Assembly: GCF_963664915.1 (NCBI RefSeq) | Contig: NZ_OY761810.1 | Span: 2,370,661-2,434,660 of the forward strand | Source: an uncultured Caproiciproducens sp. | GTDB taxonomy: Bacteria > Bacillota > Clostridia > Oscillospirales > Acutalibacteraceae | Direction of reading: 5' to 3' | DNA: 64,000 bases | In this document: positions 1 through 64,000 of the stretch, one piece after another | How the letters are laid out: each line of letters starts with the position of its first letter | Position numbering within the stretch: position 1 is the stretch's first letter | Program-made: the position numbers and the translations under genes | Notes under the pieces: generated by a model | The model's database searches: none | Seen by the model: the letters and a program-made list of their open reading frames with translations, nothing else | Told to the model about the DNA's origin: nothing

Positions 1-2
1 GT

Positions 3-494
3 CCCTGTATCGCTAAAAAAATAGAAATCCAGAAAATACAGGATACTGCTGATTATGTTATGACTTTTGAAGAGCTTCAAGCTCTGTTCAATGCAAGGGG
101 AATCAATGTTCTGGAAGAAGTGGAAAACGAACAGGACGGTAGCCGCTCAGGCAAGGGCTTTGCGCAGAGCGGCGGTGTTTCCGGCGCTGTGGTTCAGGTG
201 CTGGAGGAACAGGAGTTAGACCTGCCGTTTACCTGTGTGAAATGCAACGGAGCGGCCGAGTGTAAAAAGACACTTATGATTCTGAATGCCGGACGTCTGG
301 AAGAGGATTTTGTCGAGGGCATGGCGTGTGAGGGCGGCTGTGTTGCCGGTCCCGGTGGTGTGGAGGAAATGCAGAAGCTTTTGAAAAATCGCAGCAGGCT
401 GATGGCGGCCGCAGATGACCGCGGTATTGCCGAGAACATCCAAATAATTCATGATTTTTCTAAGATTAAAATGGATACAAATTTCCCAGAATAA
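3..494 (+). CDS. [FeFe]-hydrogenase family protein, C-terminal part (partial)
   Basis: The reading frame is open from the window edge (codon 1 at base 3) to TAA at 492-494, so only about 163 C-terminal residues are present. Two H-cluster motifs are visible: PCIAKK right at the edge, and EGMACEGGCVAGPG, corresponding to the MAC-x-GGC segment that holds the cysteine bridging the 4Fe-4S and 2Fe subclusters. A further VKCNGAAEC segment has two cysteines. The combination resembles the monomeric clostridial group B hydrogenases rather than the bifurcating HydA. Expected role: proton/H2 chemistry or H2 sensing. The N-terminal ferredoxin domains lie outside the window, so the subgroup cannot be settled. 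Confidence 0.8.
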   Translation, partial: PCIAKKIEIQKIQDTADYVMTFEELQALFNARGINVLEEVENEQDGSRSGKGFAQSGGVSGAVVQVLEEQELDLPFTCVKCNGAAECKKTLMILNAGRLEEDFVEGMACEGGCVAGPGGVEEMQKLLKNRSRLMAAADDRGIAENIQIIHDFSKIKMDTNFPE

Positions 495-514
495 AGATAA
501 AGGAGGAACTGCTT

Positions 515-1423
515 GTGTATGCAATCAGCGCGAAAAGCCTTACGAAATCCTATGATGGCAATACCAATGCTCTAAACGACTTGAATCTGGATATTCCGCA
601 GGGCAGTGTATTTGGATTTTTAGGTCCGAATGGAGCGGGAAAAACGACGTCCGTCAAGCTTTTTACAGGACTGTTGAAGCCGACTCAGGGGGAGTGTACG
701 GTGCTTGACCTGCATCCGGTGAAAAATTCCTGTGATGTGCACCGCTTGTGCGGCGTGATGACGGAAACTGCCAGAATGTACGGTCAGCTGACCGGCACAC
801 AAAATCTTCTCTTCTTTGCCCAAACGGCAGGAATGAATCATGATGCTTCAAGCGAACGGGCTGACGGGCTTTTAAAGGAGCTTGATCTGTGGGATGCGCG
901 CGACAAAAAGCTAAGCGAGTATTCCACCGGCATGGCACAGCGGCTTTCTCTGGCCCGCGCACTGATCAACAGACCGCAGGTGCTTTTCTTGGACGAGCCT
1001 ACCAGCGGGCTTGACCCGGAATCTGCACAAACGGTAAATTCCATGATTGCGGCACTGGCAGACAATACCGGTACCACGGTGTTTCTATGCACCCATCAGC
1101 TTCGTTATGCGCAGGATATCTGCGACAGTTATGGAATTATCGATAAGGGAAGATTAATTGCGTCGGGGGATCTTTCTTCCCTCTGCAATAACATCGGCTG
1201 CCGCATCAAAGCTGGATTTCGCCTTCCCGAAGGGGACATCCTTGATGGATTTGACGCCGACAACGGCTGGTGGCACACGGAACTTCAGTGCGAAGAGGAT
1301 ATGCCGAAGCTTCTTAAAAAGGTGATTGAATCCGGACATGATGTTTATGAGGCGCGGCTTATAAAACCGACGCTTGAGGACGTCTATTTCGAATATGTGG
1401 AACGCCAGGGGGTGCCGAAATGA
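515..1423 (+). CDS. ABC-2 type transporter, ATP-binding protein
   Basis: 302-residue nucleotide-binding subunit of an ABC exporter. Seen in order: Walker A GPNGAGKTT near residue 40, signature region EYSTGMAQRLSLARAL (the usual LSGGQ is replaced by YSTGM, common in ABC-2 drug and lantibiotic exporters), Walker B VLFLDEPTSGLDP, and an H-loop in CTHQ. The roughly 80-residue C-terminal extension is typical of the ABC-2/CcmA-like class. The start is GTG at 515, 8 nt after AGGAGG at 501-506. The stop overlaps the permease start (ATGA), so the two are translationally coupled. Substrate unknown. Confidence 0.9.
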   Translation: MYAISAKSLTKSYDGNTNALNDLNLDIPQGSVFGFLGPNGAGKTTSVKLFTGLLKPTQGECTVLDLHPVKNSCDVHRLCGVMTETARMYGQLTGTQNLLFFAQTAGMNHDASSERADGLLKELDLWDARDKKLSEYSTGMAQRLSLARALINRPQVLFLDEPTSGLDPESAQTVNSMIAALADNTGTTVFLCTHQLRYAQDICDSYGIIDKGRLIASGDLSSLCNNIGCRIKAGFRLPEGDILDGFDADNGWWHTELQCEEDMPKLLKKVIESGHDVYEARLIKPTLEDVYFEYVERQGVPK

Positions 1424-2217
1424 AATTAATATCATCTGCCGAACATGCTGTTGTCAATAAAGACTTCGGCGAAATTTGGAACACAAAAATGGCACGCAAT
1501 ACAATCATTGTTGTGCCGTTGATTATGGTTCTTTTCCTGCCGATTATGTACCTTGTCATGATTTTTTTTATACCGAGTGAACAGATGAACGGCGTGGATC
1601 AAATGATGAAGCTTTTGCCGCAGGAAGCGGCACATTTCACGATAAAACAGGGCATGTTTTACATCATGACCAATGTCGTTTGTCCCATGTTCTTTTTAAT
1701 GATACCGCTGATGGTTTCCAGTGTTTCGGCGGCTTGCAGCTTTGTCGGTGAAAAAGAACGCGGCACGATTCAGACGCTGCTTTTAACACCGTTGAGCATC
1801 AAATCGATTTTCAAAGCGAAGGTACTCAGCTGCATTATTTTGTCGGGAATCTCAACAGCCATTTCATTTATTGTTTTTTCGGTCGTTATTTCGGCAGGCG
1901 ATATTCTCCTGAACATGCCGTTTTTCCTGAATTGGAACTGGCTTGTGCTCGTACTGCTCCTTGCGCCGGGAGTTACTGTTTTCGGGGTTGTTTTTATGGT
2001 CCTTGTTTCAGGAAGAAGCAAAAGTTATATGGAGTCCATTCAGACGTCAGGTTATATTGTTTTACCGCTTGTCCTCCTTTTTGTGGGGCAGTTTACAGGA
2101 TTATTTCAGCTTAACGCATTGATCCTGCTGATCATCGCAGCGTGTCTGCTGGTGGCCGACTTCTTGCTCTGGTTTGTGGCGGCACGCTCGTTTACACCGG
2201 AGAAGCTGTTGCGATAA
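1420..2217 (+). CDS. ABC-2 type transporter, permease protein
   Basis: 265-residue membrane subunit partnering the preceding ATPase, with which it overlaps by 4 nt. About six hydrophobic segments are visible (roughly residues 28-50, 82-108, 130-155, 168-192, 208-226 and 232-255). Between segments 2 and 3 is the cytoplasmic stretch GEKERGTIQTLLLTPLS, the hallmark coupling loop of ABC-2/NatB-like permeases. The N-terminus has a NKDFGEIWNTK segment typical of the family. It probably exports a small molecule, peptide or ion; the substrate cannot be read from sequence. Confidence 0.85.
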   Translation: MKLISSAEHAVVNKDFGEIWNTKMARNTIIVVPLIMVLFLPIMYLVMIFFIPSEQMNGVDQMMKLLPQEAAHFTIKQGMFYIMTNVVCPMFFLMIPLMVSSVSAACSFVGEKERGTIQTLLLTPLSIKSIFKAKVLSCIILSGISTAISFIVFSVVISAGDILLNMPFFLNWNWLVLVLLLAPGVTVFGVVFMVLVSGRSKSYMESIQTSGYIVLPLVLLFVGQFTGLFQLNALILLIIAACLLVADFLLWFVAARSFTPEKLLR

Positions 2218-2226
2218 AGTGTACAT

Positions 2227-2255
2227 TTGCCTTAATCATAATAATGTATTATAAT
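2227..2255 (+). promoter_or_regulatory. sigma-A promoter of the PHP-domain gene
   Basis: TTGCCT (2227-2232), 17-nt spacer, TATAAT (2250-2255), about 44 nt before the GTG start of the PHP protein. The promoter follows immediately after the ABC permease stop codon. Confidence 0.6.
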
Positions 2256-2298
2256 AGTATAGTAATGATATAAAAGATTAAGACTGGAAGGTGATTAA

Positions 2299-3138
2299 GT
2301 GGCCGCAGATTTGCATTGTCATACCAAAATGTCCGACGGATCGGTTGGTATAGATGAGGTTGTTCTACTTGCCAAGACGCATGGTATCCCCACGATTGCC
2401 GTCACTGATCATGACACTTTTGCGGGATCGACCAGAGCGAAAATTTTTGGGGACAGACATGAGGTTGAAGTTATTTCAGGAGTTGAGTTTTCAACGATTG
2501 ATCCTTCTACCGGACGCAAAGCGCATATTTTATGCTACCTTTGCGACAATACCGATCGATTGGAGGGACTGTGCAAACGTACGGGCGATTTACGCCGCCG
2601 TGCATCCTGCATCATGATTCAGAAAGTGATGCGTCTCTACCCAATTACCGCCGAAATGGTTTTACGCCGGGCACAGGGCAGCACCAATATTTTTAAGCAG
2701 CATATTATGCACGCCCTGATAGATGCTGGCTATGCGAACGATTTTTTTGGTGAAACATATCATAAGCTTTTTAATACTAAAACGGGACTTGCCTATTATC
2801 CTATTCAATATCCCGATGTTCATGACGTGATTAAACAAATACATGATGCGGGTGGTGTGGCTGTTTTGGCACATCCCGGCGAATATGACAGTTATGATTT
2901 GCTTGAGCAGCTTGCGAAAGATCATGAAATTGAAGGCGTAGAGGTTTGGCATCCGCGTAACAGGCCGGACGATGAAGAACGCTTTATTGCCACAGCGCAG
3001 AAATATGGCCTGGTAATGACGGGCGGCACTGATTTTCACGGAATGTATACCACGGTTACAATGCCTGTCGGAACCTGTCTTACACCTGACAATCAGCTTG
3101 ACGCTTTAAGAAAAATAAAAGCGCGTTTTAAAAAATAA
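2299..3138 (+). CDS. PHP-domain metal-dependent phosphoesterase
   Basis: 279 residues of the PHP superfamily (RNase AM/TrpH-like, or nucleoside 3',5'-bisphosphate phosphatase). Metal-binding motifs appear in the expected order: DLHCHTKMSDG at the N-terminus, AVTDHDT near residue 36, GVEFS near 61, AHPGEYD near 193 and GTDFHG near 242. These place acidic and His ligands for a two- or three-metal centre. GTG start at 2299 follows GGAAGGTG. Likely a cytoplasmic phosphohydrolase or 5'-3' exonuclease acting on short RNA or nucleotides; the exact substrate is not determinable. The TSCPD gene follows after 17 nt and may be co-transcribed. Confidence 0.85.
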   Translation: MAADLHCHTKMSDGSVGIDEVVLLAKTHGIPTIAVTDHDTFAGSTRAKIFGDRHEVEVISGVEFSTIDPSTGRKAHILCYLCDNTDRLEGLCKRTGDLRRRASCIMIQKVMRLYPITAEMVLRRAQGSTNIFKQHIMHALIDAGYANDFFGETYHKLFNTKTGLAYYPIQYPDVHDVIKQIHDAGGVAVLAHPGEYDSYDLLEQLAKDHEIEGVEVWHPRNRPDDEERFIATAQKYGLVMTGGTDFHGMYTTVTMPVGTCLTPDNQLDALRKIKARFKK

Positions 3139-3155
3139 ACTTGGAGTGAAATGAT

Positions 3156-3416
3156 TTGGTGTATCAGTACAGAACAAAGGGGACATGCTCTTCTGAAATC
3201 GATGTCGTTCTTGAAGGTGATATCGTCAAATCGGCAAAGATTATCGGCGGCTGCAACGGAAACACCAAGGGACTTTGCACACTTGTTGAGGGGATGAAGG
3301 TTGACGAAGTCATTCGCCGCCTAAAAGGAATCAGGTGCGGGTTTAAGCCTACCTCCTGTCCGGATCAGCTGGCGATTGCATTGTTACAGGCAAAGGAGCA
3401 GCAGGCGCGTAAATAA
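3156..3416 (+). CDS. TSCPD-domain protein (TIGR03905 type)
   Basis: 86-residue single-domain protein recognised by GGCNGN near residue 30, GIRCG near 64 and the eponymous TSCPDQLA near 70. The same domain forms the C-terminus of adenosylcobalamin-dependent ribonucleotide reductases; the stand-alone clostridial form has no established function. Conserved cysteines (GTCSS, GGC, IRC, SCPD) suggest a metal or nucleic-acid binding fold. Start is TTG at 3156 (7 nt after GGAGTG at 3143-3148) or the GTG directly after it. A strong hairpin terminator follows 6 nt past the stop. Confidence 0.85.
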   Translation: MVYQYRTKGTCSSEIDVVLEGDIVKSAKIIGGCNGNTKGLCTLVEGMKVDEVIRRLKGIRCGFKPTSCPDQLAIALLQAKEQQARK

Positions 3417-3422
3417 AGAATG

Positions 3423-3454
3423 AAGGGCTGCGATTTGACTCGCAGCCCTTTCTT
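3423..3454. terminator. bidirectional intrinsic terminator
   Basis: An 11-bp stem, AAGGGCTGCGA / TCGCAGCCCTT (3423-3433 with 3440-3450), with a T-rich run on the plus side. It lies between two convergent genes, the TSCPD gene and the minus-strand Gly/Cys miniprotein, and can serve both. Confidence 0.8.
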
Positions 3455-3460
3455 GTGCGA

Positions 3461-3607
3461 TTAGCAGCCGCCACACCCATTGTTGTTGCCACAGCCACAT
3501 CCACAGTCATTGTTGTCACCGCAGCAGCATAAAAGGATAATGATAAGGATGATAATCCAAGTGCAGCCGCCGCCACCAAATCCACCTAAGAAATTGTTGT
3601 TACACAT
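3461..3607 (-). CDS. Gly/Cys-rich single-TM miniprotein (48 aa)
   Basis: A 48-codon gene. The protein starts MCNNNFLGGFGGGGC, has an Ile/Leu-only hydrophobic helix WIIILIIILL (residues 17-26), then a CCC triplet and a tail alternating Cys, Gly and Asn (CGCGCG, NNNGCGGC). It has 11 cysteines in 48 residues. The start is well supported: AAAGGAGG sits just upstream with proper spacing, and the stop is followed by a terminator. The layout of Gly-rich head, short membrane helix and tail recalls the YjcZ/YrpD-type sporulation miniproteins of Firmicutes, but the poly-Cys tail differs. A spore-coat or envelope role is an inference. Confidence 0.7.
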   Translation of the reverse strand: MCNNNFLGGFGGGGCTWIIILIIILLCCCGDNNDCGCGCGNNNGCGGC

Positions 3608-3777
3608 AATTGTTTGCCTCCTTTCGGTTTACAGTATATAATATTGCATAGGAACAAAACGTGTTACAAATTTTTCTTCCTTAAGCTGACCTAAAAAATT
3701 AGGCGTTCTATATCTTCTATTCATAATCAATTTATAGTAATATTATATTATGATTATCAATCTTATGGGGTGATTCT

Positions 3778-4272
3778 ATGCTGTGCGATTCCTGTGGAAA
3801 AAATCCGGTTACCACACATGTAAAAACAATCATAAACGGTGAATTGACAGAGTATTCCCTATGTGCCGAGTGTGCGCAGAAGTTAGGGTACGGAAACCTT
3901 CTGACAGGGCTGGGCTGTAATTACGGCAGTTTACTGGGCGGATTTTTCGGCGGAACTGAATTGGACGATCCGGTTCGCTGCAAATGCTGCGGTTCAACCT
4001 TTGACGATATCATGCGCAGCGGGCAGATTGGCTGCGCAGAATGTTATCATACATTTTATGACAGGCTTATTCCTTTGATTCAGCGCATTCACGGCGATAC
4101 AAAACACCGCGGAAAGGTTCCGGGCAAAGATGTCTTGAAGAACAGGCCGCAAAGACAGCTTGGTTTAATGCGCCGTGAGCTGAGGGAGGCGATTGATGCT
4201 GAAAACTTTGAGCACGCCGCCAGTTTGCGTGACCGGATAAAGGAGCTGGAAGGGGAGAAGATCCATGAATAA
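3778..4272 (+). CDS. mcsA: McsA, activator of protein-arginine kinase
   Basis: 164 residues. Four CxxC-type pairs form two zinc modules: C3/C6, C29/C32, C68/C71 and C86/C89. A UVR motif (UvrB/UvrC interaction type, EAIDAENFEHAASLRDRIKEL) ends the protein at about 135-160. McsA normally activates McsB and delivers it to ClpC and CtsR. ATG start at 3778 after GGGGTGA. The gene overlaps mcsB by 8 nt. No ctsR gene or CtsR heptad operator is visible upstream, which is unusual for the family. Confidence 0.9.
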   Translation: MLCDSCGKNPVTTHVKTIINGELTEYSLCAECAQKLGYGNLLTGLGCNYGSLLGGFFGGTELDDPVRCKCCGSTFDDIMRSGQIGCAECYHTFYDRLIPLIQRIHGDTKHRGKVPGKDVLKNRPQRQLGLMRRELREAIDAENFEHAASLRDRIKELEGEKIHE

Positions 4273-5314
4273 TTTGAATGGCGGATGCGAAGACGACGTT
4301 GTGATCAATACGCGGATTCATCTCGTTCGAAATTTACGGGACGTTCCCTTCCCGGCTAAAATGAGCCGTTCCGACCGGCAGAAGTTTGAACAAAGAGTAG
4401 TTGAGGCGGTCGGCGGCAATGAAGGTTTGGCCCATCTTTTACATTTCGTTGACATGGAACGCCTGTCAAAGGTCGAGGCGGTTTCGCTTGTGGAACGTCA
4501 ATTAATCAGTGCGGATTTTATATCCGACTGCCGCGGACGCGGTTTATTTGTAGACGATGATGAATGCGTCAGTGTTATGATTAATGAAGAGGACCATATC
4601 CATCTTCAGTCTGTCTGTGCAGGATTTAATCTGGAAAAAGCTTTTCAGAAAGCGGATGAATTGGATGATATTCTGGATAAAATTCTTCACTTTGCCTTTG
4701 ATGAAAATCTGGGCTATCTGACCCAGAGCCCGGTCAACCTTGGCACAGGGATGCGCGCATCTTTAATGCTGCATCTTCCGGCGCTGAGGGAGGAGGGGGG
4801 AATGTCAAGAATTTCCACTAATCTTTCAAAGCTTGGTCTTGCGCTTCGTGGCTCTTTTGGACCCGGTTCAGAACCAAAGGGCGCCATTTATCAGATGTCC
4901 AATCATGTAACATTTGGCCTGTCGGAGCAGGAAGCTATCGCAAATCTTCAAAGCATCGCAATGCAGCTGATCGAACAGGAGCGCGCGTCGAGAAAGGAAC
5001 TTGCCGGAAATTTGGAAATTCAGGATACTGTCAGCCGTTCTCTTGCAATTCTACAAAGTGCGCGTATGATGGCGAATGATGAGTTTATGCAGTTGATTTC
5101 TAACGTCCGGTTCGGTGTTTCCACCGGCTTAATCCGTCATATAGATTATGATAAAATCAACCGCCTTATCGTTCAGGTACAACCTGCTACGCTGATGTTC
5201 AACAGCGGAAAAAAACTGACATCCAATGAACGGCGCAGTTTACGCGCCCAAATAATCAGAGATTTTTGCAGAAATTGTAGCTCTGGTTATATATTCCGAC
5301 ATTTGAAAATTTGA
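4265..5314 (+). CDS. mcsB: McsB-like phosphagen-kinase-fold protein, active site altered
   Basis: 349 residues and full length for McsB, the kinase that phosphorylates arginines to mark proteins for ClpCP. The fold markers are intact: NEEDH (107-111), NLGTGMRAS (158-166) and QMSNH (210-214). Several functional residues differ from the Bacillus/Geobacillus proteins as I remember them. The ATP-phosphate motif S-S-R-I-R reads N15-T-R-I-H19. The arginine after EEDHI is H113. The active-site cysteine of T-S-C-P-T-N is S155 (TQSPVN). The RDxxRA phospho-arginine pocket reads RRSLRA (323-328). It is therefore possibly a pseudokinase or has a changed substrate. It is coupled to mcsA, but clpC does not follow. 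Confidence 0.85.
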   Translation: MNNLNGGCEDDVVINTRIHLVRNLRDVPFPAKMSRSDRQKFEQRVVEAVGGNEGLAHLLHFVDMERLSKVEAVSLVERQLISADFISDCRGRGLFVDDDECVSVMINEEDHIHLQSVCAGFNLEKAFQKADELDDILDKILHFAFDENLGYLTQSPVNLGTGMRASLMLHLPALREEGGMSRISTNLSKLGLALRGSFGPGSEPKGAIYQMSNHVTFGLSEQEAIANLQSIAMQLIEQERASRKELAGNLEIQDTVSRSLAILQSARMMANDEFMQLISNVRFGVSTGLIRHIDYDKINRLIVQVQPATLMFNSGKKLTSNERRSLRAQIIRDFCRNCSSGYIFRHLKI

Positions 5315-5369
5315 ATGTTTTTATTGTTGAAATGATTCGCTTTTATTAAGGGAAAAGGTGGGAATATTA

Positions 5370-6032
5370 ATGGCGGAATTAAAAAAGGACAACACAGATT
5401 TGGCGGCGGCGCTCTTCTTCATGCTTGGTGAGGCAGTGCCGCACCGCCGCTCACTTGAAGAAGAAGCCATCGGCCTGAGAGATGAAATAGAAGACCGGGA
5501 AAAAATTCTTTTAAAAGTGATTGAGCTCTGCGGCGACCCTCAGACACCGAGGCAGCTCTATTTGGTTGAAAAGGCCTACAGCTGGCTTGGAAAGAAATAT
5601 TATCAGGAGACCATACGCTATGCAGGTGAGTATTTGCACACCTCCAGCTGGAATGAACTGCCCAACCGCATCAAAATTGAGGATGGGATCACGATCAACT
5701 ACGCGTCGGCGCAGCGCGCGTCTGTTCTGATAGACCTTGCGAGGGCACAGGAGGGGTTGGGCCGTCTTGAAGCCGCGCTGTTTAACTTTATGGAGGCGTA
5801 TCGCCTTGAGCCTTACAGCGCCATGAATGCGATTAAAGTCGCTGATGTAATTGTAAAGCAGCATGGAAAAGAAGAAGCGCTTCAGTTTTTGAAACAGCAA
5901 AGGCAGAGCCAGTATTATGAATCCGTTAAATATACGGATATGCTTGGTCATTCCCGCAAAAACGATTTGTTTAAGCAGCTTTTGGATGCGCATATTTTAA
6001 AGCTTCAAGAAAATAAACAGTCTGTGCAATAA
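5370..6032 (+). CDS. hypothetical TPR-like helical protein
   Basis: 220 residues with no family I recognise. It is almost entirely helical and soluble. Residues about 55-90 (YLVEKAYSWLGKKYYQETIRYA) and 110-170 (ALIDLARAQEGLGRLEAALFNFMEAYRLEP) have the spacing and signature residues (W/Y, L-G, A-L, P) of tetratricopeptide repeats, so a protein-binding scaffold is likely. ATG at 5370 is preferred over the in-frame GTG at 5358 because AGGTGG (5356-5361) has 8-nt spacing to it. It sits where clpC would be expected after mcsB and is probably in the same transcript (55-nt gap). Confidence 0.7.
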   Translation: MAELKKDNTDLAAALFFMLGEAVPHRRSLEEEAIGLRDEIEDREKILLKVIELCGDPQTPRQLYLVEKAYSWLGKKYYQETIRYAGEYLHTSSWNELPNRIKIEDGITINYASAQRASVLIDLARAQEGLGRLEAALFNFMEAYRLEPYSAMNAIKVADVIVKQHGKEEALQFLKQQRQSQYYESVKYTDMLGHSRKNDLFKQLLDAHILKLQENKQSVQ

Positions 6033-6040
6033 AGAGCGGC

Positions 6041-6088
6041 TGTAAATGAAAGCGGAGTTTGCTGCATGCGGCTCCGCTTTCATTTACA
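6041..6088 (+). terminator. strong hairpin after the mcsAB-TPR operon
   Basis: A perfect 17-bp inverted repeat (6041-6057 with 6072-6088; arms begin TGTAAATGAAAG) with a 14-nt loop, 8 nt after the stop of the TPR gene. No T tract follows, so it may act as a terminator or as a 3' mRNA-stabilising structure. Confidence 0.6.
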
Positions 6089-6090
6089 AT

Positions 6091-6124
6091 AAAAAAGCCA
6101 AAGAATACAGTGCATTCTTTGGCT
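6091..6124 (-). terminator. intrinsic terminator of the minus-strand MCP gene
   Basis: An 11-bp stem AGCCAAAGAAT / ATTCTTTGGCT (6096-6106 with 6114-6124). Read on the minus strand it is followed by a run of Ts (complement of 6091-6096), about 60 nt downstream of the MCP stop. Confidence 0.8.
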
Positions 6125-6187
6125 AAAATAAATAGGATTTTTATTGGAAACAAATCAATATTTGCTTGCCGGAATAAGTATTTCGGA

Positions 6188-7585
6188 TTAGGCATATTTC
6201 TGCGGGCTCAACACTTCGAATTCTGTTTTCTTTGAAGTCTTTGACTGAACATGAACGGGCGTAAAAGACTGATGGTTCAATCTGAATTTTTCGACCAGTT
6301 CTTTCAGCACCTGAGCCTGCCCTGAAAGTTCCTCACTCGCAGCAGCGCTTTCTTCAGCAGTTGCCGAGTTCGTCTGAATGACATTGGATATCTGCTCAAC
6401 ACCAAGCGTGACCTGAGCGATTGCGTCCGACTGCCGATTGGTTGCCAGAGCAATCTTTTTTACAGTTTCGGTAACTTCTTCTGCGCTTGCAACGACGCGA
6501 TGGAGCGATTGTGCGGTGGCATCCGCGATTTTTGTCCCATTCTCAACCTGAGTTACGGAATTTTCAATCAGGATGGTTGTGTTTTTTGCAGCTTCGGCGC
6601 TCTTGCTCGCAAGATTTCTTACTTCATCTGCAACGACCGCGAACCCTTTTCCCGCCGCGCCCGCTCTCGCGGCTTCAACAGCTGCATTCAGAGCGAGGAT
6701 GTTCGTTTGGAACGCGATATCTTCTATGGTTTTAATTATTTTTCCGATCTGCCCGGAGGACTCGTTGATGAGGGACATGGCATTGGTCATATCATCCATG
6801 TGCCGATTGCTTGTCTCTATTTCATGGCTGACCTCGGCGACAGACCTGCTCGCATTTGCGGTATGTTCTGCATTGTCTTTTACATGGGCAGATATCTCAT
6901 TAATGTTTGCCGAAAGCTCTTCTACCGAACTTGCCTGTTCTGAGGCCCCCTGGGCTAACTCCTGCGCACCGCTTGAAACCTGCTCGGACCCGCTTGAAAC
7001 CTGTTCCGCTGCTTGATTAATCTGACCAAGAGTGTTATTTAGAGATGAGAGAATGCCGAGAATTGAGTTTTTTAAACCTGCATAATCGCCGACATAGTTC
7101 AGATCAGTATTCACAGTCAAATTACCGCGTTCCATTTCACCAACCATATTGCTTATATCAGATATGTATGTTCGTATTGAGGCCGTGGATTGGGCGAATG
7201 CTTCGCCCAGCTGACCAATTTCGTTTTTGGAGTCCACCTTGATTTGGGCGCTCAGATCACCTGCCGCAATTTTTTGAGCGGCATCCGCCATTTCTTTTAC
7301 GGGTTTGCTGATGCTGCGTGAAATCCACATAGAAATAGAAATGGCAGCAATAAAGGATAAAATAATGATGGCGATTATGATTATTATTGCGGTCTGCGCC
7401 TGTGTAGTGAGTTTTGCGGCCAATTCACTGTTGACTGCTGTCTTGGTGCCGGCCAGCGCATAATTATACTCCGCATTTATATTGGTGAAGAGGGTGAGCG
7501 CGGTTATACTTCCAATACTTGAAATTATTGCCACTAGAACAAAGGTAAGAATTAACTTTTTTCCTATTTTCATATTTTTTAACAT
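6188..7585 (-). CDS. methyl-accepting chemotaxis protein with vestigial sensor domain
   Basis: 465 residues. TM1 (about 11-33) and TM2 (about 65-88) are separated by only about 31 residues, where a four-helix-bundle or Cache sensor normally occupies 120-250. Then come HAMP (about 89-140), a second HAMP-like stretch ([12 protein letters not shown]), and a complete signalling domain. The CheA/CheW-binding hairpin tip is present ([21 protein letters not shown]), with the flanking helices rich in Ala/Ser/Glu methylation heptads. The C-terminus lacks a NWETF-type CheR tether. It likely signals from an internal or membrane cue, or as part of a mixed array. Divergent from the XRE regulator. Confidence 0.9.
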
Positions 7586-7917
7586 TCTTTCATCCCTTTT
7601 TATATTTTCAAGGAGTTTTTAATAGTGATGGGCATTTCAATGCCCGGAAATTGGACGATAGCAATCATATATGTAGAATCCATGCTCTTATACTCTGTTC
7701 AGCTGCCGTACCTCCCCATTCATTTGCCTCCTTATTTTCTGTATTCTCTATCTGTCAATATTTCATAAAAATAAATATGTTTTTAAACTGTTTCTACCAG
7801 TATATATGAAAAAAAACAATTTTTCAATACTTATAGTCACTTTTATATAAATGTCGATAGAGATTTTATATATCTGTGAAAAAATGTGACTAAAAGAGTT
7901 AGGAGACAGTGATTAAC
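7586..7917. other. 332-nt divergent intergenic region
   Basis: A+T-rich region between the MCP gene and the XRE regulator. It contains a short inverted repeat GGGCAT..ATGCCC (7629-7644). On the minus strand is a consensus-like AAGGAGG (7727-7733) followed by two out-of-frame ATGs that give only 6- and 11-codon frames. A 27-codon minus-strand frame lies at 7600-7683. I found no riboswitch consensus or clear sigma-A promoter here. Confidence 0.4.
7600..7683 (-). CDS. possible 27-aa leader ORF upstream of the MCP gene
   Basis: An ATG-initiated frame of 27 codons (begins [14 protein letters not shown]) ending in TAA 14 nt before the MCP start. No convincing ribosome binding site precedes its ATG; the nearest GGGGAGG is about 25 nt away. 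It may be a leader peptide, a small co-expressed protein, or chance. Confidence 0.2.
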
Positions 7918-8286
7918 ATGATGGAAAAGGCAAAAATGGAGATTATGCAGAAAACCGCAGAGCAAATCAAACATCTAAGAAAGGTTGAAGGATTCAGCCA
8001 AAAATCATTGGCGGTTTCAGCCGGCTTGGATCCGGCGTTTTTAGGCCACATAGAGCGATGTCTAAAGTGCCCTACGATCGATACGCTAAATAAAATAGCA
8101 TTGGCATTGAACATTTCTTTGTCAGAGCTGCTTGATTTTGGCTGTTCCAAAAAGTATGAAAAAAATGATGGAGCCATTAAAAAAATTACAATAATGGTAA
8201 ATAAACTTTCAACGGAGGAAGCGGATCAGCTGGCAGAAATAGTCACCAGAATCGTACAATTCAAATTGCATGATGCCCTCTCATGA
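7918..8286 (+). CDS. XRE-family transcriptional regulator
   Basis: 122 residues. A canonical HTH_3 domain spans about residues 12-68 (LRKVEGFSQKSLAVSAGLDPAFLGHIER, then CPTIDTLNKIALALNISLSELL). A 45-residue tail with a hydrophobic helix (EEADQLAEIVTRIVQF) probably mediates dimerisation. ATG at 7918 lies 11 nt after AGGAGA (7901-7906); the in-frame GTG at 7909 is too close to that site. Transcribed divergently from the MCP gene, which is a candidate target. A strong terminator follows directly. Confidence 0.85.
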   Translation: MMEKAKMEIMQKTAEQIKHLRKVEGFSQKSLAVSAGLDPAFLGHIERCLKCPTIDTLNKIALALNISLSELLDFGCSKKYEKNDGAIKKITIMVNKLSTEEADQLAEIVTRIVQFKLHDALS

Positions 8287-8331
8287 AAATCAGGCCACAG
8301 GCTTTTCTTCGCCTATGGCCTGATTTTCTTT
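8286..8331. terminator. intrinsic terminator after the XRE gene
   Basis: A 17-bp stem (8286-8302 with 8311-8327, one mismatch) with AAAATC at its base and CTTTT after it. It can serve the XRE gene and, in the other direction, the minus-strand redox operon that ends at 8351. Confidence 0.85.
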
Positions 8332-8350
8332 TGCACGCAATACCGAAATA

Positions 8351-8515
8351 TTAAAAAAATGAACTGATCAGCATTCCCATAACGGCTCCATAAATAGTTG
8401 AACCGTAAGGATTTGATGTAATAGGGCAGCTTCCCGTGGGGCAACCGACTTTTTTATGATACAGTAAGCCTAATGCTCCGCCAATGATAGCCGCAATTAT
8501 GAATTTTAATTCCAA
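8351..8515 (-). CDS. DUF6132-type small membrane protein (54 aa)
   Basis: A short gene at the end of the ccdA-tlpA operon. A hydrophobic helix (FIIAAIIGGALGLLY) is followed by a redox-like GCPTGSCPITSNPYGSTIYGA segment with a Cys-x4-Cys pair, then a second short hydrophobic helix. This pattern matches the DUF6132 family, commonly found beside thioredoxin-type genes. TTG at 8515 is preferred because AAGGGG sits 7 nt upstream of it; the in-frame ATG at 8524 abuts the ribosome binding site. Probably a membrane partner in thiol-redox transfer (inference from context). Confidence 0.75.
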   Translation of the reverse strand: MELKFIIAAIIGGALGLLYHKKVGCPTGSCPITSNPYGSTIYGAVMGMLISSFF

Positions 8516-8528
8516 CGAAACCATCCCC

Positions 8529-9137
8529 TTATTTTTTTATTGAGTTAATTCTTGAAATCAGCGTTTCTTTATCAATTGCACCCAGATAGGCGTTTACAAT
8601 GTTACCGTCTGAATCAAGAAACGGTATAATGTTTCCATTTGAATCAATGAAGAGTGTGGTAGGAATGGATGAGATTCCGTAGACCTCTGCAGCTTGCTGC
8701 TTGTTATCGAAATTATCGAAATATACCGGGAAATCATACCCTTGCTCTTCGACATGCTTTTTCCCGTTTTCCTGAGTTTCGCGTTGACCATCGACCAAGT
8801 CTACCATCATAAATACAACGTCATTTTTTTCGTCTGTATATACTTCGTTAAAATGCGGCAATTCCGCTTTGCACGGCGGACACCATGATGCCCAGAAGTT
8901 TAGTACAACAGGCTTTCCCTTAAAATCGGATAATTTGACCTTGTTTCCCTTTGCATCAAAAACCGTAAAATCCGGCGCCGGAGTTTTTTTGCTCTCTTGT
9001 AAAGAAGTATTGCTTACACTCTGTGCTGCTTGATTCGGCTTATAATTGTTTGATAAAGCATCATATGCAAAATAAGCAATGCCCAGAAATACTGCAAATA
9101 GAATAATGCCTAAAATTGTTTTTCTCTTTGTATTCAT
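8529..9137 (-). CDS. TlpA/ResA-type membrane-anchored thioredoxin
   Basis: 202 residues. An N-terminal membrane anchor (about 7-27), a Ser/Gln-rich linker, then a thioredoxin fold with active site NFWASWCPPCKAELP near residue 85. SSIPTTLFID near 160 provides the cis-Pro loop. The extracytoplasmic domain would reduce protein disulphides or cytochrome apoproteins using electrons passed by the CcdA protein encoded 11 nt upstream. A C-terminal DSNGNI/DSDGNI duplication is visible (FIDSNGNIIPFLDSDGNIV). Second gene of a three-gene minus-strand operon. Confidence 0.9.
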   Translation of the reverse strand: MNTKRKTILGIILFAVFLGIAYFAYDALSNNYKPNQAAQSVSNTSLQESKKTPAPDFTVFDAKGNKVKLSDFKGKPVVLNFWASWCPPCKAELPHFNEVYTDEKNDVVFMMVDLVDGQRETQENGKKHVEEQGYDFPVYFDNFDNKQQAAEVYGISSIPTTLFIDSNGNIIPFLDSDGNIVNAYLGAIDKETLISRINSIKK

Positions 9138-9148
9138 AAGTTATCCTC

Positions 9149-9823
9149 CTAAAAAGTGAGCAGGGATAGAAAATATCCCATCAGCCCTGTTGCCATCAAA
9201 AGACCTACTACAACAAGCAGTCCACCCGAAATCAAATTGATTACGCGATAGTTTCTCTTGATAAAATCAAACGTGGATTTTAACCGATCAATTAAAACAG
9301 CGCTTGCAATAAAAGGAATGCCAAGTCCAAGTGAAAAGAAAAAAAGCATTACAATTCCCTTCATGCTTTCGCCGCTTGAGGCGGCAAGCATTAAAGCAGA
9401 GCCTAAAAACGCGCCCACACAAGGAGTCCAACCAATTGAAAATATCACACCGAATAATACAGAGGATAAAAAGCCTGCATTCATCGTTTTCATTTTTAAC
9501 TGCCGATTCGTGTTGAGAAACGGAACCCGTATAATCTCCATGAAATTCAGTCCGAAAAGGATAACAATAATGCCAGACACAATATTTACAGCTGCACTGT
9601 ATTCCCTTAAAAAGCTGCCAACCCCTCCCGCAAACGCTCCCAGCGTGACGAACACAAGGGTGAAACCCACGACAAAGCCTATGGAATTTGTGACAGCTGT
9701 TGTTTTCTTTTTGCCCACATTGTTTTGCCCTGCAAAATATGAAATATAGATGGGCAGCATCGGCAGCAGACAGGGAGAAATGAAGGTGATGATTCCTTCC
9801 AAAAATGAAATGAGATAATCCAT
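9149..9823 (-). CDS. ccdA: CcdA-family thiol-disulphide transporter
   Basis: 224 residues with about six transmembrane helices. The two redox cysteines lie in characteristic contexts: FISPCLLPMLPIYISY in the first helix and GWTPCVGAFLGSA in the fourth. CcdA moves reducing equivalents from cytoplasmic thioredoxin across the membrane to exported partners, here most likely the TlpA-type protein and DUF6132 protein of the same operon. No cytochrome c biogenesis genes are nearby, so general extracytoplasmic thiol reduction is the better guess. First gene of the operon. Confidence 0.92.
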   Translation of the reverse strand: MDYLISFLEGIITFISPCLLPMLPIYISYFAGQNNVGKKKTTAVTNSIGFVVGFTLVFVTLGAFAGGVGSFLREYSAAVNIVSGIIVILFGLNFMEIIRVPFLNTNRQLKMKTMNAGFLSSVLFGVIFSIGWTPCVGAFLGSALMLAASSGESMKGIVMLFFFSLGLGIPFIASAVLIDRLKSTFDFIKRNYRVINLISGGLLVVVGLLMATGLMGYFLSLLTF

Positions 9824-9935
9824 GCCGTCACCCTTTCTCTGATCGTATTATTTCATCACGCTACAAGATTCAATCACTAGCGTCCGGCTGCTTGCCATTC
9901 GTTAGTAATATTACGGATTTACATAGTATGAGTTT

Positions 9936-9977
9936 ATTATAGCAATTCAATATATCTTAATCTGTGATTAAATCACA
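9936..9977 (-). promoter_or_regulatory. ccdA operon promoter with Crp/Fnr-like palindrome
   Basis: Minus-strand -10 TATAAT (complement of 9936-9941) with a poor -35. A 15-bp palindrome TGTGA-TTAAA-TCACA (9963-9977) is centred at 9970, about 41 nt upstream of the expected start point near 9929. That is the class II activator position. The half-sites match Crp/Fnr-type operators, although the spacer is 5 rather than the usual 6 nt. Confidence 0.5.
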
Positions 9978-10035
9978 TAGACGCTTCGGCGTGAAAAATA
10001 ATAGTTATAAAAATAATTGTTTTTAAATTTAGTTA

Positions 10036-10078
10036 TTGTCTTATGCCCATAACTGAGTTATTATAGTTATGGGCATTT
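10036..10078 (+). promoter_or_regulatory. promoter plus paired operator, DUF89-DUF134 operon
   Basis: -35 TTGTCT (10036-10041), 17-nt spacer, -10 TATTAT (10059-10064). A perfect palindrome TTATGCCCATAA (10041-10052) fills the spacer. A second copy TTATGGGCATTT (10067-10078) covers the start point. The two also form one larger inverted repeat. The same arrangement recurs at 11588-11633. Occlusion of the promoter by a repressor is the natural reading. Confidence 0.7.
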
Positions 10079-10149
10079 ATACTCCATAGGCTTGTATATG
10101 CCAATAATTCCGGATTAAGTGGCTCTCAGTTAGATATCCGAAAAAATAA

Positions 10150-10177
10150 ACAGATTACATCCACCGGTGTAATCTGT
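10150..10177 (+). other. leader hairpin before the DUF89 gene
   Basis: A 10-bp inverted repeat ACAGATTACA / TGTAATCTGT with an 8-nt loop, ending 5 nt before the ribosome binding site AGAGGGGA. No T tract follows, so it is more likely a 5' leader structure than a terminator. Confidence 0.4.
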
Positions 10178-10194
10178 ATAAAAGAGGGGATTCC

Positions 10195-11076
10195 ATGGAA
10201 ATATTTCTTGATTGCTTACCCTGCATGCTTCGCCAGACGCTTGAAGCATCTCGAATGGCGACGGACCAGCTTCATTTACAGGAAAAGATAATGGAAGATT
10301 CCATTAAGATTCTTTCACATCATAAGGAGTATAAATGCTCGCCCGATTTGTGTAAAGCGATGCATCAAGCGGTAAAAAAGCACGCTTGCGTTGAAGATCC
10401 TTATGCACAGATCAAAAACAGGGATATCGGTACGGCAAAAAGGGCTTATCCCATGCTTGAACGCTTTTTGAAAAAGAAGCAAAACAGTCTATACTGGGCG
10501 CTGAAAATAGCGGCCACAGGAAATATTATTGATTCTGCAATCAATAATAACGTAAATATGGAAGACTGTATCGAAAAAGAACTGGAAGCAGAGTTTTCTA
10601 TATGCGACCTTGAATCCTTTGAAGACAAGCTGAAAACAGCTAAAAAGCTTCTGATCATTGGCGATAATGCCGGTGAAACCGTGTTTGACCGGGTGTTAAT
10701 GGGGCGCCTTTCCCAGTTTGATATTACATACGCAGTTAGAAGCGGACCGATCATCAATGATGCAACGATCGAAGACGCGTATGCTTCAGGATTGGCTGAT
10801 TTCGCAAAAATTGTATCTACAGGATGCAATGCGCCGGGGACCATTCTTGACGAGTGCAGCACGGAATTTTTAATTATATTCAACAGCGCAGATATTATAA
10901 TCAGCAAGGGACAGGGTAATTTTGAAGCTCTTTCGGATAATGGGAGACAAATATTTTTTCTTCTGAAAGCGAAATGCCCTGTGATATCCCAAAAGCTGGG
11001 TGTTGATTTAAACCAATATGTTTTTAAGTATAATGGAAGTATGATAGATCAAACAAGAGAAATGGAGTTGATATAA
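10195..11076 (+). CDS. DUF89/ARMT1-like metal-dependent phosphatase
   Basis: 293 residues of the DUF89 (damage-control phosphatase) family, archaeal/bacterial short subfamily. Seen: N-terminal DCLPCMLRQ with a CxxC pair, central GDNAGETVFDRVLM (metal and phosphate site), GQGNFEAL near 240, and KCPVIS near the C-terminus. Family members hydrolyse phosphorylated metabolites or damaged cofactors using Co/Ni/Mn. Such genes repeatedly sit near NifX/Mrp clusters in anaerobes. ATG at 10195 follows AGAGGGGA. First gene of a two-gene operon with the DUF134 regulator (1-nt gap). Confidence 0.85.
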   Translation: MEIFLDCLPCMLRQTLEASRMATDQLHLQEKIMEDSIKILSHHKEYKCSPDLCKAMHQAVKKHACVEDPYAQIKNRDIGTAKRAYPMLERFLKKKQNSLYWALKIAATGNIIDSAINNNVNMEDCIEKELEAEFSICDLESFEDKLKTAKKLLIIGDNAGETVFDRVLMGRLSQFDITYAVRSGPIINDATIEDAYASGLADFAKIVSTGCNAPGTILDECSTEFLIIFNSADIIISKGQGNFEALSDNGRQIFFLLKAKCPVISQKLGVDLNQYVFKYNGSMIDQTREMELI

Positions 11077-11077
11077 T

Positions 11078-11554
11078 TTGGCAAGACCGACTAAATGGAG
11101 AAAAATTGAGAATATTCCTACGATTCCCTACTTTATCCCATCGGAAACGGATGTTGCAGAGGTGCCTGAAAACGTGTTGAAGCTGGAAGAACTGGAAGCG
11201 ATACGTCTTAAGGATTTAGTGGGTCTGGAGCAGGGAGAATGCGCCGAAAAAATGGAGGTGTCCCGTCCGACTTTTCAGCGTATCCTTTTAAGCGCAAGAG
11301 AAAAAATTGCAGATAGTCTCATAAACGGAAAAACAATTCACATAGAAGGTGGTAATTTTACACGCAATATTTGTCCGGTAAAATGTCTTGACTGCGGTAA
11401 GGAATGGATGGAAAGTTATGAGAATCTTGAGTCCATAAAAAACGGAGAGTATTCGTGTCCCTCTTGTGGTTCCATGAAAGTTACCTGCGGGCAGAACTGC
11501 AAAGGCAAGTTTTGCCGAAGAAATTGCTGGCGGTATGGCGGGAATGAAGAATAG
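11078..11554 (+). CDS. DUF134 (UPF0251) putative DNA-binding regulator
   Basis: 158 residues. It begins MARPTKWRKIENIP, the diagnostic DUF134 start. A sigma-70 region-4-like helix-turn-helix follows (LEELEAIRLKDLVGLEQGECAEKMEVSRPTFQRIL, about 38-72), with an extended Cys-rich tail: CPVKCLDCGKEW, CPSCGSMKVTCGQNCKGKFCRRNCW. The tail has ten cysteines, suggesting zinc or Fe-S sensing. TTG start at 11078, 1 nt after the DUF89 stop. It is the only DNA-binding protein in the cluster and so the best candidate for binding the paired operators at 10041 and 11593, including its own promoter. Confidence 0.85.
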   Translation: MARPTKWRKIENIPTIPYFIPSETDVAEVPENVLKLEELEAIRLKDLVGLEQGECAEKMEVSRPTFQRILLSAREKIADSLINGKTIHIEGGNFTRNICPVKCLDCGKEWMESYENLESIKNGEYSCPSCGSMKVTCGQNCKGKFCRRNCWRYGGNEE

Positions 11555-11587
11555 ACAACCTGTTTTTATTTATTTTAAACAGTAATA

Positions 11588-11633
11588 TTGACATATGCTC
11601 ATAACTGTACTAAAATATAAATTATGAGCATAA
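11588..11633 (+). promoter_or_regulatory. promoter plus paired operator, flavin reductase-mrp operon
   Basis: TTGACA (11588-11593), 17-nt spacer, TAAAAT (11611-11616). The spacer contains ATATGCTCATAA (11593-11604), and a perfect TTATGAGCATAA lies at 11622-11633. Architecture matches the promoter at 10036, with the first palindrome starting at the end of the -35 in both. Confidence 0.75.
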
Positions 11634-11679
11634 GACCATAATTGCCTTGACACAGAAACAATAAAAGGAGTGTTATGAA

Positions 11680-12171
11680 ATGGAAAAAAGCACAGCGAAT
11701 ATGAAATCCTGTCTACAGCCTATGCCTAAGGTGCTAGTCTCCTGCCGGGGATTAAATGGTGAAAATAATGTACTTGCAGTAGGTTATTGCGGTAATTGCA
11801 GTTATGATCCGCCAATGGTCATGGTTGGTATTGTCCCGACAAGATATTCCTATCAAATGATTAAAGAATCAGGATGCTTTGTAGTGAACCTTGTGGATAA
11901 AAATTATCAAAAAACTTTTGATTATCTGGGAAGCCACAGCAAACGGGATGAAGATAAGCTTGCAGTGATGAATGTCGCGCTGAAGAAAGGCGAAAAAGTA
12001 AACGCTCCCATCCTGCCGGACTGCCCTGTGAATATTGAATGTAAAGTGGTCGATTCCATTGTTATGGGTTCACATGAGATGTTTATCGGAAAGATTGAAT
12101 ATGTTCATGCCGATGCAAAATTAGTTGACCATGAGGGGAACATCGATTTTTCTCAAATTAACTTTCTTTGA
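11680..12171 (+). CDS. flavin reductase family protein (FMN split barrel)
   Basis: 163 residues of the flavin-reductase-like FMN-binding split-barrel family. Recognisable are PMPKVLVSCRG, the PPMVMVGIVPTRYSYQMIKESGCFVVNL core, and a SHEMFIGKIEYVHAD strand near the C-terminus. Members bind FMN and reduce flavins or iron proteins, or act as flavoredoxin-like carriers. ATG at 11680 after AAAGGAG. It opens the second operon of the ORP-like cluster and is followed after 78 nt by the mrp gene. Likely supplies low-potential electrons to the cluster (inference). Confidence 0.85.
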   Translation: MEKSTANMKSCLQPMPKVLVSCRGLNGENNVLAVGYCGNCSYDPPMVMVGIVPTRYSYQMIKESGCFVVNLVDKNYQKTFDYLGSHSKRDEDKLAVMNVALKKGEKVNAPILPDCPVNIECKVVDSIVMGSHEMFIGKIEYVHADAKLVDHEGNIDFSQINFL

Positions 12172-12249
12172 TAGTCAATGGCTTACGAAATGTTCTTTTG
12201 CGGAGTAGTATAAATTGATTATATACAATAAAATTTGGAGTTGAAAAAT

Positions 12250-13113
12250 ATGCCTGATAATCAGAAAGCCTGTTCAGACAGCGGATGCAGCGAAGAATGC
12301 TGTGACGGCTGTGAAAAAAATCCGGAAAGCTTTTTGGAGAAAACGCATGAGTTTAATTCAATCTAAAAAGTGATCGGGGTCGTTAGCGGTAAGGGCGGTG
12401 TTGGAAAATCCTTGGTTACCGCTATGCTTTCTATTCTGATGAACAGAAAAGGATATAACGTAGGAATTTTGGATGCTGACATCACGGGCCCTTCCATCCC
12501 AAAAATGTTTGGTATCACCAGAAAAGCGCAGTCGAATGAAATGGGCATTTTTCCGGAGCGCACACATAATGACATTCGGGTCATGTCCATTAATTTGCTG
12601 TTAGAAAATGCGGAAGAGCCGGTTATCTGGAGGGGACCATTGCTTGCAGGCGTTGTCAAACAGTTTTGGACTGATGTATTATGGGGCGACTTGGATTTTA
12701 TGTTTATCGATATGCCGCCGGGAACAGGTGACGTACCGCTTACGGTATTTCAATCCATTCCGCTGGATGGGATTGTGATCGTGACATCACCCCAAGAGCT
12801 TGTTTCCATGATTGTAAAAAAGGCGTATAACATGGCAAAACAGATGAACATTCCTGTTTTGGGAATTGTGGAAAATATGAGCTATGTTAAATGCCCGGAC
12901 TGTGGAAAAGAGATTAAAATATTTGGAGAAAGCAAATTGTCTGAAACGGCGCAAAATTTAGGCTTAGACGTCTTAGGCCGCCTGCCGATTGACCCGGTTA
13001 TGGCACAGCTTGTTGACAAAGGTGAATTTGAACGGTTCAGCAACGACTATTTAGTTGATGCCGCGCAAAAGCTTGAAACGATGTGTGCGAAAACGGAGGG
13101 GTCATTTGAGTAA
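12250..13113 (+). pseudogene. mrp: Mrp/NBP35-type ATPase, interrupted by in-frame TAA
   Basis: The frame from ATG 12250 (after GGAG) encodes a Cys-rich head with five cysteines (CSDSGCSEECCDGC) and SFLEKTHEF, as in clostridial Mrp proteins. It hits TAA at codon 39 (12364-12366). It continues in the same frame with KVIGVVSGKGGVGKS, the deviant Walker A. The rest is intact: DADITGPSIPKMFG, DMPPGTGDVP, VENMSYVKCPDCGK (CxxC) and a normal end at 13113. Without the stop it would be a 287-residue Fe-S cluster carrier ATPase. GTG at 12370, 3 nt after the stop, could allow reinitiation of a 247-residue ATPase lacking the Cys-rich head; it has no ribosome binding site. A sequencing error is possible. 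Confidence 0.75.
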
Positions 13114-13573
13114 CCATTCACAGCGGGCAATGGAACTGTTTAAGCAGGGGTATAACTGCTCATAGTCAGTCGTCGCCGCTTTTTGCGAAGAATTGGATAT
13201 CAATTTTGAAACCGCCTTAAAAATATCATCTTCTTTCGGCGGCGGTATGGGAAGACTCCGCGAAGTTTGCGGGGCAGTCAGCGGCATGTTTATGGTAGCG
13301 GGATTGAAATATGGATACAGCGACCCGAAGGACAACAAAGCAAAGACGGAACATTATAAACTAATACAGGAACTCGCGGCCCAATTCAAAGCAGAAAACA
13401 GATCGATTGTATCCAGAGAATTGTTGGGTTTAAGTGCCGGTCCAGACAGTCCTATTCCGGAACTAAGGACAACAGAATACTATAAAAAACGTCCTTGTGC
13501 CGAATTGGTAGGATGTGCGGCTGAGATCATGGAAAAAATAATAGAAAATAAAAGTAATATGGAGGAATGTAAA
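13106..13573 (+). pseudogene. C_GCAxxG_C_C family protein, amber at codon 20, no own stop
   Basis: TTG at 13106 follows GGAGGGG and overlaps the mrp stop. The frame reads SQRAMELFKQGYNCS and then TAG at 13163-13165, where relatives have Gln (NCxQ), consistent with CAG to TAG. Beyond it the family signature is complete: SSFGGGMGRLREVCGAVSGM and the distal Cys pair in RPCAELVGCAAEIME. The frame then runs without a stop into the NifX gene. The family is a probable redox or metal-binding helical protein. No credible restart exists after the TAG apart from a TTG at 13193 without a ribosome binding site. Confidence 0.7.
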
Positions 13574-13948
13574 ATGAAGCTGATGATTCCCGTGGAAACC
13601 CAGTCATTAAGCGCGCCTGTCTGCCCATCCTTTGGGCGCACCCCCCTGTTTGTATTGTTCGATACGGAAAGCGGCGAACATGAATTTTCTACCAATCCCG
13701 CCGCCGAAAGCGAGGGTGGTGCGGGCATTAAGGCGGCACAGTTCATTGTGGACAGCGGAACTGAAACTTTGATTACTTACCGCTGCGGGGAAAATGCTGC
13801 ACAGGTACTGAATGCTGCCGGAATTAAAATGTATAAAGCACAGGACGGTTCTGCGGAAGACAATATTGCAAAGTTCAAAAGCGGGGCATTGTCGCCGCTG
13901 ACCGAAATTCATGCGGGATTTCATAACCACGGAGGGGTACAAAAATGA
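13574..13948 (+). CDS. NifX/NifB-type (dinitrogenase Fe-Mo cofactor) protein
   Basis: 124 residues of the NifX-associated family. It starts MKLMIPVETQSL and carries CPSFGRTPLFVLFDTESGEHEF, then GGAGIKAAQFIVDSG and ENAAQVLNAAGIKMY, the typical RNase-H-like cofactor-binding fold. ATG at 13574 has an ideal GGAGGA at 7 nt (13561-13566), so it can be translated independently even though it is in frame with the preceding broken gene. In ORP-type systems such proteins bind Mo-Cu or Fe-Mo-type clusters. The stop overlaps the next ATPase start (ATGA). Confidence 0.85.
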   Translation: MKLMIPVETQSLSAPVCPSFGRTPLFVLFDTESGEHEFSTNPAAESEGGAGIKAAQFIVDSGTETLITYRCGENAAQVLNAAGIKMYKAQDGSAEDNIAKFKSGALSPLTEIHAGFHNHGGVQK

Positions 13949-14781
13949 GGGTAGCCGTACTCAGCGGGAAAGGCGGGACTGGAAAAACCTTTGTTTCCGT
14001 AAATCTTGCCTGCGCCGCTGAAAGGGCCGTTTATGTAGATTGCGATGTGGAGGAGCCAAACGGATATTTGTTTTTGAAGCCTGTGATTAGCAATCGAACT
14101 CCCGTCACGGTTACGATACCTGGATTAATAGCAAATCAGTGCTTGGGCTGCAAGCGATGCGTAAATTTCTGTAAATACAACGCACTTGCTTATGTTCTTA
14201 ATCAACTGATAGTTTTTCCAGAGGTGTGCCATTCCTGCGGCGGCTGTATCCTTTTGTGCCCTGCAAAGGCGTTGGTTAAAAGCGAAAGAAAAATCGGCGA
14301 AATTGAAGAAGGACAGTCCGGCAGTGTATCAACTTTAACCGGCTGCCTTAACACAGGAGAAGAATCCGGCGTGCCGATTATAAAAGGTTTGATACAGAGG
14401 CTGCCCGACGCGGATACCACGATTATTGATTGTCCGCCCGGCAGCGCCTGTATTGTAATGGAGAGTATCCGTAAAGCTGACTTTTGCCTGTTGGTTGCTG
14501 AACCGACATTATTTGGTGTTCATAATCTGGCGATGGCTTATGATCTTGTGAAACTGTTCAAAAAGCCGTTTGGCGTGGTACTCAACAAATGTCTGCCCGA
14601 AGAAAATCCGGCCGAACAGTTCTGTACAGATAATCAAATTCATGTCCTTGCAAAAATTTCTTTTGATGAGGAACTGGGCAGCCTCAATTCAAAAGGACTG
14701 ATCGCAGTACGGGAAGACAGGCGGTATCAGGTGCTTTTTAAAAAACTGCTGGAAGGTATCACAAAGGAGGCCGCATCGTGA
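13945..14781 (+). CDS. MinD/Mrp-type ATPase with inserted 2x[4Fe-4S] ferredoxin domain (1)
   Basis: 278 residues. Deviant Walker A LSGKGGTGKT at the N-terminus, DCDVEEPNG, then an inserted bacterial ferredoxin domain with two Cys quartets (CLGCKRCVNFC and CHSCGGCILLCP, about residues 65-110). The MinD core resumes with IDCPPGSACIVME and VAEPTLFGVHNL. Homologues are encoded as adjacent pairs in ORP operons. Likely couples ATP hydrolysis and electron transfer to metal-cluster assembly on the NifX-type proteins. Overlaps its upstream and downstream neighbours by 4 nt each, so tightly coupled. Confidence 0.9.
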   Translation: MRVAVLSGKGGTGKTFVSVNLACAAERAVYVDCDVEEPNGYLFLKPVISNRTPVTVTIPGLIANQCLGCKRCVNFCKYNALAYVLNQLIVFPEVCHSCGGCILLCPAKALVKSERKIGEIEEGQSGSVSTLTGCLNTGEESGVPIIKGLIQRLPDADTTIIDCPPGSACIVMESIRKADFCLLVAEPTLFGVHNLAMAYDLVKLFKKPFGVVLNKCLPEENPAEQFCTDNQIHVLAKISFDEELGSLNSKGLIAVREDRRYQVLFKKLLEGITKEAAS

Positions 14782-15632
14782 AACAGCTTCTGATTCTCAG
14801 CGGCAAAGGTGGAACAGGGAAAACCACAATTGCCGGCGCGCTTGTCAAGCTGAGTGAATGCCATGCTTTTGCAGACTGTGATGTAGACGCTCCCAATCTT
14901 CATTTGGTGCTTACACAAAACTCTGCCCCGATGAAAAAAGAGTATTATGGATTGGGAAAAGCGGTAATCGACCAATCAAAATGCTTGAATTGTGGATTCT
15001 GCGAACAAAACTGTCACTTTGGAGCAATAAAAAACGCCAGCGTGGATGTCTTTGAATGTGAAGGCTGCGGAGTTTGCGTTGAACTGTGTCCGGTTCACGC
15101 CATTCAACTTTCCAACTATGTGTCCGGAAACTTAACGCTCTACAAATCGGAAGAAACCGTTTTCTCAACCGCCCAACTGAAAATGGGAAGCGGTGCTTCA
15201 GGCAAATTGGTTACGGCAGTGAAACGGCAGCTTTTGCAGGAAGCTCCGCATGAGGATTTGGCCATCATTGACGGTTCCCCCGGAATCGGATGCCCGGTCA
15301 TCGCTTCAATCAGTGGTGTGGATATGGTTCTCATTGTGGCAGAACCAACCATATCGGGCATGCATGATATGAAAAGGATCCTTGAAACAACACAACATTT
15401 TGGTGTAAACTGTGCTGTTTGCATCAACAAGTTCGATGTGAACATAGGCAATACCAAAGACATTGAAAACTATTGCAGTGGACTTGATATTCCTGTGATT
15501 GGGAAAATACCGTTTGATGATACGGTCGTGAAAGCGGTAAATCAGAGCCAAAGTATTGCCTGCTATCCCGATAGTCCTGCTGGGAAAGCAGTGGTTTCCA
15601 TTTGGAACGATTTAAAATCATATATCAGATAA
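14778..15632 (+). CDS. MinD/Mrp-type ATPase with inserted 2x[4Fe-4S] ferredoxin domain (2)
   Basis: 284-residue paralogue of the preceding gene. ILSGKGGTGKTT, DCDVDAPNLHL, ferredoxin insert CLNCGFCEQNC and CEGCGVCVELCP (about 70-110), IDGSPGIGCPVIAS, VAEPTISGMHDMKR. Unlike its neighbour it retains DGSPGIGCP, typical of the Orp4-like type, so the pair probably forms a heterodimer with distinct subunits. GTG start at 14778 overlaps the upstream stop. Last gene of the tightly overlapped block; the second NifX gene follows after 77 nt. Confidence 0.9.
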   Translation: MKQLLILSGKGGTGKTTIAGALVKLSECHAFADCDVDAPNLHLVLTQNSAPMKKEYYGLGKAVIDQSKCLNCGFCEQNCHFGAIKNASVDVFECEGCGVCVELCPVHAIQLSNYVSGNLTLYKSEETVFSTAQLKMGSGASGKLVTAVKRQLLQEAPHEDLAIIDGSPGIGCPVIASISGVDMVLIVAEPTISGMHDMKRILETTQHFGVNCAVCINKFDVNIGNTKDIENYCSGLDIPVIGKIPFDDTVVKAVNQSQSIACYPDSPAGKAVVSIWNDLKSYIR

Positions 15633-15709
15633 TTCAAGTATTGTTCCAGATGTTCATTCTATATTAAGTCAATTTTAAAATTATTAAATTTAAAAGGAGA
15701 AAATGAATT

Positions 15710-16066
15710 ATGAAAATCGCAGTTGCAAGTGAAGGTAAAATGGTAACGGAACATTTCGGTCATTGTGAGGGATTTGCTATATTTGAGACAGAAAACAAGC
15801 GGATTACAAGCAGTGAATTCATTCCTAATCCCGGACATAAGCCGGGCTTTTTACCGAATTTTCTGAATGACAAGGGCGTAAAGGTCATTATTTCCGGTGG
15901 CATGGGTGGCGGTGCTGTTGATATTTTCAATGAAAAAGGGATTGAAGTGGTCACCGGAGCCTCCGGCGATGCCGAGACGGCTGTTAACAGCTATTTACAG
16001 GGAACACTGAAATCAACAGGCTCTGTTTGCCATGAGCACCAGCATGCTGATGAGTGCGGAGAATAA
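15710..16066 (+). CDS. NifX/NifB-type cofactor-binding protein (2)
   Basis: 118 residues. MKIAVASEGKMVTEHFGHCEGFAIF is the standard opening of the stand-alone dinitrogenase iron-molybdenum cofactor family, followed by ISGGMGGGAVDIFNEKGIEVVTG and a His-rich, metal-binding C-terminus (CHEHQHADECGE). The tail has three His and two Cys, which the first NifX protein lacks. ATG at 15710 after AAAAGGAG. It may be expressed at a higher level than the upstream block. Confidence 0.9.
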   Translation: MKIAVASEGKMVTEHFGHCEGFAIFETENKRITSSEFIPNPGHKPGFLPNFLNDKGVKVIISGGMGGGAVDIFNEKGIEVVTGASGDAETAVNSYLQGTLKSTGSVCHEHQHADECGE

Positions 16067-16186
16067 AACCATATATCTTAATATAGGGATACAGAGGCAA
16101 CAGCTTCTTCCGTTTGTGGAGGTCGTACCGGTAGGAGTGCTTGAACTCATTACAAAGCAAAACTACTGAAAAGCGTAGGAAATACA

Positions 16187-16225
16187 GTGTAGCCGGTAAG
16201 GTGTTATTGACCTTACCGGCTACAC
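16187..16225. terminator. perfect 16-bp hairpin between convergent genes
   Basis: Arms 16187-16202 and 16210-16225 (GTGTAGCCGGTAAGGT and its complement) with a 7-nt loop. It has no T tract in either direction but separates the ORP-like cluster from the minus-strand sod operon. Likely a bidirectional transcription stop or mRNA 3' end. Confidence 0.55.
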
Positions 16226-16243
16226 TATTCATGCACTGCTGCT

Positions 16244-16441
16244 TTATTGCTTTTCATTGCCGTTTTTTTTATTATCGGGACTGCATGACGCATTTACGGC
16301 GGCCAATAAGGATAGTTGATCACCAATCGTTGTGAACAGAGCGCCTAATACAACCAAGTCTTCATCGTTTGTGTATTGAGAGATCTGTATTGCGATGGCA
16401 GCGGAAAGTGCCGTGAGTTTTTCACCGAAACAGTTGTTCAT
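16244..16441 (-). CDS. DUF6774-like small protein (65 aa)
   Basis: 65 residues: MNNCFGEKLTALSAAIAIQISQ, then NDEDLVVLGALFTTIGDQLSLLAAV and a polar tail (SPDNKKNGNEKQ). Two amphipathic helices and the DEDLxxLxALFTxxGDxL pattern match the small clostridial DUF6774 family, of unknown function. It starts 6 nt after the superoxide dismutase stop, with AAGGCTG as ribosome binding site inside the end of sod, so the two genes are co-transcribed. Confidence 0.65.
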   Translation of the reverse strand: MNNCFGEKLTALSAAIAIQISQYTNDEDLVVLGALFTTIGDQLSLLAAVNASCSPDNKKNGNEKQ

Positions 16442-16447
16442 ATTATT

Positions 16448-17065
16448 TCAGCCTTTTTGAAAATTGTTTTCTACTTTGGCCCAATCAATTACATTAAACC
16501 AGTTTTCAGCATAGTCGGCTCTAAGGTTTTTATACTTTAAATAATATGAATGTTCCCAAACATCGATTAATAGGATCGGCGCCAGACAGGTTTTCAAAAG
16601 GGTGTCCTGATTTGCGGTAGAAAGGATTTTTAACTCCCCGCATTGATTTGCGGCCAACCAAGCATATCCCGAGCCAAAACGATTGACTGCGGCCTGCTTT
16701 AACTGTGCTTTAAAATTACCGAAGGTTCCAAAAGTTTTTTCAATTGCATTCTGCATTTGCGTGTACGGCTCGTTGTTCGTGTTCCCCATAATATCAAAAT
16801 AGAAATTATGATTGTAAACACCGCCGGCGTTATTGATTACTTCGGTTTGAATGCATTCGGGAAGCCGGCTTGCGTGTATAATGAGCTGCTCAAGAGTCAT
16901 TTGCTGGAATTGAGGATATGGCTTCAGGGCTGCATTCAAATGATCAACATAAGCTTTCAGATGTTTGTCATGGTGGAGTTCGACTGTTTGTGCGTCAATA
17001 TACGGTTCAAGCGCATTGTATTCATAAGGAAGAGGCAGCAGTTTAAACGGATAATGGTTGTTCAT
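16448..17065 (-). CDS. sodA: Fe/Mn superoxide dismutase
   Basis: 205 residues. The four metal ligands can be placed: H31 (in ELHHDKH), H86 (YNHNFYF), D168 and H172 (LIDVWEHSYY). GSGYAWL and the second-shell Tyr in the N-terminal helix are also present. It dismutates superoxide in the cytoplasm. Metal preference (Fe, Mn or cambialistic) cannot be decided reliably by eye. In an anaerobe this indicates exposure to traces of oxygen. It has its own consensus promoter and is followed by the DUF6774 gene. Confidence 0.92.
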   Translation of the reverse strand: MNNHYPFKLLPLPYEYNALEPYIDAQTVELHHDKHLKAYVDHLNAALKPYPQFQQMTLEQLIIHASRLPECIQTEVINNAGGVYNHNFYFDIMGNTNNEPYTQMQNAIEKTFGTFGNFKAQLKQAAVNRFGSGYAWLAANQCGELKILSTANQDTLLKTCLAPILLIDVWEHSYYLKYKNLRADYAENWFNVIDWAKVENNFQKG

Positions 17066-17095
17066 AAGGCATCATCTCTTTAATTCAAATATTAT

Positions 17096-17125
17096 ATTAT
17101 ACGCACACTCAATTGTAATTGACAA
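17096..17125 (-). promoter_or_regulatory. sigma-A promoter of the sod operon
   Basis: On the minus strand, TTGTCA (complement of 17120-17125), 18-nt spacer, TATAAT (complement of 17096-17101), about 30 nt before the sod start. Confidence 0.6.
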
Positions 17126-17195
17126 AAAAGGATGATGCATTTTTGGTTGGATTTGTATTATAATAAATATGATTAAATTGACAGGTGGTGATAGG

Positions 17196-17993
17196 ATGTA
17201 TCAAGGAAAAAATAAAGTCAAAAAATTAATTTCGGCATTTGCTGTCATATTAATTGAACTTGCTCTTATGGCTGCAACCACTGCGGTTTTTGTAATGGCG
17301 TTTGAACACGCAGATACAAAAAAGACTGAAGTCGCGGCAGTAAGCAGCAATAGTACACAGACAGCCGCTGTGCAGTCAAGTTCTGATAAAACGAAGCAAT
17401 CTGAAGATCAGCCAATCAAGCAGTCGGATGACTGGCAGCTTGTTTTAGTAAACTATAATCATGAGCTTCCGAGTACTTTTGAACATCACATCATACATCA
17501 GTTTAATGTAGATATAGATTCAAGACTTGTGGAGCCGTATCAAGAAATGCATGACGCCGCGTTAAAGGATCACATACAGCTTTGGATTTCTTCGGGTTAT
17601 CGAAGCGACGATAAACAACAGAAGCTTTATACGGAAGAAATTGAGACTTTCTACAAAACCGGAATCAGTTATGACGAAGCGGTTAGCAAAGCTGCAAAAT
17701 CTGTTGCACCGCCGGGTACCAGCGAACACATTACGGGACTTGCTATTGATTTGAACGGAGTGCTTGAAAATTTTGGCGGTACCAAAGAATCCAGCTGGCT
17801 TTTGGAGCATGCGCAGGACTATGGCTTTGTGCTCCGCTTTCCGGAGGACAAGCAGGATATTACGCACATCAAATATGAAACATGGCATTTCCGCTATGTT
17901 GGGGTTGAGCATGCGAAGAAAATGAAAGAACTGAATATGTGCCTTGAGGAATATGTTGACTATTTAAATAAGAATCAAACTGCTTCTCATTGA
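17196..17993 (+). CDS. VanY-type D-Ala-D-Ala carboxypeptidase, membrane-anchored
   Basis: 265 residues. One N-terminal membrane segment (about 12-33), a Ser/Thr/Gln-rich linker, then a peptidase M15B domain. Complete catalytic set: SSGYRSDDKQQKLY, SEHITGLAIDLNG (zinc ligands H and D) and ETWHFRYVG (general base E and third ligand H). It trims peptidoglycan stem peptides outside the cell. ATG at 17196 is chosen because AGGTGG (17183-17188) is 7 nt away; the ATG at 17169 lies at the likely transcript start (TATAAT at 17159-17164). A degenerate paralogue lies at 29491. Confidence 0.9.
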   Translation: MYQGKNKVKKLISAFAVILIELALMAATTAVFVMAFEHADTKKTEVAAVSSNSTQTAAVQSSSDKTKQSEDQPIKQSDDWQLVLVNYNHELPSTFEHHIIHQFNVDIDSRLVEPYQEMHDAALKDHIQLWISSGYRSDDKQQKLYTEEIETFYKTGISYDEAVSKAAKSVAPPGTSEHITGLAIDLNGVLENFGGTKESSWLLEHAQDYGFVLRFPEDKQDITHIKYETWHFRYVGVEHAKKMKELNMCLEEYVDYLNKNQTASH

Positions 17994-18018
17994 ATATTAC
18001 CCTCGAATTTGGTATAAT
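17990..18018 (+). promoter_or_regulatory. sigma-A promoter of gltX-glnS
   Basis: TTGAAT (17990-17995), 17-nt spacer, TATAAT (18013-18018), about 50 nt before gltX. Confidence 0.65.
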
Positions 18019-18069
18019 TATCTAATTGAGATCTGTTTTTAATTTTATAACAACGAGAGGGGTCTATCA

Positions 18070-19539
18070 ATGCAGCAAAAAACAGTTAGAACAAGGTTCG
18101 CACCCAGTCCGACAGGCTTTATGCACGTCGGAAATCTTCGGACGGCTTTGTATGAATATTTAATAGCGAAATCGCTTGGCGGTACTTTTGTACTGCGTAT
18201 CGAAGATACTGATCAGGAAAGACTTGTAGAGGGCGCTGTTGGCGTAATCTACAATACTCTTGGTAAAGTTGGCCTGAAACACGATGAAGGTCCGGATGTC
18301 GGCGGCGAATACGGCCCTTATGTGCAAAGTGAACGCAAGAGCATTTATAAACCGTATGCGGAGCAGCTTGTAAAAGAGGGCAAGGCATATTATTGCTTCT
18401 GTACAAAAGAGCGTTTGGATGCCCTGCATGAGAATAAAGAGGACGGAACCTTTTCGGGAGGATACGACCGCCACTGCCGTGATTTGCCCAAAGAGGAAGT
18501 CAATACACTGCTTAATGCAGGCATACCCTATGTTATTCGCCAGAGGATGCCGATTGAGGGCTCCACGACTTTTGACGATGTTGTGTATGGTTCCATTACA
18601 ATTGAAAACAGGGAGCTGGAGGATCAGATTTTAATAAAGTCTGACGGATACCCGACTTATAATTTTGCGAATGTCATTGACGATCATTTGATGAATATTA
18701 CGCATGTCGTCAGGGGCTGCGAGTATTTGACTTCTACGCCAAAGTATAATTTACTTTATCAGGCTTTTGGCTGGGAAGTACCGACTTATGTCCATTTGCC
18801 CTTAATTATGGGAAAAAACGAAGATGGCAGCGTCAGCAAGCTTTCGAAACGCCACGGTTCGACCGGATTCGAGGATTTAATCAAGGAAGGATATCTGCCG
18901 CAGACAATCGTAAATTACATAGCACTTTTAGGGTGGTGCCCCAAAGACAACCGCGAACTGTTCACACTGCAGGAGCTGGTTGAGAATTTCTCCATTGACG
19001 GCATCAGCAAATCGCCCGCTGTATTTGACTATGATAAACTAACATGGTTTAACGGCGAATTTATCCGTGCCATGTCAGATGAGAATTTTATCGAGTGTTC
19101 AATGCCGTACTTCCGGGAGGTTTTTCCGGATACAGTGCTGAACTGGCAGGTTCTGGCATCCATTTTACAGCCGCGTGTGACCAAATTCACACAAATTCCC
19201 GAAATGATTTCGTTTTTCAAAGAGCTGCCGGAGTATTCTGCCGATTTCTTTATCAATAAGAAGAGTAAGACAAACCTCGAAAATTCGGCCCAAATGCTGA
19301 AAGAGTCAATTGCTGAGCTTGAAAAAATAGATGAATGGTCGGTGGACAAACTTCATGACGCGTTGATTGCACTTGCCCAAAAGCTTGAAGTGAAAAATGG
19401 GACTCTGCTTTGGCCTGTGCGCATCGCCGCTGCCGGAATGACAGTAACCCCGGGCGGAGCAATGGAAATTCTCGCGATTCTTGGCAAACAGGAATCCATT
19501 CGGCGGCTTCATATCGGTCTTGAAAAATTACAGGCATAA
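18070..19539 (+). CDS. gltX: glutamate--tRNA ligase
   Basis: 489-residue class I aminoacyl-tRNA synthetase. HIGH-type motif [23 protein letters not shown] at the N-terminus and KLSKRHG near residue 260; the C-terminal anticodon-binding helical domain is complete. Charges tRNA-Glu. Because glnS follows directly, this enzyme need not misacylate tRNA-Gln, so it may be discriminating (inference). ATG at 18070 after GAGAGGGG; 14 nt separate it from glnS, indicating an operon. Confidence 0.95.
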
Positions 19540-19553
19540 GGAGCGAATATAAA

Positions 19554-21239
19554 ATGAGTGACGAAATGATCAATACCGGTGAAGCCGAAGCTTCTGGAAA
19601 TTTTATCCATACTTTTATAGAAGAGGATATCGCTCCGCAGGGAAAATTTGAGGGAAAAAAGGTACACACCCGCTTCCCGCCAGAACCAAATGGATACCTG
19701 CATATCGGCCACGCGAAGGCGATTTGCATTGACTTTGGCACCGCTGAGAAGTTTGGCGGCATGTGCAACCTGCGCATGGATGATACCAACCCGACAAAGG
19801 AAGACACAGAGTACGTTGATGCGATTCAAAATGATATCCGGTGGCTCGGCTTTACCTGGGACGACCGCTTTTACTATGCGTCAGATTATTTCCCGAAAAT
19901 GTACGAATTTGCGGTAAAGCTGATTCAGGAGAACCTTGCCTATGTTTGTGAACTGACTCCGGATGAAATGAGGGAGAACAGGGGAGATTTAACAAAACCA
20001 GCGGTCAGTCCTTACCGGGACAGGCTGGTTGAAGAAAGCCTGAACTTGTTTGAACGTATGAAAAACGGGGAATTTGAAGACGGAAAGATGACCCTGCGGG
20101 TTAAAATTGATTTGGCATCCGGTAATTTCAATATGCGTGATCCGGTCATTTACCGTATTAATCACATGGTACATCACCGTACGGGGGACACATGGTGTAT
20201 CTATCCTATGTACGATTTTGCGCATCCGATTGAAGACGCGCTCGAAGGAATCACACACTCGCTCTGTTCATTGGAATTTGAAGATCACAGGCCGCTTTAC
20301 GACTGGGTCATCAACCACATTGGCCTGCCGGCCAAGCCGAGGCAGATTGAATTTGCCCGTCTGGGAATCAACAATACCGTGATGAGCAAGCGCAAGCTTC
20401 GCCTACTCGTTGAAAACAATTATGTCAGCGGGTGGGATGACCCCCGCATGCCGACGCTCTGCGGGCTGCGCCGCAGGGGTTATACTCCGGCGTCCATTCG
20501 TAATTTTTGTGAGAGAATCGGCGTTGCGAAAGTCAACAGCACCGTTGAATACAGCTTTCTGGAGCATTGCCTGCGTGAGGATTTGAACCAGAATGCACAG
20601 CGTACGATGGCAGTATTGAATCCGGTAAAATTGATATTGACAAATTATCCGGAAAGTCAAACAGAAGATTTTGAAGTCGAGAACAATCCGGAGCGCCCCG
20701 AAGATGGGACAAGAACCGTTTCTTTCTCACGTGAACTCTGGATAGAGAGAGAAGACTTTACGGAAGAGCCGGTGAAGGGCTACTTCCGACTTTTCCCGGG
20801 CAATGAAGTACGTTTGAAAACGACGTATATCATTCGCTGTACCGGCTGTAAAAAGGATGCCGACGGCAATGTGACCGAGGTCTACGCGGCGTACGACCCG
20901 CAGACACGCGGAGGCAATACACCGGACGGCAGAAAAATCAAGGGAACCATTCACTGGGTTGACGCAAAAACTGCCGCAGACGCGGAGGTTCGCCTTTATG
21001 ACAGTCTGTTTACCGTGCCGGATCCGGAAGCGGGAGACTTCCTTACTCAGCTTAACCCGGATTCCCTCAAAGTTTTGACAACCTGCAAGGTGGAACCATC
21101 CATTGCTCAGGTAAAAGACGAAAAATCTTATCAGTTCATGCGCCAGGGCTATTTCTGCTTGGACAATCGCGACAGCACACCGGAGCATTTGGTGTTTAAT
21201 CGCTGCGTATCGTTGAAGGATGGCTTTAAAAAGAAATAA
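19554..21239 (+). CDS. glnS: glutamine--tRNA ligase
   Basis: 561 residues. [18 protein letters not shown] is the GlnRS-specific HIGH region, VMSKRKL the KMSKS loop, and the C-terminal double beta-barrel anticodon domain is present. Charges tRNA-Gln directly. Most Firmicutes lack GlnRS and use GatCAB transamidation; a subset of Clostridia have acquired it. Here it is co-transcribed with gltX. Start ATG 19554 after AAGGAG. Confidence 0.95.
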
Positions 21240-21250
21240 TACACGAAAAA

Positions 21251-21290
21251 GCTCGCTGCCATGAAAAGCAGCGAGCCTGTTTTATTTTTG
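21251..21290. terminator. bidirectional intrinsic terminator, glnS/birA
   Basis: 9-bp GC-rich stem GCTCGCTGC / GCAGCGAGC (21251-21259 with 21268-21276), T-rich downstream on both strands, lying between convergent glnS and birA. Confidence 0.8.
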
Positions 21291-22262
21291 CCCGTATATT
21301 CCCTGAACGGTGACTTCACCGGCATTGATCGGTATCAGCTCGCCATTTTCACATTGCACGATCAGTTCTCCGCCGGGGGAGATATCCACTGCGGTTGCGG
21401 TGACCTGTTCATTGTTTCGTGAAAATCCAACTTTTCGGGTTAAGGTAACACAGAGCGCTTTGTATTCGGCAAGGCTTGCCTCCGGATCGAAAGGATAATC
21501 GTTCAGGATCTTTTCAAATTCACGCAGAATCTCCTGAAGCAGCGGCACACGAAGAATCGGGTGATCACATTCAATACGCAAGGAGGTTGCCTTTACAGAC
21601 AGATCGCTCGGGAAACTTTCCGTATTCACATTCACGCCAATGCCGACGATCACATATTCAATCCGATCTATCTCCGCAGCCATTTCGGTGAGAATGCCGC
21701 AGACCTTCTTTCCATCGATTACAACATCGTTTGGCCATTTTATCAAGGCCGGAACATTTGTCAGGCTTCGAATCGCGCGGCACACGGCAAGTCCGGCCAG
21801 CAGCGTGATATTTGTTACCTGTAAAGGCAGCTGGCTTGACCGCAACAGAACGGAAAACCAAAGCCCCATTCCGGAAGGCGAACTGAAAACCCGGCCAAGG
21901 CGACCCTTGCCGCCGACCTGCTGCTCCGCAATAAACAGACTGCCGTCAGGCGCATCGGCAAGCGCCTGTCGCTTTGCTTCTTCGTTTGTGGAATCAATGC
22001 TGCCGTAGCAAAAGACTTTTTTTGCTAAAGATTTTGTTTGTAAACCGGAGGCGATTAATTCCGGCGTTATTATGTCGGGAGAGGACACAAGTATATAGCC
22101 GCGGTTTGTCATAGAATCAATTTCATAGCCGCAGCTCCTCAGCGTGTTGATGTTTTTCCAGATCGCGGTACGGGAAACAAGCAATTGCTTACTGAGTTCC
22201 TCACCGGACACGTAATGATTGTTCTTTTGCAGATATTTTAGTATTTCATCTTTCGTGGACAT
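21282..22262 (-). CDS. birA: bifunctional biotin--protein ligase / biotin operon repressor
   Basis: 326 residues. N-terminal winged helix-turn-helix (MSTKDEILKYLQKNN, then VSGEELSKQLLVSRTAIWKNIN). Catalytic ligase domain: GKGRLGRVFSSP (biotin/AMP loop), KWPNDVVIDGKKVCGILTE with the catalytic Lys, and a small C-terminal SH3-like domain. Activates biotin to biotinyl-AMP and attaches it to carboxylase carrier domains, and can repress biotin genes. The start is ATG at 22262, after AGGACG; an upstream in-frame extension lacks a ribosome binding site. Confidence 0.92.
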   Translation of the reverse strand: MSTKDEILKYLQKNNHYVSGEELSKQLLVSRTAIWKNINTLRSCGYEIDSMTNRGYILVSSPDIITPELIASGLQTKSLAKKVFCYGSIDSTNEEAKRQALADAPDGSLFIAEQQVGGKGRLGRVFSSPSGMGLWFSVLLRSSQLPLQVTNITLLAGLAVCRAIRSLTNVPALIKWPNDVVIDGKKVCGILTEMAAEIDRIEYVIVGIGVNVNTESFPSDLSVKATSLRIECDHPILRVPLLQEILREFEKILNDYPFDPEASLAEYKALCVTLTRKVGFSRNNEQVTATAVDISPGGELIVQCENGELIPINAGEVTVQGIYGQK

Positions 22263-22343
22263 ACTATCACGTCCTTTATTCAATATCATAAGTAAATTAT
22301 AACCTTTTTCAAAGCGTGCAGGCAAGCAAATATGAAAAATATA

Positions 22344-22373
22344 TTGTAGGTTATGCTATTTTAGTGATATACT
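22344..22373 (+). promoter_or_regulatory. sigma-A promoter of the DUF951-prfA operon
   Basis: TTGTAG (22344-22349), 18-nt spacer, TATACT (22368-22373), about 50 nt upstream of the DUF951 gene. Confidence 0.45.
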
Positions 22374-22423
22374 ATAACATATATGTTCTAAAGAAACTGA
22401 TTTAGGAAAGCGAGGTGCTTAAC

Positions 22424-22621
22424 ATGGATGTCAGGCCAGGTGATATTTTACAAATGAAAAAAGCACATCCATGCGGAAGTAAAACCTTTCTTGTTCTGCG
22501 TTCCGGCATGGATTTTAAAATTCGCTGCACCTCCTGTGGACACGAAATCATGGTACCAAGATTAAAGTGCGAAAAGAATATTAAGAAAATCATCAGGGAA
22601 GAACCGCAGCACGAGTTGTAG
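22424..22621 (+). CDS. DUF951 small protein
   Basis: 65 residues. DVRPGDILQMKKAHPCGSKTFLVLRSGMDFKIRCTSCGHEIMVPR is the DUF951 signature, with a CxxC pair and one earlier Cys, probably zinc-binding and OB/SH3-like. The family is widespread in Firmicutes next to translation or replication genes and lacks a proven role. ATG 22424 follows GAGGTG with 6-nt spacing. It heads an operon with prfA, tsaC, coaE, slt and an M18 peptidase. Confidence 0.85.
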   Translation: MDVRPGDILQMKKAHPCGSKTFLVLRSGMDFKIRCTSCGHEIMVPRLKCEKNIKKIIREEPQHEL

Positions 22622-22660
22622 CTCCTTTATTTTTTAGAAATATAATAAAGGAGAATTATC

Positions 22661-23755
22661 ATGTTTGAAAATTTAGAAGTTTTTGAAAAACGGTATGAGG
22701 AGCTCAACCAGAAGCTTTATGACCCGTCGGTTCTGTCCAATCAGGCAATGTATACGGTACTGATGAAAGAATATAGAAATATTACCCCGATTGTTGAGAA
22801 ATACCGGGAATATGCAAACGCGGTCCGCACCATGTCGGATGCAAGGGAGCTTTTGGACGAAAGCGGCATTGATAAAGATTTAAAAGAAATGGCCGATGAG
22901 GAGTTTCAGACCGCAAAGGCCGATATCGAACGAACCTCCGAGGAATTGAAAATCCTGCTTTTGCCGCGGGACCCCAATGATGACCGAAATGTTATTGTTG
23001 AAATTCGCGGCGGCGCCGGCGGCGATGAAGCCGCCTTGTTTTCGTCCGTGCTTTTCCGCATGTACAGCATGTATGCGGTAATAAGGGGATGGCAGTCGGA
23101 AATACTGAATGCCAGTGAAACAGAGCTCGGCGGCTTCAAAGAAATCAGCTTTATGATAACCGGCGACGGTGCGTATTCCCGCTTGAAATATGAAAGCGGC
23201 GTTCACCGTGTTCAGCGTGTGCCTGAAACCGAAACCCAGGGGAGGGTGCACACGTCCACCGCAACCGTTGCGGTTTTGCCGGAGGCGGACGAGGTGGAAC
23301 TCGAAATCAATCCAAAGGATTTGCAGATTGATACGTTTCGTTCCAGCGGGGCGGGCGGACAGCATATCAATAAAACATCATCCGCCATCCGAATTACCCA
23401 TCTGCCCACCGGTACGGTGGTTGAGTGTCAGGATGAGCGGAGCCAGTACAAAAATAAAGACAAGGCAATGAAAGTTCTTCGTTCCAGATTATATGAGGCG
23501 AAGCTTCAGGAACACGACGAGAAGATCGCGTCCGATCGCCGGTCACAGGTGGGAACCGGCGACCGTTCCGAGCGGATACGCACTTACAACTATCCGCAGG
23601 GGCGCATGACCGATCACCGTATCGGTCTTACCATTTATCGCCTCGATGATATTTTAAATGGAAATCTTGATGAAATCATCGATGCTTTAATTACGGCAGA
23701 CAGAGCCGCAAAGCTTCAAAATACCATTGACAACCAGTCAGAAGAGAGAGATTGA
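22661..23755 (+). CDS. prfA: peptide chain release factor 1
   Basis: 364 residues. Anticodon-like PxT tripeptide in [22 protein letters not shown] (PET-type tip), and the universal GGQ motif in [17 protein letters not shown], which triggers peptidyl-tRNA hydrolysis at UAA and UAG. ATG 22661 after AAAGGAG. RF1 is thus present and complete, so the UAA and UAG codons found inside two genes at 12364 and 13163 should normally terminate translation. Followed 3 nt later by tsaC. Confidence 0.95.
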
Positions 23756-23758
23756 TCA

Positions 23759-24781
23759 ATGCAAACCTTAAGACTAAACGCAAACAATCAGGAAGATATT
23801 CAGACTGCCGCACAAATTATCAGGGACGGCGGTTTGGTTGGCATACCCACGGAAACGGTTTACGGACTTGCCGCCAACGCGCTGAACGGGAAAGCCGTCG
23901 CGGCAATCTTTGCTGCAAAAGGCAGGCCCATGGACAATCCTTTAATCGTACATATTTCAGAATTTGACCAGATTTATCAGCTGGTTCAAGAGGTGCCGCC
24001 CGAGGCCAAAAAGCTGGCCGAGGCGTTCTGGCCCGGCCCTATGACGATGATTCTGCCGAAATCGGACAGAATACCAAATGAGGTGAGTGCCGGCCTCAGT
24101 ACGGTTGCGGTCCGATTTCCGTCGCATCCGGCCGCAAGAGCGCTGATCGACGCGGCCGGTGTCCCGCTTGCTGCGCCGTCCGCCAATCTTTCAGGCCATC
24201 CAAGTCCCACGACTGCGGAACACGTTCTGAATGATTTGGACGGTAAAATAGAAGCTGTAATAGATGGCGGCGCTTGTGGAGTCGGTGTTGAATCAACGGT
24301 CGTTACCCTTGCGTCCGCCCCTGCGCGCCTATTAAGACCGGGCGGCATTACACTGGAGCAGCTGCGCGCTGTCCTTGGCGAGGTTGAGATGGACAGTGCG
24401 GTGTTGAACCCGTTAAAAGAAGGGGTACGCGCTTCCTCACCCGGCATGAAATATAAACATTATTCGCCGAAAGCGAACGTAATTATCATCGACGGCAGTT
24501 TTGATGCATATAAAAATTATGTAAACAGCCACAGCGGGGATGCCGCAGCTGCCCTCTGCTACAGAGGGGAAGATTCGGAGCTGACGGTTCCGGCCGTCTG
24601 TTACGGAGGGGAAGATAATTATAGCGAGCAGGCCCGCGAACTTTTCGACGCTTTGCGCCGGCTTGATGAAATTCATGCCAAAACAGTTTATGCACGCTGC
24701 CCGGAACCGAAAGGCGTTGGTCTTGCGGTTTATAACCGTCTGATCCGTGCGGCCGGATTTGAGGTGCTTTATCTTGACTAA
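23759..24781 (+). CDS. tsaC: threonylcarbamoyl-AMP synthase (Sua5/YwlC long form)
   Basis: 340 residues. N-terminal YrdC domain (GGLVGIPTETVYGLAANAL, FAAKGRPMDNPLIVHI, AVRFPSHP, SANLSGHPSPT) and a C-terminal Sua5 domain from about residue 225 (SSPGMKYKHYSP linker). Makes threonylcarbamoyl-AMP from Thr, bicarbonate and ATP for t6A37 of ANN-decoding tRNAs. Starts 3 nt after prfA and overlaps coaE by 8 nt. Confidence 0.93.
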   Translation: MQTLRLNANNQEDIQTAAQIIRDGGLVGIPTETVYGLAANALNGKAVAAIFAAKGRPMDNPLIVHISEFDQIYQLVQEVPPEAKKLAEAFWPGPMTMILPKSDRIPNEVSAGLSTVAVRFPSHPAARALIDAAGVPLAAPSANLSGHPSPTTAEHVLNDLDGKIEAVIDGGACGVGVESTVVTLASAPARLLRPGGITLEQLRAVLGEVEMDSAVLNPLKEGVRASSPGMKYKHYSPKANVIIIDGSFDAYKNYVNSHSGDAAAALCYRGEDSELTVPAVCYGGEDNYSEQARELFDALRRLDEIHAKTVYARCPEPKGVGLAVYNRLIRAAGFEVLYLD

Positions 24782-25379
24782 ATTGGTAATCGGTCTTACA
24801 GGTCCGACGGGGGCCGGAAAATCAACCGTGGCCGCTGCTTTCAAAAATGCAGGCTGCCTTATTATTGATGCAGATCAGATTGCCCGTCAAACGATAGCGG
24901 ACGAAAAATGTCTTGCGGCTTTAAAAATCGAATTTGGGAATGATATTGTCGGGAAAGATAACAGTCTGAACCGCGGTCTGTTGGCACAGCGCGCGTTTGC
25001 CAATAAAAAAAATGCGGAACGGCTGAATGCGATTACCCATCCGATTATTAAGCAGGAAGTTGTCCGGCAAATAGAGGTTTATCGAAAAAGTGGGGCAAAG
25101 GCTATTGTTCTGGACGCGCCGCTCCTTTTTGAAAGCGGAGCCGATTCACTTTGTACCGCCTCCGTCGCCGTTACCGCTCCGGCAGAAGTCCGCCTGTACC
25201 GGATCGTCAACCGTGATGCCATTTCTCCGGAACTTGCCAGGGCGCGTATGGGTACACAGCGGGAAAATGCATATTATAACGAACGTGCGCAGTATTTGCT
25301 TGACGGTACCATGAGCCTCAGCGATATCCAAGTGAAAGTGAATCAGCTTTTAGAGCAGATCATTGGAGATTATGCATGA
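24774..25379 (+). CDS. coaE: dephospho-CoA kinase
   Basis: 201 residues. P-loop GLTGPTGAGKSTVAAAF at the N-terminus, IIDADQIARQ, lid region and VLDAPLLFESGADSL. Last step of CoA synthesis: ATP-dependent 3'-phosphorylation of dephospho-CoA. TTG start at 24774 is selected by GAGGTG at 24761-24766 (7 nt). Overlaps tsaC upstream and slt downstream (4 nt). Confidence 0.93.
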   Translation: MTKLVIGLTGPTGAGKSTVAAAFKNAGCLIIDADQIARQTIADEKCLAALKIEFGNDIVGKDNSLNRGLLAQRAFANKKNAERLNAITHPIIKQEVVRQIEVYRKSGAKAIVLDAPLLFESGADSLCTASVAVTAPAEVRLYRIVNRDAISPELARARMGTQRENAYYNERAQYLLDGTMSLSDIQVKVNQLLEQIIGDYA

Positions 25380-25975
25380 AAGTATTTAAGAAAGTTTTTT
25401 TTGCCTGTGTGGCAGCCGCGATTCTGCTGCTTTTTGGCTATTTTGCTCTGAGCCGCGGGTATGATTATTTTATGAAAAAAGCGTACCCTCTTCAATATAC
25501 GGATCTTGTGGCACAAGAGGCAACGGCAAACGGGCTTGACCCCGCGCTTGTTTATTCTGTTATCAAGGCGGAGAGCAATTTTGATCCGGACGCCCAGTCA
25601 CACGCGGGGGCAATCGGTTTAATGCAGATGACGCCGGATACCTTTGCATGGGTGCAGACCAAATTGAAGAGCGATACAGAATTTACGGAAAAAGACCTTT
25701 ATACGCCAGAAATTAACATCCGTTACGGCTGCAAGCTCTTATCCATTCTGCTTGAAAAGTATAGTCAGAAAGCCACTGCACTGAGTGCTTACAATGCAGG
25801 AGTCGGCACGGTGAACGCGTGGCTGAAAAATCCAAATATTTCTAAAGACGGCGCCGTGCTTGACAATATACCTTACGAGGAAACAAGAAACTATGTTGTC
25901 GCCGTTTTGAAGAATTATGATAACTACAGCAAACTATATCAATTTAACAGCAAAGGAGAAAATATTGATGGTTAA
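25376..25975 (+). CDS. lytic transglycosylase, SLT domain
   Basis: 199 residues. N-terminal signal anchor (about 7-27), then a goose-lysozyme/SLT fold: VYSVIKAESNFDPDAQSHAGAIGLMQMTP with the catalytic Glu, and ALSAYNAGVGTVNAWL near 135. Cleaves peptidoglycan glycan strands to anhydromuropeptides outside the membrane. The gene is embedded in the prfA-coaE operon and overlaps the M18 peptidase start. Confidence 0.9.
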   Translation: MKVFKKVFFACVAAAILLLFGYFALSRGYDYFMKKAYPLQYTDLVAQEATANGLDPALVYSVIKAESNFDPDAQSHAGAIGLMQMTPDTFAWVQTKLKSDTEFTEKDLYTPEINIRYGCKLLSILLEKYSQKATALSAYNAGVGTVNAWLKNPNISKDGAVLDNIPYEETRNYVVAVLKNYDNYSKLYQFNSKGENIDG

Positions 25976-27380
25976 AAAAATTGGCAAGGACGAGTTGAAA
26001 AAACTTTCGGAAGAACTTCTGGTCAACCGAAAAAACGGTTATTTTCAGATGGAGGATGAAACCATAAAAATAGCCGACGACTTTTGTGAAAATTATAAAA
26101 AGTTTTTGGATGTGTCAAAAACAGAGCGTGAAGTGGTTGTTTTCGCATTGAAAGCGGCTGAAGAAGCAGGATTTGTACCCTTTGACCCTGCGAAAAAATA
26201 TTCAGCAGGCGATAAAGTTTATTATAACAATCGCGGGAAAGCTATTGTCCTTGCGGTAATCGGTAAAAACGGCTGTAAAAACGGCGTTCGCATCGCCGCT
26301 GCCCATATCGATTCACCAAGGCTTGATTTAAAACCCCATCCGCTGTATGAGGATAATGACATAGCATTCTTTAAAACTCATTATTATGGCGGAATCAAGA
26401 AATATCAATGGACCGCTACTCCTCTTGCAATGCACGGCCTTGTAGTTAGGAAAGACGGTGTTTCCGTTGAAATCCGTATCGGTGAGGAAGCGGGAGAGCC
26501 CCAATTTTGTGTGACTGATCTGCTTCCGCACCTGAGTTCTGAGCAAATGGATAAAAAACTCTCAAAAGCCATTGAAGGAGAAAACCTGAACATTATATCC
26601 GGCAGCCGCCCGGTAAGAGCCGATGAGGGCGAAAATTTAGTGAAATTAAATACTATGAAGTTTATAAATGAAAAATATGGCATGACTGAAGAGGATTTTG
26701 TATCCGCAGACATCGAATTTGTGCCTGCGTTCAAAGCTTCCGATATTGGTTTTGACCGCAGCATGATTGGCGCATACGGTCATGACGACAGGGTTTGTGC
26801 CTACCCGGCGCTGATGGCCATTTTGAATGTGGGAACCCCAGAAAGCACCATAGTTACGGTTTTGGCCGATAAGGAAGAGATCGGCAGCGACGGTAACACC
26901 GGTTTAAACTCCCAGTTCTTGCGCTATTTTATCACAGATATGGCGCAGGCCGAGGGTCTGGAATCGCGTCATGTATTAAGCAAATCAAAGTGCCTTTCTA
27001 CCGATGTGACGGCTGCGTTTGACCCAAACTACGCCAGCGCTTATGAGCCTACCAATTCCTGTTATATCAACAACGGGATCGGTATGTCGAAGTACACCGG
27101 TTCCAGAGGAAAGAGCGGCTCCAGTGAAGCAACTGCGGAGCTTGTTGCTGAAATTCGGAATATTTTTGAACAAAACGATGTGCTTTGGCAAATCGGTGAG
27201 CTGGGTAAGGTAGACGGCGGCGGCGGCGGAACCGTGGCTATGTATATAGCGAATCTGAATGTTGATGTTTTGGATGTCGGGGTTCCCGTTCTTTCCATGC
27301 ATTCTCCATTCGAGATTGTATCCAAACTGGACGTTTATATGACCTACAAGGGAATTAAGGCGTTCTACGAAACAAAGTAA
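25968..27380 (+). CDS. M18 family aminopeptidase
   Basis: 470 residues. Dinuclear-zinc peptidase of the aspartyl-aminopeptidase family: AAHIDSPRLDLKPHPLYED, YGHDDRVCAYPALMAI (bridging Asp region), DKEEIGSDGNTGLNS with the catalytic Glu pair, and MHSPFEIVSKLD with the last His ligand. Removes N-terminal residues from peptides in the cytoplasm. ATG 25968 after AAAGGAGAA. Last gene of the operon; a long hairpin follows. Confidence 0.92.
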   Translation: MVKKIGKDELKKLSEELLVNRKNGYFQMEDETIKIADDFCENYKKFLDVSKTEREVVVFALKAAEEAGFVPFDPAKKYSAGDKVYYNNRGKAIVLAVIGKNGCKNGVRIAAAHIDSPRLDLKPHPLYEDNDIAFFKTHYYGGIKKYQWTATPLAMHGLVVRKDGVSVEIRIGEEAGEPQFCVTDLLPHLSSEQMDKKLSKAIEGENLNIISGSRPVRADEGENLVKLNTMKFINEKYGMTEEDFVSADIEFVPAFKASDIGFDRSMIGAYGHDDRVCAYPALMAILNVGTPESTIVTVLADKEEIGSDGNTGLNSQFLRYFITDMAQAEGLESRHVLSKSKCLSTDVTAAFDPNYASAYEPTNSCYINNGIGMSKYTGSRGKSGSSEATAELVAEIRNIFEQNDVLWQIGELGKVDGGGGGTVAMYIANLNVDVLDVGVPVLSMHSPFEIVSKLDVYMTYKGIKAFYETK

Positions 27381-27392
27381 TCATAAAACAAT

Positions 27393-27443
27393 ACAACAAG
27401 AGCATGACAACGGTGTTTCAACACGGTGCCATGCTCTTGTTGT
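27393..27443. terminator. hairpin between M18 peptidase and pyk
   Basis: A 14-bp stem ACAACAAGAGCATG / CATGCTCTTGTTGT (27393-27406 with 27430-27443), whose loop folds further (GGTGTT/AACACG). Located just after the peptidase stop, with convergent pyk beyond. T-poor, so a moderate terminator call. Confidence 0.6.
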
Positions 27444-27535
27444 GTGTTCAATGTATTTATTTCAAAAAGCAATTGAATTGCATTATTTATTTATATCCGG
27501 CGAAGATGATGGCAGCTTTTGCAATTTGTATAGAA

Positions 27536-29293
27536 TCAGCCGGCGTGTTTTTCAATTCCGCTGAAAACAATACCGCGGGCCGCGTCAAGCGTGACCGTTG
27601 TACCGCTCTTTAAAATCTGAACCGCATTTTCCGCCGCAACAATTACCGGCTTGTCAAGGGTGAGCCCTACAATGGCGGCATGTGAATTCATTCCGCCGAA
27701 TTCTGTAATAATGCCCGCCGCATTCTTAATGATCCGAAGAATTTTATTGCTGGTCTGCGGAATCACAAGAATGTCGCCGTCTTTAAAGTTTTTTAACGCT
27801 TCCTCTTCATTTGTGCAGACACACAGGTTTCCGCATACAGCGCCTTTGGTAACACCCATGCCGGACACCAGCACGTCGCCGACAAGCTGAACCTTCAAAA
27901 GGTTGGTGGTGCCGGAAACGCCAAGCGGCACACCGGCGGTAATGACCACCAAATCACCGTTTTTAACAAGGCCATCTTTTCGTGCAACGTCCACTACATG
28001 GTTGAACAGTTCGTCGGTGTTGACTTTTTCGTCTACCATGATTGGGACAACCCCCCAGGAAAGATTCATCTGACGCTGGACGGTAGAATCGGTGGTACCG
28101 CTGATAATGGGGCATACCGGGCGGTATTTGGAAATCATCCGGGCCGTTCTGCCGGATTTCGTTACTGTGATGATCGCAACCGCGCCGAGATCCTGCGCGG
28201 TTGTGCAGGTTGCGTGGGAGATAGCGGAGGTGACATTGGGCTGTTCAGCAAAATCGCGTTTTTCAAAACGGCCTTTATAGTCAATGTCCCGTTCCGTGCG
28301 CTCTGCAATGGTTGCCATGGTTTTGAGCGCGGCAATCGGGTAGTCGCCGGCGGCTGTTTCACCGGAAAGCATGATGGCACTTGTCCCATCGTAAATGGCG
28401 TTTGCCACGTCCGTTGCCTCCGCACGGGTCGGGCGTGGATTTTTTATCATGGAGTCAAGCATCTGTGTCGCCGTAATCACTTGCAGACCGGCATTGTACG
28501 CTTTTTTAATCAGTTGTTTCTGAATAACGGGAATTTCCTGAAGCGGTATTTCAACACCAAGGTCGCCTCTTGCGACCATAATGCCATCCGATACGCGAAT
28601 AATATCGTCTATATTTTCAACGCCGTCTGAATTTTCAATTTTTGCAATGATGCGGATTTTGTGGCAGTTGTGTTTTTCAAGCTCGGTTCTCAGGTCAATA
28701 ATGTCTTTTGCACTTCGCGTAAAGGAAGCGGCAATAAAGTCGAAATCTTCCTTTACGGCAAAGGCAATATCTTCCTTGTCTTTGTCGCTGATAAAAGGAA
28801 GAGAGAGCTTGATGCCCGGCACATTAATTCCTTTGTGGGCTGAAATAGTACCGCCGTTGATGATTGTGCAGTTGATGTCGGTTTCGGTGCAGGATTCCAC
28901 TTTAAGCTCAATCAAGCCATCATCAATTAAGATTCTTGCTCCGGTAGAGACCTCAAGCGGGAGGTGTTCAAAGGTAATGGATGCGACCGTTTCATCACCG
29001 ATGATGTCTCTGCTTGTCAGCGTGAAACCGGCACCTGCCTTTAATATAATTTTAGGCTGATTAAAGTCTCTGACGCGAATTTCAGGCCCTTTTGTGTCAA
29101 GCAGAAGCGCAACGGGAAGTTTCAGCTCGCTGCGCAGTTTTTTAACGGTATCGGCACGCACCTTTTGTTCCACAGAGGTCTGATGTGAGAAATTCAGGCG
29201 GGCAACATCCATGCCGGCAAGCATCAGCTGCCGAAGTACGTCGCCATTATCTGTCGCAGGGCCAAGAGTACATATGATTTTCGTTTTTCTCAT
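27536..29293 (-). CDS. pyk: pyruvate kinase with C-terminal PEP-utilising swivel domain
   Basis: 585 residues, about 110 longer than the core enzyme. The core has TKIICTLGPATD, RLNFSH, DTKGPEIR, ENSDGVENIDDI, MVARGDLGVEIP and TQMLDSM. The extra C-terminal domain (from about 480) carries GGMNSHAAIVGLTLDKPVIV, the phosphohistidine loop found in PPDK and PEP synthase. Catalyses PEP + ADP to pyruvate + ATP; the tail is common in Firmicutes and its role is unsettled. Monocistronic on the minus strand. Confidence 0.95.
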   Translation of the reverse strand: MRKTKIICTLGPATDNGDVLRQLMLAGMDVARLNFSHQTSVEQKVRADTVKKLRSELKLPVALLLDTKGPEIRVRDFNQPKIILKAGAGFTLTSRDIIGDETVASITFEHLPLEVSTGARILIDDGLIELKVESCTETDINCTIINGGTISAHKGINVPGIKLSLPFISDKDKEDIAFAVKEDFDFIAASFTRSAKDIIDLRTELEKHNCHKIRIIAKIENSDGVENIDDIIRVSDGIMVARGDLGVEIPLQEIPVIQKQLIKKAYNAGLQVITATQMLDSMIKNPRPTRAEATDVANAIYDGTSAIMLSGETAAGDYPIAALKTMATIAERTERDIDYKGRFEKRDFAEQPNVTSAISHATCTTAQDLGAVAIITVTKSGRTARMISKYRPVCPIISGTTDSTVQRQMNLSWGVVPIMVDEKVNTDELFNHVVDVARKDGLVKNGDLVVITAGVPLGVSGTTNLLKVQLVGDVLVSGMGVTKGAVCGNLCVCTNEEEALKNFKDGDILVIPQTSNKILRIIKNAAGIITEFGGMNSHAAIVGLTLDKPVIVAAENAVQILKSGTTVTLDAARGIVFSGIEKHAG

Positions 29294-29490
29294 TTTTAAG
29301 ACTCCAATCCTAACGTAAAAATATCAAATTTAAAACCTTACCCATTTTATATGATATTACACTTGCTAAGATAAATCAAACGAATTGAGAGAAATTGTAT
29401 ATAAGACTGAAATTGAGAAAGCGGTTGATATTATTTGATTTAAGTTATACAATTATTATCATAACAAATAATGCAGAAGGAGGCGCTCAA

Positions 29491-30306
29491 TTGCGTAAAC
29501 GCGGAGAAAAAATTGTCCAGAGCCGCGCCGGCTGGCGTAAGGCCGATCAGGTACGAAAAATAAAAATTATTATGACAGTCATTGCAGTCATTATTTTTTT
29601 CTCAGTTGCCGCCGGGTCAATTCTGGTGTGGGTGCAGGTTAAGCATCCGTTCGGTGAACCATCAGCCAGTACACCGGTCAGTTCGAAAATTGCGGCTTCT
29701 TCTGAAACTGAAACGCTGCCTGTTTACGATGATTCCTATAACTTAGTTGTGGTAAATGCTTCTTCCGCAATAAAGTCCGATTTCAGTTTACAACCCGGAA
29801 AGTACGAAGGGGTCACCGTTGATTCCAGAATTATTCCGGCTTTAAAAAAAATGGCAGACGACGCAAAATCTGCAGGATGTGCTTTAAAGCTGACAGCGGG
29901 ATATGTGGATGCGAAGGAGCAGGATAAGCTTTTTACTGCAGCCGTACAGAATTTGATGAAAAATCAGGGATTTACGCAGGTGAGAGCGGAAAACCAGGTG
30001 CAAAACACGATCGGACGCGGAGGTTATAACGAAAATCAAACCGGCATGGCGGTTGAATTTTCGGCCGACAGCACGGCTGCCAATACTGATTTTTCAGCGA
30101 CGCCGCAGTACAAATGGCTTGTGAAAAACTGCGTGCAGTATGGCTTTGTGCTTCGCTATCCGGATGCAAAAGCTTCCATAACCGGTATTGCGTTCAATCC
30201 GCGCCATTTTCGGTATGTGGGCAGCGTTAACGCTGTGAAGATGCGGGAATACTCCATGTGCCTTGAAGAGTATGCGGCGTATGTCAGCCAGCAGACCCCA
30301 GAATAA
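29491..30306 (+). CDS. VanY-fold protein, predicted inactive (pseudo-carboxypeptidase)
   Basis: 271 residues: cytoplasmic basic N-terminus, membrane anchor (about 28-50), Ser/Thr linker, M15B-like domain homologous to the protein at 17196. The shared C-terminal HFRYVG...KM...MCLEEY makes the paralogy clear. Catalytic positions are lost: SEHxTGxAxD reads NENQTGMAVEF (ligand His to Asn, Asp to Glu), and ETWHFRYV reads NPRHFRYV (general base Glu lost). It may bind peptidoglycan without cleaving it. TTG 29491 is chosen because AAGGAGG (29477-29483) is 7 nt away; an upstream in-frame ATG lacks a ribosome binding site. Confidence 0.8.
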   Translation: MRKRGEKIVQSRAGWRKADQVRKIKIIMTVIAVIIFFSVAAGSILVWVQVKHPFGEPSASTPVSSKIAASSETETLPVYDDSYNLVVVNASSAIKSDFSLQPGKYEGVTVDSRIIPALKKMADDAKSAGCALKLTAGYVDAKEQDKLFTAAVQNLMKNQGFTQVRAENQVQNTIGRGGYNENQTGMAVEFSADSTAANTDFSATPQYKWLVKNCVQYGFVLRYPDAKASITGIAFNPRHFRYVGSVNAVKMREYSMCLEEYAAYVSQQTPE

Positions 30307-30339
30307 AATCAGAAATATTCCTTTTTTGTGATTTTTTAC

Positions 30340-30368
30340 TTGCAATTTGAGAATCCGTATGGTAAAAT
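30340..30368 (+). promoter_or_regulatory. sigma-A promoter of rpmE
   Basis: TTGCAA (30340-30345), 17-nt spacer, TAAAAT (30363-30368), about 40 nt before rpmE. Confidence 0.6.
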
Positions 30369-30409
30369 TCAAATGTTAAGTTGCAGTTTTACTGAAAGAG
30401 GTGACAGGA

Positions 30410-30613
30410 ATGAAGGAAGCTATCCATCCAAAGTATAAAGAGACAACAATCACATGTGCATGCGGAAATGTTATAAACACAAAATCCACGAAGGAAAACA
30501 TCCGCGTTGAAATATGCTCCAAGTGCCACCCGTTCTTTACAGGTAAGCAAAAACTTGTTGATACAAGTGGACGTGTTGATATGTTTAAGAAGCGTTACGG
30601 TATTGGTAAGTAA
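30410..30613 (+). CDS. rpmE: 50S ribosomal protein L31 (zinc-binding form)
   Basis: 67 residues. [11 protein letters not shown] start, the Cys motif CACG and [13 protein letters not shown], and [10 protein letters not shown] end are diagnostic for the zinc-containing C+ type L31. ATG 30410 is preferred over the GTG at 30401 because AGAGGTG (30397-30403) has 6-nt spacing to it. Confidence 0.95.
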
Positions 30614-30688
30614 TTTGCTTTTTAGTTCTCTTGGATTAGCTTAGGCGGTGCAGGCTTTCTGCGCCGCTTATTTTTTGTGGGGGATACC

Positions 30689-31312
30689 ATGGTTGAGTAC
30701 CGAACGGTTGGAAATGAAGCCCTTTCAGAGTTTACAGAGCGACGTTCGCGATTCATCGGCTGCGCAAAACCTGTTAATACCGAGGAAGAAGCGGTTTCGT
30801 TTATTCATTCTATAAAATCCAAAAATTGGAATGCCACCCATAATGTTTACGCGTACTCTATCCGATCAGGACAAATTAAGCGCTATTCGGATGACGGGGA
30901 ACCACAGGGCACGGCGGGAATCCCGGTACTGGACGTGATTGTAAAATCGGGTGTCACCGATACGGCGGTCGTGGTCACACGTTATTTCGGCGGAATTTTG
31001 CTTGGCACGGGGGGTCTGGTGCGGGCTTATTCCCATGGGGCGTCCATTGCGCTCGAACAGGCCGGAATCATTACAATGAGGACCTGTTTAATCGCTGAGG
31101 TATGCTGTGATTACAGTCAGTACGGCAGACTGAGCGCGTTAATTCCGGAAAGCGGCGGAACGGTGGATCATGCTGATTTTACCGACTGCGTAAAAATATT
31201 TTTTCATATGAGCGACGAAGATATGTATCTTTTTGAACAAAAACTGGCTGACGCGACCTGCGGCCAAAGCAAGGCTGAGATCACCGGAGAAAAGTTTTTT
31301 AAAATTTTATAG
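30689..31312 (+). CDS. YigZ/IMPACT family protein
   Basis: 207 residues. N-terminal UPF0029/IMPACT domain: RRSRFIGCAKPV, NATHNVYAY, YSDDGEPQGTAGIPVL and VVVTRYFGGILLGTGGLVRAY. A C-terminal DUF1949 ferredoxin-like domain follows. Family members bind translation-related factors or ribosomes; biochemical function is unsettled. ATG 30689 after GGGGGAT. Probably transcribed with rpmE and leads to dgt after 66 nt. Confidence 0.9.
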   Translation: MVEYRTVGNEALSEFTERRSRFIGCAKPVNTEEEAVSFIHSIKSKNWNATHNVYAYSIRSGQIKRYSDDGEPQGTAGIPVLDVIVKSGVTDTAVVVTRYFGGILLGTGGLVRAYSHGASIALEQAGIITMRTCLIAEVCCDYSQYGRLSALIPESGGTVDHADFTDCVKIFFHMSDEDMYLFEQKLADATCGQSKAEITGEKFFKIL

Positions 31313-31378
31313 GATTTGCAGGGATTTTGTATGATCTTGCGTATATCTATAATGAAGCACATAACAGGTGGTGAAGCG

Positions 31379-32374
31379 ATGACGGTCAGTGAACGTACAC
31401 AGAGCATAGAGGAACAAATATTTTCCCCTTATGCCGCACTTTCCAAAAACACACAGGGCAGGGACATTCCGGAGGAAGAATGTGATTTGAGAACGCCTTA
31501 TCAGCGGGACAGAGACAGAATCCTTCACTGCAAGTCTTTCCGCCGGCTAAAACACAAAACGCAGGTTTTTCTTTCACCGGAAGGTGACCATTACCGCACA
31601 CGGCTGACCCACACGCTGGAAGTTTCACAGATTGCGCGCACGATTGCAAGGGCACTTCAGCTGAATGAGGATTTAACAGAGGCCATTTCTCTTGGGCATG
31701 ATTTGGGGCACACTCCGTTTGGCCACGCTGGCGAACGTGCGCTGAATGACTTGTATCCCGAGGGCTTCCGCCATTATGAACAAAGTGTGCGGATTGTTGA
31801 AAAACTTGAAAAGAACGGTGCCGGGCTTAATCTGACAAAAGAGGTTCGCGATGGAATCCTCTGCCATACAAAGGGCAGGGAAGCGATGACGCTGGAAGGA
31901 CGAATTGTTCGGCTGGCGGATCGAATTGCCTATATAAACCACGATATTGACGATGCCGAGCGGGCGGGAGTGCTGCTCGAAAATGATATTCCGAAGGAAA
32001 TAACATCGGTATTGGGCACACGGCGGGCCGAAAGAATCGACACGCTGGTTCACTCCGTCGCAGAAAACAGTCTTGACGGAATCATTCGAATGGGTACTCA
32101 AATTCAGAATGCTTTTGACAGGCTCTATGATTTTATGTATGAGTATGTCTATCTCAATCCTTATGCGAAGGCGGAGGAGAAGAAGGTTCCGAATCTGATC
32201 GGTGCACTGTACGGCTATTTAAAGCTGCCTGAGAATTTTCCCCAGGAAATGAACATGACTGCCGAACGTGACGGAATTGAGCGCGCTGCCTGCGATTATA
32301 TCGCCGGCATGACGGATCACTTTGCAATTCAGCTGTTTCAGGACATTTATGTGCCGAAATCCTGGAATATATAA
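31379..32374 (+). CDS. dgt: dGTP triphosphohydrolase-like HD protein
   Basis: 331 residues. HD-domain metal site in order: TRLTHTLEVSQIARTIARAL (His), ISLGHDLGHTPFGHAGE (HD motif) and RIAYINHDIDDA (last Asp). Family hydrolyses dNTPs to nucleoside and triphosphate. ATG 31379 after AGGTGGTG. Placement directly upstream of dnaG is common in Clostridia and fits a role in dNTP control at replication (inference). Confidence 0.9.
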   Translation: MTVSERTQSIEEQIFSPYAALSKNTQGRDIPEEECDLRTPYQRDRDRILHCKSFRRLKHKTQVFLSPEGDHYRTRLTHTLEVSQIARTIARALQLNEDLTEAISLGHDLGHTPFGHAGERALNDLYPEGFRHYEQSVRIVEKLEKNGAGLNLTKEVRDGILCHTKGREAMTLEGRIVRLADRIAYINHDIDDAERAGVLLENDIPKEITSVLGTRRAERIDTLVHSVAENSLDGIIRMGTQIQNAFDRLYDFMYEYVYLNPYAKAEEKKVPNLIGALYGYLKLPENFPQEMNMTAERDGIERAACDYIAGMTDHFAIQLFQDIYVPKSWNI

Positions 32375-32402
32375 TCAATTCAATAGAAAATGAGGTGACG
32401 AT

Positions 32403-34169
32403 ATGCCATTGCCCGAAGCTTTTATGCAGGAATTAAAAGCGCGCAGTGAATTATCCGAAGTCGTCGCTTCTTATGTTAATCTGAGGCACAGCGGCAGAAA
32501 TCTGGTTGGACTTTGTCCTTTTCACAATGAAAAGACGCCTTCCTTCAACGTATATCCTGAAAATGGTTCGTTTTACTGTTTTGGCTGCGGTGCCGGCGGT
32601 GACGTTATTACGTTTATCCGCCGTATTGAAAATTTGGATTACATGGAGGCGGTACGCTTTCTTGCACAGCGCGCAGGGCTGCAGGTGCCGGAAAACAATG
32701 TTGACGACGGTATGGGCAGACTCAAAGCGCGCATATTGGAAATCAACCGTGAAACCGCCCGCTTTTATTATTCGGTATTAAATTCAGAACAGGGTGCGGC
32801 AGGCATGGACTATCTGAACCGCCGCGCATTAACTCAACAAACCATTCGTCATTTCGGGTTGGGTTATGCACCGGCTTCCCGATCTTCGCTGGTCGGATAT
32901 CTAGAAAACAAGGGCTATACGCAGAATGAAATGATTTTGGCAAATGTTGCGTTTAAGAGCCGTACCGGGGGAGCCGTGGACCGCTTTTATTCACGGGTAA
33001 TGTATCCTATCATTGATTTGAGGGGGAACGTGATTGCTTTCGGCGGCCGTGTCTTGACCGATGAAAAGCCCAAATATCTCAATACGTCGGAAACACCGGT
33101 ATTCAACAAGGGCAGTTATTTATTCGCGCTTAATTTTGCGAAAAGCAGTGGACTTGAACAATTGATTCTGTGCGAGGGTTACATGGATGTTATTTCCATG
33201 CATCAGGCGGGTTTCACCAATGCGGTTGCCACGCTCGGCACGGCTCTGACGCCGAATCAGGCCCGTTTGATGGCGCGGTATGCAAAAGAAGTCATCATTT
33301 CCTATGATGCGGATGAGGCCGGGCAAAAAGCCACGTCGCGCGCAATACCGATTCTGCGTGAAGCAGGGCTGCTCGTCAAGGTGCTTACGATAGCCGGCGG
33401 GAAGGATCCGGATGAATACATACGTGTGAACGGTCAGAATGGCCGCGTAAAGTTCAAACAGCTGATTGATGCCTGCGGAAATGACGTGGAGTACAGACTG
33501 CAAAAGATCAAGCAGGACTGTAATATTCAAAACGCACAGGGCCGGGTTGATTATCTGACGGGTGCGTCAATGGTTCTTGCCACATTGGAAAGCCGTATTG
33601 AACAGGAGGTTTATGCTGGAAAACTTGCTGAGGAAATTGGAATCGAGCGGACGGCAATCATGCAGCAGGTGGAAAAAAACCGATCAAAATTTAAAAAAAA
33701 TCAGCAGCAAAAAGAGTTTAAAGCCTTTCAGCAGCAGTCTGCGGGTGTGCGCGACAGTATAAATCCTGAAAAAGTGCAGCATCTTAGGGCTGCAAGCGCG
33801 GAAGAGGCACTGATCGCGTATATTGTTCAATACCCTGAGAACGCTATAGCAATAGAGCGGCTTTTACCTTCCGAAAAATTTACAACAACGTTTAACCGGC
33901 GTGTATATCGGACAATAATGGAAAGAATTGCTAATCAACAGGCAATAAGCCTTACAGATATAGCGGAAGAGTTTTCCGTCGAGGAAATTTCTTCCATCGC
34001 AAAATTTTTTGCAAAATTCCAAGGTGTTTCCGTTACCGCGCGGGACGCAGAGGAATATATCAGTGTTATACAGCAGGAATACGAAAAAATGAGTGTGGAA
34101 AACGTAAATTCAGCAGAACCGCAGGAAATACAGGAATACCTGCAAAAGCTGAGGTCACAGAAAAAATAG
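32403..34169 (+). CDS. dnaG: DNA primase
   Basis: 588 residues. CHC2 zinc ribbon ([24 protein letters not shown]), RNA-polymerase-like core, Toprim domain ([26 protein letters not shown]), and a C-terminal DnaB-interaction region of helices after a Gln/Lys-rich linker (KKNQQQKE). Synthesises replication primers. ATG 32403 after GAGGTGA. Followed 11 nt later by rpoD in the classic macromolecular-synthesis operon order. Confidence 0.96.
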
Positions 34170-34180
34170 GGGGACTAAAT

Positions 34181-35275
34181 ATGGGAGCACCGGACAAGAA
34201 AACAGTGATCAGGGAATTAATTGAACAGGGGAAAAGCAAGGGACAGCTTTCAACCAAAGAAATTTTAGACGCAATCGGCGAGCTGGACTTTGAGCCGGAA
34301 CAGATTGAAAAATTTTATGATACACTGGAAGCGCAGGGTGTTGAGATTATTGAAGATTTTGCCGACGCATCGCTTGACGACATTGAATTTAGTTCACAGG
34401 CGGAGGATAATGAGGATGTTGAATCCGCTCTTAGCACGGAAGGAATCGCAATCGATGACCCTGTAAAGGTTTATCTGAAAGAAATCGGCCGTGTTCCCCT
34501 TCTTACACCGGAAGAAGAAATTGACCTTGCGATCCGTATATCCGACGGTGACGAAGCCGCAAAAAAACGTCTTTCGGAAGCAAACCTCCGTTTGGTCGTC
34601 AGCATTGCGAAACGTTATTTGGGGCGCGGCATGCAATTTCTCGACTTGATTCAGGAGGGTAATCTCGGCTTGATTAAAGCAGTTGAAAAGTTTGACTACT
34701 CCAAGGGATTTAAATTTTCAACCTATGCCACGTGGTGGATTCGTCAGGCGATTACCCGTGCGATTGCAGACCAGGCAAGGACAATCAGAATACCGGTTCA
34801 TATGGTGGAAACGATTAATAAAGTGAAGAAGGTTTCCAGTCAGCTTTTGCATACCAACGGCCATGAGCCGACCGCCGATGAAATTTCAGCGGAGCTGGAC
34901 ATGCCCGTTGATAAAGTACGTGAAATTATGCGTGTTGCGCAGGAGCCTGTTTCTCTTGAAACGCCGATCGGCGAGGAAGAAGACAGTCATCTTGGCGACT
35001 TTATTCCGGATGACGACGCGCCGGCGCCGGCGGATGCGGCTTCCCACACACTCTTAAAGGAGCAGCTCGCCGATGTACTCGACACGCTGACCCCCCGGGA
35101 GGAAAAGGTGCTTCGTCTGCGTTTCGGCCTTGAAGACGGCCGCTCACGCACTTTGGAAGAAGTTGGAAAAGAATTTAATGTTACCAGAGAGCGTATCAGA
35201 CAAATTGAGGCAAAGGCATTGCGCAAACTGCGCCATCCAAGCCGCAGCAAAAAGCTGAAAGACTTCCTGGATTAG
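34181..35275 (+). CDS. rpoD: RNA polymerase primary sigma factor
   Basis: 364 residues. Region 1.1 at the N-terminus, region 1.2 ([22 protein letters not shown]), region 2 ([57 protein letters not shown], shown here as the family landmark and read in pieces), region 3 and region 4 ([28 protein letters not shown]). The recognised promoters in this window fit a SigA of this type (TTGACA-17-TATAAT). Operon with dnaG and the Rrf2 gene. Confidence 0.96.
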
Positions 35276-35287
35276 GGGATGACTTAA

Positions 35288-35710
35288 ATGGTCATGACAC
35301 TTGAAGCCGACTATGCAGTCAGAATTGTTGAGATGCTGGCAGTTTCAAACAAAAAAATTGATGCAAAGTCTATTTCCGATCAGGCCCATGTACCGTTGCG
35401 GTTTGCACTCAAAATTCTGCGGAAACTGGTGGCGGACGGTCTGATTGTATCATACAAAGGTGCGCACGGAGGATATATGCTTGCACGTGAACCCGGCAGG
35501 ATAACGCTGCGGGAAGTAATTGAATCGGTTGAAGGCCCATACATGATCAGCCGCTGCCAGCAGGATGAATATTCCTGCACACACACCACCCGCTGCCGCT
35601 TCCATCAGATTTATGATGAGATTTCTTCCGTCGTGCGGACAAAACTGGAATCTTATACTTTTGATTCTCTTAGCGGTGCCGACGCAACAGAAAAGAAAGA
35701 GCAAAAATGA
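35288..35710 (+). CDS. Rrf2-family transcriptional regulator
   Basis: 140 residues. Winged helix (LEADYAVRIVEMLAV, VPLRFALKILRKLVADGLI, GAHGGYMLAREP) and three conserved cysteines C90, C97 and C103 matching the [2Fe-2S] ligands of IscR/NsrR-type sensors. Likely a redox or Fe-S sensing repressor. It sits 13 nt after rpoD, so it appears to ride in the dnaG-rpoD operon, with no iscS/iscU genes next to it. Targets cannot be inferred. Confidence 0.9.
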   Translation: MVMTLEADYAVRIVEMLAVSNKKIDAKSISDQAHVPLRFALKILRKLVADGLIVSYKGAHGGYMLAREPGRITLREVIESVEGPYMISRCQQDEYSCTHTTRCRFHQIYDEISSVVRTKLESYTFDSLSGADATEKKEQK

Positions 35711-35715
35711 ACATA

Positions 35716-35750
35716 AAAAAATCCGATGGCTGTTTAACCGTCGGATTTTT
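35716..35750 (+). terminator. intrinsic terminator after the dnaG-rpoD-rrf2 operon
   Basis: ATCCGATGG / CCGTCGGAT stem (35721-35729 with 35738-35746, one G-T wobble), A run before and T run after; isolates rpoB transcription from the upstream operon. Confidence 0.85.
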
Positions 35751-35781
35751 ACAATTTAAATTAATATTAGTAAAATATTGC

Positions 35782-35810
35782 TTGACAAACACAATATATT
35801 GTAATAAAAT
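35782..35810 (+). promoter_or_regulatory. strong sigma-A promoter of rpoB
   Basis: TTGACA (35782-35787), exactly 17-nt spacer, TAAAAT (35805-35810). The leader to the rpoB start at 35991 is about 175 nt and has no obvious riboswitch. Confidence 0.8.
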
Positions 35811-35990
35811 AATATACTGCATCATCATGGAAACATATACGCATGTCTATCTTGATATATAATATCACAACAATTTCAAAAAGGCAAGAGTATATCATAA
35901 AAAGCTTCTAAAAGCCATGATGCATGCTACTTATTTTTGTGCTTAATTTATGCCGAAGATGGTAAATATATGAATGGAGTGATTGAGCCA

Positions 35991-38900
35991 ATGGTGAATG
36001 TCAAACCGGTGCAAGTAGGCAAAAATGTTCGCATGAGCTTCGCACGTATTGATGAAGTTTTGGACATGCCAAACCTAATTGAGGTACAAAAGAATTCCTA
36101 TAAATGGTTTCTTAATGAAGGCCTTAAAGAGGTTTTCAAGGATGTTTCCGGAATTACTGACTATACCGGCAACCTTGTGCTGGACTTTGTAAATTACAAA
36201 CTGGACGACGATAAACCGAATTATAGCGTGGAAGAGTGCAAGGAGCGCGATGCTACTTATGCGGCTGCTCTAAGAGTCACTGCCCGCCTGCTCAACAAAG
36301 AAAGCGGCGAAATAAAAGAATCCGAAGTTTTTATGGGTGATTTTCCGCTCATGACAGACAGCGGCACTTTTGTTATCAACGGCGCAGAACGCGTTATTGT
36401 TTCTCAATTGGTCCGTTCACCTGGCGTTTACTATAAGATGGAATATGACAAGACTGGAAAGGAACTTTTCAGTTCAACCGTCATTCCGAACCGTGGCGCA
36501 TGGCTTGAATATGAAAATGACGCCAATGATATTTTCTATGTTCGTATTGATAAAAACAGAAAAATTCCAGTGACTGTGTTTGTTCGCGCCCTTGGTCTGG
36601 GAACCGATGAAGAGATCCGCGAGTACTTCGGCGACGACGACAGGATGAATGCTACCATTGAAAAAGATCCGTGTAAAAACACCGAGGAAGCTCTTTTCGA
36701 AGTATACAGAAAATTAAGGCCGAGCGAACCGCCGACGATTGAGAGTGCCCAGTCACATATCAACGGGTTGTTTTTTGATGCCCGCCGGTACGACCTTTCC
36801 CGTGTCGGCCGCTACAAGTATAATAAGAAGCTGAATCTTACCGGCCGTATTACAGGTCAAAAACTTTCACGTCCTATCATCAATCCGCTCACAGGGGAAC
36901 TGATGGCCGAAGCGGGTGAGATTATTTCCCACGACAAAGCACGGATTATCGATAATGCAGGTGTGTCTATTGCATTTATAAATGTGAACGAGCGTGAGGT
37001 AAAGGTCATTTCCAACGGAATGGTCGACATTAACGGCTTTGTCGGGTTTGATGCAAAAACCGAGTGCAATGTCAATGAAAGAGTGCGCTTTAGTGTTTTA
37101 GCTGAAATCCTTGATTCGTGTTCTTCGGACGAGGAATTAAAGGAAACCATAAAAACCAGAGTGGACGAATTGATTCCAAAACACATTATTATTGATGATA
37201 TTTTTTCATCAATCAATTATCTGAACTGTCTGGCAATGGGTCTTGGCAATCTTGATGATATCGACCATCTTGGCAACCGCCGTATCCGTTCTGTCGGCGA
37301 ACTGCTGCAAAATCAGTTCAGAATTGGTTTTTCCCGTTTGGAGCGCGTTATACGTGAAAGAATGACATTACAGGCACAGGATCTTGAAGTCCTGACACCT
37401 CATTCCTTAATTAACATTCGTCCTGTTGTGGCGGCGATCAAGGAATTCTTCGGTTCCTCCCCGCTGTCGCAGTTCATGGATCAGACAAATCCGCTCGCAG
37501 AGCTGACGCATAAGCGCCGCCTTTCTGCTCTGGGCCCCGGTGGTTTGTCAAGAGACAGAGCGGGATTTGAGGTTCGAGACGTTCATTACAGCCACTACGG
37601 CCGCATGTGCCCTATTGAAACACCGGAAGGCCCTAACATCGGATTGATCTCTTATTTAGCTACCTTTGCCAAAATTAATGAATACGGCTTTATTGAAGCA
37701 CCCTTCCGCCGTGTGGATAAAAAAACCGGCTTTGTTACCTCTGATGTTATTTATATGACAGCCGATATTGAAGATGACTATATTGTCGCGCAGGCGAATG
37801 AGCCTCTCGACGAACAGGGACGTTTTCAGCATCTTAAGGTCAACGCCCGCTATCGTGATGAGTTCCTTGAAACCGAGCGTGAAAAGGCCGACTATATGGA
37901 CGTTTCGCCAAGGATGGTTGTTTCCGTTGCAACTGCAATGATTCCCTTTCTTGAGAACGATGATGCGAACCGTGCCTTGATGGGTTCAAACATGCAGCGC
38001 CAGGCTGTTCCGCTTTTAAGTACGGAATCTCCGATTATTGGAACAGGAATGGAGTATAAGGCCGGTGTTGACTCCGGCGTCTGTGTCATTGCCAGACACT
38101 CCGGTGTTGTCCGCAACGTAAGTGCGGACGAAATCAGGGTAACCTGTGACAACGGCGATGTTGATGTTTATCATGTTACTAAGTTTATGCGTTCCAATCA
38201 GGGAACATGTATTAATCAGGTTCCTGTTGTTGATGTAAATCAAAGAGTTGAGGCCGGCTCTGTTATTGCCGATGGCCCCGCGACCAAAGACGGAGAAATC
38301 AGTCTGGGGAAAAATGCTTTAATCGGTTTTATGACATGGGAAGGCTACAACTACGAAGATGCTGTTCTGATCAGTGAAAAGATTGTCCGCGACGATGTTT
38401 ATACATCCATTCATATTGAAGAATATGAGGTCGAATCAAGAGATACAAAACTCGGGCCGGAGGAAATCACAAGGGATATTCCAAACGTCAATGAAGACCT
38501 GCTCCATGACCTTGATGAGGGAGGAATTATCCGCATTGGCGCAGAAGTGCGTTCAGGCGATATTCTTGTCGGCAAGGTCACACCGAAAGGGGAAACGGAG
38601 CTGACTGCCGAGGAGCGTCTGCTGCGCGCCATTTTCGGTGAAAAAGCAAGAGAAGTCAGGGACACTTCACTGCGGGTTCCGCATGGTGAATCCGGTATTG
38701 TGGTTGACGTGAAGGTTTTTACCCGCGAAAACAGCCATGACGAGCTAAGTCCGGGCGTGAACAAGGTTGTCCGCTGTTATATTGCCCAGAAGCGTAAGAT
38801 TTCCGTCGGCGACAAAATGGCCGGCCGCCATGGCAATAAGGGTGTTGTTTCCCGTATTCTTCCGGTTGAAGATATGCCTTTCCTGCCGGATGGCACCCCG

Positions 38901-39740
38901 CTTGATATTGTTTTGAATCCGTTGGGCGTTCCTTCCCGTATGAATATCGGTCAGGTGCTTGAGGTTCATCTGGGTTATGCCGCAAAGGCGCTTGGGTGGA
39001 AAATCATGACCCCTGTATTCGATGGAGCGCATGAAGACGACATTGTTGAATGCTTTAAGAAAGCCGGCCTCAGCGAGGACGGTAAGACCATTTTAAAGGA
39101 CGGCCGTACCGGTGAATTCTTTGACAGCCCGGTTACTGTGGGCATTATGTACTACCTTAAGCTGCATCATCTGGTTGATGATAAAATCCATGCACGTTCT
39201 ACCGGTCCTTACTCCCTTGTTACACAGCAGCCTCTGGGCGGTAAAGCGCAGTTCGGCGGTCAGCGTTTCGGTGAGATGGAAGTTTGGGCTTTGGAAGCTT
39301 ACGGTGCGGCTTATACTCTACAGGAAATCCTTACGGTCAAGTCCGACGATGTCGTTGGCCGTGTAAAAACTTACGAAGCGATCGTTAAGGGCCAGAATAT
39401 TCCAAAGCCGGGCGTCCCGGAGTCGTTTAAGGTTCTTATCAAAGAACTGCAGTCCCTTGGCCTTGATGTTAAAGTTTTGAATAAAAACAATGAAGAAATT
39501 GATTTGAAACAGAACTTTGACGACGATGATGATATCGGCTTCAATCCTTCGGACGAAAATTTTGACGAGCCAAGCGTCGCGGATGATCTTGAAGGCTATT
39601 CTGTCGAAGATTCTGATGACGACGACAGCCTGTTTGACGACGCGGATGACTTTGTTGAAGAAGAAACCAGCGATGACGAAGACGAATTTGATAAGGACGA
39701 ACCCTTCGACCTTAATTCTGACGGCAGCGTCGAAATATAA
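35991..39740 (+). CDS. rpoB: DNA-directed RNA polymerase subunit beta
   Basis: 1249 residues. Landmarks: [11 protein letters not shown], the rifampicin region [53 protein letters not shown] and [15 protein letters not shown]. The C-terminus after about 1170 is an unusual Asp/Glu-rich tail of roughly 70 residues ([34 protein letters not shown]), of the kind seen in some clostridia. ATG 35991 with GGAGTGA 8 nt upstream; an upstream in-frame ATG at 35970 lacks one. No rplJ/rplL upstream. Confidence 0.97.
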
Positions 39741-39757
39741 TAGAATGGGGTTGCAAT

Positions 39758-42700
39758 ATGGAATTTAATGTTTTTGAATCAATCAAGATCGGACTTGCTT
39801 CACCGGAGAAAATTAGAGAATGGTCCCATGGAGAAGTAAAGAAGCCGGAAACGATAAATTATCGTACCCTTAAGCCCGAGCGCGATGGTCTTTTCTGTGA
39901 ACGCATTTTTGGACCCCAAAAGGACTGGGAATGTCATTGCGGAAAGTATAAGAGAATTCGCTACAAGGGCAAGATTTGTGAACGCTGCGGCGTTGAAGTG
40001 ACAAGAGCGAAGGTTCGCCGCGAGCGTATGGGCCATATTGAGCTCGCCGCTCCCGTATCTCATATTTGGTATTTTAAAGGGATTCCGTCCCGAATGGGTC
40101 TGATCCTTGATATTTCTCCCCGTATGCTCGAAAAAGTTCTGTACTTTGCGCTGTATATTGTAACAGATCCCGGAAACGTGCGTGAACTTCAGAAAAAACA
40201 GCTTCTTAACGAAAAAGAATACCGGGATATGCGCGAAAAGTATGAAGATGACTTTGAAGCCAGCATGGGTGCCGAAGCCATTAAAAAGCTTTTAACGGAA
40301 ATTGACCTTGACGTTGATTCCGAGGAGCTGAAAAGCGAGCTTGTGACCGCTTCCGGCCAAAAACGTGTTCGTATTTTAAAGCGCCTTGAAGTGATTGAGG
40401 CTTTTCGCCTTTCCGGCAACCGTCCGGAATGGATGATTCTGGATGTTGTTCCGGTTATTCCGCCGGATATCCGTCCAATGGTACAGCTCGACGGCGGTCG
40501 TTTTGCGACTTCCGATTTAAATGACCTCTACCGCCGTGTGATCAACCGAAACAACAGACTGAAAAGGCTTTTGGAGCTTGGCGCTCCGGATATTATCGTC
40601 CGCAATGAAAAACGCATGCTTCAGGAAGCTGTTGATGCGTTGATTGACAACGGACGCCGCGGCAGGCCGGTTACTGGACCGAACAACAGACCGTTAAAAT
40701 CGCTTTCCGATATGCTAAAGGGCAAACAGGGACGTTTCCGCCAGAATCTTCTGGGCAAGCGTGTCGACTACTCCGGCCGTTCGGTTATCGTTGTAGGCCC
40801 TGAGCTGAAAATGTATCAGTGTGGACTGCCAAAGGAAATGGCTCTTGAGTTGTTTAAACCGTTTGTTATGAAGCGTCTTGTTGAAACCGGTGCCGCCGGA
40901 AATATCAAGGCTGCCAGAAAAGCGGTTGAGCGTGCAAAGCCGGAAGTTTGGGACGCACTTGAAATCGTAATCAAAAACCATCCGGTTCTATTGAACCGTG
41001 CACCTACGCTTCACAGACTCGGCATTCAGGCTTTTGAGCCGGTACTCGTTGAGGGCCGTGCGTTAAAGCTGCATCCGCTGGCCTGTACGGCTTACAATGC
41101 GGACTTTGACGGCGATCAGATGGCTGTTCATGTTCCGCTGTCCGCAGAGGCGCAGGCTGAAGCCCGTTTCCTGATGCTGGCTGCCGGAAATCTGTTGAAA
41201 CCGTCGGATGGACGTCCTGTTACCGTCCCGACACAGGACATGGTTCTGGGCTCCTATTATCTCACACTGGATAAACCCGGCGAACCCGGAGAAGGAAAAG
41301 TTTTCAGAGATTATAATGAAGCCATTATGGCTTATGATTCTAAAATTTTGGGTCTCCATGCAAAAATCAAGGTTCGCAGAACACTTGAAATCAATGGGGA
41401 ACAGGTTTCCCGGCTTGTTGATACAACAGTTGGGCGCATGATTTTCAACCAGCCGATTCCACAGGATTTAGGCTATGTTGACCGCTCAAATCCAGATAAC
41501 CTGTTTAAGTATGAAATTGATTTTCTGGTAGGCAAAAAGCAGCTCGGTGTCATTATCGACAAGTGCATTAAAACACACGGCACCGCCGAAACCGCGGACG
41601 TTCTGGACAGTATTAAATCGCAGGGCTACAAATACTCTACTTTGAGCGCGATTACGGTCGCCGTTTGCGATGCGACCATTCCCCCCGAGAAGAAACAGAT
41701 TATCGATGCTGCTGAAGGGCAGATCGATGTTGTTGACAGTCAGTTTAAGAATGGTTTGCTCTCCGATGGTGAGCGTTATAATGCGGTTTTGAAAACTTGG
41801 GCAAAAGCAACGGAAGATGTTTCTGTTGCGCTGCAAAAGAATCTGGACCGTTATAATCCGATCTTCATGATGGCGGATTCCGGCGCCCGTGGTTCTATGA
41901 GCCAGATTCGTCAGCTGGCCGGTATGCGTGGCCTGATCGCCAACACATCCGGTAAAACAATCGAAATTCCGATCAGGGCCAATTATCGTGAAGGCCTGAA
42001 TATTTTGGAATATTTTATTTCTTCCCGTGGCGCCAGAAAAGGTCTTGCAGATACCGCTCTTAGGACAGCTGACTCAGGTTACCTGACCCGCCGTCTGGTC
42101 GACGTTTCGCAGGAGGTTATTATTCGTGAGGATGACTGCGGCGCAACCGACGGCCTTGAAGTGTATGATATCAGAGAAGGCAAGGAAGCAATTGAACCTT
42201 TGCACGAACGTCTTCTCGGCAGATATCTTGTCGAAGATTTTGTTGATGAAAAGACCGGCGAGGTTCTTATTTCCAAGGATAAACTGATGACCGACCAGGA
42301 TGCGGATCTGATTGTGGCGCACAATGTGGGACATATCAAGATTCGTTCCGTATTGAACTGTTGCGCAAAGCACGGCGTCTGCAAGAAATGCTATGGTGCA
42401 AACCTTGCAAACGGGCAGACGGTTGCGGTCGGCGAGGCAGTCGGTATTATCGCGGCACAGTCAATCGGCGAGCCTGGCACACAGCTGACCATGAGAACCT
42501 TCCATACCGGCGGTGTAGCCAGTTCGGAGGATATTACACAGGGTCTGCCGCGTGTTGAGGAGCTTTTTGAAGGCCGTAAGCCGAAGCATCTTGCCATTAT
42601 CAGTGAGATTACAGGTACGGTTTCTTTCGAAGAAATCAAGAAGAACCGCCATGTTGTTGTAACGAATTCCGAAACCGGCGACGCCAAGTCCTATCTGATT

Positions 42701-43300
42701 CCGTACGGTTCCCGTGTTATTGTTTCCGATGGCCAGCAGGTCAAGGCCGGTACAAGGGTGACGGAAGGTTCTGTAAATCCGCATGATGTTCTTGCAATCA
42801 CCGGAACACACGCCGTTCAGGATTACCTTATTGAGGAAGTTCAGCGTGTTTACCGTATGCAGGGCGTTGATATCAACGATAAGCATATCGAAGTAATCGT
42901 TCGTCAGATGATGAAGAAAGTAAGAGTGGAAGATTCCGGCGATACCACCCTTTTGGCGAACTCCCTTGTTGAAAAAATTGAGCTGGAAACTGAGAATCAG
43001 ATCGTTCGTGACCGTATAAAGGCCGGCGAAGCAGATCTGAAAGAAGCGACCGCTTCACCGGTTCTGCTCGGTATTACAAAGGCTTCACTAGCTACCGATT
43101 CCTTCCTGTCCGCTGCTTCCTTCCAGGAAACAACCCGCGTATTGACCGATGCCGCAATTAAGGGCAAGATCGACCCGCTGCTCGGACTGAAAGAGAATGT
43201 TATTATCGGCAAACTGATTCCTGCCGGAACAGGCATGAAATGCTACAGTGATGTGGAAATCAGGCCCGCAAATCAAGACTTGACAAATGATGCGGTATAG
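39758..43300 (+). CDS. rpoC: DNA-directed RNA polymerase subunit beta'
   Basis: 1180 residues. Zinc site 1 [20 protein letters not shown] at about residue 60, catalytic [12 protein letters not shown] near 450, bridge/trigger region, and zinc site 2 [13 protein letters not shown] near 870. Ends DLTNDAV. ATG 39758 follows GGGGTTG, 17 nt after rpoB. Confidence 0.97.
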
Positions 43301-43339
43301 CGCTATAATAACAAATTGTGATGGTTTGCTAACTTAATG

Positions 43340-43380
43340 CTTAATTCCTATTCTAAGGCATGCTTTAGGATAGGATTAAG
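43340..43380 (+). terminator. hairpin between rpoC and rpsL
   Basis: A long imperfect stem (43340-43356 with 43364-43380, arms beginning CTTAATTCC) with loop GGCATGC and TTGTTT after. Probably a partial terminator or RNA processing site that separates rpoBC from the str operon. Confidence 0.6.
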
Positions 43381-43459
43381 TTGTTTAAAGATTATTATGC
43401 TGTTATTGCGGATATAATATATTCGCTTGACATATAAAATTTATGTGAGGAGGTGTCTT

Positions 43460-43897
43460 ATGCCAACATTTAACCAGTTAGTCCATACGGGCAGAGAAGT
43501 TGCTGTGACAAAGGCGAAAGCCCCTGCGCTTTTAAAGGGATGGAATTCAAAGAAACGTGTTTCTATTGATCAGGATTCCCCGCAAAAACGTGGTGTCTGC
43601 ACAACTGTAAAGACTGCTACACCGAAAAAACCGAACTCGGCACTTAGAAAAATTGCCAGAGTAAGGCTTTCAAACGGTATTGAAGTCAGTGCCTATATCC
43701 CCGGGGTCGGTCATAATCTTCAGGAACACAGCGTCGTGATGATTCGTGGCGGCCGTGTAAAGGATCTGCCTGGTGTGCGTTACCATATTATTCGTGGTAC
43801 CCTTGATGCTCAAGGTGTCGCACAGCGTATGCAGGCCCGTTCAAAGTATGGCGCGAAGCGTCCGAAAGCTGGCGCGGCGAAAGCTGCAAAAAAGTAA
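43460..43897 (+). CDS. rpsL: 30S ribosomal protein S12
   Basis: 145 residues. Starts [24 protein letters not shown] (the streptomycin-region Lys), [24 protein letters not shown] and [14 protein letters not shown] are intact; Ala/Lys-rich tail. ATG 43460 is supported by AGGAGGTG. First gene of the rpsL-rpsG-fusA-tuf str operon. Confidence 0.97.
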
Positions 43898-44044
43898 GGT
43901 AATTTAAATTGACAGAAACCTAACGGCTGCATGTTTTTAACATAATGCGGCGGCGTTTTTAATATAGAACGCCTCTGTGTTGGCCACGGGAGTTTGTCGC
44001 TTTCGAGTACCTATGATATCATTTATGTGAAGGAGGGAAGTAAA

Positions 44045-44515
44045 GTGCCAAGAAGAGGTAATATTGCAAAACGTGATGTTTTGCCAGATCCACTGTATAA
44101 TTCGAAACTTGTAACTCGCCTTGTTAATAATATTATGATCGACGGTAAAAAGGGTGTAGCCCAGAAAATCGTTTATGGCGCATTTGATATTATCAGCGAG
44201 AAAACAGGAAAAGAACCTTTGGAGGTTTTTGAGGCTGCCATGGAAAATGTCATGCCGGCTCTCGAAGTTAAGGCTCGCCGTGTAGGCGGTGCAACTTATC
44301 AGGTTCCTATGGAGGTTCGCCCTGAAAGAAGACAAACATTAGGCTTACGTTGGATGACCAACTATTCAAGACTTAGATCTGAGAAGACGATGAGAGAGAG
44401 ACTTGCCGGTGAAATTCTTGATGCTGTAAATGGTGCTGGCGGCGCTGCCAAGAAGCGTGACGATACGCATAAGATGGCAGAGGCCAATAAGGCATTTGCT
44501 CATTACAGATGGTAA
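44045..44515 (+). CDS. rpsG: 30S ribosomal protein S7
   Basis: 156 residues. [26 protein letters not shown] start and [13 protein letters not shown] with the RNA-binding arm; ends FAHYRW. GTG start at 44045, 7 nt after AGGAGGG; longer upstream frames have no ribosome binding site. 147 nt separate it from rpsL, longer than usual in this operon. Confidence 0.96.
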
Positions 44516-44586
44516 TCCAGCTACTGTTGGCTTGTTACCTGAAATAGTGTACAAATCCCAACATCTCAGACTTTAAGGAGGAAACT

Positions 44587-46668
44587 ATGCCAAGGCAGGT
44601 ATCACTTGAATTAACCCGCAATATCGGTATCATGGCTCATATTGATGCCGGAAAAACAACAACAACCGAACGTATCCTGTATTACACAGGTATTAACCAT
44701 AAGATTGGCGAAGTGCATGATGGTGCTGCAACTATGGACTGGATGGTGCAGGAGCAGGAAAGAGGTATTACAATTACTTCTGCTGCTACCACCTGCTTTT
44801 GGAAGGACCATAGAATTAACATCATCGACACCCCGGGCCACGTTGACTTTACTGTTGAAGTTGAGCGCTCATTGCGAGTACTTGACGGTTCTGTAACAGT
44901 CTTCTGTGCCAAGGGCGGTGTTGAGCCGCAGTCAGAGACAGTTTGGCGTCAGGCTGAGGAATATCATGTCCCCCGTATGGCTTATGTAAATAAAATGGAC
45001 ATCATGGGCGCAGATTTTTATCGTGTTGTTCAAATGATGAAAGATCGTCTGAAGTGCAATGCTGTACCGATTCAGCTTCCGATTGGCGCGGAGGATTCCT
45101 TTAAGGGAATTATCGACTTAGTCGAGATGAAAGCTGACGTTTACTATGACGATATGGGCAAGGACATGAAAGTCGAGGATATCCCGGAGGATATGCTTGA
45201 GCTTGCCAACCAGTACCACACAGAACTAATTGAACATGTTGCAGAGCAGGATGACGCTCTGATGGAGAAGTACCTGAACGGGGAGCCCCTGACGAAGGAA
45301 GAAATTATGACGACAATCCGTAAAGCTACGATTGCCAACAAGATTGTTCCTGTTACCTGCGGCACTTCATACAGAAACAAGGGTGTTCAAAAGCTTCTTG
45401 ATGCCATTGTGGCCTATATGCCTGCACCAACAGATGTTGCCGCTATTAAGGGCACAAATCCGGAAACCGGCGAGGAACAGGATTGCCATGCCACTGATGA
45501 CGAGCCTTTCGCTGCTCTTGCATTCAAGATTGCCACAGACCCGTTTGTCGGTAAACTGTGCTTTTTCCGTGTCTATTCCGGTTCCCTGCAGGCAGGTGCC
45601 AGTGTCTATAATTCAACCAAAGACAACAATGAGCGTATTGGCCGTATTCTTCAGATGCACGCCAATCACCGCCAGGATATTGATGTTGTTTATGCCGGTG
45701 ATATTGCGGCTGCGGTTGGTCTTAAAAACACCACAACCGGTGATACACTCTGTGATGAAAAGCATCCTATTATTCTCGAATCCATGGACTTCCCTGACCC
45801 GGTCATCGAAGTTGCTATCGAACCCAAAACGAAGGCCGGACAGGAAAAAATGGGTATCGCTCTTTCAAAACTAGCAGAAGAGGATCCTACCTTTAAGGCA
45901 TATACCCATGAGGAAACTGGCCAAACAATTATCGCCGGAATGGGCGAGCTTCACCTTGAAATTATTGTTGACAGACTGATGCGTGAATTTCACGTGGAGG
46001 CCAATGTCGGTAAGCCGCAGGTATCTTATAAAGAGACCATCCGCGGTAAGGCCGATGTTGACACCAAGTATGCACGTCAGTCCGGCGGCCGCGGCCAGTA
46101 CGGTCATGTAAAGATTCGTATAGAGCCAAATCCGGGCAAAGGCTATGAGTTTGTCAATGCTGTTGTGGGCGGTTCTATTCCTAAAGAATACATTGCTCCG
46201 GTTGACCAGGGTATTCAGGGCGCAATGCTCAGCGGCGTGCTTGCCGCTTATCCTGTCATCGACGTCAAAGTTACTCTTTATGATGGATCGTATCATGAGG
46301 TTGACTCCTCTGAAATGGCATTTAAAATCGCCGGTTCCATGGCTTTTAAAGAGGCTATGAGAAAAGCGGATCCTGTCATTCTAGAGCCAATTATGAAAGT
46401 CAGCGTTACCGTGCCGGAAGAGTACATGGGCGATGTTATGGGTGACCTTAACTCCCGCCGTGGCTTGATTGAAGGCATGGATGCGGTTTCCGGTGCACAG
46501 CAGATCAGGGCAAGTGTTCCGCTTTCCGAAATGTTTGGTTATGCTACCGATATGCGTTCCAAAACACAGGGCAGAGGCCAGTTTGTTATGGAGCCTTCCA
46601 CTTCTAAGGAAGTTCCGAAGTTTGTATCGGAGAACATCATTTCCTCTCGGAACAAAAAGTCTGAATAA
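44587..46668 (+). CDS. fusA: elongation factor G
   Basis: 693 residues. GTPase motifs [40 protein letters not shown] and [10 protein letters not shown]; domains III-V complete with [10 protein letters not shown] and RRGLIEGM. Ribosomal translocase. ATG 44587 after AAGGAGG, 71 nt after rpsG. Confidence 0.97.
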
Positions 46669-46682
46669 CTTGCAAAATATGC

Positions 46683-46711
46683 TTGATTTTTTTCAGTGTT
46701 ATTGATAAAAT
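46683..46711 (+). promoter_or_regulatory. sigma-A promoter of tuf
   Basis: TTGATT (46683-46688), 17-nt spacer, TAAAAT (46706-46711), 59 nt before the tuf start; allows tuf to be transcribed apart from fusA. Confidence 0.6.
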
Positions 46712-46770
46712 GATATGCATAGCTTAAATATTAAAATTTATTATCGTATAAATAAAAAGGAGGAATTCCA

Positions 46771-47976
46771 ATGGCAAAGGCAAAATTTGACAGAACAAAA
46801 CCCCACGTAAACATTGGCACCATTGGTCACGTTGACCATGGAAAGACCACGTTAACTGCAGCCATCACCAAAGTTCTTAACTTTAGCGGTGAAGCTGATT
46901 TCGTTGACTACGCAAATATTGATAAGGCTCCTGAAGAGAGAGAGCGCGGTATTACAATCAACACAGCTCACGTTGAGTATCAGACCCCTGCTCGTCACTA
47001 TGCTCACGTTGACTGCCCAGGCCATGCCGATTATGTCAAGAACATGATCACAGGTGCTGCTCAGATGGACGGCGCAATCCTTGTTGTATCTGCTGCTGAC
47101 GGCCCAATGCCTCAGACCAGAGAGCACATCCTTCTCGCCCGCCAGGTTGGTGTGCCACATATTGTTGTATTTATGAATAAGGTTGATCAGGTTGATGATC
47201 CTGAATTGCTTGACCTTGTTGAGATGGAAATCCGCGATCTTCTGAACGAGTACGAGTTCCCTGGCGATGATACACCAATCATCCGCGGTTCTGCTCTTGC
47301 TGCTCTTGAATCTAAATCTACTGATTTGGATGCTCCTGAGTATAAGTGCATTCATGAGTTAATGGACGCTGTTGATAGCTTCATTCCTACTCCTGAGCGT
47401 AAGTCTGACCTTCCTTTCCTTATGCCTGTTGAAGACGTTTTCACAATTACCGGTCGTGGAACTGTTGCCACCGGCAGAGTTGACCGCGGCAGAGCCAAGG
47501 TTGGCGAAGAAGTTGAAATCGTTGGTTTAACTGAAGAGCGCAGAAAGTCTGTTATTACAGGTCTTGAAATGTTCAAGAAAACGCTTGACTTTGCTGAGGC
47601 TGGCGATAATGTCGGTGTTCTTCTCCGTGGTATTCAGAGAACTGATGTCGAGCGCGGCCAGGTTCTTGCAAAGCCGGGCACGATTCATCCTCATACAAAA
47701 TTCCGCGGCCAGGTTTATGTACTGACTAAGGATGAAGGCGGACGTCATACTCCGTTTTTCAACAACTACCGCCCACAGTTCTATTTCAGAACGACAGACG
47801 TTACCGGTGTTATCTCCCTGCCGGAAGGCACTGAGATGTGCATGCCTGGCGATAATGTCGAAATGGATGTTGATTTGATTACCCCAATTGCTATTGAAGA
47901 GGGCCTTCGTTTTGCTATCCGTGAGGGTGGTCATACAGTTGGTTCCGGCGTTGTTATTAAGATTAACGCTCAATAA
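46771..47976 (+). CDS. tuf: elongation factor Tu
   Basis: 401 residues. [49 protein letters not shown] (G4) and GSALAALES (G5); domains 2 and 3 complete. Delivers aminoacyl-tRNA to the ribosome. The gene has a strong AAGGAGG and its own promoter, and ends at a strong terminator. Confidence 0.97.
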
Positions 47977-47996
47977 GCTGAATTTTCGTATGATTA

Positions 47997-48030
47997 GACC
48001 CTGTCCCTTCTTAGGGACAGGGTCTTTTTA
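47997..48030 (+). terminator. intrinsic terminator after tuf
   Basis: 12-bp stem GACCCTGTCCCT / AGGGACAGGGTC (47997-48008 with 48013-48024), 4-nt loop, T tract 48025-48029. Confidence 0.95.
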
Positions 48031-48163
48031 CGTTTCTATTCCTTTTTATAAAACCTGTGTTATAATATAAATATTCATGCGGATTTCTGTCTAAATCAGC
48101 GATTGTATCGTATTTGAAATTTGTAATCAGGATCATACAACTTTATTTATTAGGGGTTTTTAA

Positions 48164-49402
48164 ATGAAAAGCGATCAAAACAATAAGTCACAGTTGATTT
48201 TCCGTACATCCTTAGCGGTGCTTTTGGTTGGTATTTGTGTTACTTCTCTTGCATTATTCTTACAGAGCACAAATTATATAAAAGCACAAACTGCGTCTGA
48301 AGTGTCGACTCCTGTCAAAACACCGGTGTCTTCGCAAGTGGAATCCAAACCAACCCCAAAGCCGGTTTCCATTACGATTTTGGGTGTCGGTGACGATTTG
48401 ATTCACGATGTGATTTATAAGCAGGCGCAAAGCCGGGCAGGCGGAAAAGGATATGATTTTTCACCGGTATATGCGCGAATCGCTGATGATATTAAAAATG
48501 CGGATATTTCCGTGATTAATCAGGAAACGCCGATTGCGGGGAAAATTTCGGCTCCGTCAGGCTATCCGCGGTTCAATTCGCCTACTGAATTAGGGGATGA
48601 ACTGGTTAATCTGGGGTTTGATGTTATCAATCATGCCAATAATCATGTGCTTGACCAAAATGAAAAAGGATTGGCCGCTACGCTTGACTATTGGGCAACC
48701 AAGCCGTCGGTAAAAGTGGTAGGTGCCTACCGGAATAACGAGGATTTACAAAATATCCGCATTGTTGAGTCCAAGGGGATCAAAACCGCCCATATCGGCA
48801 TTACGGAAATGACAAACGGCCTTTACCTCCCTAAAAATTCAAATTATAGGCTTATTTATGCCAACAATACCGCCCTTGTCGAGCAACTGATCAAAAAAGC
48901 GAAATCCATGGCGGATGTGGTGGTGATTTCTGTTCATTGGGGAAATGAAAACACCTATACGCTGTCGGATAAACAAAAAACACTTGCACAGAATATGGTC
49001 GATTGGGGAGCGGATATTATTTTCGGGAACCATCCTCATGTGCTGCAAAAATTGACAGTGTTGACGCGAAAAGACGGTACAAAATGCCCTGTTATTTTTG
49101 CATTTGGAAATCTTGTTTCGGCCCAGCAGAGCGGAGACAATATGGTCAGCGGACTTTTGACCGTTACTATGACGAAGGACTTTACGACAAACAAAACCAC
49201 TTTTACAGATATGAAATTCAAACCAATTGTCACACAATATGGCAAACGGTGCACAAATATCACCATTTATCCGCTGAGTGAATACACGGATGCGCTGGCT
49301 GCCGCCCATGGCGTAAAACGGTACACGCCCGCTTTCAGTCTCAAATATATCAATGCTATTGTGAATAAAAACATACCGAAAGAATATCTGCAAAAAGATT
49401 GA
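48164..49402 (+). CDS. CapA-family (poly-gamma-glutamate type) metallophosphatase-like protein
   Basis: 412 residues. N-terminal signal anchor (about 16-38), Pro/Ser/Thr linker, then a CapA/PgsA domain: ILGVGDDLIHD, INQETPIAG, FDVINHANNHVLDQ, VVVISVHWGNENT and WGADIIFGNHPHVLQK. The His/Asp/Asn set implies a calcineurin-like metal site. The family is linked to capsule or cell-envelope metabolism. No cap or pgs partners are adjacent, so the exact role is open. Confidence 0.85.
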   Translation: MKSDQNNKSQLIFRTSLAVLLVGICVTSLALFLQSTNYIKAQTASEVSTPVKTPVSSQVESKPTPKPVSITILGVGDDLIHDVIYKQAQSRAGGKGYDFSPVYARIADDIKNADISVINQETPIAGKISAPSGYPRFNSPTELGDELVNLGFDVINHANNHVLDQNEKGLAATLDYWATKPSVKVVGAYRNNEDLQNIRIVESKGIKTAHIGITEMTNGLYLPKNSNYRLIYANNTALVEQLIKKAKSMADVVVISVHWGNENTYTLSDKQKTLAQNMVDWGADIIFGNHPHVLQKLTVLTRKDGTKCPVIFAFGNLVSAQQSGDNMVSGLLTVTMTKDFTTNKTTFTDMKFKPIVTQYGKRCTNITIYPLSEYTDALAAAHGVKRYTPAFSLKYINAIVNKNIPKEYLQKD

Positions 49403-49448
49403 CACTTTTCTTTCAGAATGATATAATATTATCAAATAAAATAGTTGT

Positions 49449-49567
49449 CTTCGGGGCGGGGTGTAATTCCCCACCGGCGGTAAAGCGGCGCAAGCCGACG
49501 AGCCCGCGAGCGAAAGCTGATTTGGTTCAATTCCAAAGCCGACGGTATAGTCCGGATGGAAGAAGAT
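49449..49567 (+). ncRNA. FMN (RFN) riboswitch
   Basis: Contains the conserved RFN blocks in order: GGGGCGGGGTG..AATTCCCCACCGGCGGT, GCAAGCCGACGAGCCCGCGAG and the GACGGTATAGTCCGGATGG region, closing with GGAAGAAGA against the 5' TCTTCGGG. Located in the 339-nt gap before ribU and followed by an expression-platform terminator. Confidence 0.95.
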
Positions 49568-49588
49568 TGCGCTTTTTTGCGTACTTTC

Positions 49589-49619
49589 GTCCCACAGTCT
49601 TACTGTGGGACTTTTTTTC
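49589..49619 (+). terminator. riboswitch expression-platform terminator
   Basis: 10-bp stem GTCCCACAGT / ACTGTGGGAC (49589-49598 with 49602-49611) and eight Ts. Expected to form when FMN is bound, stopping ribU transcription. Confidence 0.9.
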
Positions 49620-49741
49620 GTTGGCAACTAAAAGAGGAGATTTTCGGATGAAAACCAAATAGCCCGCATTTTCCAAGTATTATTTTAGAACCCTGCATCG
49701 CATAACAAAAATACTTTAATCGATAGAAGATAGGAGAAATT

Positions 49742-50377
49742 ATGAATACGATAACAAATGAAAAAAGGGCGGCTAAAATATTTGACGCCAGAGGAATTGC
49801 ACAAATTGGCGTTCTGTCTGCCATTGCCGCCGTGTTAATGGTGATTGAAATACCGCTCTGGTTTGCCCCGAGTTTTTATAAGATTGATTTGAGCGAACTT
49901 CCGGTTTTGATCGGCAGCTTCGCAATGGGTCCATTTGCCGGCGTCGTAATTGAACTGATAAAGGTCTTGCTGTATCTCTTTATTCATGGCAGTACAACTG
50001 GAGGGGTAGGCGATCTTGCGAATTTTGTCATTGGGTGCTCGTTTGTTGTCCCCAGTGCGCTGATCTACAGATACCATAAATCAAAAAGAGCTGCACTGAT
50101 CGGCATGGCGATCGGAACGCTCACCTTAATTGTAGTGGGAAGCCTGCTGAATGCGTTCGTATTGCTGCCGTTTTATGCCAAGGTTTTCAATATGCCGCTT
50201 GATGCGCTTGTTGGCATGGGTCATGTGGTGAATTCATCGATTAATGATCTGCCGACCTTTGTATTGCTTGCCGTAGCGCCTTTCAATTTATTAAAGGGTG
50301 TAATGGTGTCCGCTGTAACGATGTTAGTTTATAAGCGAGTAAGTCCTATTCTACATAACAAAGCAGCCAGAAGGTAG
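49742..50377 (+). CDS. ribU: ECF transporter S component, riboflavin-specific
   Basis: 211 residues with about six hydrophobic helices. IGVLSAIAAVLMVIEIPLWFAP and KIDLSELPVLIGSFAMGPFAG near the N-terminus are RibU signatures; the S component captures riboflavin and uses a shared EcfAA'T module located elsewhere. The FMN riboswitch directly upstream confirms vitamin B2 specificity. Confidence 0.93.
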   Translation: MNTITNEKRAAKIFDARGIAQIGVLSAIAAVLMVIEIPLWFAPSFYKIDLSELPVLIGSFAMGPFAGVVIELIKVLLYLFIHGSTTGGVGDLANFVIGCSFVVPSALIYRYHKSKRAALIGMAIGTLTLIVVGSLLNAFVLLPFYAKVFNMPLDALVGMGHVVNSSINDLPTFVLLAVAPFNLLKGVMVSAVTMLVYKRVSPILHNKAARR

Positions 50378-50494
50378 ATAGGGCATTGTTAATAAAATAC
50401 ATTTTATTAATTGAAAAAAAATATACTTTGCAGATTTTGTATATTTACTAAAAAATATCTATATGATATAATTACATCGTAAAATTAAATATGT

Positions 50495-50591
50495 CCTTAT
50501 CAAGAGTGACGGAGGGAACAGGCCCGATGATGTCCGGCAACCTACAGTGAGTAAGGTGCCAATTCCTGCGGTAAAGCCGAAAGATGAGGTA
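50495..50591 (+). ncRNA. SAM-I (S-box) riboswitch
   Basis: S-box core visible: CTTATCAAGAGTGACGGAGGGA, GGCCCGATGATG, CCGGCAACC, AAGGTGCCAATTCC and the closing GATGAGG. Placed 75 nt before metK. Confidence 0.95.
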
Positions 50592-50598
50592 ATGATAC

Positions 50599-50636
50599 AT
50601 GCCGTTCGGATTTTCCGGGCGGCATTTTAATTTTTA
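50599..50636 (+). terminator. S-box expression-platform terminator
   Basis: 12-bp stem ATGCCGTTCGGA / TCCGGGCGGCAT (50599-50610 with 50614-50625, wobble pairs), followed by a T-rich run. Off-switch for metK at high SAM. Confidence 0.85.
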
Positions 50637-50665
50637 ACATTCAATATTTTTAGGAGGATTTATCA

Positions 50666-51850
50666 ATGGCCAAACATTTTTTTACATCAGAATCTGTAAC
50701 TGAGGGACATCCGGACAAGCTGTGCGACCAGATTGCCGATGCCGTGCTTGATGAAATTATTGCGCAGGACCCGCAAGCCCACGTTGCCTGTGAAGTGACG
50801 GCGACGACGGGCGTTATCCATGTTATGGGGGAAATTTCAACCGATTGTTATGTGGACATTGCATCAATAGCAAGGCAGGTGGTTAAAGATATCGGCTATG
50901 ATGATCCTGCCTGCGGATTTGACGGCAATACTTGCGGTGTCATCACCTCAATTGATATTCAGTCGCCCGATATCGCAATGGGTGTGAACCAGTCCTATGA
51001 GGCAAAGCAGGGTGCAACGGATGAAAACGATGTGATTGGTGCAGGCGATCAGGGAATGATGTTTGGGTATGCCTGCGACGAAACACCGGAGCTGATGCCT
51101 CTTGCCATTTCGCTTGCGCACAGACTGGCAAAGCGCTTGAGCGGGGTCAGAAAGGACGGTACGCTTTCCTATTTAAGACCGGACGGTAAGACACAGGTCA
51201 CCGTCGAATATGATGGTGACGAACCGGTGCGCGTTGATACTGTTGTAGTTTCCACACAGCATGATCCGGATGTCACTTTGGAGCAAATCAGAAAAGATAT
51301 TATCGAAAATGTTATCAAGGCCGTTATTCCGGTAAAATGGCTGGATGAGAAAACTAAGTTTTATGTGAATCCTACCGGACGTTTTGTTATTGGCGGCCCT
51401 GTGGGGGACAGCGGACTGACAGGAAGAAAAATTATCGTTGATACTTACGGCGGCTACGGCAGGCATGGCGGCGGTGCTTTTTCGGGAAAGGATCCGACAA
51501 AGGTAGACCGTTCCGCGGCGTACGCGGCGCGTTACGCGGCAAAGAACATCGTTGCTGCGGGACTTGCCAAAAAATGTGAAATCCAGATTGCCTACGCAAT
51601 TGGTGTTGCAAGGCCCGTTTCCATTATGGTGGAAACATTTGGCACTTCGGAATACAGCAACGATGAGCTTTCAGCAGCGGTTGAGAAGGTGTTTGACCTT
51701 CGTCCGACTGCGATTATCCGCGATTTGAATCTGCGCCGCCCGATTTACCGCGCTATTTCTAATTACGGCCATATGGGCCGAGAGGACTTGCATATGGCGT
51801 GGGAGAAACGAGATAAGGTTGACGCATTAAAAGCCGCATTGGTAAAATAA
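50666..51850 (+). CDS. metK: S-adenosylmethionine synthetase
   Basis: 394 residues. [21 protein letters not shown], the ATP-binding [12 protein letters not shown] and the phosphate-loop [23 protein letters not shown] are all intact. Makes SAM from Met and ATP. Regulated by the S-box upstream. ATG 50666 after AGGAGG. Confidence 0.97.
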
Positions 51851-51861
51851 GCATAGCACTT

Positions 51862-51899
51862 AATCACCTCATCACATAAACTGTGGTGAGGTGATTTTT
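51862..51899 (+). terminator. terminator of metK that contains the next gene's ribosome binding site
   Basis: A 14-bp stem (51862-51875 with 51883-51896, one wobble) followed by five Ts. Its 3' arm is the GAGGTGAT ribosome binding site of the gene starting at 51900, so RNA that reads through is folded with that site sequestered. Confidence 0.7.
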
Positions 51900-52235
51900 A
51901 TGCTTGAGATCATATCAAAAATACTTTTTGTTCTTTTGGCAATCATCGGAGCCGTTGAAATCGTAAGAAACATCATTTTTTGGATGCTTAGGCCTTCCCG
52001 GCCGGGTAAACTTTATCTGGTTGTTTCGGTAGAAGGTCATGACGAAAGTGCTGAAATGATGCTGGAAAGCGCGATTGAAAGGCTGAAATGGATTCGTGGC
52101 GAAGAAAAAATGTTAATCTGTCTTGATAAAGGGATGGATGAAGAAACAAACGTGGTTTGCAGAATTATTTCCAACCGGAATCCGGGTGTGGAGGTCTGCA
52201 CACCGGAAGAACTGCCGGATATTCTATGTCAATAA
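51900..52235 (+). CDS. hypothetical membrane-anchored protein
   Basis: 111 residues, no family recognised. One N-terminal transmembrane helix (about 4-29) then a soluble domain with LYLVVSVEGHDESAEMMLESAIERL, EEKMLICLDKGMDEET and the CTPEELPDIL end, giving an alternating alpha/beta pattern. ATG 51900 has GAGGTGA 6 nt upstream, itself inside the metK terminator hairpin. Conserved-looking codon use suggests a real gene; its expression may be weak or conditional. Confidence 0.7.
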   Translation: MLEIISKILFVLLAIIGAVEIVRNIIFWMLRPSRPGKLYLVVSVEGHDESAEMMLESAIERLKWIRGEEKMLICLDKGMDEETNVVCRIISNRNPGVEVCTPEELPDILCQ

Positions 52236-52300
52236 ATTTGCAAATACATAGCTCATGTATTATACTGAATTAATGAATAATAAAATACTGAGGGAGTTCA

Positions 52301-54517
52301 ATGCGGGAAGATAAGCTGCTTGAAATGACCGGCTCTGTGGAGCAGGTCATTTTTAAAAATGAAAAAAACGGATATGCCATCATAGAAATTAATAACGGGG
52401 AAGAACTGGTTACGGTTGTTGGTACCATGCCATGGGTCAGTGTCGGTGAAGAAGTGCGTGTCGTCGGCAATTGGATCAACAATCCGAACTACGGAACCCA
52501 GTTTAAAGTGGAGGGTTTTGAGCGCTCAAAACCCTCCACGGCGGCTGCCATGCTTAAATATCTGTCATCGGGTGCGATTCGGGGCATTGGGCCGGGCACC
52601 GCCGGCAAGATTGTGGACATGTTCGGTATGAATGCGTTGCAGGTGCTTGAAGAGGAACCGCAACGCCTTTGCGCCATTAAAGGCATTACAAAGACAAAAG
52701 CTCAGAAAATGAGTGACGAGTTCAAAAAAATACACGGCATTAAAGAAATTATGCTTTATTTAAGCAGTTATGGCATTTCACCTGAAGAGGCTGTCAGGGT
52801 CTGGAAGCTTTTCGGGCCCCAGTCTGCCGAGCGTGTGCAGGAGGACCCCTACTGCCTGTGCGAGGATGGGCTTGAAATCGGTTTTGAACGTGCCGACGAC
52901 ATCGCCGCTTCGCTTGAGCGGCCGCAGGACGACGGCTGCAGAGTGCGTGCCGGTATCCTGCATGTTTTAAAGCACAATATTGGCAATGGGCACACCTGTT
53001 TGCCTGTTGACAAGCTTTTAGCGGCTTCGGTGAGAATGCTTGGCATTGAAACGGAGCTTGCGTTTGATACGCTTGAAGCTTTGAAAGCGGAAACTTCGGT
53101 CGTTTCTGTCGATTTTGAAGGACGGGAGTACATTTTTACCCCAAAGCTGTACCGTTCAGAGCTTTATGCGGCCGGTCGGCTGAATATGATGCTTCGTTTT
53201 CCGGCACAATCCATCATTGGAATTGACAATTACATTGTCAATATAGAAGAGACTTTTCACATTCAATATGCCGCCGGACAGAAACAGGCCATTAAAGAAG
53301 CTCTATCGAAGGGAATGCTCATTTTAACGGGAGGGCCTGGGACCGGAAAAACGACGACGCTCAATGCGATTATTAAAATCCTTGAGCTGAAAGGGGAAAA
53401 GGTCCTTCTCACCGCTCCGACCGGCAGGGCCGCTAAACGGATGTCTGAATTAACGGGGCAGGAAGCTAAAACAATTCATCGTTTGCTTCAGGTTGAATGG
53501 GATGCGAACGACATGCCCGTATTTTCTAAAAATGAGAAAAATCTTTTGGAATGTGACGCTCTGGTCATAGATGAGCTGTCTATGGTGGATACTAATATTT
53601 TTGAAGCCGTTTTGCGTGCCCTGCCGCTTGGATGCCGTCTGATTATGGTCGGCGACTGTGACCAGCTTCCGTCTGTCGGGCCGGGCAATGTGCTTGGTGA
53701 TTTGATTGCCACCGGGCTTTTGCCCGTCGTACAGCTTGACCAGATTTTTCGTCAGTCCATGCAGAGCCTGATCGTTACAAACGCGCACAAAATTGTAAAA
53801 GGGCAAATGCCGGAACTCACTACCAGAAACAGTGATTTTTTCTTTCTGCCGAATGGATCTCCTTCTGAAATCAGTTCGATGATTGTTGACCTGTGTGCTT
53901 CACGTCTGCCTGCAAGCTATGAATATTCGCCTCTTACGGATATACAGGTGCTGTCACCAGCCAGAAAGGGAGAGCTTGGTACTGTGGAACTGAACAAAAA
54001 GCTTCAGGCGGTGATCAATCCTCCGGATAAAACAAAAAACGAGATTACCATTAACGGCATCCTTTTCCGTGAAGGCGACAAGGTGATGCAGATTAGAAAT
54101 GACTACAACCTTACGTGGATAAAACCTGACGGAACGAGCGGAGAAGGTGTTTTTAACGGCGACCTTGGCATACTCTGCGGCATTGACCGACGCGCCTCCA
54201 CCATAACGGTGCAGATGGACGACCGTATTGTGTTGTATGAACTGGAAATCGCGGCGGAACTTGAGCTTGCTTATGCAATGACTGTGCATAAAAGCCAGGG
54301 AAATGAGTTTACAGCCGTCGTCATGCCCATGTACCAGGGAGCGCCCCAGCTTTCCTACAGAAATTTGCTGTATACTGCGATTACACGTGCAAGATCCCTG
54401 TTGATCCTTGTGGGATCTCAAAATGCGATTGAGCGTATGGTTGAGAACAATAAAAAAATGCGCCGTTACTCCGGACTTTATTACTTTCTGACCGGAGGCG
54501 CGAAAAATGAGGCTTAA
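52301..54517 (+). CDS. recD2: RecD2-type ATP-dependent DNA helicase
   Basis: 738 residues. N-terminal OB-like and helix-hairpin-helix region (about 1-200), then superfamily 1 motifs: GGPGTGKTTTLNAI (I), APTGRAAKRM (Ia), VIDELSMVD (II), GDCDQLPSVGPG (III), YAMTVHKSQGNEF (V) and YTAITRARSLL (VI). 5'-3' helicase for DNA repair and recombination, independent of RecBC. Overlaps comF by 11 nt. Confidence 0.94.
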   Translation: MREDKLLEMTGSVEQVIFKNEKNGYAIIEINNGEELVTVVGTMPWVSVGEEVRVVGNWINNPNYGTQFKVEGFERSKPSTAAAMLKYLSSGAIRGIGPGTAGKIVDMFGMNALQVLEEEPQRLCAIKGITKTKAQKMSDEFKKIHGIKEIMLYLSSYGISPEEAVRVWKLFGPQSAERVQEDPYCLCEDGLEIGFERADDIAASLERPQDDGCRVRAGILHVLKHNIGNGHTCLPVDKLLAASVRMLGIETELAFDTLEALKAETSVVSVDFEGREYIFTPKLYRSELYAAGRLNMMLRFPAQSIIGIDNYIVNIEETFHIQYAAGQKQAIKEALSKGMLILTGGPGTGKTTTLNAIIKILELKGEKVLLTAPTGRAAKRMSELTGQEAKTIHRLLQVEWDANDMPVFSKNEKNLLECDALVIDELSMVDTNIFEAVLRALPLGCRLIMVGDCDQLPSVGPGNVLGDLIATGLLPVVQLDQIFRQSMQSLIVTNAHKIVKGQMPELTTRNSDFFFLPNGSPSEISSMIVDLCASRLPASYEYSPLTDIQVLSPARKGELGTVELNKKLQAVINPPDKTKNEITINGILFREGDKVMQIRNDYNLTWIKPDGTSGEGVFNGDLGILCGIDRRASTITVQMDDRIVLYELEIAAELELAYAMTVHKSQGNEFTAVVMPMYQGAPQLSYRNLLYTAITRARSLLILVGSQNAIERMVENNKKMRRYSGLYYFLTGGAKNEA

Positions 54518-55172
54518 GCTTTTTTCCGTGCTGTTGGATTTAATTTTCCCGCCGAGGTGTATTTTTTGCCGCGGAATTGCTTTGTCAGGTAATCGGATCT
54601 GTGAAAAATGCACTGACGAAATTTCGCATATGACTGCTGATAAATGTATTTATTTACCTGTTGCTGGAGAAACTGTTTTATGTACTGCACCTTATCTGTA
54701 TCAAGGCAAAATCAGGGAATCCATTATTCGGTTTAAGTTTTACGGTCAGCAGCATTTTGCGGATTTTTATGCGGCAGGCATGTCCGAGCAGGTTAGGAAA
54801 AACTGCCCGGATTCACAGTTTGACACTGTCACGCCCGTTCCCATATCTTCCGAGAGATATAAAGTAAGAGGATATAACCAATCCGAGCTTCTTGCAAGGG
54901 CGGTTGCAGAGTGTCTTCAGCTTCCATTTGGCGAATATCTGGTTAAAATCAAGGATAACAGAGAGCAGCACAAATTAAGCAAAAAAGATCGCCGCAGCAA
55001 TGTCAGTGGTGTATACCTGCCGAAAGACAGAGATAAGATTGCCGGGAAGAGCATCCTTTTGATCGACGACATTGTTACGACGGGAGCAACGCTCAGAGAA
55101 TGTGCTTCCGTTCTGCTGCAAAGCGGGGCAAAACAGGTGATGTGTGCGGCGGTTGCCTATGTTGTGCGATAA
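54507..55172 (+). CDS. comF: ComF-family phosphoribosyltransferase-like protein
   Basis: 221 residues. N-terminal zinc ribbon with four cysteines (CIFCRGIA..NRICEKCTDE) and a C-terminal PRTase fold with the PRPP-loop ILLIDDIVTTGATLREC. Family is tied to DNA uptake and, more broadly, to DNA repair. Coupled to recD2, a pairing frequently seen in Clostridia. ATG 54507. Confidence 0.9.
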   Translation: MRLKLFSVLLDLIFPPRCIFCRGIALSGNRICEKCTDEISHMTADKCIYLPVAGETVLCTAPYLYQGKIRESIIRFKFYGQQHFADFYAAGMSEQVRKNCPDSQFDTVTPVPISSERYKVRGYNQSELLARAVAECLQLPFGEYLVKIKDNREQHKLSKKDRRSNVSGVYLPKDRDKIAGKSILLIDDIVTTGATLRECASVLLQSGAKQVMCAAVAYVVR

Positions 55173-55173
55173 G

Positions 55174-55202
55174 TTGAAAAATCCTGTATTTTGTACTATA
55201 AT
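55174..55202 (+). promoter_or_regulatory. sigma-A promoter of the mreB-like gene
   Basis: TTGAAA (55174-55179), 17-nt spacer, TATAAT (55197-55202), beginning directly after the comF stop. Confidence 0.75.
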
Positions 55203-55231
55203 ATTGATGAATATAGATTGGATGTGATTAT

Positions 55232-56257
55232 GTGCTGGGTACTGATATTGCGATAGATCTTGGTACATCGGCCGTCAAGATTTATCTTGACGGGAAGGGC
55301 ATTATACTTAATGAACCGGCAGTTGTTGCCGTTAATGTGGAAACAGACGAAGTTGTGTCTATAGGCTTAGAAGCTTACAGGATGGTGGGTCGCACATCGG
55401 ATAAGATTGATGTCTCGCACCCTCTTTGCAACGGTGTAATTTCAAATTTTGATCTTGCACAGTATCTAATTAACACATATTTGAAAAAAATCAGCGGAAG
55501 CAAGGTCTTTATGCCCCGCGTTGTGGTCAGCGTACCATGCCAGATTACGGAAGTCGAAAAGCGCGCGGTGGTTGACGCAATCAGCGCGGCAGGCGTTCGT
55601 AAAATCTGCCTGATTGAAGAACCCGTTGCCGCCGCCCTCGGCGCCGGTGTGGATATTTCCACTCCGCACGGTACTCTGATCGTTGACATCGGCGGCGGTA
55701 CAACAGATATGGCGGTGCTTTCCTTGAGCGGTATTGCGATTTCACGTTCTGTTAAGATTGCGGGCAATGCTTTTGATGAAGCGATCATTAAATATATCCG
55801 CAGAAAATACAATCTGATTATCGGTCAGCACATGGCTGAGGAAGCAAAAATTGCGATTGGCTGTGTGTATCCGAGAAAAGATATTTGTAATCACAGGGTA
55901 AAGGGCAGAAATGCAATGACCGGCCTGCCGCAGTGGGCAGATATCTCCTGCGACGAAATTTTGGAAGCACTCATTGAACCGGCAATGCAAATTGTCCGCA
56001 CGATACAGGAGATGCTTGAGAAAACGCCTCCCGAACTGATGGGAGATGTCTATACGGACGGAATCATTTTGACGGGCGGATCGGCTCAGCTTTACGGCGT
56101 TGACACGCTGATTTCCAAAAAAGCGAAGATGCCGGTTCATGTTGCACAGGACTCCCAGATTTGTGTTGCGCTCGGAGCGGGTAAGGCCATTAAGTTTATT
56201 GACGATATGCAGAATAAAGGATACGGTGTTCTTAATCCGCTGAGTGCCGCTTATTAA
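55232..56257 (+). CDS. MreB/Mbl-family actin-like cell-shape protein
   Basis: 341 residues of the actin-like fold. Phosphate loop 1 DIAIDLGTSAVKIY, PAVVAV, phosphate loop 2 VDIGGGTTDMAVL and adenosine loop LTGGSAQLYGVDTL. The phosphate-1 loop diverges from the usual DLGTANTLVY of MreB, so it is perhaps Mbl or MreBH. GTG start 55232. It is solitary, without mreC/mreD. Forms membrane filaments guiding wall synthesis. Confidence 0.88.
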   Translation: MLGTDIAIDLGTSAVKIYLDGKGIILNEPAVVAVNVETDEVVSIGLEAYRMVGRTSDKIDVSHPLCNGVISNFDLAQYLINTYLKKISGSKVFMPRVVVSVPCQITEVEKRAVVDAISAAGVRKICLIEEPVAAALGAGVDISTPHGTLIVDIGGGTTDMAVLSLSGIAISRSVKIAGNAFDEAIIKYIRRKYNLIIGQHMAEEAKIAIGCVYPRKDICNHRVKGRNAMTGLPQWADISCDEILEALIEPAMQIVRTIQEMLEKTPPELMGDVYTDGIILTGGSAQLYGVDTLISKKAKMPVHVAQDSQICVALGAGKAIKFIDDMQNKGYGVLNPLSAAY

Positions 56258-56276
56258 TAAAAAAAAACGGAAAACG

Positions 56277-56313
56277 AAAGCATTGTTGTAAGTTGTTACA
56301 ACAATGCTTTTTT
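56277..56313 (+). terminator. intrinsic terminator after the mreB-like gene
   Basis: 15-bp stem AAAGCATTGTTGTAA / TTACAACAATGCTTT (56277-56291 with 56296-56310), then Ts. Confidence 0.9.
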
Positions 56314-56327
56314 GATGTTAGCCAAGC

Positions 56328-56354
56328 TTAATTTTACAAGAAATTTGACGATAT
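56328..56354 (+). promoter_or_regulatory. possible sigma-D (motility) promoter of the Cache MCP
   Basis: TTAA (56328-56331), 15-nt spacer, GACGATAT (56347-56354), close to the SigD consensus TAAA-N15-(G)CCGATAT. Location 68 nt before an MCP gene supports it. No SigD gene is in the window. Confidence 0.35.
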
Positions 56355-56421
56355 ATGAAATTAACAAGAGCGTGAAATTCAATTTGGTCAGAAACAAATG
56401 CGGTTGAGAGGGGCGTAAGAA

Positions 56422-58446
56422 ATGAAAAAAATAAGGCTAAAGAAGGTAGACTTCAAGAAAAAGATACAATTGAAAAGTATTAGGAATAAGCTGGCATTTA
56501 AAATTCCGCTTAAAATTATTTCAGCTGTTACAGTTATGATGATCGCAACATGCCTGTTCTTGGGCATCTATCTGTCTGCATCCCAGCAGCAGGCCGCATT
56601 GAAAAACATTAATAATCTGGCGGAAAATAACGCCTATATGGCATCGTCCTATTTAAATAACATGCAGACTCTGTCAAAGTCCTTGGCTCTTGAGGTTTAT
56701 CGATATAAGGATCTGGACTCATATACAAGAGACCGGTTTATCAAAAAAGATTTAACTGCCTACCTTGACGATACGCGAATTTTTTCCGCCTATGTGGCAT
56801 TTGAGCCAAACGAGATGTTTGACCAAACTGCGGATGGCAGGTCCTATTATGCTTATAAATTCGGTGCTGAAAAAAAATTGGATGTAGCGAGCGATTACAA
56901 TACATATAAAGACGGAGAATATTATGCGGTAACCAAACAGACGCTCAAGCCTCATGTTACCGAACCGTATTCTTATCAATTGACCTCGGGGGAAACGGTT
57001 TGGCTTATTACGATCAGCAATGCGATTCTTGACGAAAGCGGAAAATTTTTAGGAGTGGCAAATGCAGATATTTTAACAGATACAATTAATAACTTGAGTT
57101 ACGATTTGGGTGGATATTCCACTTCCGGCAATTATATTCTCTCTGCCGGATCGAATTATGTTTCCAATACAGCCGACAAAACAAAGGCGGGCACAAAGTA
57201 TTCAGGCAAAGCAAGCGATCAGGAATTCAAAGTCAGCCAGCCTTTAAAAATTGATGGAATCGACGAAAAATGGAGCAGTAATTTTACTGTGCAAAAATCA
57301 GAGGCATTAAAAGAAATCAATGTTCTTATTTTTATGGTAGGTATTGCCGGGCTCTTAGGAATTATTATCATTGGATTTATCATTTTCCAACAGATCAAAA
57401 AGTCATTATCCCCTGTTGACAGCATTATTGCGATGTCAATGGATATGGGGAAAGGAAAACTGAATTCAGATATTGAAGTTCATACAAAAGATGAACTTGG
57501 AGAACTGGCAACTATTTTTAAAAACACTTCACTTGAGTTGAGCGGCTACATAGTTGAAATATCCGATGTGCTTGAGAACATGGCAAACGGTAACCTAAAA
57601 GCTGAAGTGGAGCGCGACTATGTTGGTGATTTTGCGCCAATCAAAAAAGCGCTGATTGAAATCATTGATTCATTAAACAATGTGTTTTCTGAAATTGAAG
57701 TAGCAGCGCAGCAGGTTTCGAGTGGAGCGGGCGAAATAGCCAACGGAGCACAGTCACTTTCAAACGGCGCAACCGAACAGGCCGGCTCTCTGGAACAGCT
57801 GTCTGCTTCCATCAATGAAATATCGCGGCAGGTTAAGCAAAATGCAGACGACGCGGGCAATGCCAAAACACTTGCACAGGATGCGGAACATGAGCTGGAT
57901 GCCGGCAAAGAAACAATAGGGGAAATGATCGAAGCCATTGATCAAATCAGGGTATCTTCGAGTGAAATTACAAAGATCATTAAAACAATAGACGATATTG
58001 CATTTCAAACTAATATATTGGCTCTGAATGCAGCTGTTGAAGCGGCAAGAGCCGGTACTGCGGGAAGAGGATTTGCCGTTGTGGCCGATGAAGTCAGAAA
58101 TCTTGCCAGTAAAAGTGCAGAGGCGGCAAAACATACCACTTCGCTGATAGAAGGCTCTGTCGGTGCAGTGGAAAACGGAACAAGAATAGCCGGGAAAACA
58201 GCTGATTTGCTGAATCGGATTATTGAAAAGTTCACCAGCGTCAACAATCTGGTAACACAGATAGCCGGGGCTTCCAATGATCAGGCCAATTCAATTGAAC
58301 AGATTGATGTAGGCGTCGCACAAATATCGGCGGTGGTGCAAACCAATTCTGCAACTGCCGAAGAAAGCGCCGCCGCTGCTGAAGAGCTTTCCGCACAAGC
58401 CAGCCTGCTTCGCGACAGGGTAGCTAAATTTGAACTAAAGAAATAA
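56422..58446 (+). CDS. methyl-accepting chemotaxis protein with extracellular Cache domain
   Basis: 674 residues. Basic cytoplasmic N-terminus, TM1 (about 32-54), extracytoplasmic double-Cache region (about 60-300; DDTRIFSAYVAFEP, YSYQLTSGETVWLITISNAIL and KFLGVANADIL mark it), TM2 (about 303-325), HAMP, and the signalling domain with the [21 protein letters not shown] tip. Ends FELKK. Senses a small metabolite, probably an amino or carboxylic acid. Clearly paralogous in its cytoplasmic half to the sensor-less MCP at 6188. Confidence 0.94.
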   Translation: MKKIRLKKVDFKKKIQLKSIRNKLAFKIPLKIISAVTVMMIATCLFLGIYLSASQQQAALKNINNLAENNAYMASSYLNNMQTLSKSLALEVYRYKDLDSYTRDRFIKKDLTAYLDDTRIFSAYVAFEPNEMFDQTADGRSYYAYKFGAEKKLDVASDYNTYKDGEYYAVTKQTLKPHVTEPYSYQLTSGETVWLITISNAILDESGKFLGVANADILTDTINNLSYDLGGYSTSGNYILSAGSNYVSNTADKTKAGTKYSGKASDQEFKVSQPLKIDGIDEKWSSNFTVQKSEALKEINVLIFMVGIAGLLGIIIIGFIIFQQIKKSLSPVDSIIAMSMDMGKGKLNSDIEVHTKDELGELATIFKNTSLELSGYIVEISDVLENMANGNLKAEVERDYVGDFAPIKKALIEIIDSLNNVFSEIEVAAQQVSSGAGEIANGAQSLSNGATEQAGSLEQLSASINEISRQVKQNADDAGNAKTLAQDAEHELDAGKETIGEMIEAIDQIRVSSSEITKIIKTIDDIAFQTNILALNAAVEAARAGTAGRGFAVVADEVRNLASKSAEAAKHTTSLIEGSVGAVENGTRIAGKTADLLNRIIEKFTSVNNLVTQIAGASNDQANSIEQIDVGVAQISAVVQTNSATAEESAAAAEELSAQASLLRDRVAKFELKK

Positions 58447-58467
58447 TTAGGATCACAAATAAGCAAA

Positions 58468-58504
58468 AATGATCGCCGCTGTACAGAATACAGCGGCGAT
58501 CATT
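58468..58504. terminator. bidirectional terminator, MCP / small minus-strand gene
   Basis: 16-bp perfect stem AATGATCGCCGCTGTA and complement (58468-58483 with 58489-58504), 5-nt loop, between convergent genes. Confidence 0.8.
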
Positions 58505-58518
58505 ATCATAATCAAATT

Positions 58519-58755
58519 CTATTTACTCATCATATAGTTGATGAACATCAATTCATCTTCCGGATTTTCTACGTTTAATTCGGCTGAAACCGTTGAATTT
58601 TTAGCACTTTCCAAAAGCGCTCTTACACCATACAATTGACACAGCTTGCTCTTTAAATTTAGGGTGTTTCCGTCCTCGGTAATTAAGTAGACGTTTCCTT
58701 TGGCTTTGTCTAAAAGCTCAATCAGTTTTACTACATCAATGTCGTAAAGTTTCAT
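58519..58755 (-). CDS. conserved hypothetical small protein (78 aa)
   Basis: 78 residues, MKLYDIDVVKLIELLDKAKGNVYLITEDGNTLNLKSKLCQLYGV, then a helix and ENPEDELMFINYMMSK. Resembles a small clostridial family sometimes mislabelled 'polyA polymerase'; no catalytic motif is present. It has good AGGAGG before the ATG (minus strand, at about 58765-58770) and ends at a terminator, so it is likely real. Function unknown. Confidence 0.7.
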   Translation of the reverse strand: MKLYDIDVVKLIELLDKAKGNVYLITEDGNTLNLKSKLCQLYGVRALLESAKNSTVSAELNVENPEDELMFINYMMSK

Positions 58756-59107
58756 ATTTTCAACCTCCTAAATATTGGGTTTTACTTCTGAGCAGATTAT
58801 AACATGTATTTTCGATAAATACAATAACCATCAAAATCTATACTTTTCCTCTTATATTGTAATAATCCATAATATAAAAAAGAATTCTTTAATTTATATT
58901 ATTATAGTATCATACATTATGCACAATTGCAAGGAATTAAATTTGTACAAAAATTAATTAAGGATAATATCGGAAAATTATTTATTATTATGTTGCCTTT
59001 TGTTGCAAAATCTATAAAATTTACATATTGTTAATTAAATCATAGTGTCAAATATAGTAAAATAATATACGAGTACTTTTAAGATATGCTATTATAAGGA
59101 TGATAAT
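58756..59107. other. 352-nt A+T-rich divergent intergenic region
   Basis: Very A+T-rich sequence between the minus-strand small gene and DUF5685. It should hold two promoters. No clean -35/-10 pair, coding frame, tRNA or riboswitch was recognised. Confidence 0.5.
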
Positions 59108-60013
59108 GTGTTTGGTTATGTAAGGCCGCAAAAATCGGAGCTGCTTGTTCGTGAGTATGAACAGTACAGAGGAGTATATTGTTCCTTGTGCCGTCAGCTG
59201 GGCAAAAGCTACGGTGTTGCATCGCGGCTTACTTTAAGTTATGACTGCACTTTCTATGCGCTGATGCTTTTTGCGTTCAGTCCGGAGTGTCCGGGTTTTC
59301 ACAGCGGCCGCTGCGTTGTGAATCCAATGAAAAAATGCGCATACTGTACTACGGGGGAAACTGAATTCATCGCTGCTTCGGCTCTTTCCGTGATTATGAC
59401 CTATTACAAGATTAAGGATGACGTTGCAGATTCCCACTTTTTTGGCAAACTCCGTGCGTACTTTTTACTGCTTTTCGCAGCGAGCGCGCACAGAAAAGCG
59501 GCCCGCGATTTCCCATGGATGAATGAAATTGTTTTAGCCTCCATGGAAGAGCAAAGAGCAGCGGAGCAGGAAAATGATCCGAGTATGGATTCCTGTGCGG
59601 AACCGACGGCAAAAATGCTTCAGCGGATTTTTGAAACCGTTGCGGGGATGAACGCAAACTACGAAACTCCGGAAGCGCGGATATTGCGCCAGTTTGGCTA
59701 TTTTTTAGGTCGGTGGGTGTATTTGATTGACGCTGCGGACGATATTGAAAAGGACATTAAAACAGCGTCGTTTAATCCTTTTATTATAAAATGTAATTTG
59801 GACAGTTCAAGCAGCCCAGAAGATCTGGACAAGGCAAGAAACTACGCGAATCAGGTTCTCAATCTGACGCTTTCCCAGCTGGCCGCCGCTTTGAATATTT
59901 TGGACTTAGACCATTTTGATACGATCATCAATAACGTCATTTTTAAAGGCTTACCGGAAATGCAAAAAGAATTACTATTTAAGAAGGAGAAAATGCATGT
60001 CAGATCCTTATAA
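59108..60013 (+). CDS. DUF5685 protein
   Basis: 301 residues, largely helical, of the DUF5685 family (MFGYVRPQKSELLVREYEQYRGVYCSLCRQLG is the family start, read in parts). Cysteine pairs C25/C28 and C77/C80 plus C61 and C69 suggest a metal site. Two aspartate-rich stretches are present: DDVAD at 104-108 and DAADDIEKD at 208-216 followed by FNP. In helical isoprenoid synthases, paired Asp-rich motifs bind Mg-diphosphate; similarity here is a by-eye inference. GTG start 59108 after AGGATGA. Overlaps the J-domain gene by 17 nt. Confidence 0.75.
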   Translation: MFGYVRPQKSELLVREYEQYRGVYCSLCRQLGKSYGVASRLTLSYDCTFYALMLFAFSPECPGFHSGRCVVNPMKKCAYCTTGETEFIAASALSVIMTYYKIKDDVADSHFFGKLRAYFLLLFAASAHRKAARDFPWMNEIVLASMEEQRAAEQENDPSMDSCAEPTAKMLQRIFETVAGMNANYETPEARILRQFGYFLGRWVYLIDAADDIEKDIKTASFNPFIIKCNLDSSSSPEDLDKARNYANQVLNLTLSQLAAALNILDLDHFDTIINNVIFKGLPEMQKELLFKKEKMHVRSL

Positions 60014-60635
60014 AATATTAGGAGTATCTCCAACTGCAACAGATGATGAGTTAAAAACAGCGTACCGGGAACTTGCAAAAAAATATCACCCCGATAATTA
60101 TTCCGGCAGTCCCATCGCCGACCTGGCCGGCGAAAAGATGAAAGAGATTAACGAGGCTTATGATACTGTTGTCGCGCAAAGAAAGCGACAGAAGAATAGC
60201 GGCTATACCGGATACACAGCGCCTGATGCCGGTTACGCCGGCCAAAGCTATACAAATTCCTATTCCGGCTTCAACGATGTAAGAAATCTGATTATGACCG
60301 GTCGGATTGCGGATGCGGAACAGATATTAAACGGGGTCCCTTCCGAAAACAGAAATGCCGAATGGTATTTTTTGAAGGGTACCGTGCTGTATAAAAGAGG
60401 ATGGCTGGAAGAGGCTTACAACAATTTTGCCAGAGCCTGCCAGATGGAACCTAACAACGGAGAATACCGTGCTGCCATGAACCAGGTTATCAACCAGCGA
60501 AATGGCGCTTACGGCGGTTATAATCCCAATATGCCGCGAACAAACGGCTGCGGCAGCTGTGATGTATGCTCTTCTCTGATCTGCGCTGACTGCTGCTGCG
60601 AATGTATGGGCGGTGACTTGATCCCCTGCTGTTGA
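59997..60635 (+). CDS. J-domain protein with TPR-like middle and poly-Cys tail
   Basis: 212 residues. J domain (5-65) with the HPD motif at 31-33 (KKYHPDN), so able to stimulate a DnaK-type ATPase. A Tyr/Gly-rich linker, then a TPR-like hairpin (about 95-170; RIADAEQILNGVP, AEWYFLKGTVLYKRGWLEEAYNNFARACQMEP), and a C-terminal block with 11 cysteines in about 30 residues (CGSCDVCSSLICADCCCEC, CC end). ATG 59997 after AAGGAG. The C-terminal block could be a zinc/Fe-S module or lipid-modified anchor. Confidence 0.85.
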   Translation: MSDPYKILGVSPTATDDELKTAYRELAKKYHPDNYSGSPIADLAGEKMKEINEAYDTVVAQRKRQKNSGYTGYTAPDAGYAGQSYTNSYSGFNDVRNLIMTGRIADAEQILNGVPSENRNAEWYFLKGTVLYKRGWLEEAYNNFARACQMEPNNGEYRAAMNQVINQRNGAYGGYNPNMPRTNGCGSCDVCSSLICADCCCECMGGDLIPCC

Positions 60636-60657
60636 CGTTGTTCAGGGAGGAATCGAA

Positions 60658-61191
60658 TTGAGTAAAACTATTCGTTTGGCCTTTTGCGGCATTATAACGG
60701 CATTTTGCACAATGACGATGTTTTTAACCGGATTGATTCCCATTGGCACTTATGCGTTGCCTGCTTTTTCCGGCATCCTGCTTATCGTTATTGTCATTGA
60801 ACTTGGCGCGGGTTGGGCATGGCCGGTTTACATTGCTTCATCGGCTCTTTCACTTCTGATTGCTGCGGATAAGGAAGCCGCCATGCTGTTTGTTGTTTTT
60901 TTTGGCTACTATCCGATTTTAAAAGCATATTTTGAAAGAATTCATTATAAATTTCTTTCCTATTTGCTTAAGTTTTTGGTTTTTAATGCCGCTATGATCT
61001 TTGCATTTTTTCTCAGCATTAAACTGCTTGGCGTACCTGAAGAAAGTTTTACCGTTTTTGGATTATATTTGCCATGGGCTTTACTGATTGCGGGGAATTT
61101 CGTGTTTGCCATATATGATTACGCAATTTCAACACTTGTGGTCCTGTATTTCCAGAGATTTCACAAATTTGTCGGTAAGTGGCTGAAATAA
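60658..61191 (+). CDS. hypothetical integral membrane protein
   Basis: 177 residues with five or six transmembrane segments (about 5-25, 32-52, 55-70, 75-92, 104-122, 132-158). IPIGTYALPAFSGILLIVIVIELG resembles small ECF-type S components or the CPBP-like helical membrane proteins, without a family I can name. TTG start at 60658, 7 nt after AGGGAGG, 22 nt after the J-domain gene, so in the same transcript. It may be the membrane partner of the DUF5685/J pair (inference). Confidence 0.7.
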   Translation: MSKTIRLAFCGIITAFCTMTMFLTGLIPIGTYALPAFSGILLIVIVIELGAGWAWPVYIASSALSLLIAADKEAAMLFVVFFGYYPILKAYFERIHYKFLSYLLKFLVFNAAMIFAFFLSIKLLGVPEESFTVFGLYLPWALLIAGNFVFAIYDYAISTLVVLYFQRFHKFVGKWLK

Positions 61192-61204
61192 AAATGATAA
61201 TAAT

Positions 61205-61230
61205 ACCCCTTTATAGGGGGATTTTTTTTG
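61205..61230 (+). terminator. weak intrinsic terminator after the membrane-protein gene
   Basis: A short CCCCT / AGGGG stem followed by eight Ts (61222-61229). Confidence 0.45.
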
Positions 61231-61337
61231 CGGGAACCATTAAAATGCATCGCAGGTAATTGCTTCCTGCAAAAACATATAAATACACTTGATTTTTATG
61301 CCATTTAGAATTAATATGAATAACAGGAGTTGGTAGA

Positions 61338-62222
61338 ATGAATAATTTACTAGCAGTTAGAATCAAAAATAAAATGGGTGATTTCTCAAAAGGGCAAAAA
61401 TTGATTGCAAAATATATTGAGGAACACTACGACAAGGTCGCGTTTATGACTGCTTCCAGGCTTGGCGCGACCGTGGGTGTCAGTGAGTCGACCGTTGTCC
61501 GCTTCGCGACCGAAATAGGATACACAGGTTATCCTGAGCTTCAGCAGGCAATGCAGGAGATGATTCGGAATAAACTGACCTCTGTTCAAAGAATGGAAGT
61601 GACAGCCAGCCGCATTGGCGATTCCGATATTCTGGATTCTGTTTTTAATCAGGATATTGATATTATCCGAAGAACCATGGAAGAAACCCCTCATGAAGAT
61701 TTTTACCGGTCGGTGGACGCGATTGTCGCAGCGCGTAAAATTTATATTCTGGGTGCAAGAAGTTCACTCGCGTTAGCTACATTTTTGTCCTATTATTTTA
61801 ATTTGATCTTTGAAAGTGTTCTGTTGGTACAGTCCACCAGCGAAGGTGAAATTTTTGAACAGATGATTCGGATTGATGAACGGGATGTTGTCATTGGAAT
61901 CAGCTTTCCGCGATATTCAAAAAAAGCGGTGAAGGCGCTGAATTTTGCTCACAAACGGGGCGCGACGGTTATCGCCATAACGGACAGTACACTGTCTCCT
62001 ATGGCAAAGGAAGCGGATAATCTGTTGCTTGCCCGCAGCGACATTGCTTCCATTGTTGATTCACTGGTGGCTCCGCTCAGCCTGATTAACGCACTGATTG
62101 TCACGACCGCACTGAGAAAAACCGGAGAGGTAACCCAAGTGTTTAAGCGGCTTGAAGATATTTGGGATGAATACGGAGTATACGAAAAGGTAGATGATAA
62201 ATCAATTGAACCGGCCTTATGA
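61338..62222 (+). CDS. MurR/RpiR family transcriptional regulator
   Basis: 294 residues. N-terminal HTH_6 (about 1-75; FSKGQKLIAKYIEEHYDKVAFMTASRLGATVGVSESTVVRFATEIG) and C-terminal SIS sugar-isomerase domain (about 120-250; KIYILGARSSLALATFLSYYF, GISFPRYSKKAVKALNFAHKRGATVIAITD). Likely senses a sugar phosphate and controls sugar or amino-sugar catabolism; no target operon is adjacent. Overlaps the flavoprotein gene by 29 nt. Confidence 0.9.
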   Translation: MNNLLAVRIKNKMGDFSKGQKLIAKYIEEHYDKVAFMTASRLGATVGVSESTVVRFATEIGYTGYPELQQAMQEMIRNKLTSVQRMEVTASRIGDSDILDSVFNQDIDIIRRTMEETPHEDFYRSVDAIVAARKIYILGARSSLALATFLSYYFNLIFESVLLVQSTSEGEIFEQMIRIDERDVVIGISFPRYSKKAVKALNFAHKRGATVIAITDSTLSPMAKEADNLLLARSDIASIVDSLVAPLSLINALIVTTALRKTGEVTQVFKRLEDIWDEYGVYEKVDDKSIEPAL

Positions 62223-63462
62223 CGCGCTGATTATTGGTGGCGGCGCCGCTGGTTTGATGGCTGCCGGGACTGCCGCGAACAACGGTCTGCATGTCTGCCT
62301 GCTTGAAAAAAATTTTCGCCCCGGACGTAAACTCATGATTACCGGAAAAGGCAGATGCAATATTACGAACAGCTGCGATGTACAGACATTCATTTCTTCC
62401 GTCCCGTCAAACGGACGCTTTCTGTACAGCGCCATCACGCAGTTCACTGCGCAGGACACCATCCGTTTTTTTGAAGATATGGGACTGCCTGTAAAAATAG
62501 AACGTGGAAATCGTGTATTTCCACAGTCGGACAAAGCAGTCGACGTGGTTGACAAGCTGACCGGATTTGTCAGGAACAGCGGTGTTGACATGATTACCGG
62601 AGAAGCAAAAAGACTTATACTGAAGGACAATATCGTTTTCGGCGCAGAATTGCAGGGGGGCTCTCAGATTCTGGCCAACTCTGTTGTTGTTTGCTGCGGC
62701 GGTGCCTCCTATCCCGCTACAGGCTCAACCGGTGACGGTTACCGTCTTGCCAGGCAGGCGGGTCACACCGTAACGCCGTTGCGTCCTTCCCTTGTTCCGC
62801 TGGTCGCTTTTGGTGATGAATGCCGTGAAATGATGGGTCTTTCACTGAAAAATGTAGCGATAAAAGTGTTTGACACTATAAAGAAAAAAAACATATACGA
62901 AGATTTTGGCGAGATGCTTTTTACGCATTTCGGGGTTTCAGGACCTACCGTTTTAAGTGCAAGCGCTCATATGAATGAAATGTCTTCGGGACGTTATCAT
63001 ATTTTGATTGATTTGAAGCCTGCCCTCAGTCCGGAACAGCTTGATGCCCGACTTCAGCGTGACTTTGAACTGAATCACAACAAGGATTTTGCCAACTCGC
63101 TTTCGGCGCTGCTGCCCAGTAAGATGATTCCTGTGATTGTTGCGAAATCCGGAATTTCTCCTGAAACAAAGTGCAACCAGATTACGAAGGAAATGCGCCG
63201 GGTTTTTGCCGGACTGCTGAAATCTTTTGAATTGTCCATTTCCGCGTTTCGCCCGATAGAGGAGGCTATTGTGACTTCCGGCGGAGTAAAAGCTGCGGAA
63301 ATCAACCCAAAAACCATGGAATCCAAGTTGGTGAAGAGACTGTATTTTGCGGGTGAAGTGATCGATGTTGACGCGTATACAGGAGGATTCAACCTGCAAA
63401 TTGCTTTCTGTACGGGCCGCCTTGCGGCAAATTCGCTGAACAGGCAGGAGGAAAACGAATGA
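62194..63462 (+). CDS. HI0933/YhiN-type FAD-dependent oxidoreductase
   Basis: 422 residues. FAD-binding Rossmann motif ALIIGGGAAGLMAAGTAA at the N-terminus, LEKNFRPGRKLMITGKGRCNITN, VVCCGGASYPATGSTGDGY, FTHFGVSGPTVLS and TSGGVKAAEINPKTMESK. This is the BaiN/HI0933 family; some members reduce bile-acid intermediates, most are uncharacterised. ATG at 62194 has a short-spaced AAAAGG; a later TTG at 62206 is the alternative. Precedes cmk with overlap, an arrangement common in Clostridia. Confidence 0.88.
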   Translation: MINQLNRPYDALIIGGGAAGLMAAGTAANNGLHVCLLEKNFRPGRKLMITGKGRCNITNSCDVQTFISSVPSNGRFLYSAITQFTAQDTIRFFEDMGLPVKIERGNRVFPQSDKAVDVVDKLTGFVRNSGVDMITGEAKRLILKDNIVFGAELQGGSQILANSVVVCCGGASYPATGSTGDGYRLARQAGHTVTPLRPSLVPLVAFGDECREMMGLSLKNVAIKVFDTIKKKNIYEDFGEMLFTHFGVSGPTVLSASAHMNEMSSGRYHILIDLKPALSPEQLDARLQRDFELNHNKDFANSLSALLPSKMIPVIVAKSGISPETKCNQITKEMRRVFAGLLKSFELSISAFRPIEEAIVTSGGVKAAEINPKTMESKLVKRLYFAGEVIDVDAYTGGFNLQIAFCTGRLAANSLNRQEENE

Positions 63463-64000
63463 CTGCAATCGCAATCGACGGGCCTGCAGGGGCTGGGAAA
63501 AGTACAATTGCCCGCCGCGCAGCCAAAGAAATCGGTTATATTTATGTTGATACGGGTGCGCTTTACCGCGCCGTAGGGCTTTATATGCTCAAGCAGGGAG
63601 TAAATACGGCGGATGCGCGTGCTGTAACTTCGCTTCTCCAACAGGTTCATGTTATGCTTACCTTTCAAAACGGGGAGCAAAAAGTGATCCTTTGCGGACA
63701 GGATGTTTCAAATGACATCCGCACGGCGGAGGTTTCAATGGCTGCGTCCAATGTTTCGGCGATTCCTGCTGTCAGAGCTTTTTTATTTTCCCTGCAAAAG
63801 GATATTGCCAAAAGTAATAATGTCGTTATGGACGGCCGCGATATCGGAACGGTTGTGCTGCCGGATGCCCAGATTAAAATATTTTTGACCGCGTCGCCTG
63901 AGGAAAGGGCCAGAAGAAGATATGAAGAGATGATAAAAAAAGGAGAACCCGCTGATTACTGTGATGTGCTTAGTGAGTTAAAAACAAGGGACTACAATGA
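63459..64000 (+). CDS. cmk: cytidylate kinase (partial, runs off window)
   Basis: About 180 N-terminal residues without a stop. P-loop AIDGPAGAGKSTIARRAA, IYVDTGALYRAVG, VMDGRDIGTVVLPDAQIKIFLTASPEERARRR and the SELKTRDYN stretch place it as (d)CMP kinase. ATG 63459 after AGGAGGAAAA, overlapping the upstream stop by 4 nt. Phosphorylates CMP/dCMP; in many Firmicutes it precedes plsC/lytB/rpsA. Confidence 0.95.
   Translation, partial: MTAIAIDGPAGAGKSTIARRAAKEIGYIYVDTGALYRAVGLYMLKQGVNTADARAVTSLLQQVHVMLTFQNGEQKVILCGQDVSNDIRTAEVSMAASNVSAIPAVRAFLFSLQKDIAKSNNVVMDGRDIGTVVLPDAQIKIFLTASPEERARRRYEEMIKKGEPADYCDVLSELKTRDYN

What the first reader, a model, noticed from the sequence alone, without database searches (positions are those of the whole stretch)
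10036..11633. Two promoters share a paired TTATG-NN-CATAA operator in the same position
Seen: four palindromes, TTATGCCCATAA, TTATGGGCATTT, ATATGCTCATAA and TTATGAGCATAA, two per promoter. In both promoters the first begins at the end of the -35 and fills the 17-nt spacer, and the second overlies the start point. They flank the operon that encodes the DUF134 protein, the only DNA-binding candidate. I infer DUF134 binds this motif, repressing its own operon and the flavin reductase-mrp operon. A specific site and regulon for DUF134 is, as far as I know, poorly described.
Basis: partly seen in the sequence, partly recalled or inferred. Interest (0 to 1): 0.78.

Follow-up and report, generated by a model that had tools for sequence, protein, structure and literature searches.

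The report
DUF134 repressor with paired promoter operators
An uncharacterised bacterial protein family, DUF134, very probably acts as a gene switch that sits on paired DNA sites built into the promoters of its own operon and of metal-cluster (Fe-S / 'orange protein') operons, and one amino acid of it appears to set which DNA letters it reads.

Summary
The window's genome (3.13 Mb, same genus as Caproiciproducens faecalis) has two paired TATGNNCATA places, both flanking its only DUF134 gene. In 11 genus genomes all 6 paired places lie within about 2.3 kb of a DUF134 gene. Across Bacillota, DUF134 promoters carry TTGACATATG at the -35, often with a second arm over the start point: GACATATG is in 76 of 173 upstream regions against 1.45 expected. 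NifX-type loci carry TTGACATATG in DUF134 genomes (16 of 30) but not in selected DUF134-free ones (0 of 30). The third base after CATATG tracks residue 68 of the DUF134 recognition helix: Arg gives C (17 of 21), others A/G/T (48 of 49); no other column predicts it as well. So DUF134 almost certainly reads this site. Promoter geometry implies repression of its own operon and of ORP/MrpORP metal-cluster operons. The signal is unknown; Cys-rich tails and NifX fusions hint at metal or redox. Ten paper searches showed no description of the site. Binding and repression are untested.

The parts
10036..10041 (+). -35-like TTGTCT of promoter 1 (DUF89-DUF134 operon)
   Evidence: sequence
10041..10052 (+). 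operator arm 1a, TTATGCCCATAA
   Evidence: one of the two paired places of this genome
10059..10064 (+). -10-like TATTAT, 17-nt spacer
   Evidence: sequence
10067..10078 (+). operator arm 1b, TTATGGGCATTT, over the expected start point
   Evidence: arms 10043-10054 and 10065-10076 are 100% inverted repeats
10195..11076 (+). ARMT1-like/DUF89 damage-control phosphatase gene, first gene of the DUF134 operon
   Evidence: PF01937 E=1.3e-59
11078..11554 (+). DUF134 gene (158 aa): HTH with recognition helix SRPTFQRIL (R68) and Cys-rich C-terminus; proposed repressor
   Evidence: PF02001 78.9 bits (cut-off 27); the only DUF134 match of the genome
11588..11593 (+). -35 TTGACA of promoter 2
   Evidence: sequence
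11593..11604 (+). operator arm 2a, ATATGCTCATAA
   Evidence: TTGACATATGCTCATAA is the only 0-mismatch match of TTGACATATGNYCATAA in the genome
11611..11616 (+). -10 TAAAAT, 17-nt spacer
   Evidence: sequence
11622..11633 (+). operator arm 2b, TTATGAGCATAA, over the expected start point
11680..12171 (+). flavin reductase-like gene, first gene behind promoter 2
   Evidence: PF01613 E=1.8e-30
12370..13113 (+). Mrp/MrpORP-type Fe-S carrier ATPase gene; an in-frame TAA (12364-12366) lies between it and an ATG at 12250
   Evidence: PF10609 E=2.8e-91; NF041136 348.7 bits, cut-off 450; frame, relatives
13193..13948 (+). C_GCAxxG_C_C protein with Nitro_FeMo-Co domain; in-frame TAG at 13163-13165 just upstream of this ORF
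   Evidence: PF09719, PF02579
13945..14781 (+). MinD-type ATPase with ferredoxin motifs (Orp3/Orp4-like, by description only)
   Evidence: PF01656 and Fer4 hits; ORP description seen in passages of PMC6345978
14778..15632 (+). second MinD-type ATPase with ferredoxin motifs
15710..16066 (+). NifX/ORP-like Nitro_FeMo-Co protein
   Evidence: PF02579 E=2.5e-23; matches MrpORP model positions 265-365

Best explanation
The four elements are two paired operators of the DUF134 protein encoded between them. DUF134 is a small HTH protein whose fold resembles sigma region 4. It binds arms with a CATATG-type core that are built into the promoter, one starting on the -35 hexamer and running into the spacer, the other over the start point, and so blocks RNA polymerase. 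It represses its own operon (DUF89-DUF134) and the flavin reductase / Mrp / C_GCAxxG-NifX / MinD-ferredoxin / NifX operon, a clostridial version of the orange-protein/MrpORP metal-cluster system. Position 68 of the recognition helix sets the base three places outside CATATG (Arg: C; others: mostly A/G). Repression is probably relieved by a metal-cluster or redox signal sensed by the Cys-rich tail or, in 27 of 253 homologues, by a fused NifX-type domain. Shown here: sites, geometry, association with DUF134, co-variation. Inferred: binding, repression, operon extents, signal.
For: Pairs only at the DUF134 locus in the genome, and 6 of 6 pair places in 11 genus genomes within about 2.3 kb of DUF134. 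GACATATG in 76 of 173 DUF134 upstream regions vs 1.45 expected. A promoter-embedded site at 90 of 173 scorable DUF134 genes vs 1.8 in simulated upstream DNA. In 80 named loci TTGACA is followed by TATG 124 times vs a mean of 3.35 for the other 4-mers seen; 69 of 80 loci. TTGACATATGNYCA in 102 of 193 genomes with DUF134 vs 13 of 106 without, Fisher 1e-12. NifX loci: TTGACATATG in 16 of 30 from DUF134 genomes vs 0 of 30 from selected DUF134-free ones, TTGACA alone 26 vs 28. Helix-68/base co-variation: strict 17:4 vs 1:48, p=1.3e-11; loose 73:14 vs 4:63; position 68 is the best single predictor (MI 0.51 vs 0.19 next). Paralogues of one genome follow the rule, e.g. G276, L227. The DeoR residue that aligns with R68 is R39, reported to contact bases. 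Second CATATG behind 103 of 236 sites vs 81 of 1108 control TTGACA.
Against: No binding or expression data. The co-variation test on a tree is underpowered: 8 helix changes, 21 operator changes, only 3 independent pairs on supported branches (2.8 the same way, 0 opposite), p 0.25. Strict exceptions are L245, L181, L188, L222 (Arg without C) and L099 (Ser with C). 83 of 173 DUF134 genes lack a promoter-linked site under my score, at least partly because DUF134 is inside operons. Six genomes scored DUF134-negative (G438, G501, G529, G539, G645, G681; drafts 90-94% complete) have good-looking sites at ORP-type genes. Of seven strict pair places in the phylum, three (G546, G525, G407) have no DUF134 in the 3-kb loci around them. 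In DUF134-free NifX loci GACATATG still occurs in 1 of 30. The window's arms are weaker than the family consensus (promoter 1 has TTGTCT and CTTATG).
Confidence: 0.86

Rival explanations
1. DUF134 binds the sites but as an activator, or a dual regulator, rather than a repressor.
For: The fold is sigma region 4-like, and a protein beside the -35 could contact polymerase; the window's promoter 1 has a poor -35 (TTGTCT).
Against: The DUF134 promoters found have -35 and -10 hexamers close to consensus at 16-18 nt (the score asks for this, but simulated DNA reaches it in only 1.8 of 173), which should need no activator; arms inside the spacer and over the start point are the usual place of repressor sites (general knowledge).
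Confidence: 0.1
2. Another regulator of the same neighbourhood binds the motif and DUF134 is a co-regulated passenger.
For: Six DUF134-negative draft genomes keep good sites at ORP genes (one of them, G645, has a weak 27-bit DUF134 match beside the site); a Cro/C1 HTH gene is 2 kb from promoter 1 and DtxR-type genes lie behind some sites in relatives.
Against: The base at the third place outside CATATG tracks DUF134 helix residue 68 better than any other DUF134 column, also between paralogues of one genome; a passenger would not do that.
Confidence: 0.06
3. The inverted repeats work as RNA: a hairpin or attenuator in the leader.
For: The arms are near-perfect inverted repeats 10-17 nt apart.
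Against: With the -10 between the arms only the second arm would be transcribed; no Rfam match over gathering score in 9000-17000; in several relatives (e.g. L016, L023, L037) the arms are direct copies of a self-symmetric core.
Confidence: 0.02
4. TTGACATATG is simply an extended promoter element for a sigma factor, not an operator.
For: The first arm overlaps the -35 by construction of my scan.
Against: A second arm lies 30-41 nt away, outside the -35; the element is absent from 30 selected NifX loci of DUF134-free genomes although TTGACA is equally common there.
Confidence: 0.02

Closest known systems
orp operons of Desulfovibrio vulgaris Hildenborough (ORP complex and MrpORP)
   Same: Same gene set in outline: ferredoxin-type MinD ATPases, Nitro_FeMo-Co (orange) protein, Mrp with or beside a Di-Nase domain (PMC6345978 passages).
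   Different: [quoted passage not shown] here sigma-A-type promoters carry DUF134 operators. The window's Mrp and NifX are separate proteins.
DeoR of Bacillus subtilis (SorC/DeoR family), DNA-binding domain 7bhy / 8r7y
   Same: Best sequence match of the DUF134 profile among solved structures, E=9.4e-5 over 38 residues. SRPTVSRLL aligns with SRPTFQRIL; the two Arg are 5 apart at chain positions 39 and 44, which fit R34 and R39 of the paper, so DeoR R39 aligns with DUF134 R68 and R34 with R63. In DeoR-OL18 (3.7 A) R39 is said to contact bases T14 and G4 and R34 a T (PMC11229326 passages).
   Different: DUF134 has no sugar-binding effector domain and another operator; DeoR's OL18 is ATTGAACAAAATTTCAAT (PMC11229326 passage).
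Sigma factor region 4 (-35 binding domain)

Membership tests
DUF134 (PF02001, UPF0251) | score over Pfam's curated cut-off | tested here: met
   78.9 bits vs 27
DUF134 (PF02001, UPF0251) | match to NCBIfam equivalog NF003257 over its cut-off | tested here: not met
   59.2 vs 115 bits; this equivalog is a narrower model than the Pfam family
DUF134 operator class of this report | arm on the -35 and a second, inverted or repeated arm over the start point | tested here: met
   the CATATG core is exact only in arm 2a of the window
DUF134 operator class of this report | binding by purified DUF134 | not testable with these tools
   needs EMSA or footprinting
MrpORP (NF041136) | P-loop NTPase fused to a Di-Nase domain, score over cut-off 450 | tested here: not met
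   window Mrp covers model positions 8-247 with 348.7 bits; the Di-Nase part is a separate gene (positions 265-365, 117.7 bits)
SorC/DeoR family | HTH of the DeoR type | tested here: inconclusive
   E=9.4e-5 to 7bhy over 38 residues
SorC/DeoR family | C-terminal sugar-binding effector domain | tested here: not met
   158-aa protein; Pfam reports only DUF134 and a sub-threshold DUF7836
Sigma-70 family, region 4 | sequence score over the sigma70-ECF cut-off | tested here: not met
   19.9 vs 42.9 bits
Sigma-70 family, region 4 | region-4 fold | tested here: inconclusive
   [not shown]

The most novel reading that the evidence does not exclude
DUF134 is a widespread family of repressors of anaerobes derived from sigma region 4. 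Its non-Arg operator TGRCATATGYCA is two inverted -35-like TGAC half-sites, so the repressor competes with sigma for its own hexamer; a single switch at helix position 68 re-codes the site, and fused NifX or Cys-rich domains make it the metallocluster sensor that controls the ORP/MrpORP system.
Probability: 0.35. Interest if true: 0.82.

Novelty: new variant of a known kind. Interest (0 to 1): 0.7.

Why it matters
A family still called 'unknown function' gets a DNA site, a specificity residue, a promoter logic and a regulon, all directly testable. It also offers a regulator for the clostridial ORP/MrpORP Fe-S system, whose described control (sigma-54) is from Desulfovibrio, and a NifX-fused sensor candidate.

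Tried and rejected
RNA hairpin: rejected, the -10 lies between the arms and Rfam has no match. Wider regulon in the own genome: TTGACATATGNYCATAA with up to 3 mismatches gives 55 matches vs 45 for the reversed control, so beyond the two operons there is no clear excess; one further candidate (1330924, before an ORF that looks transketolase-like by eye) has no partner arm that convinces by eye. Strict Arg-type pair over the phylum was too narrow: 6 of 299 genomes, 7 places. Of these G000 (2) and G484 have DUF134 in the locus or beside it, G412 has one about 2.5 kb away, and L321, L322, L323 (G546, G525, G407) have none in their 3 kb. Tree-based independent pairs too few to be significant. The 38-sequence alignment A1 was not conserved enough for the search for related loci; a 7-sequence subset was used. 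Absence of a family from the fold lists is not used as evidence.

Papers (10 searches; open-access library, most subscription journals missing): DUF134 as word start, 22 papers listed, but this also catches DUF1340-1349 (the passage of PMC10434189 is DUF1349; that of PMC6155114 shows DUF1343); DUF134 as whole word, 2 papers, listing only; UPF0251, 1 paper, passage read: a mutation table; COG1342, 1, listing only; DUF134 with dinitrogenase iron-molybdenum cofactor, 0; TTGACATATG, 16, listing only, titles unrelated; MrpORP, 6, listing; orange protein operons, 10, listing; two DeoR searches. Nothing seen describes a DUF134 site; I did not read any paper whole.

Weak points of the statistics: the 193/106 split against one search was made by reading the two tables by hand; the expectations are first-order Markov simulations (20 and 10 rounds); related loci are not independent observations; one search used 253 unique genes, of which 70 (strict) or 154 (loose) had an exact TTGACATATG, so DUF134s without it (e.g. 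the GAGCATATGCAC type of L002, L009, L012, L017, L020, L022) were not counted. The 60 DUF134-negative genomes were chosen leaving out those that had matched TTGACATATGNYCA, so 0 of 30 is favourably selected; the 30 loci on each side are the ones the tool returned (30 of 47 listed places, 30 of 54), several per genome. The 13 motif-bearing genomes without DUF134 over the cut-off were looked at separately: 6 have sites at ORP-type genes, 7 do not.

Full report
OBSERVATION. The window is G000:C1:2370661-2434660 of a 3,125,711-base single-contig genome. The genus group includes G001, whose contig 2 has the same length (891,603) as Caproiciproducens faecalis NZ_JAGFNZ010000002.1. Single loose matches are common, so the pair is the informative unit: TATGNNCATA-N4..26-TATGNNCAT occurs at two places in the whole genome, both here. 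In the 11 genomes of the genus there are 6 distinct places in 4 genomes, and all 6 are within about 2.3 kb of a DUF134 gene (G000 twice, G004, G008 twice, G010; positions). The reversed-pattern control gives 3 matches in those 11 genomes.

RELATIVES. DUF134 (PF02001) was searched in 11 genus, 200 family, 197 order and 299 phylum genomes: over the cut-off in 9, 49, 56 and 193 (the sets overlap). Reading the promoters of 38 DUF134 loci showed the same design in many of them: TTGACATATG at the -35, a -10 at 16-18 nt and often a second arm over the start. With 173 upstream regions the most enriched words are TATGTCAA (74 regions vs 1.3 expected) and GACATATG (76 vs 1.45), far above the ribosome-binding word AAAGGAGG (18 vs 1.8). 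A -35/CATATG/-10 promoter under a lenient score is found at 90 of 173 scorable DUF134 genes against 1.8 on average (at most 4) in simulated upstream DNA; under a tight score 79 against 0. In 80 named loci brought by the window-type DUF134, TTGACA is followed by TATG 124 times against a mean of 3.35 for the other 4-mers seen, in 69 of 80 loci.

TWO SITE TYPES AND A SPECIFICITY RESIDUE. Letters after TTGACATATG fall into two main classes: Y-C-R-N-A-A-A and C/T-Y-C-A-T/A-A-A. The class follows the seventh residue of the recognition helix (R68 in the window protein, SRPTFQ[R]IL). Strict set (site within 300 nt upstream, 70 genes): Arg 17 C and 4 other; non-Arg 1 C and 48 other, Fisher 1.3e-11. Loose set (nearest site within 3 kb, 154 genes): 73/14 vs 4/63. 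Among all protein columns position 68 is the best single predictor (mutual information 0.511 against 0.186 for the next in the strict set, 0.498 against 0.302 in the loose set), which argues against mere shared ancestry. The formal tree test is weak: 8 helix changes and 21 operator changes, but only 3 independent pairs on supported branches, 2.8 concordant on average, none opposite, p 0.25. Paralogues of one genome agree with the rule: in G276, ARTTVQAVYG has CATATGCCGG and ARTTVQRIYN has CATATGCCCATAA; in L227 an SRTTVQGIYI gene has CATATGCCGATAA and TGACATATGTCA upstream, while about 0.8 kb upstream of the neighbouring SRPTFQRILL gene stand CATATGCTCATAA and TTATGGGCATATG. The solved relative DeoR has SRPTVSRLL; its R39, which by the spacing of its two Arg aligns with R68, is reported to contact bases, at 3.7 A (passages of PMC11229326). 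That a glutamine of sigma-A region 4 at this place also contacts a base is recalled, not tested.

ARM STRUCTURE. The second arm is free of the -35 constraint. For non-Arg proteins (52 sites) it reads about RTWWNYGRCATATGYCRNWAAY, a dyad centred on CAT|ATG; for Arg proteins (36 sites) about RTWATGRGCATATGYYMATAAY. In 66 of 103 pairs the core centres are 34, 38 or 39 nt apart; a second exact CATATG follows 103 of 236 distinct TTGACATATG sites against 81 of 1108 other TTGACA.

CO-OCCURRENCE AND CONTROLS. TTGACATATGNYCA is present in 115 of 299 phylum genomes: 102 of the 193 with DUF134 over the cut-off and 13 of the other 106 (tables compared by hand; Fisher 1e-12). Of those 13, six (G438, G501, G529, G539, G645, G681; 90-94% complete drafts) have sites before ORP-type genes, so either DUF134 is missing from the draft or another protein can use the site; in the other seven no gene like my query set lies near the sites (17 regions read). 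NifX-type (PF02579) loci: TTGACATATG in 0 of 30 from DUF134-free genomes and 16 of 30 from DUF134 genomes, 9 of 20 where the locus itself has no DUF134; GACATATG 1 vs 17 of 30; TTGACA alone 28 vs 26 of 30. The 60 DUF134-free genomes had been picked without those that matched, which favours the contrast.

REGULON. Of 124 sites in the 80 loci, 60 could be assigned to a gene like one of the window's: C_GCAxxG/NifX 15, DUF134 14, NifX 13, Mrp 6, flavin reductase 6, MinD-ferredoxin 3, DUF89 3. For the other 64 an automatic ORF was found behind 60; representatives match DUF5320, metallo-beta-lactamase fold, iron-dependent repressor (DtxR type), NifU_N, DUF1847, radical SAM/SPASM, ZnuA, DUF364 and CGGC families. 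Mrp, ferredoxin-type MinD ATPases and a Nitro_FeMo-Co protein are parts of the Desulfovibrio ORP system, which there is under sigma-54 control (passages of PMC6345978). In the window's own genome only the two operons are clear members.

MECHANISM. Most likely a repressor: sites lie in the spacer and over the start of promoters with good sigma-A hexamers. Shown: sites, uniqueness, association, co-variation. Inferred: binding, repression, operon extents, signal. Literature: ten searches of the open-access library showed no DUF134 site or regulon.

Noticed in passing
window 12364-12366 and 13163-13165: In-frame stop codons in two neighbouring genes (Mrp and C_GCAxxG protein) at places where relatives read on with sense codons; the ORP-type operon may be decaying in this strain, or these are sequence errors.
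   Followed up: partly
window 10150-10177: Perfect inverted repeat ACAGATTACA-N8-TGTAATCTGT between promoter 1 and the DUF89 start; among 395 loci then held it occurs in 7, which are overlapping loci of the own genome.
   Followed up: partly
L002, L009, L012, L017, L020, L022: A third operator type, ATGAGCATATGCAC...GTGCATATGCTCAT or close to it, at DUF134s with SRATFQR/SRGTVQR-like helices; not counted in the co-variation test.
   Followed up: no
L013, L014, L016, L019, L021, L036 and others: DUF134 fused to a Nitro_FeMo-Co (NifX-type) domain, 27 of 253 unique proteins: a natural sensor-repressor fusion.
   Followed up: partly
L018, L038: DUF134 genes with GACATATGYTCATAA promoters directly before a gene that looks like an FAD/NAD disulfide reductase (read by eye), suggesting a redox target.
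   Followed up: no
G407:C1:1306769 and G525:C17:35709 (L323, L322): A similar paired TATGRTCATAA...TTATGAGCAT element in two genomes of one genus, with no DUF134 in the 3 kb around it; its genes were not examined.
   Followed up: no
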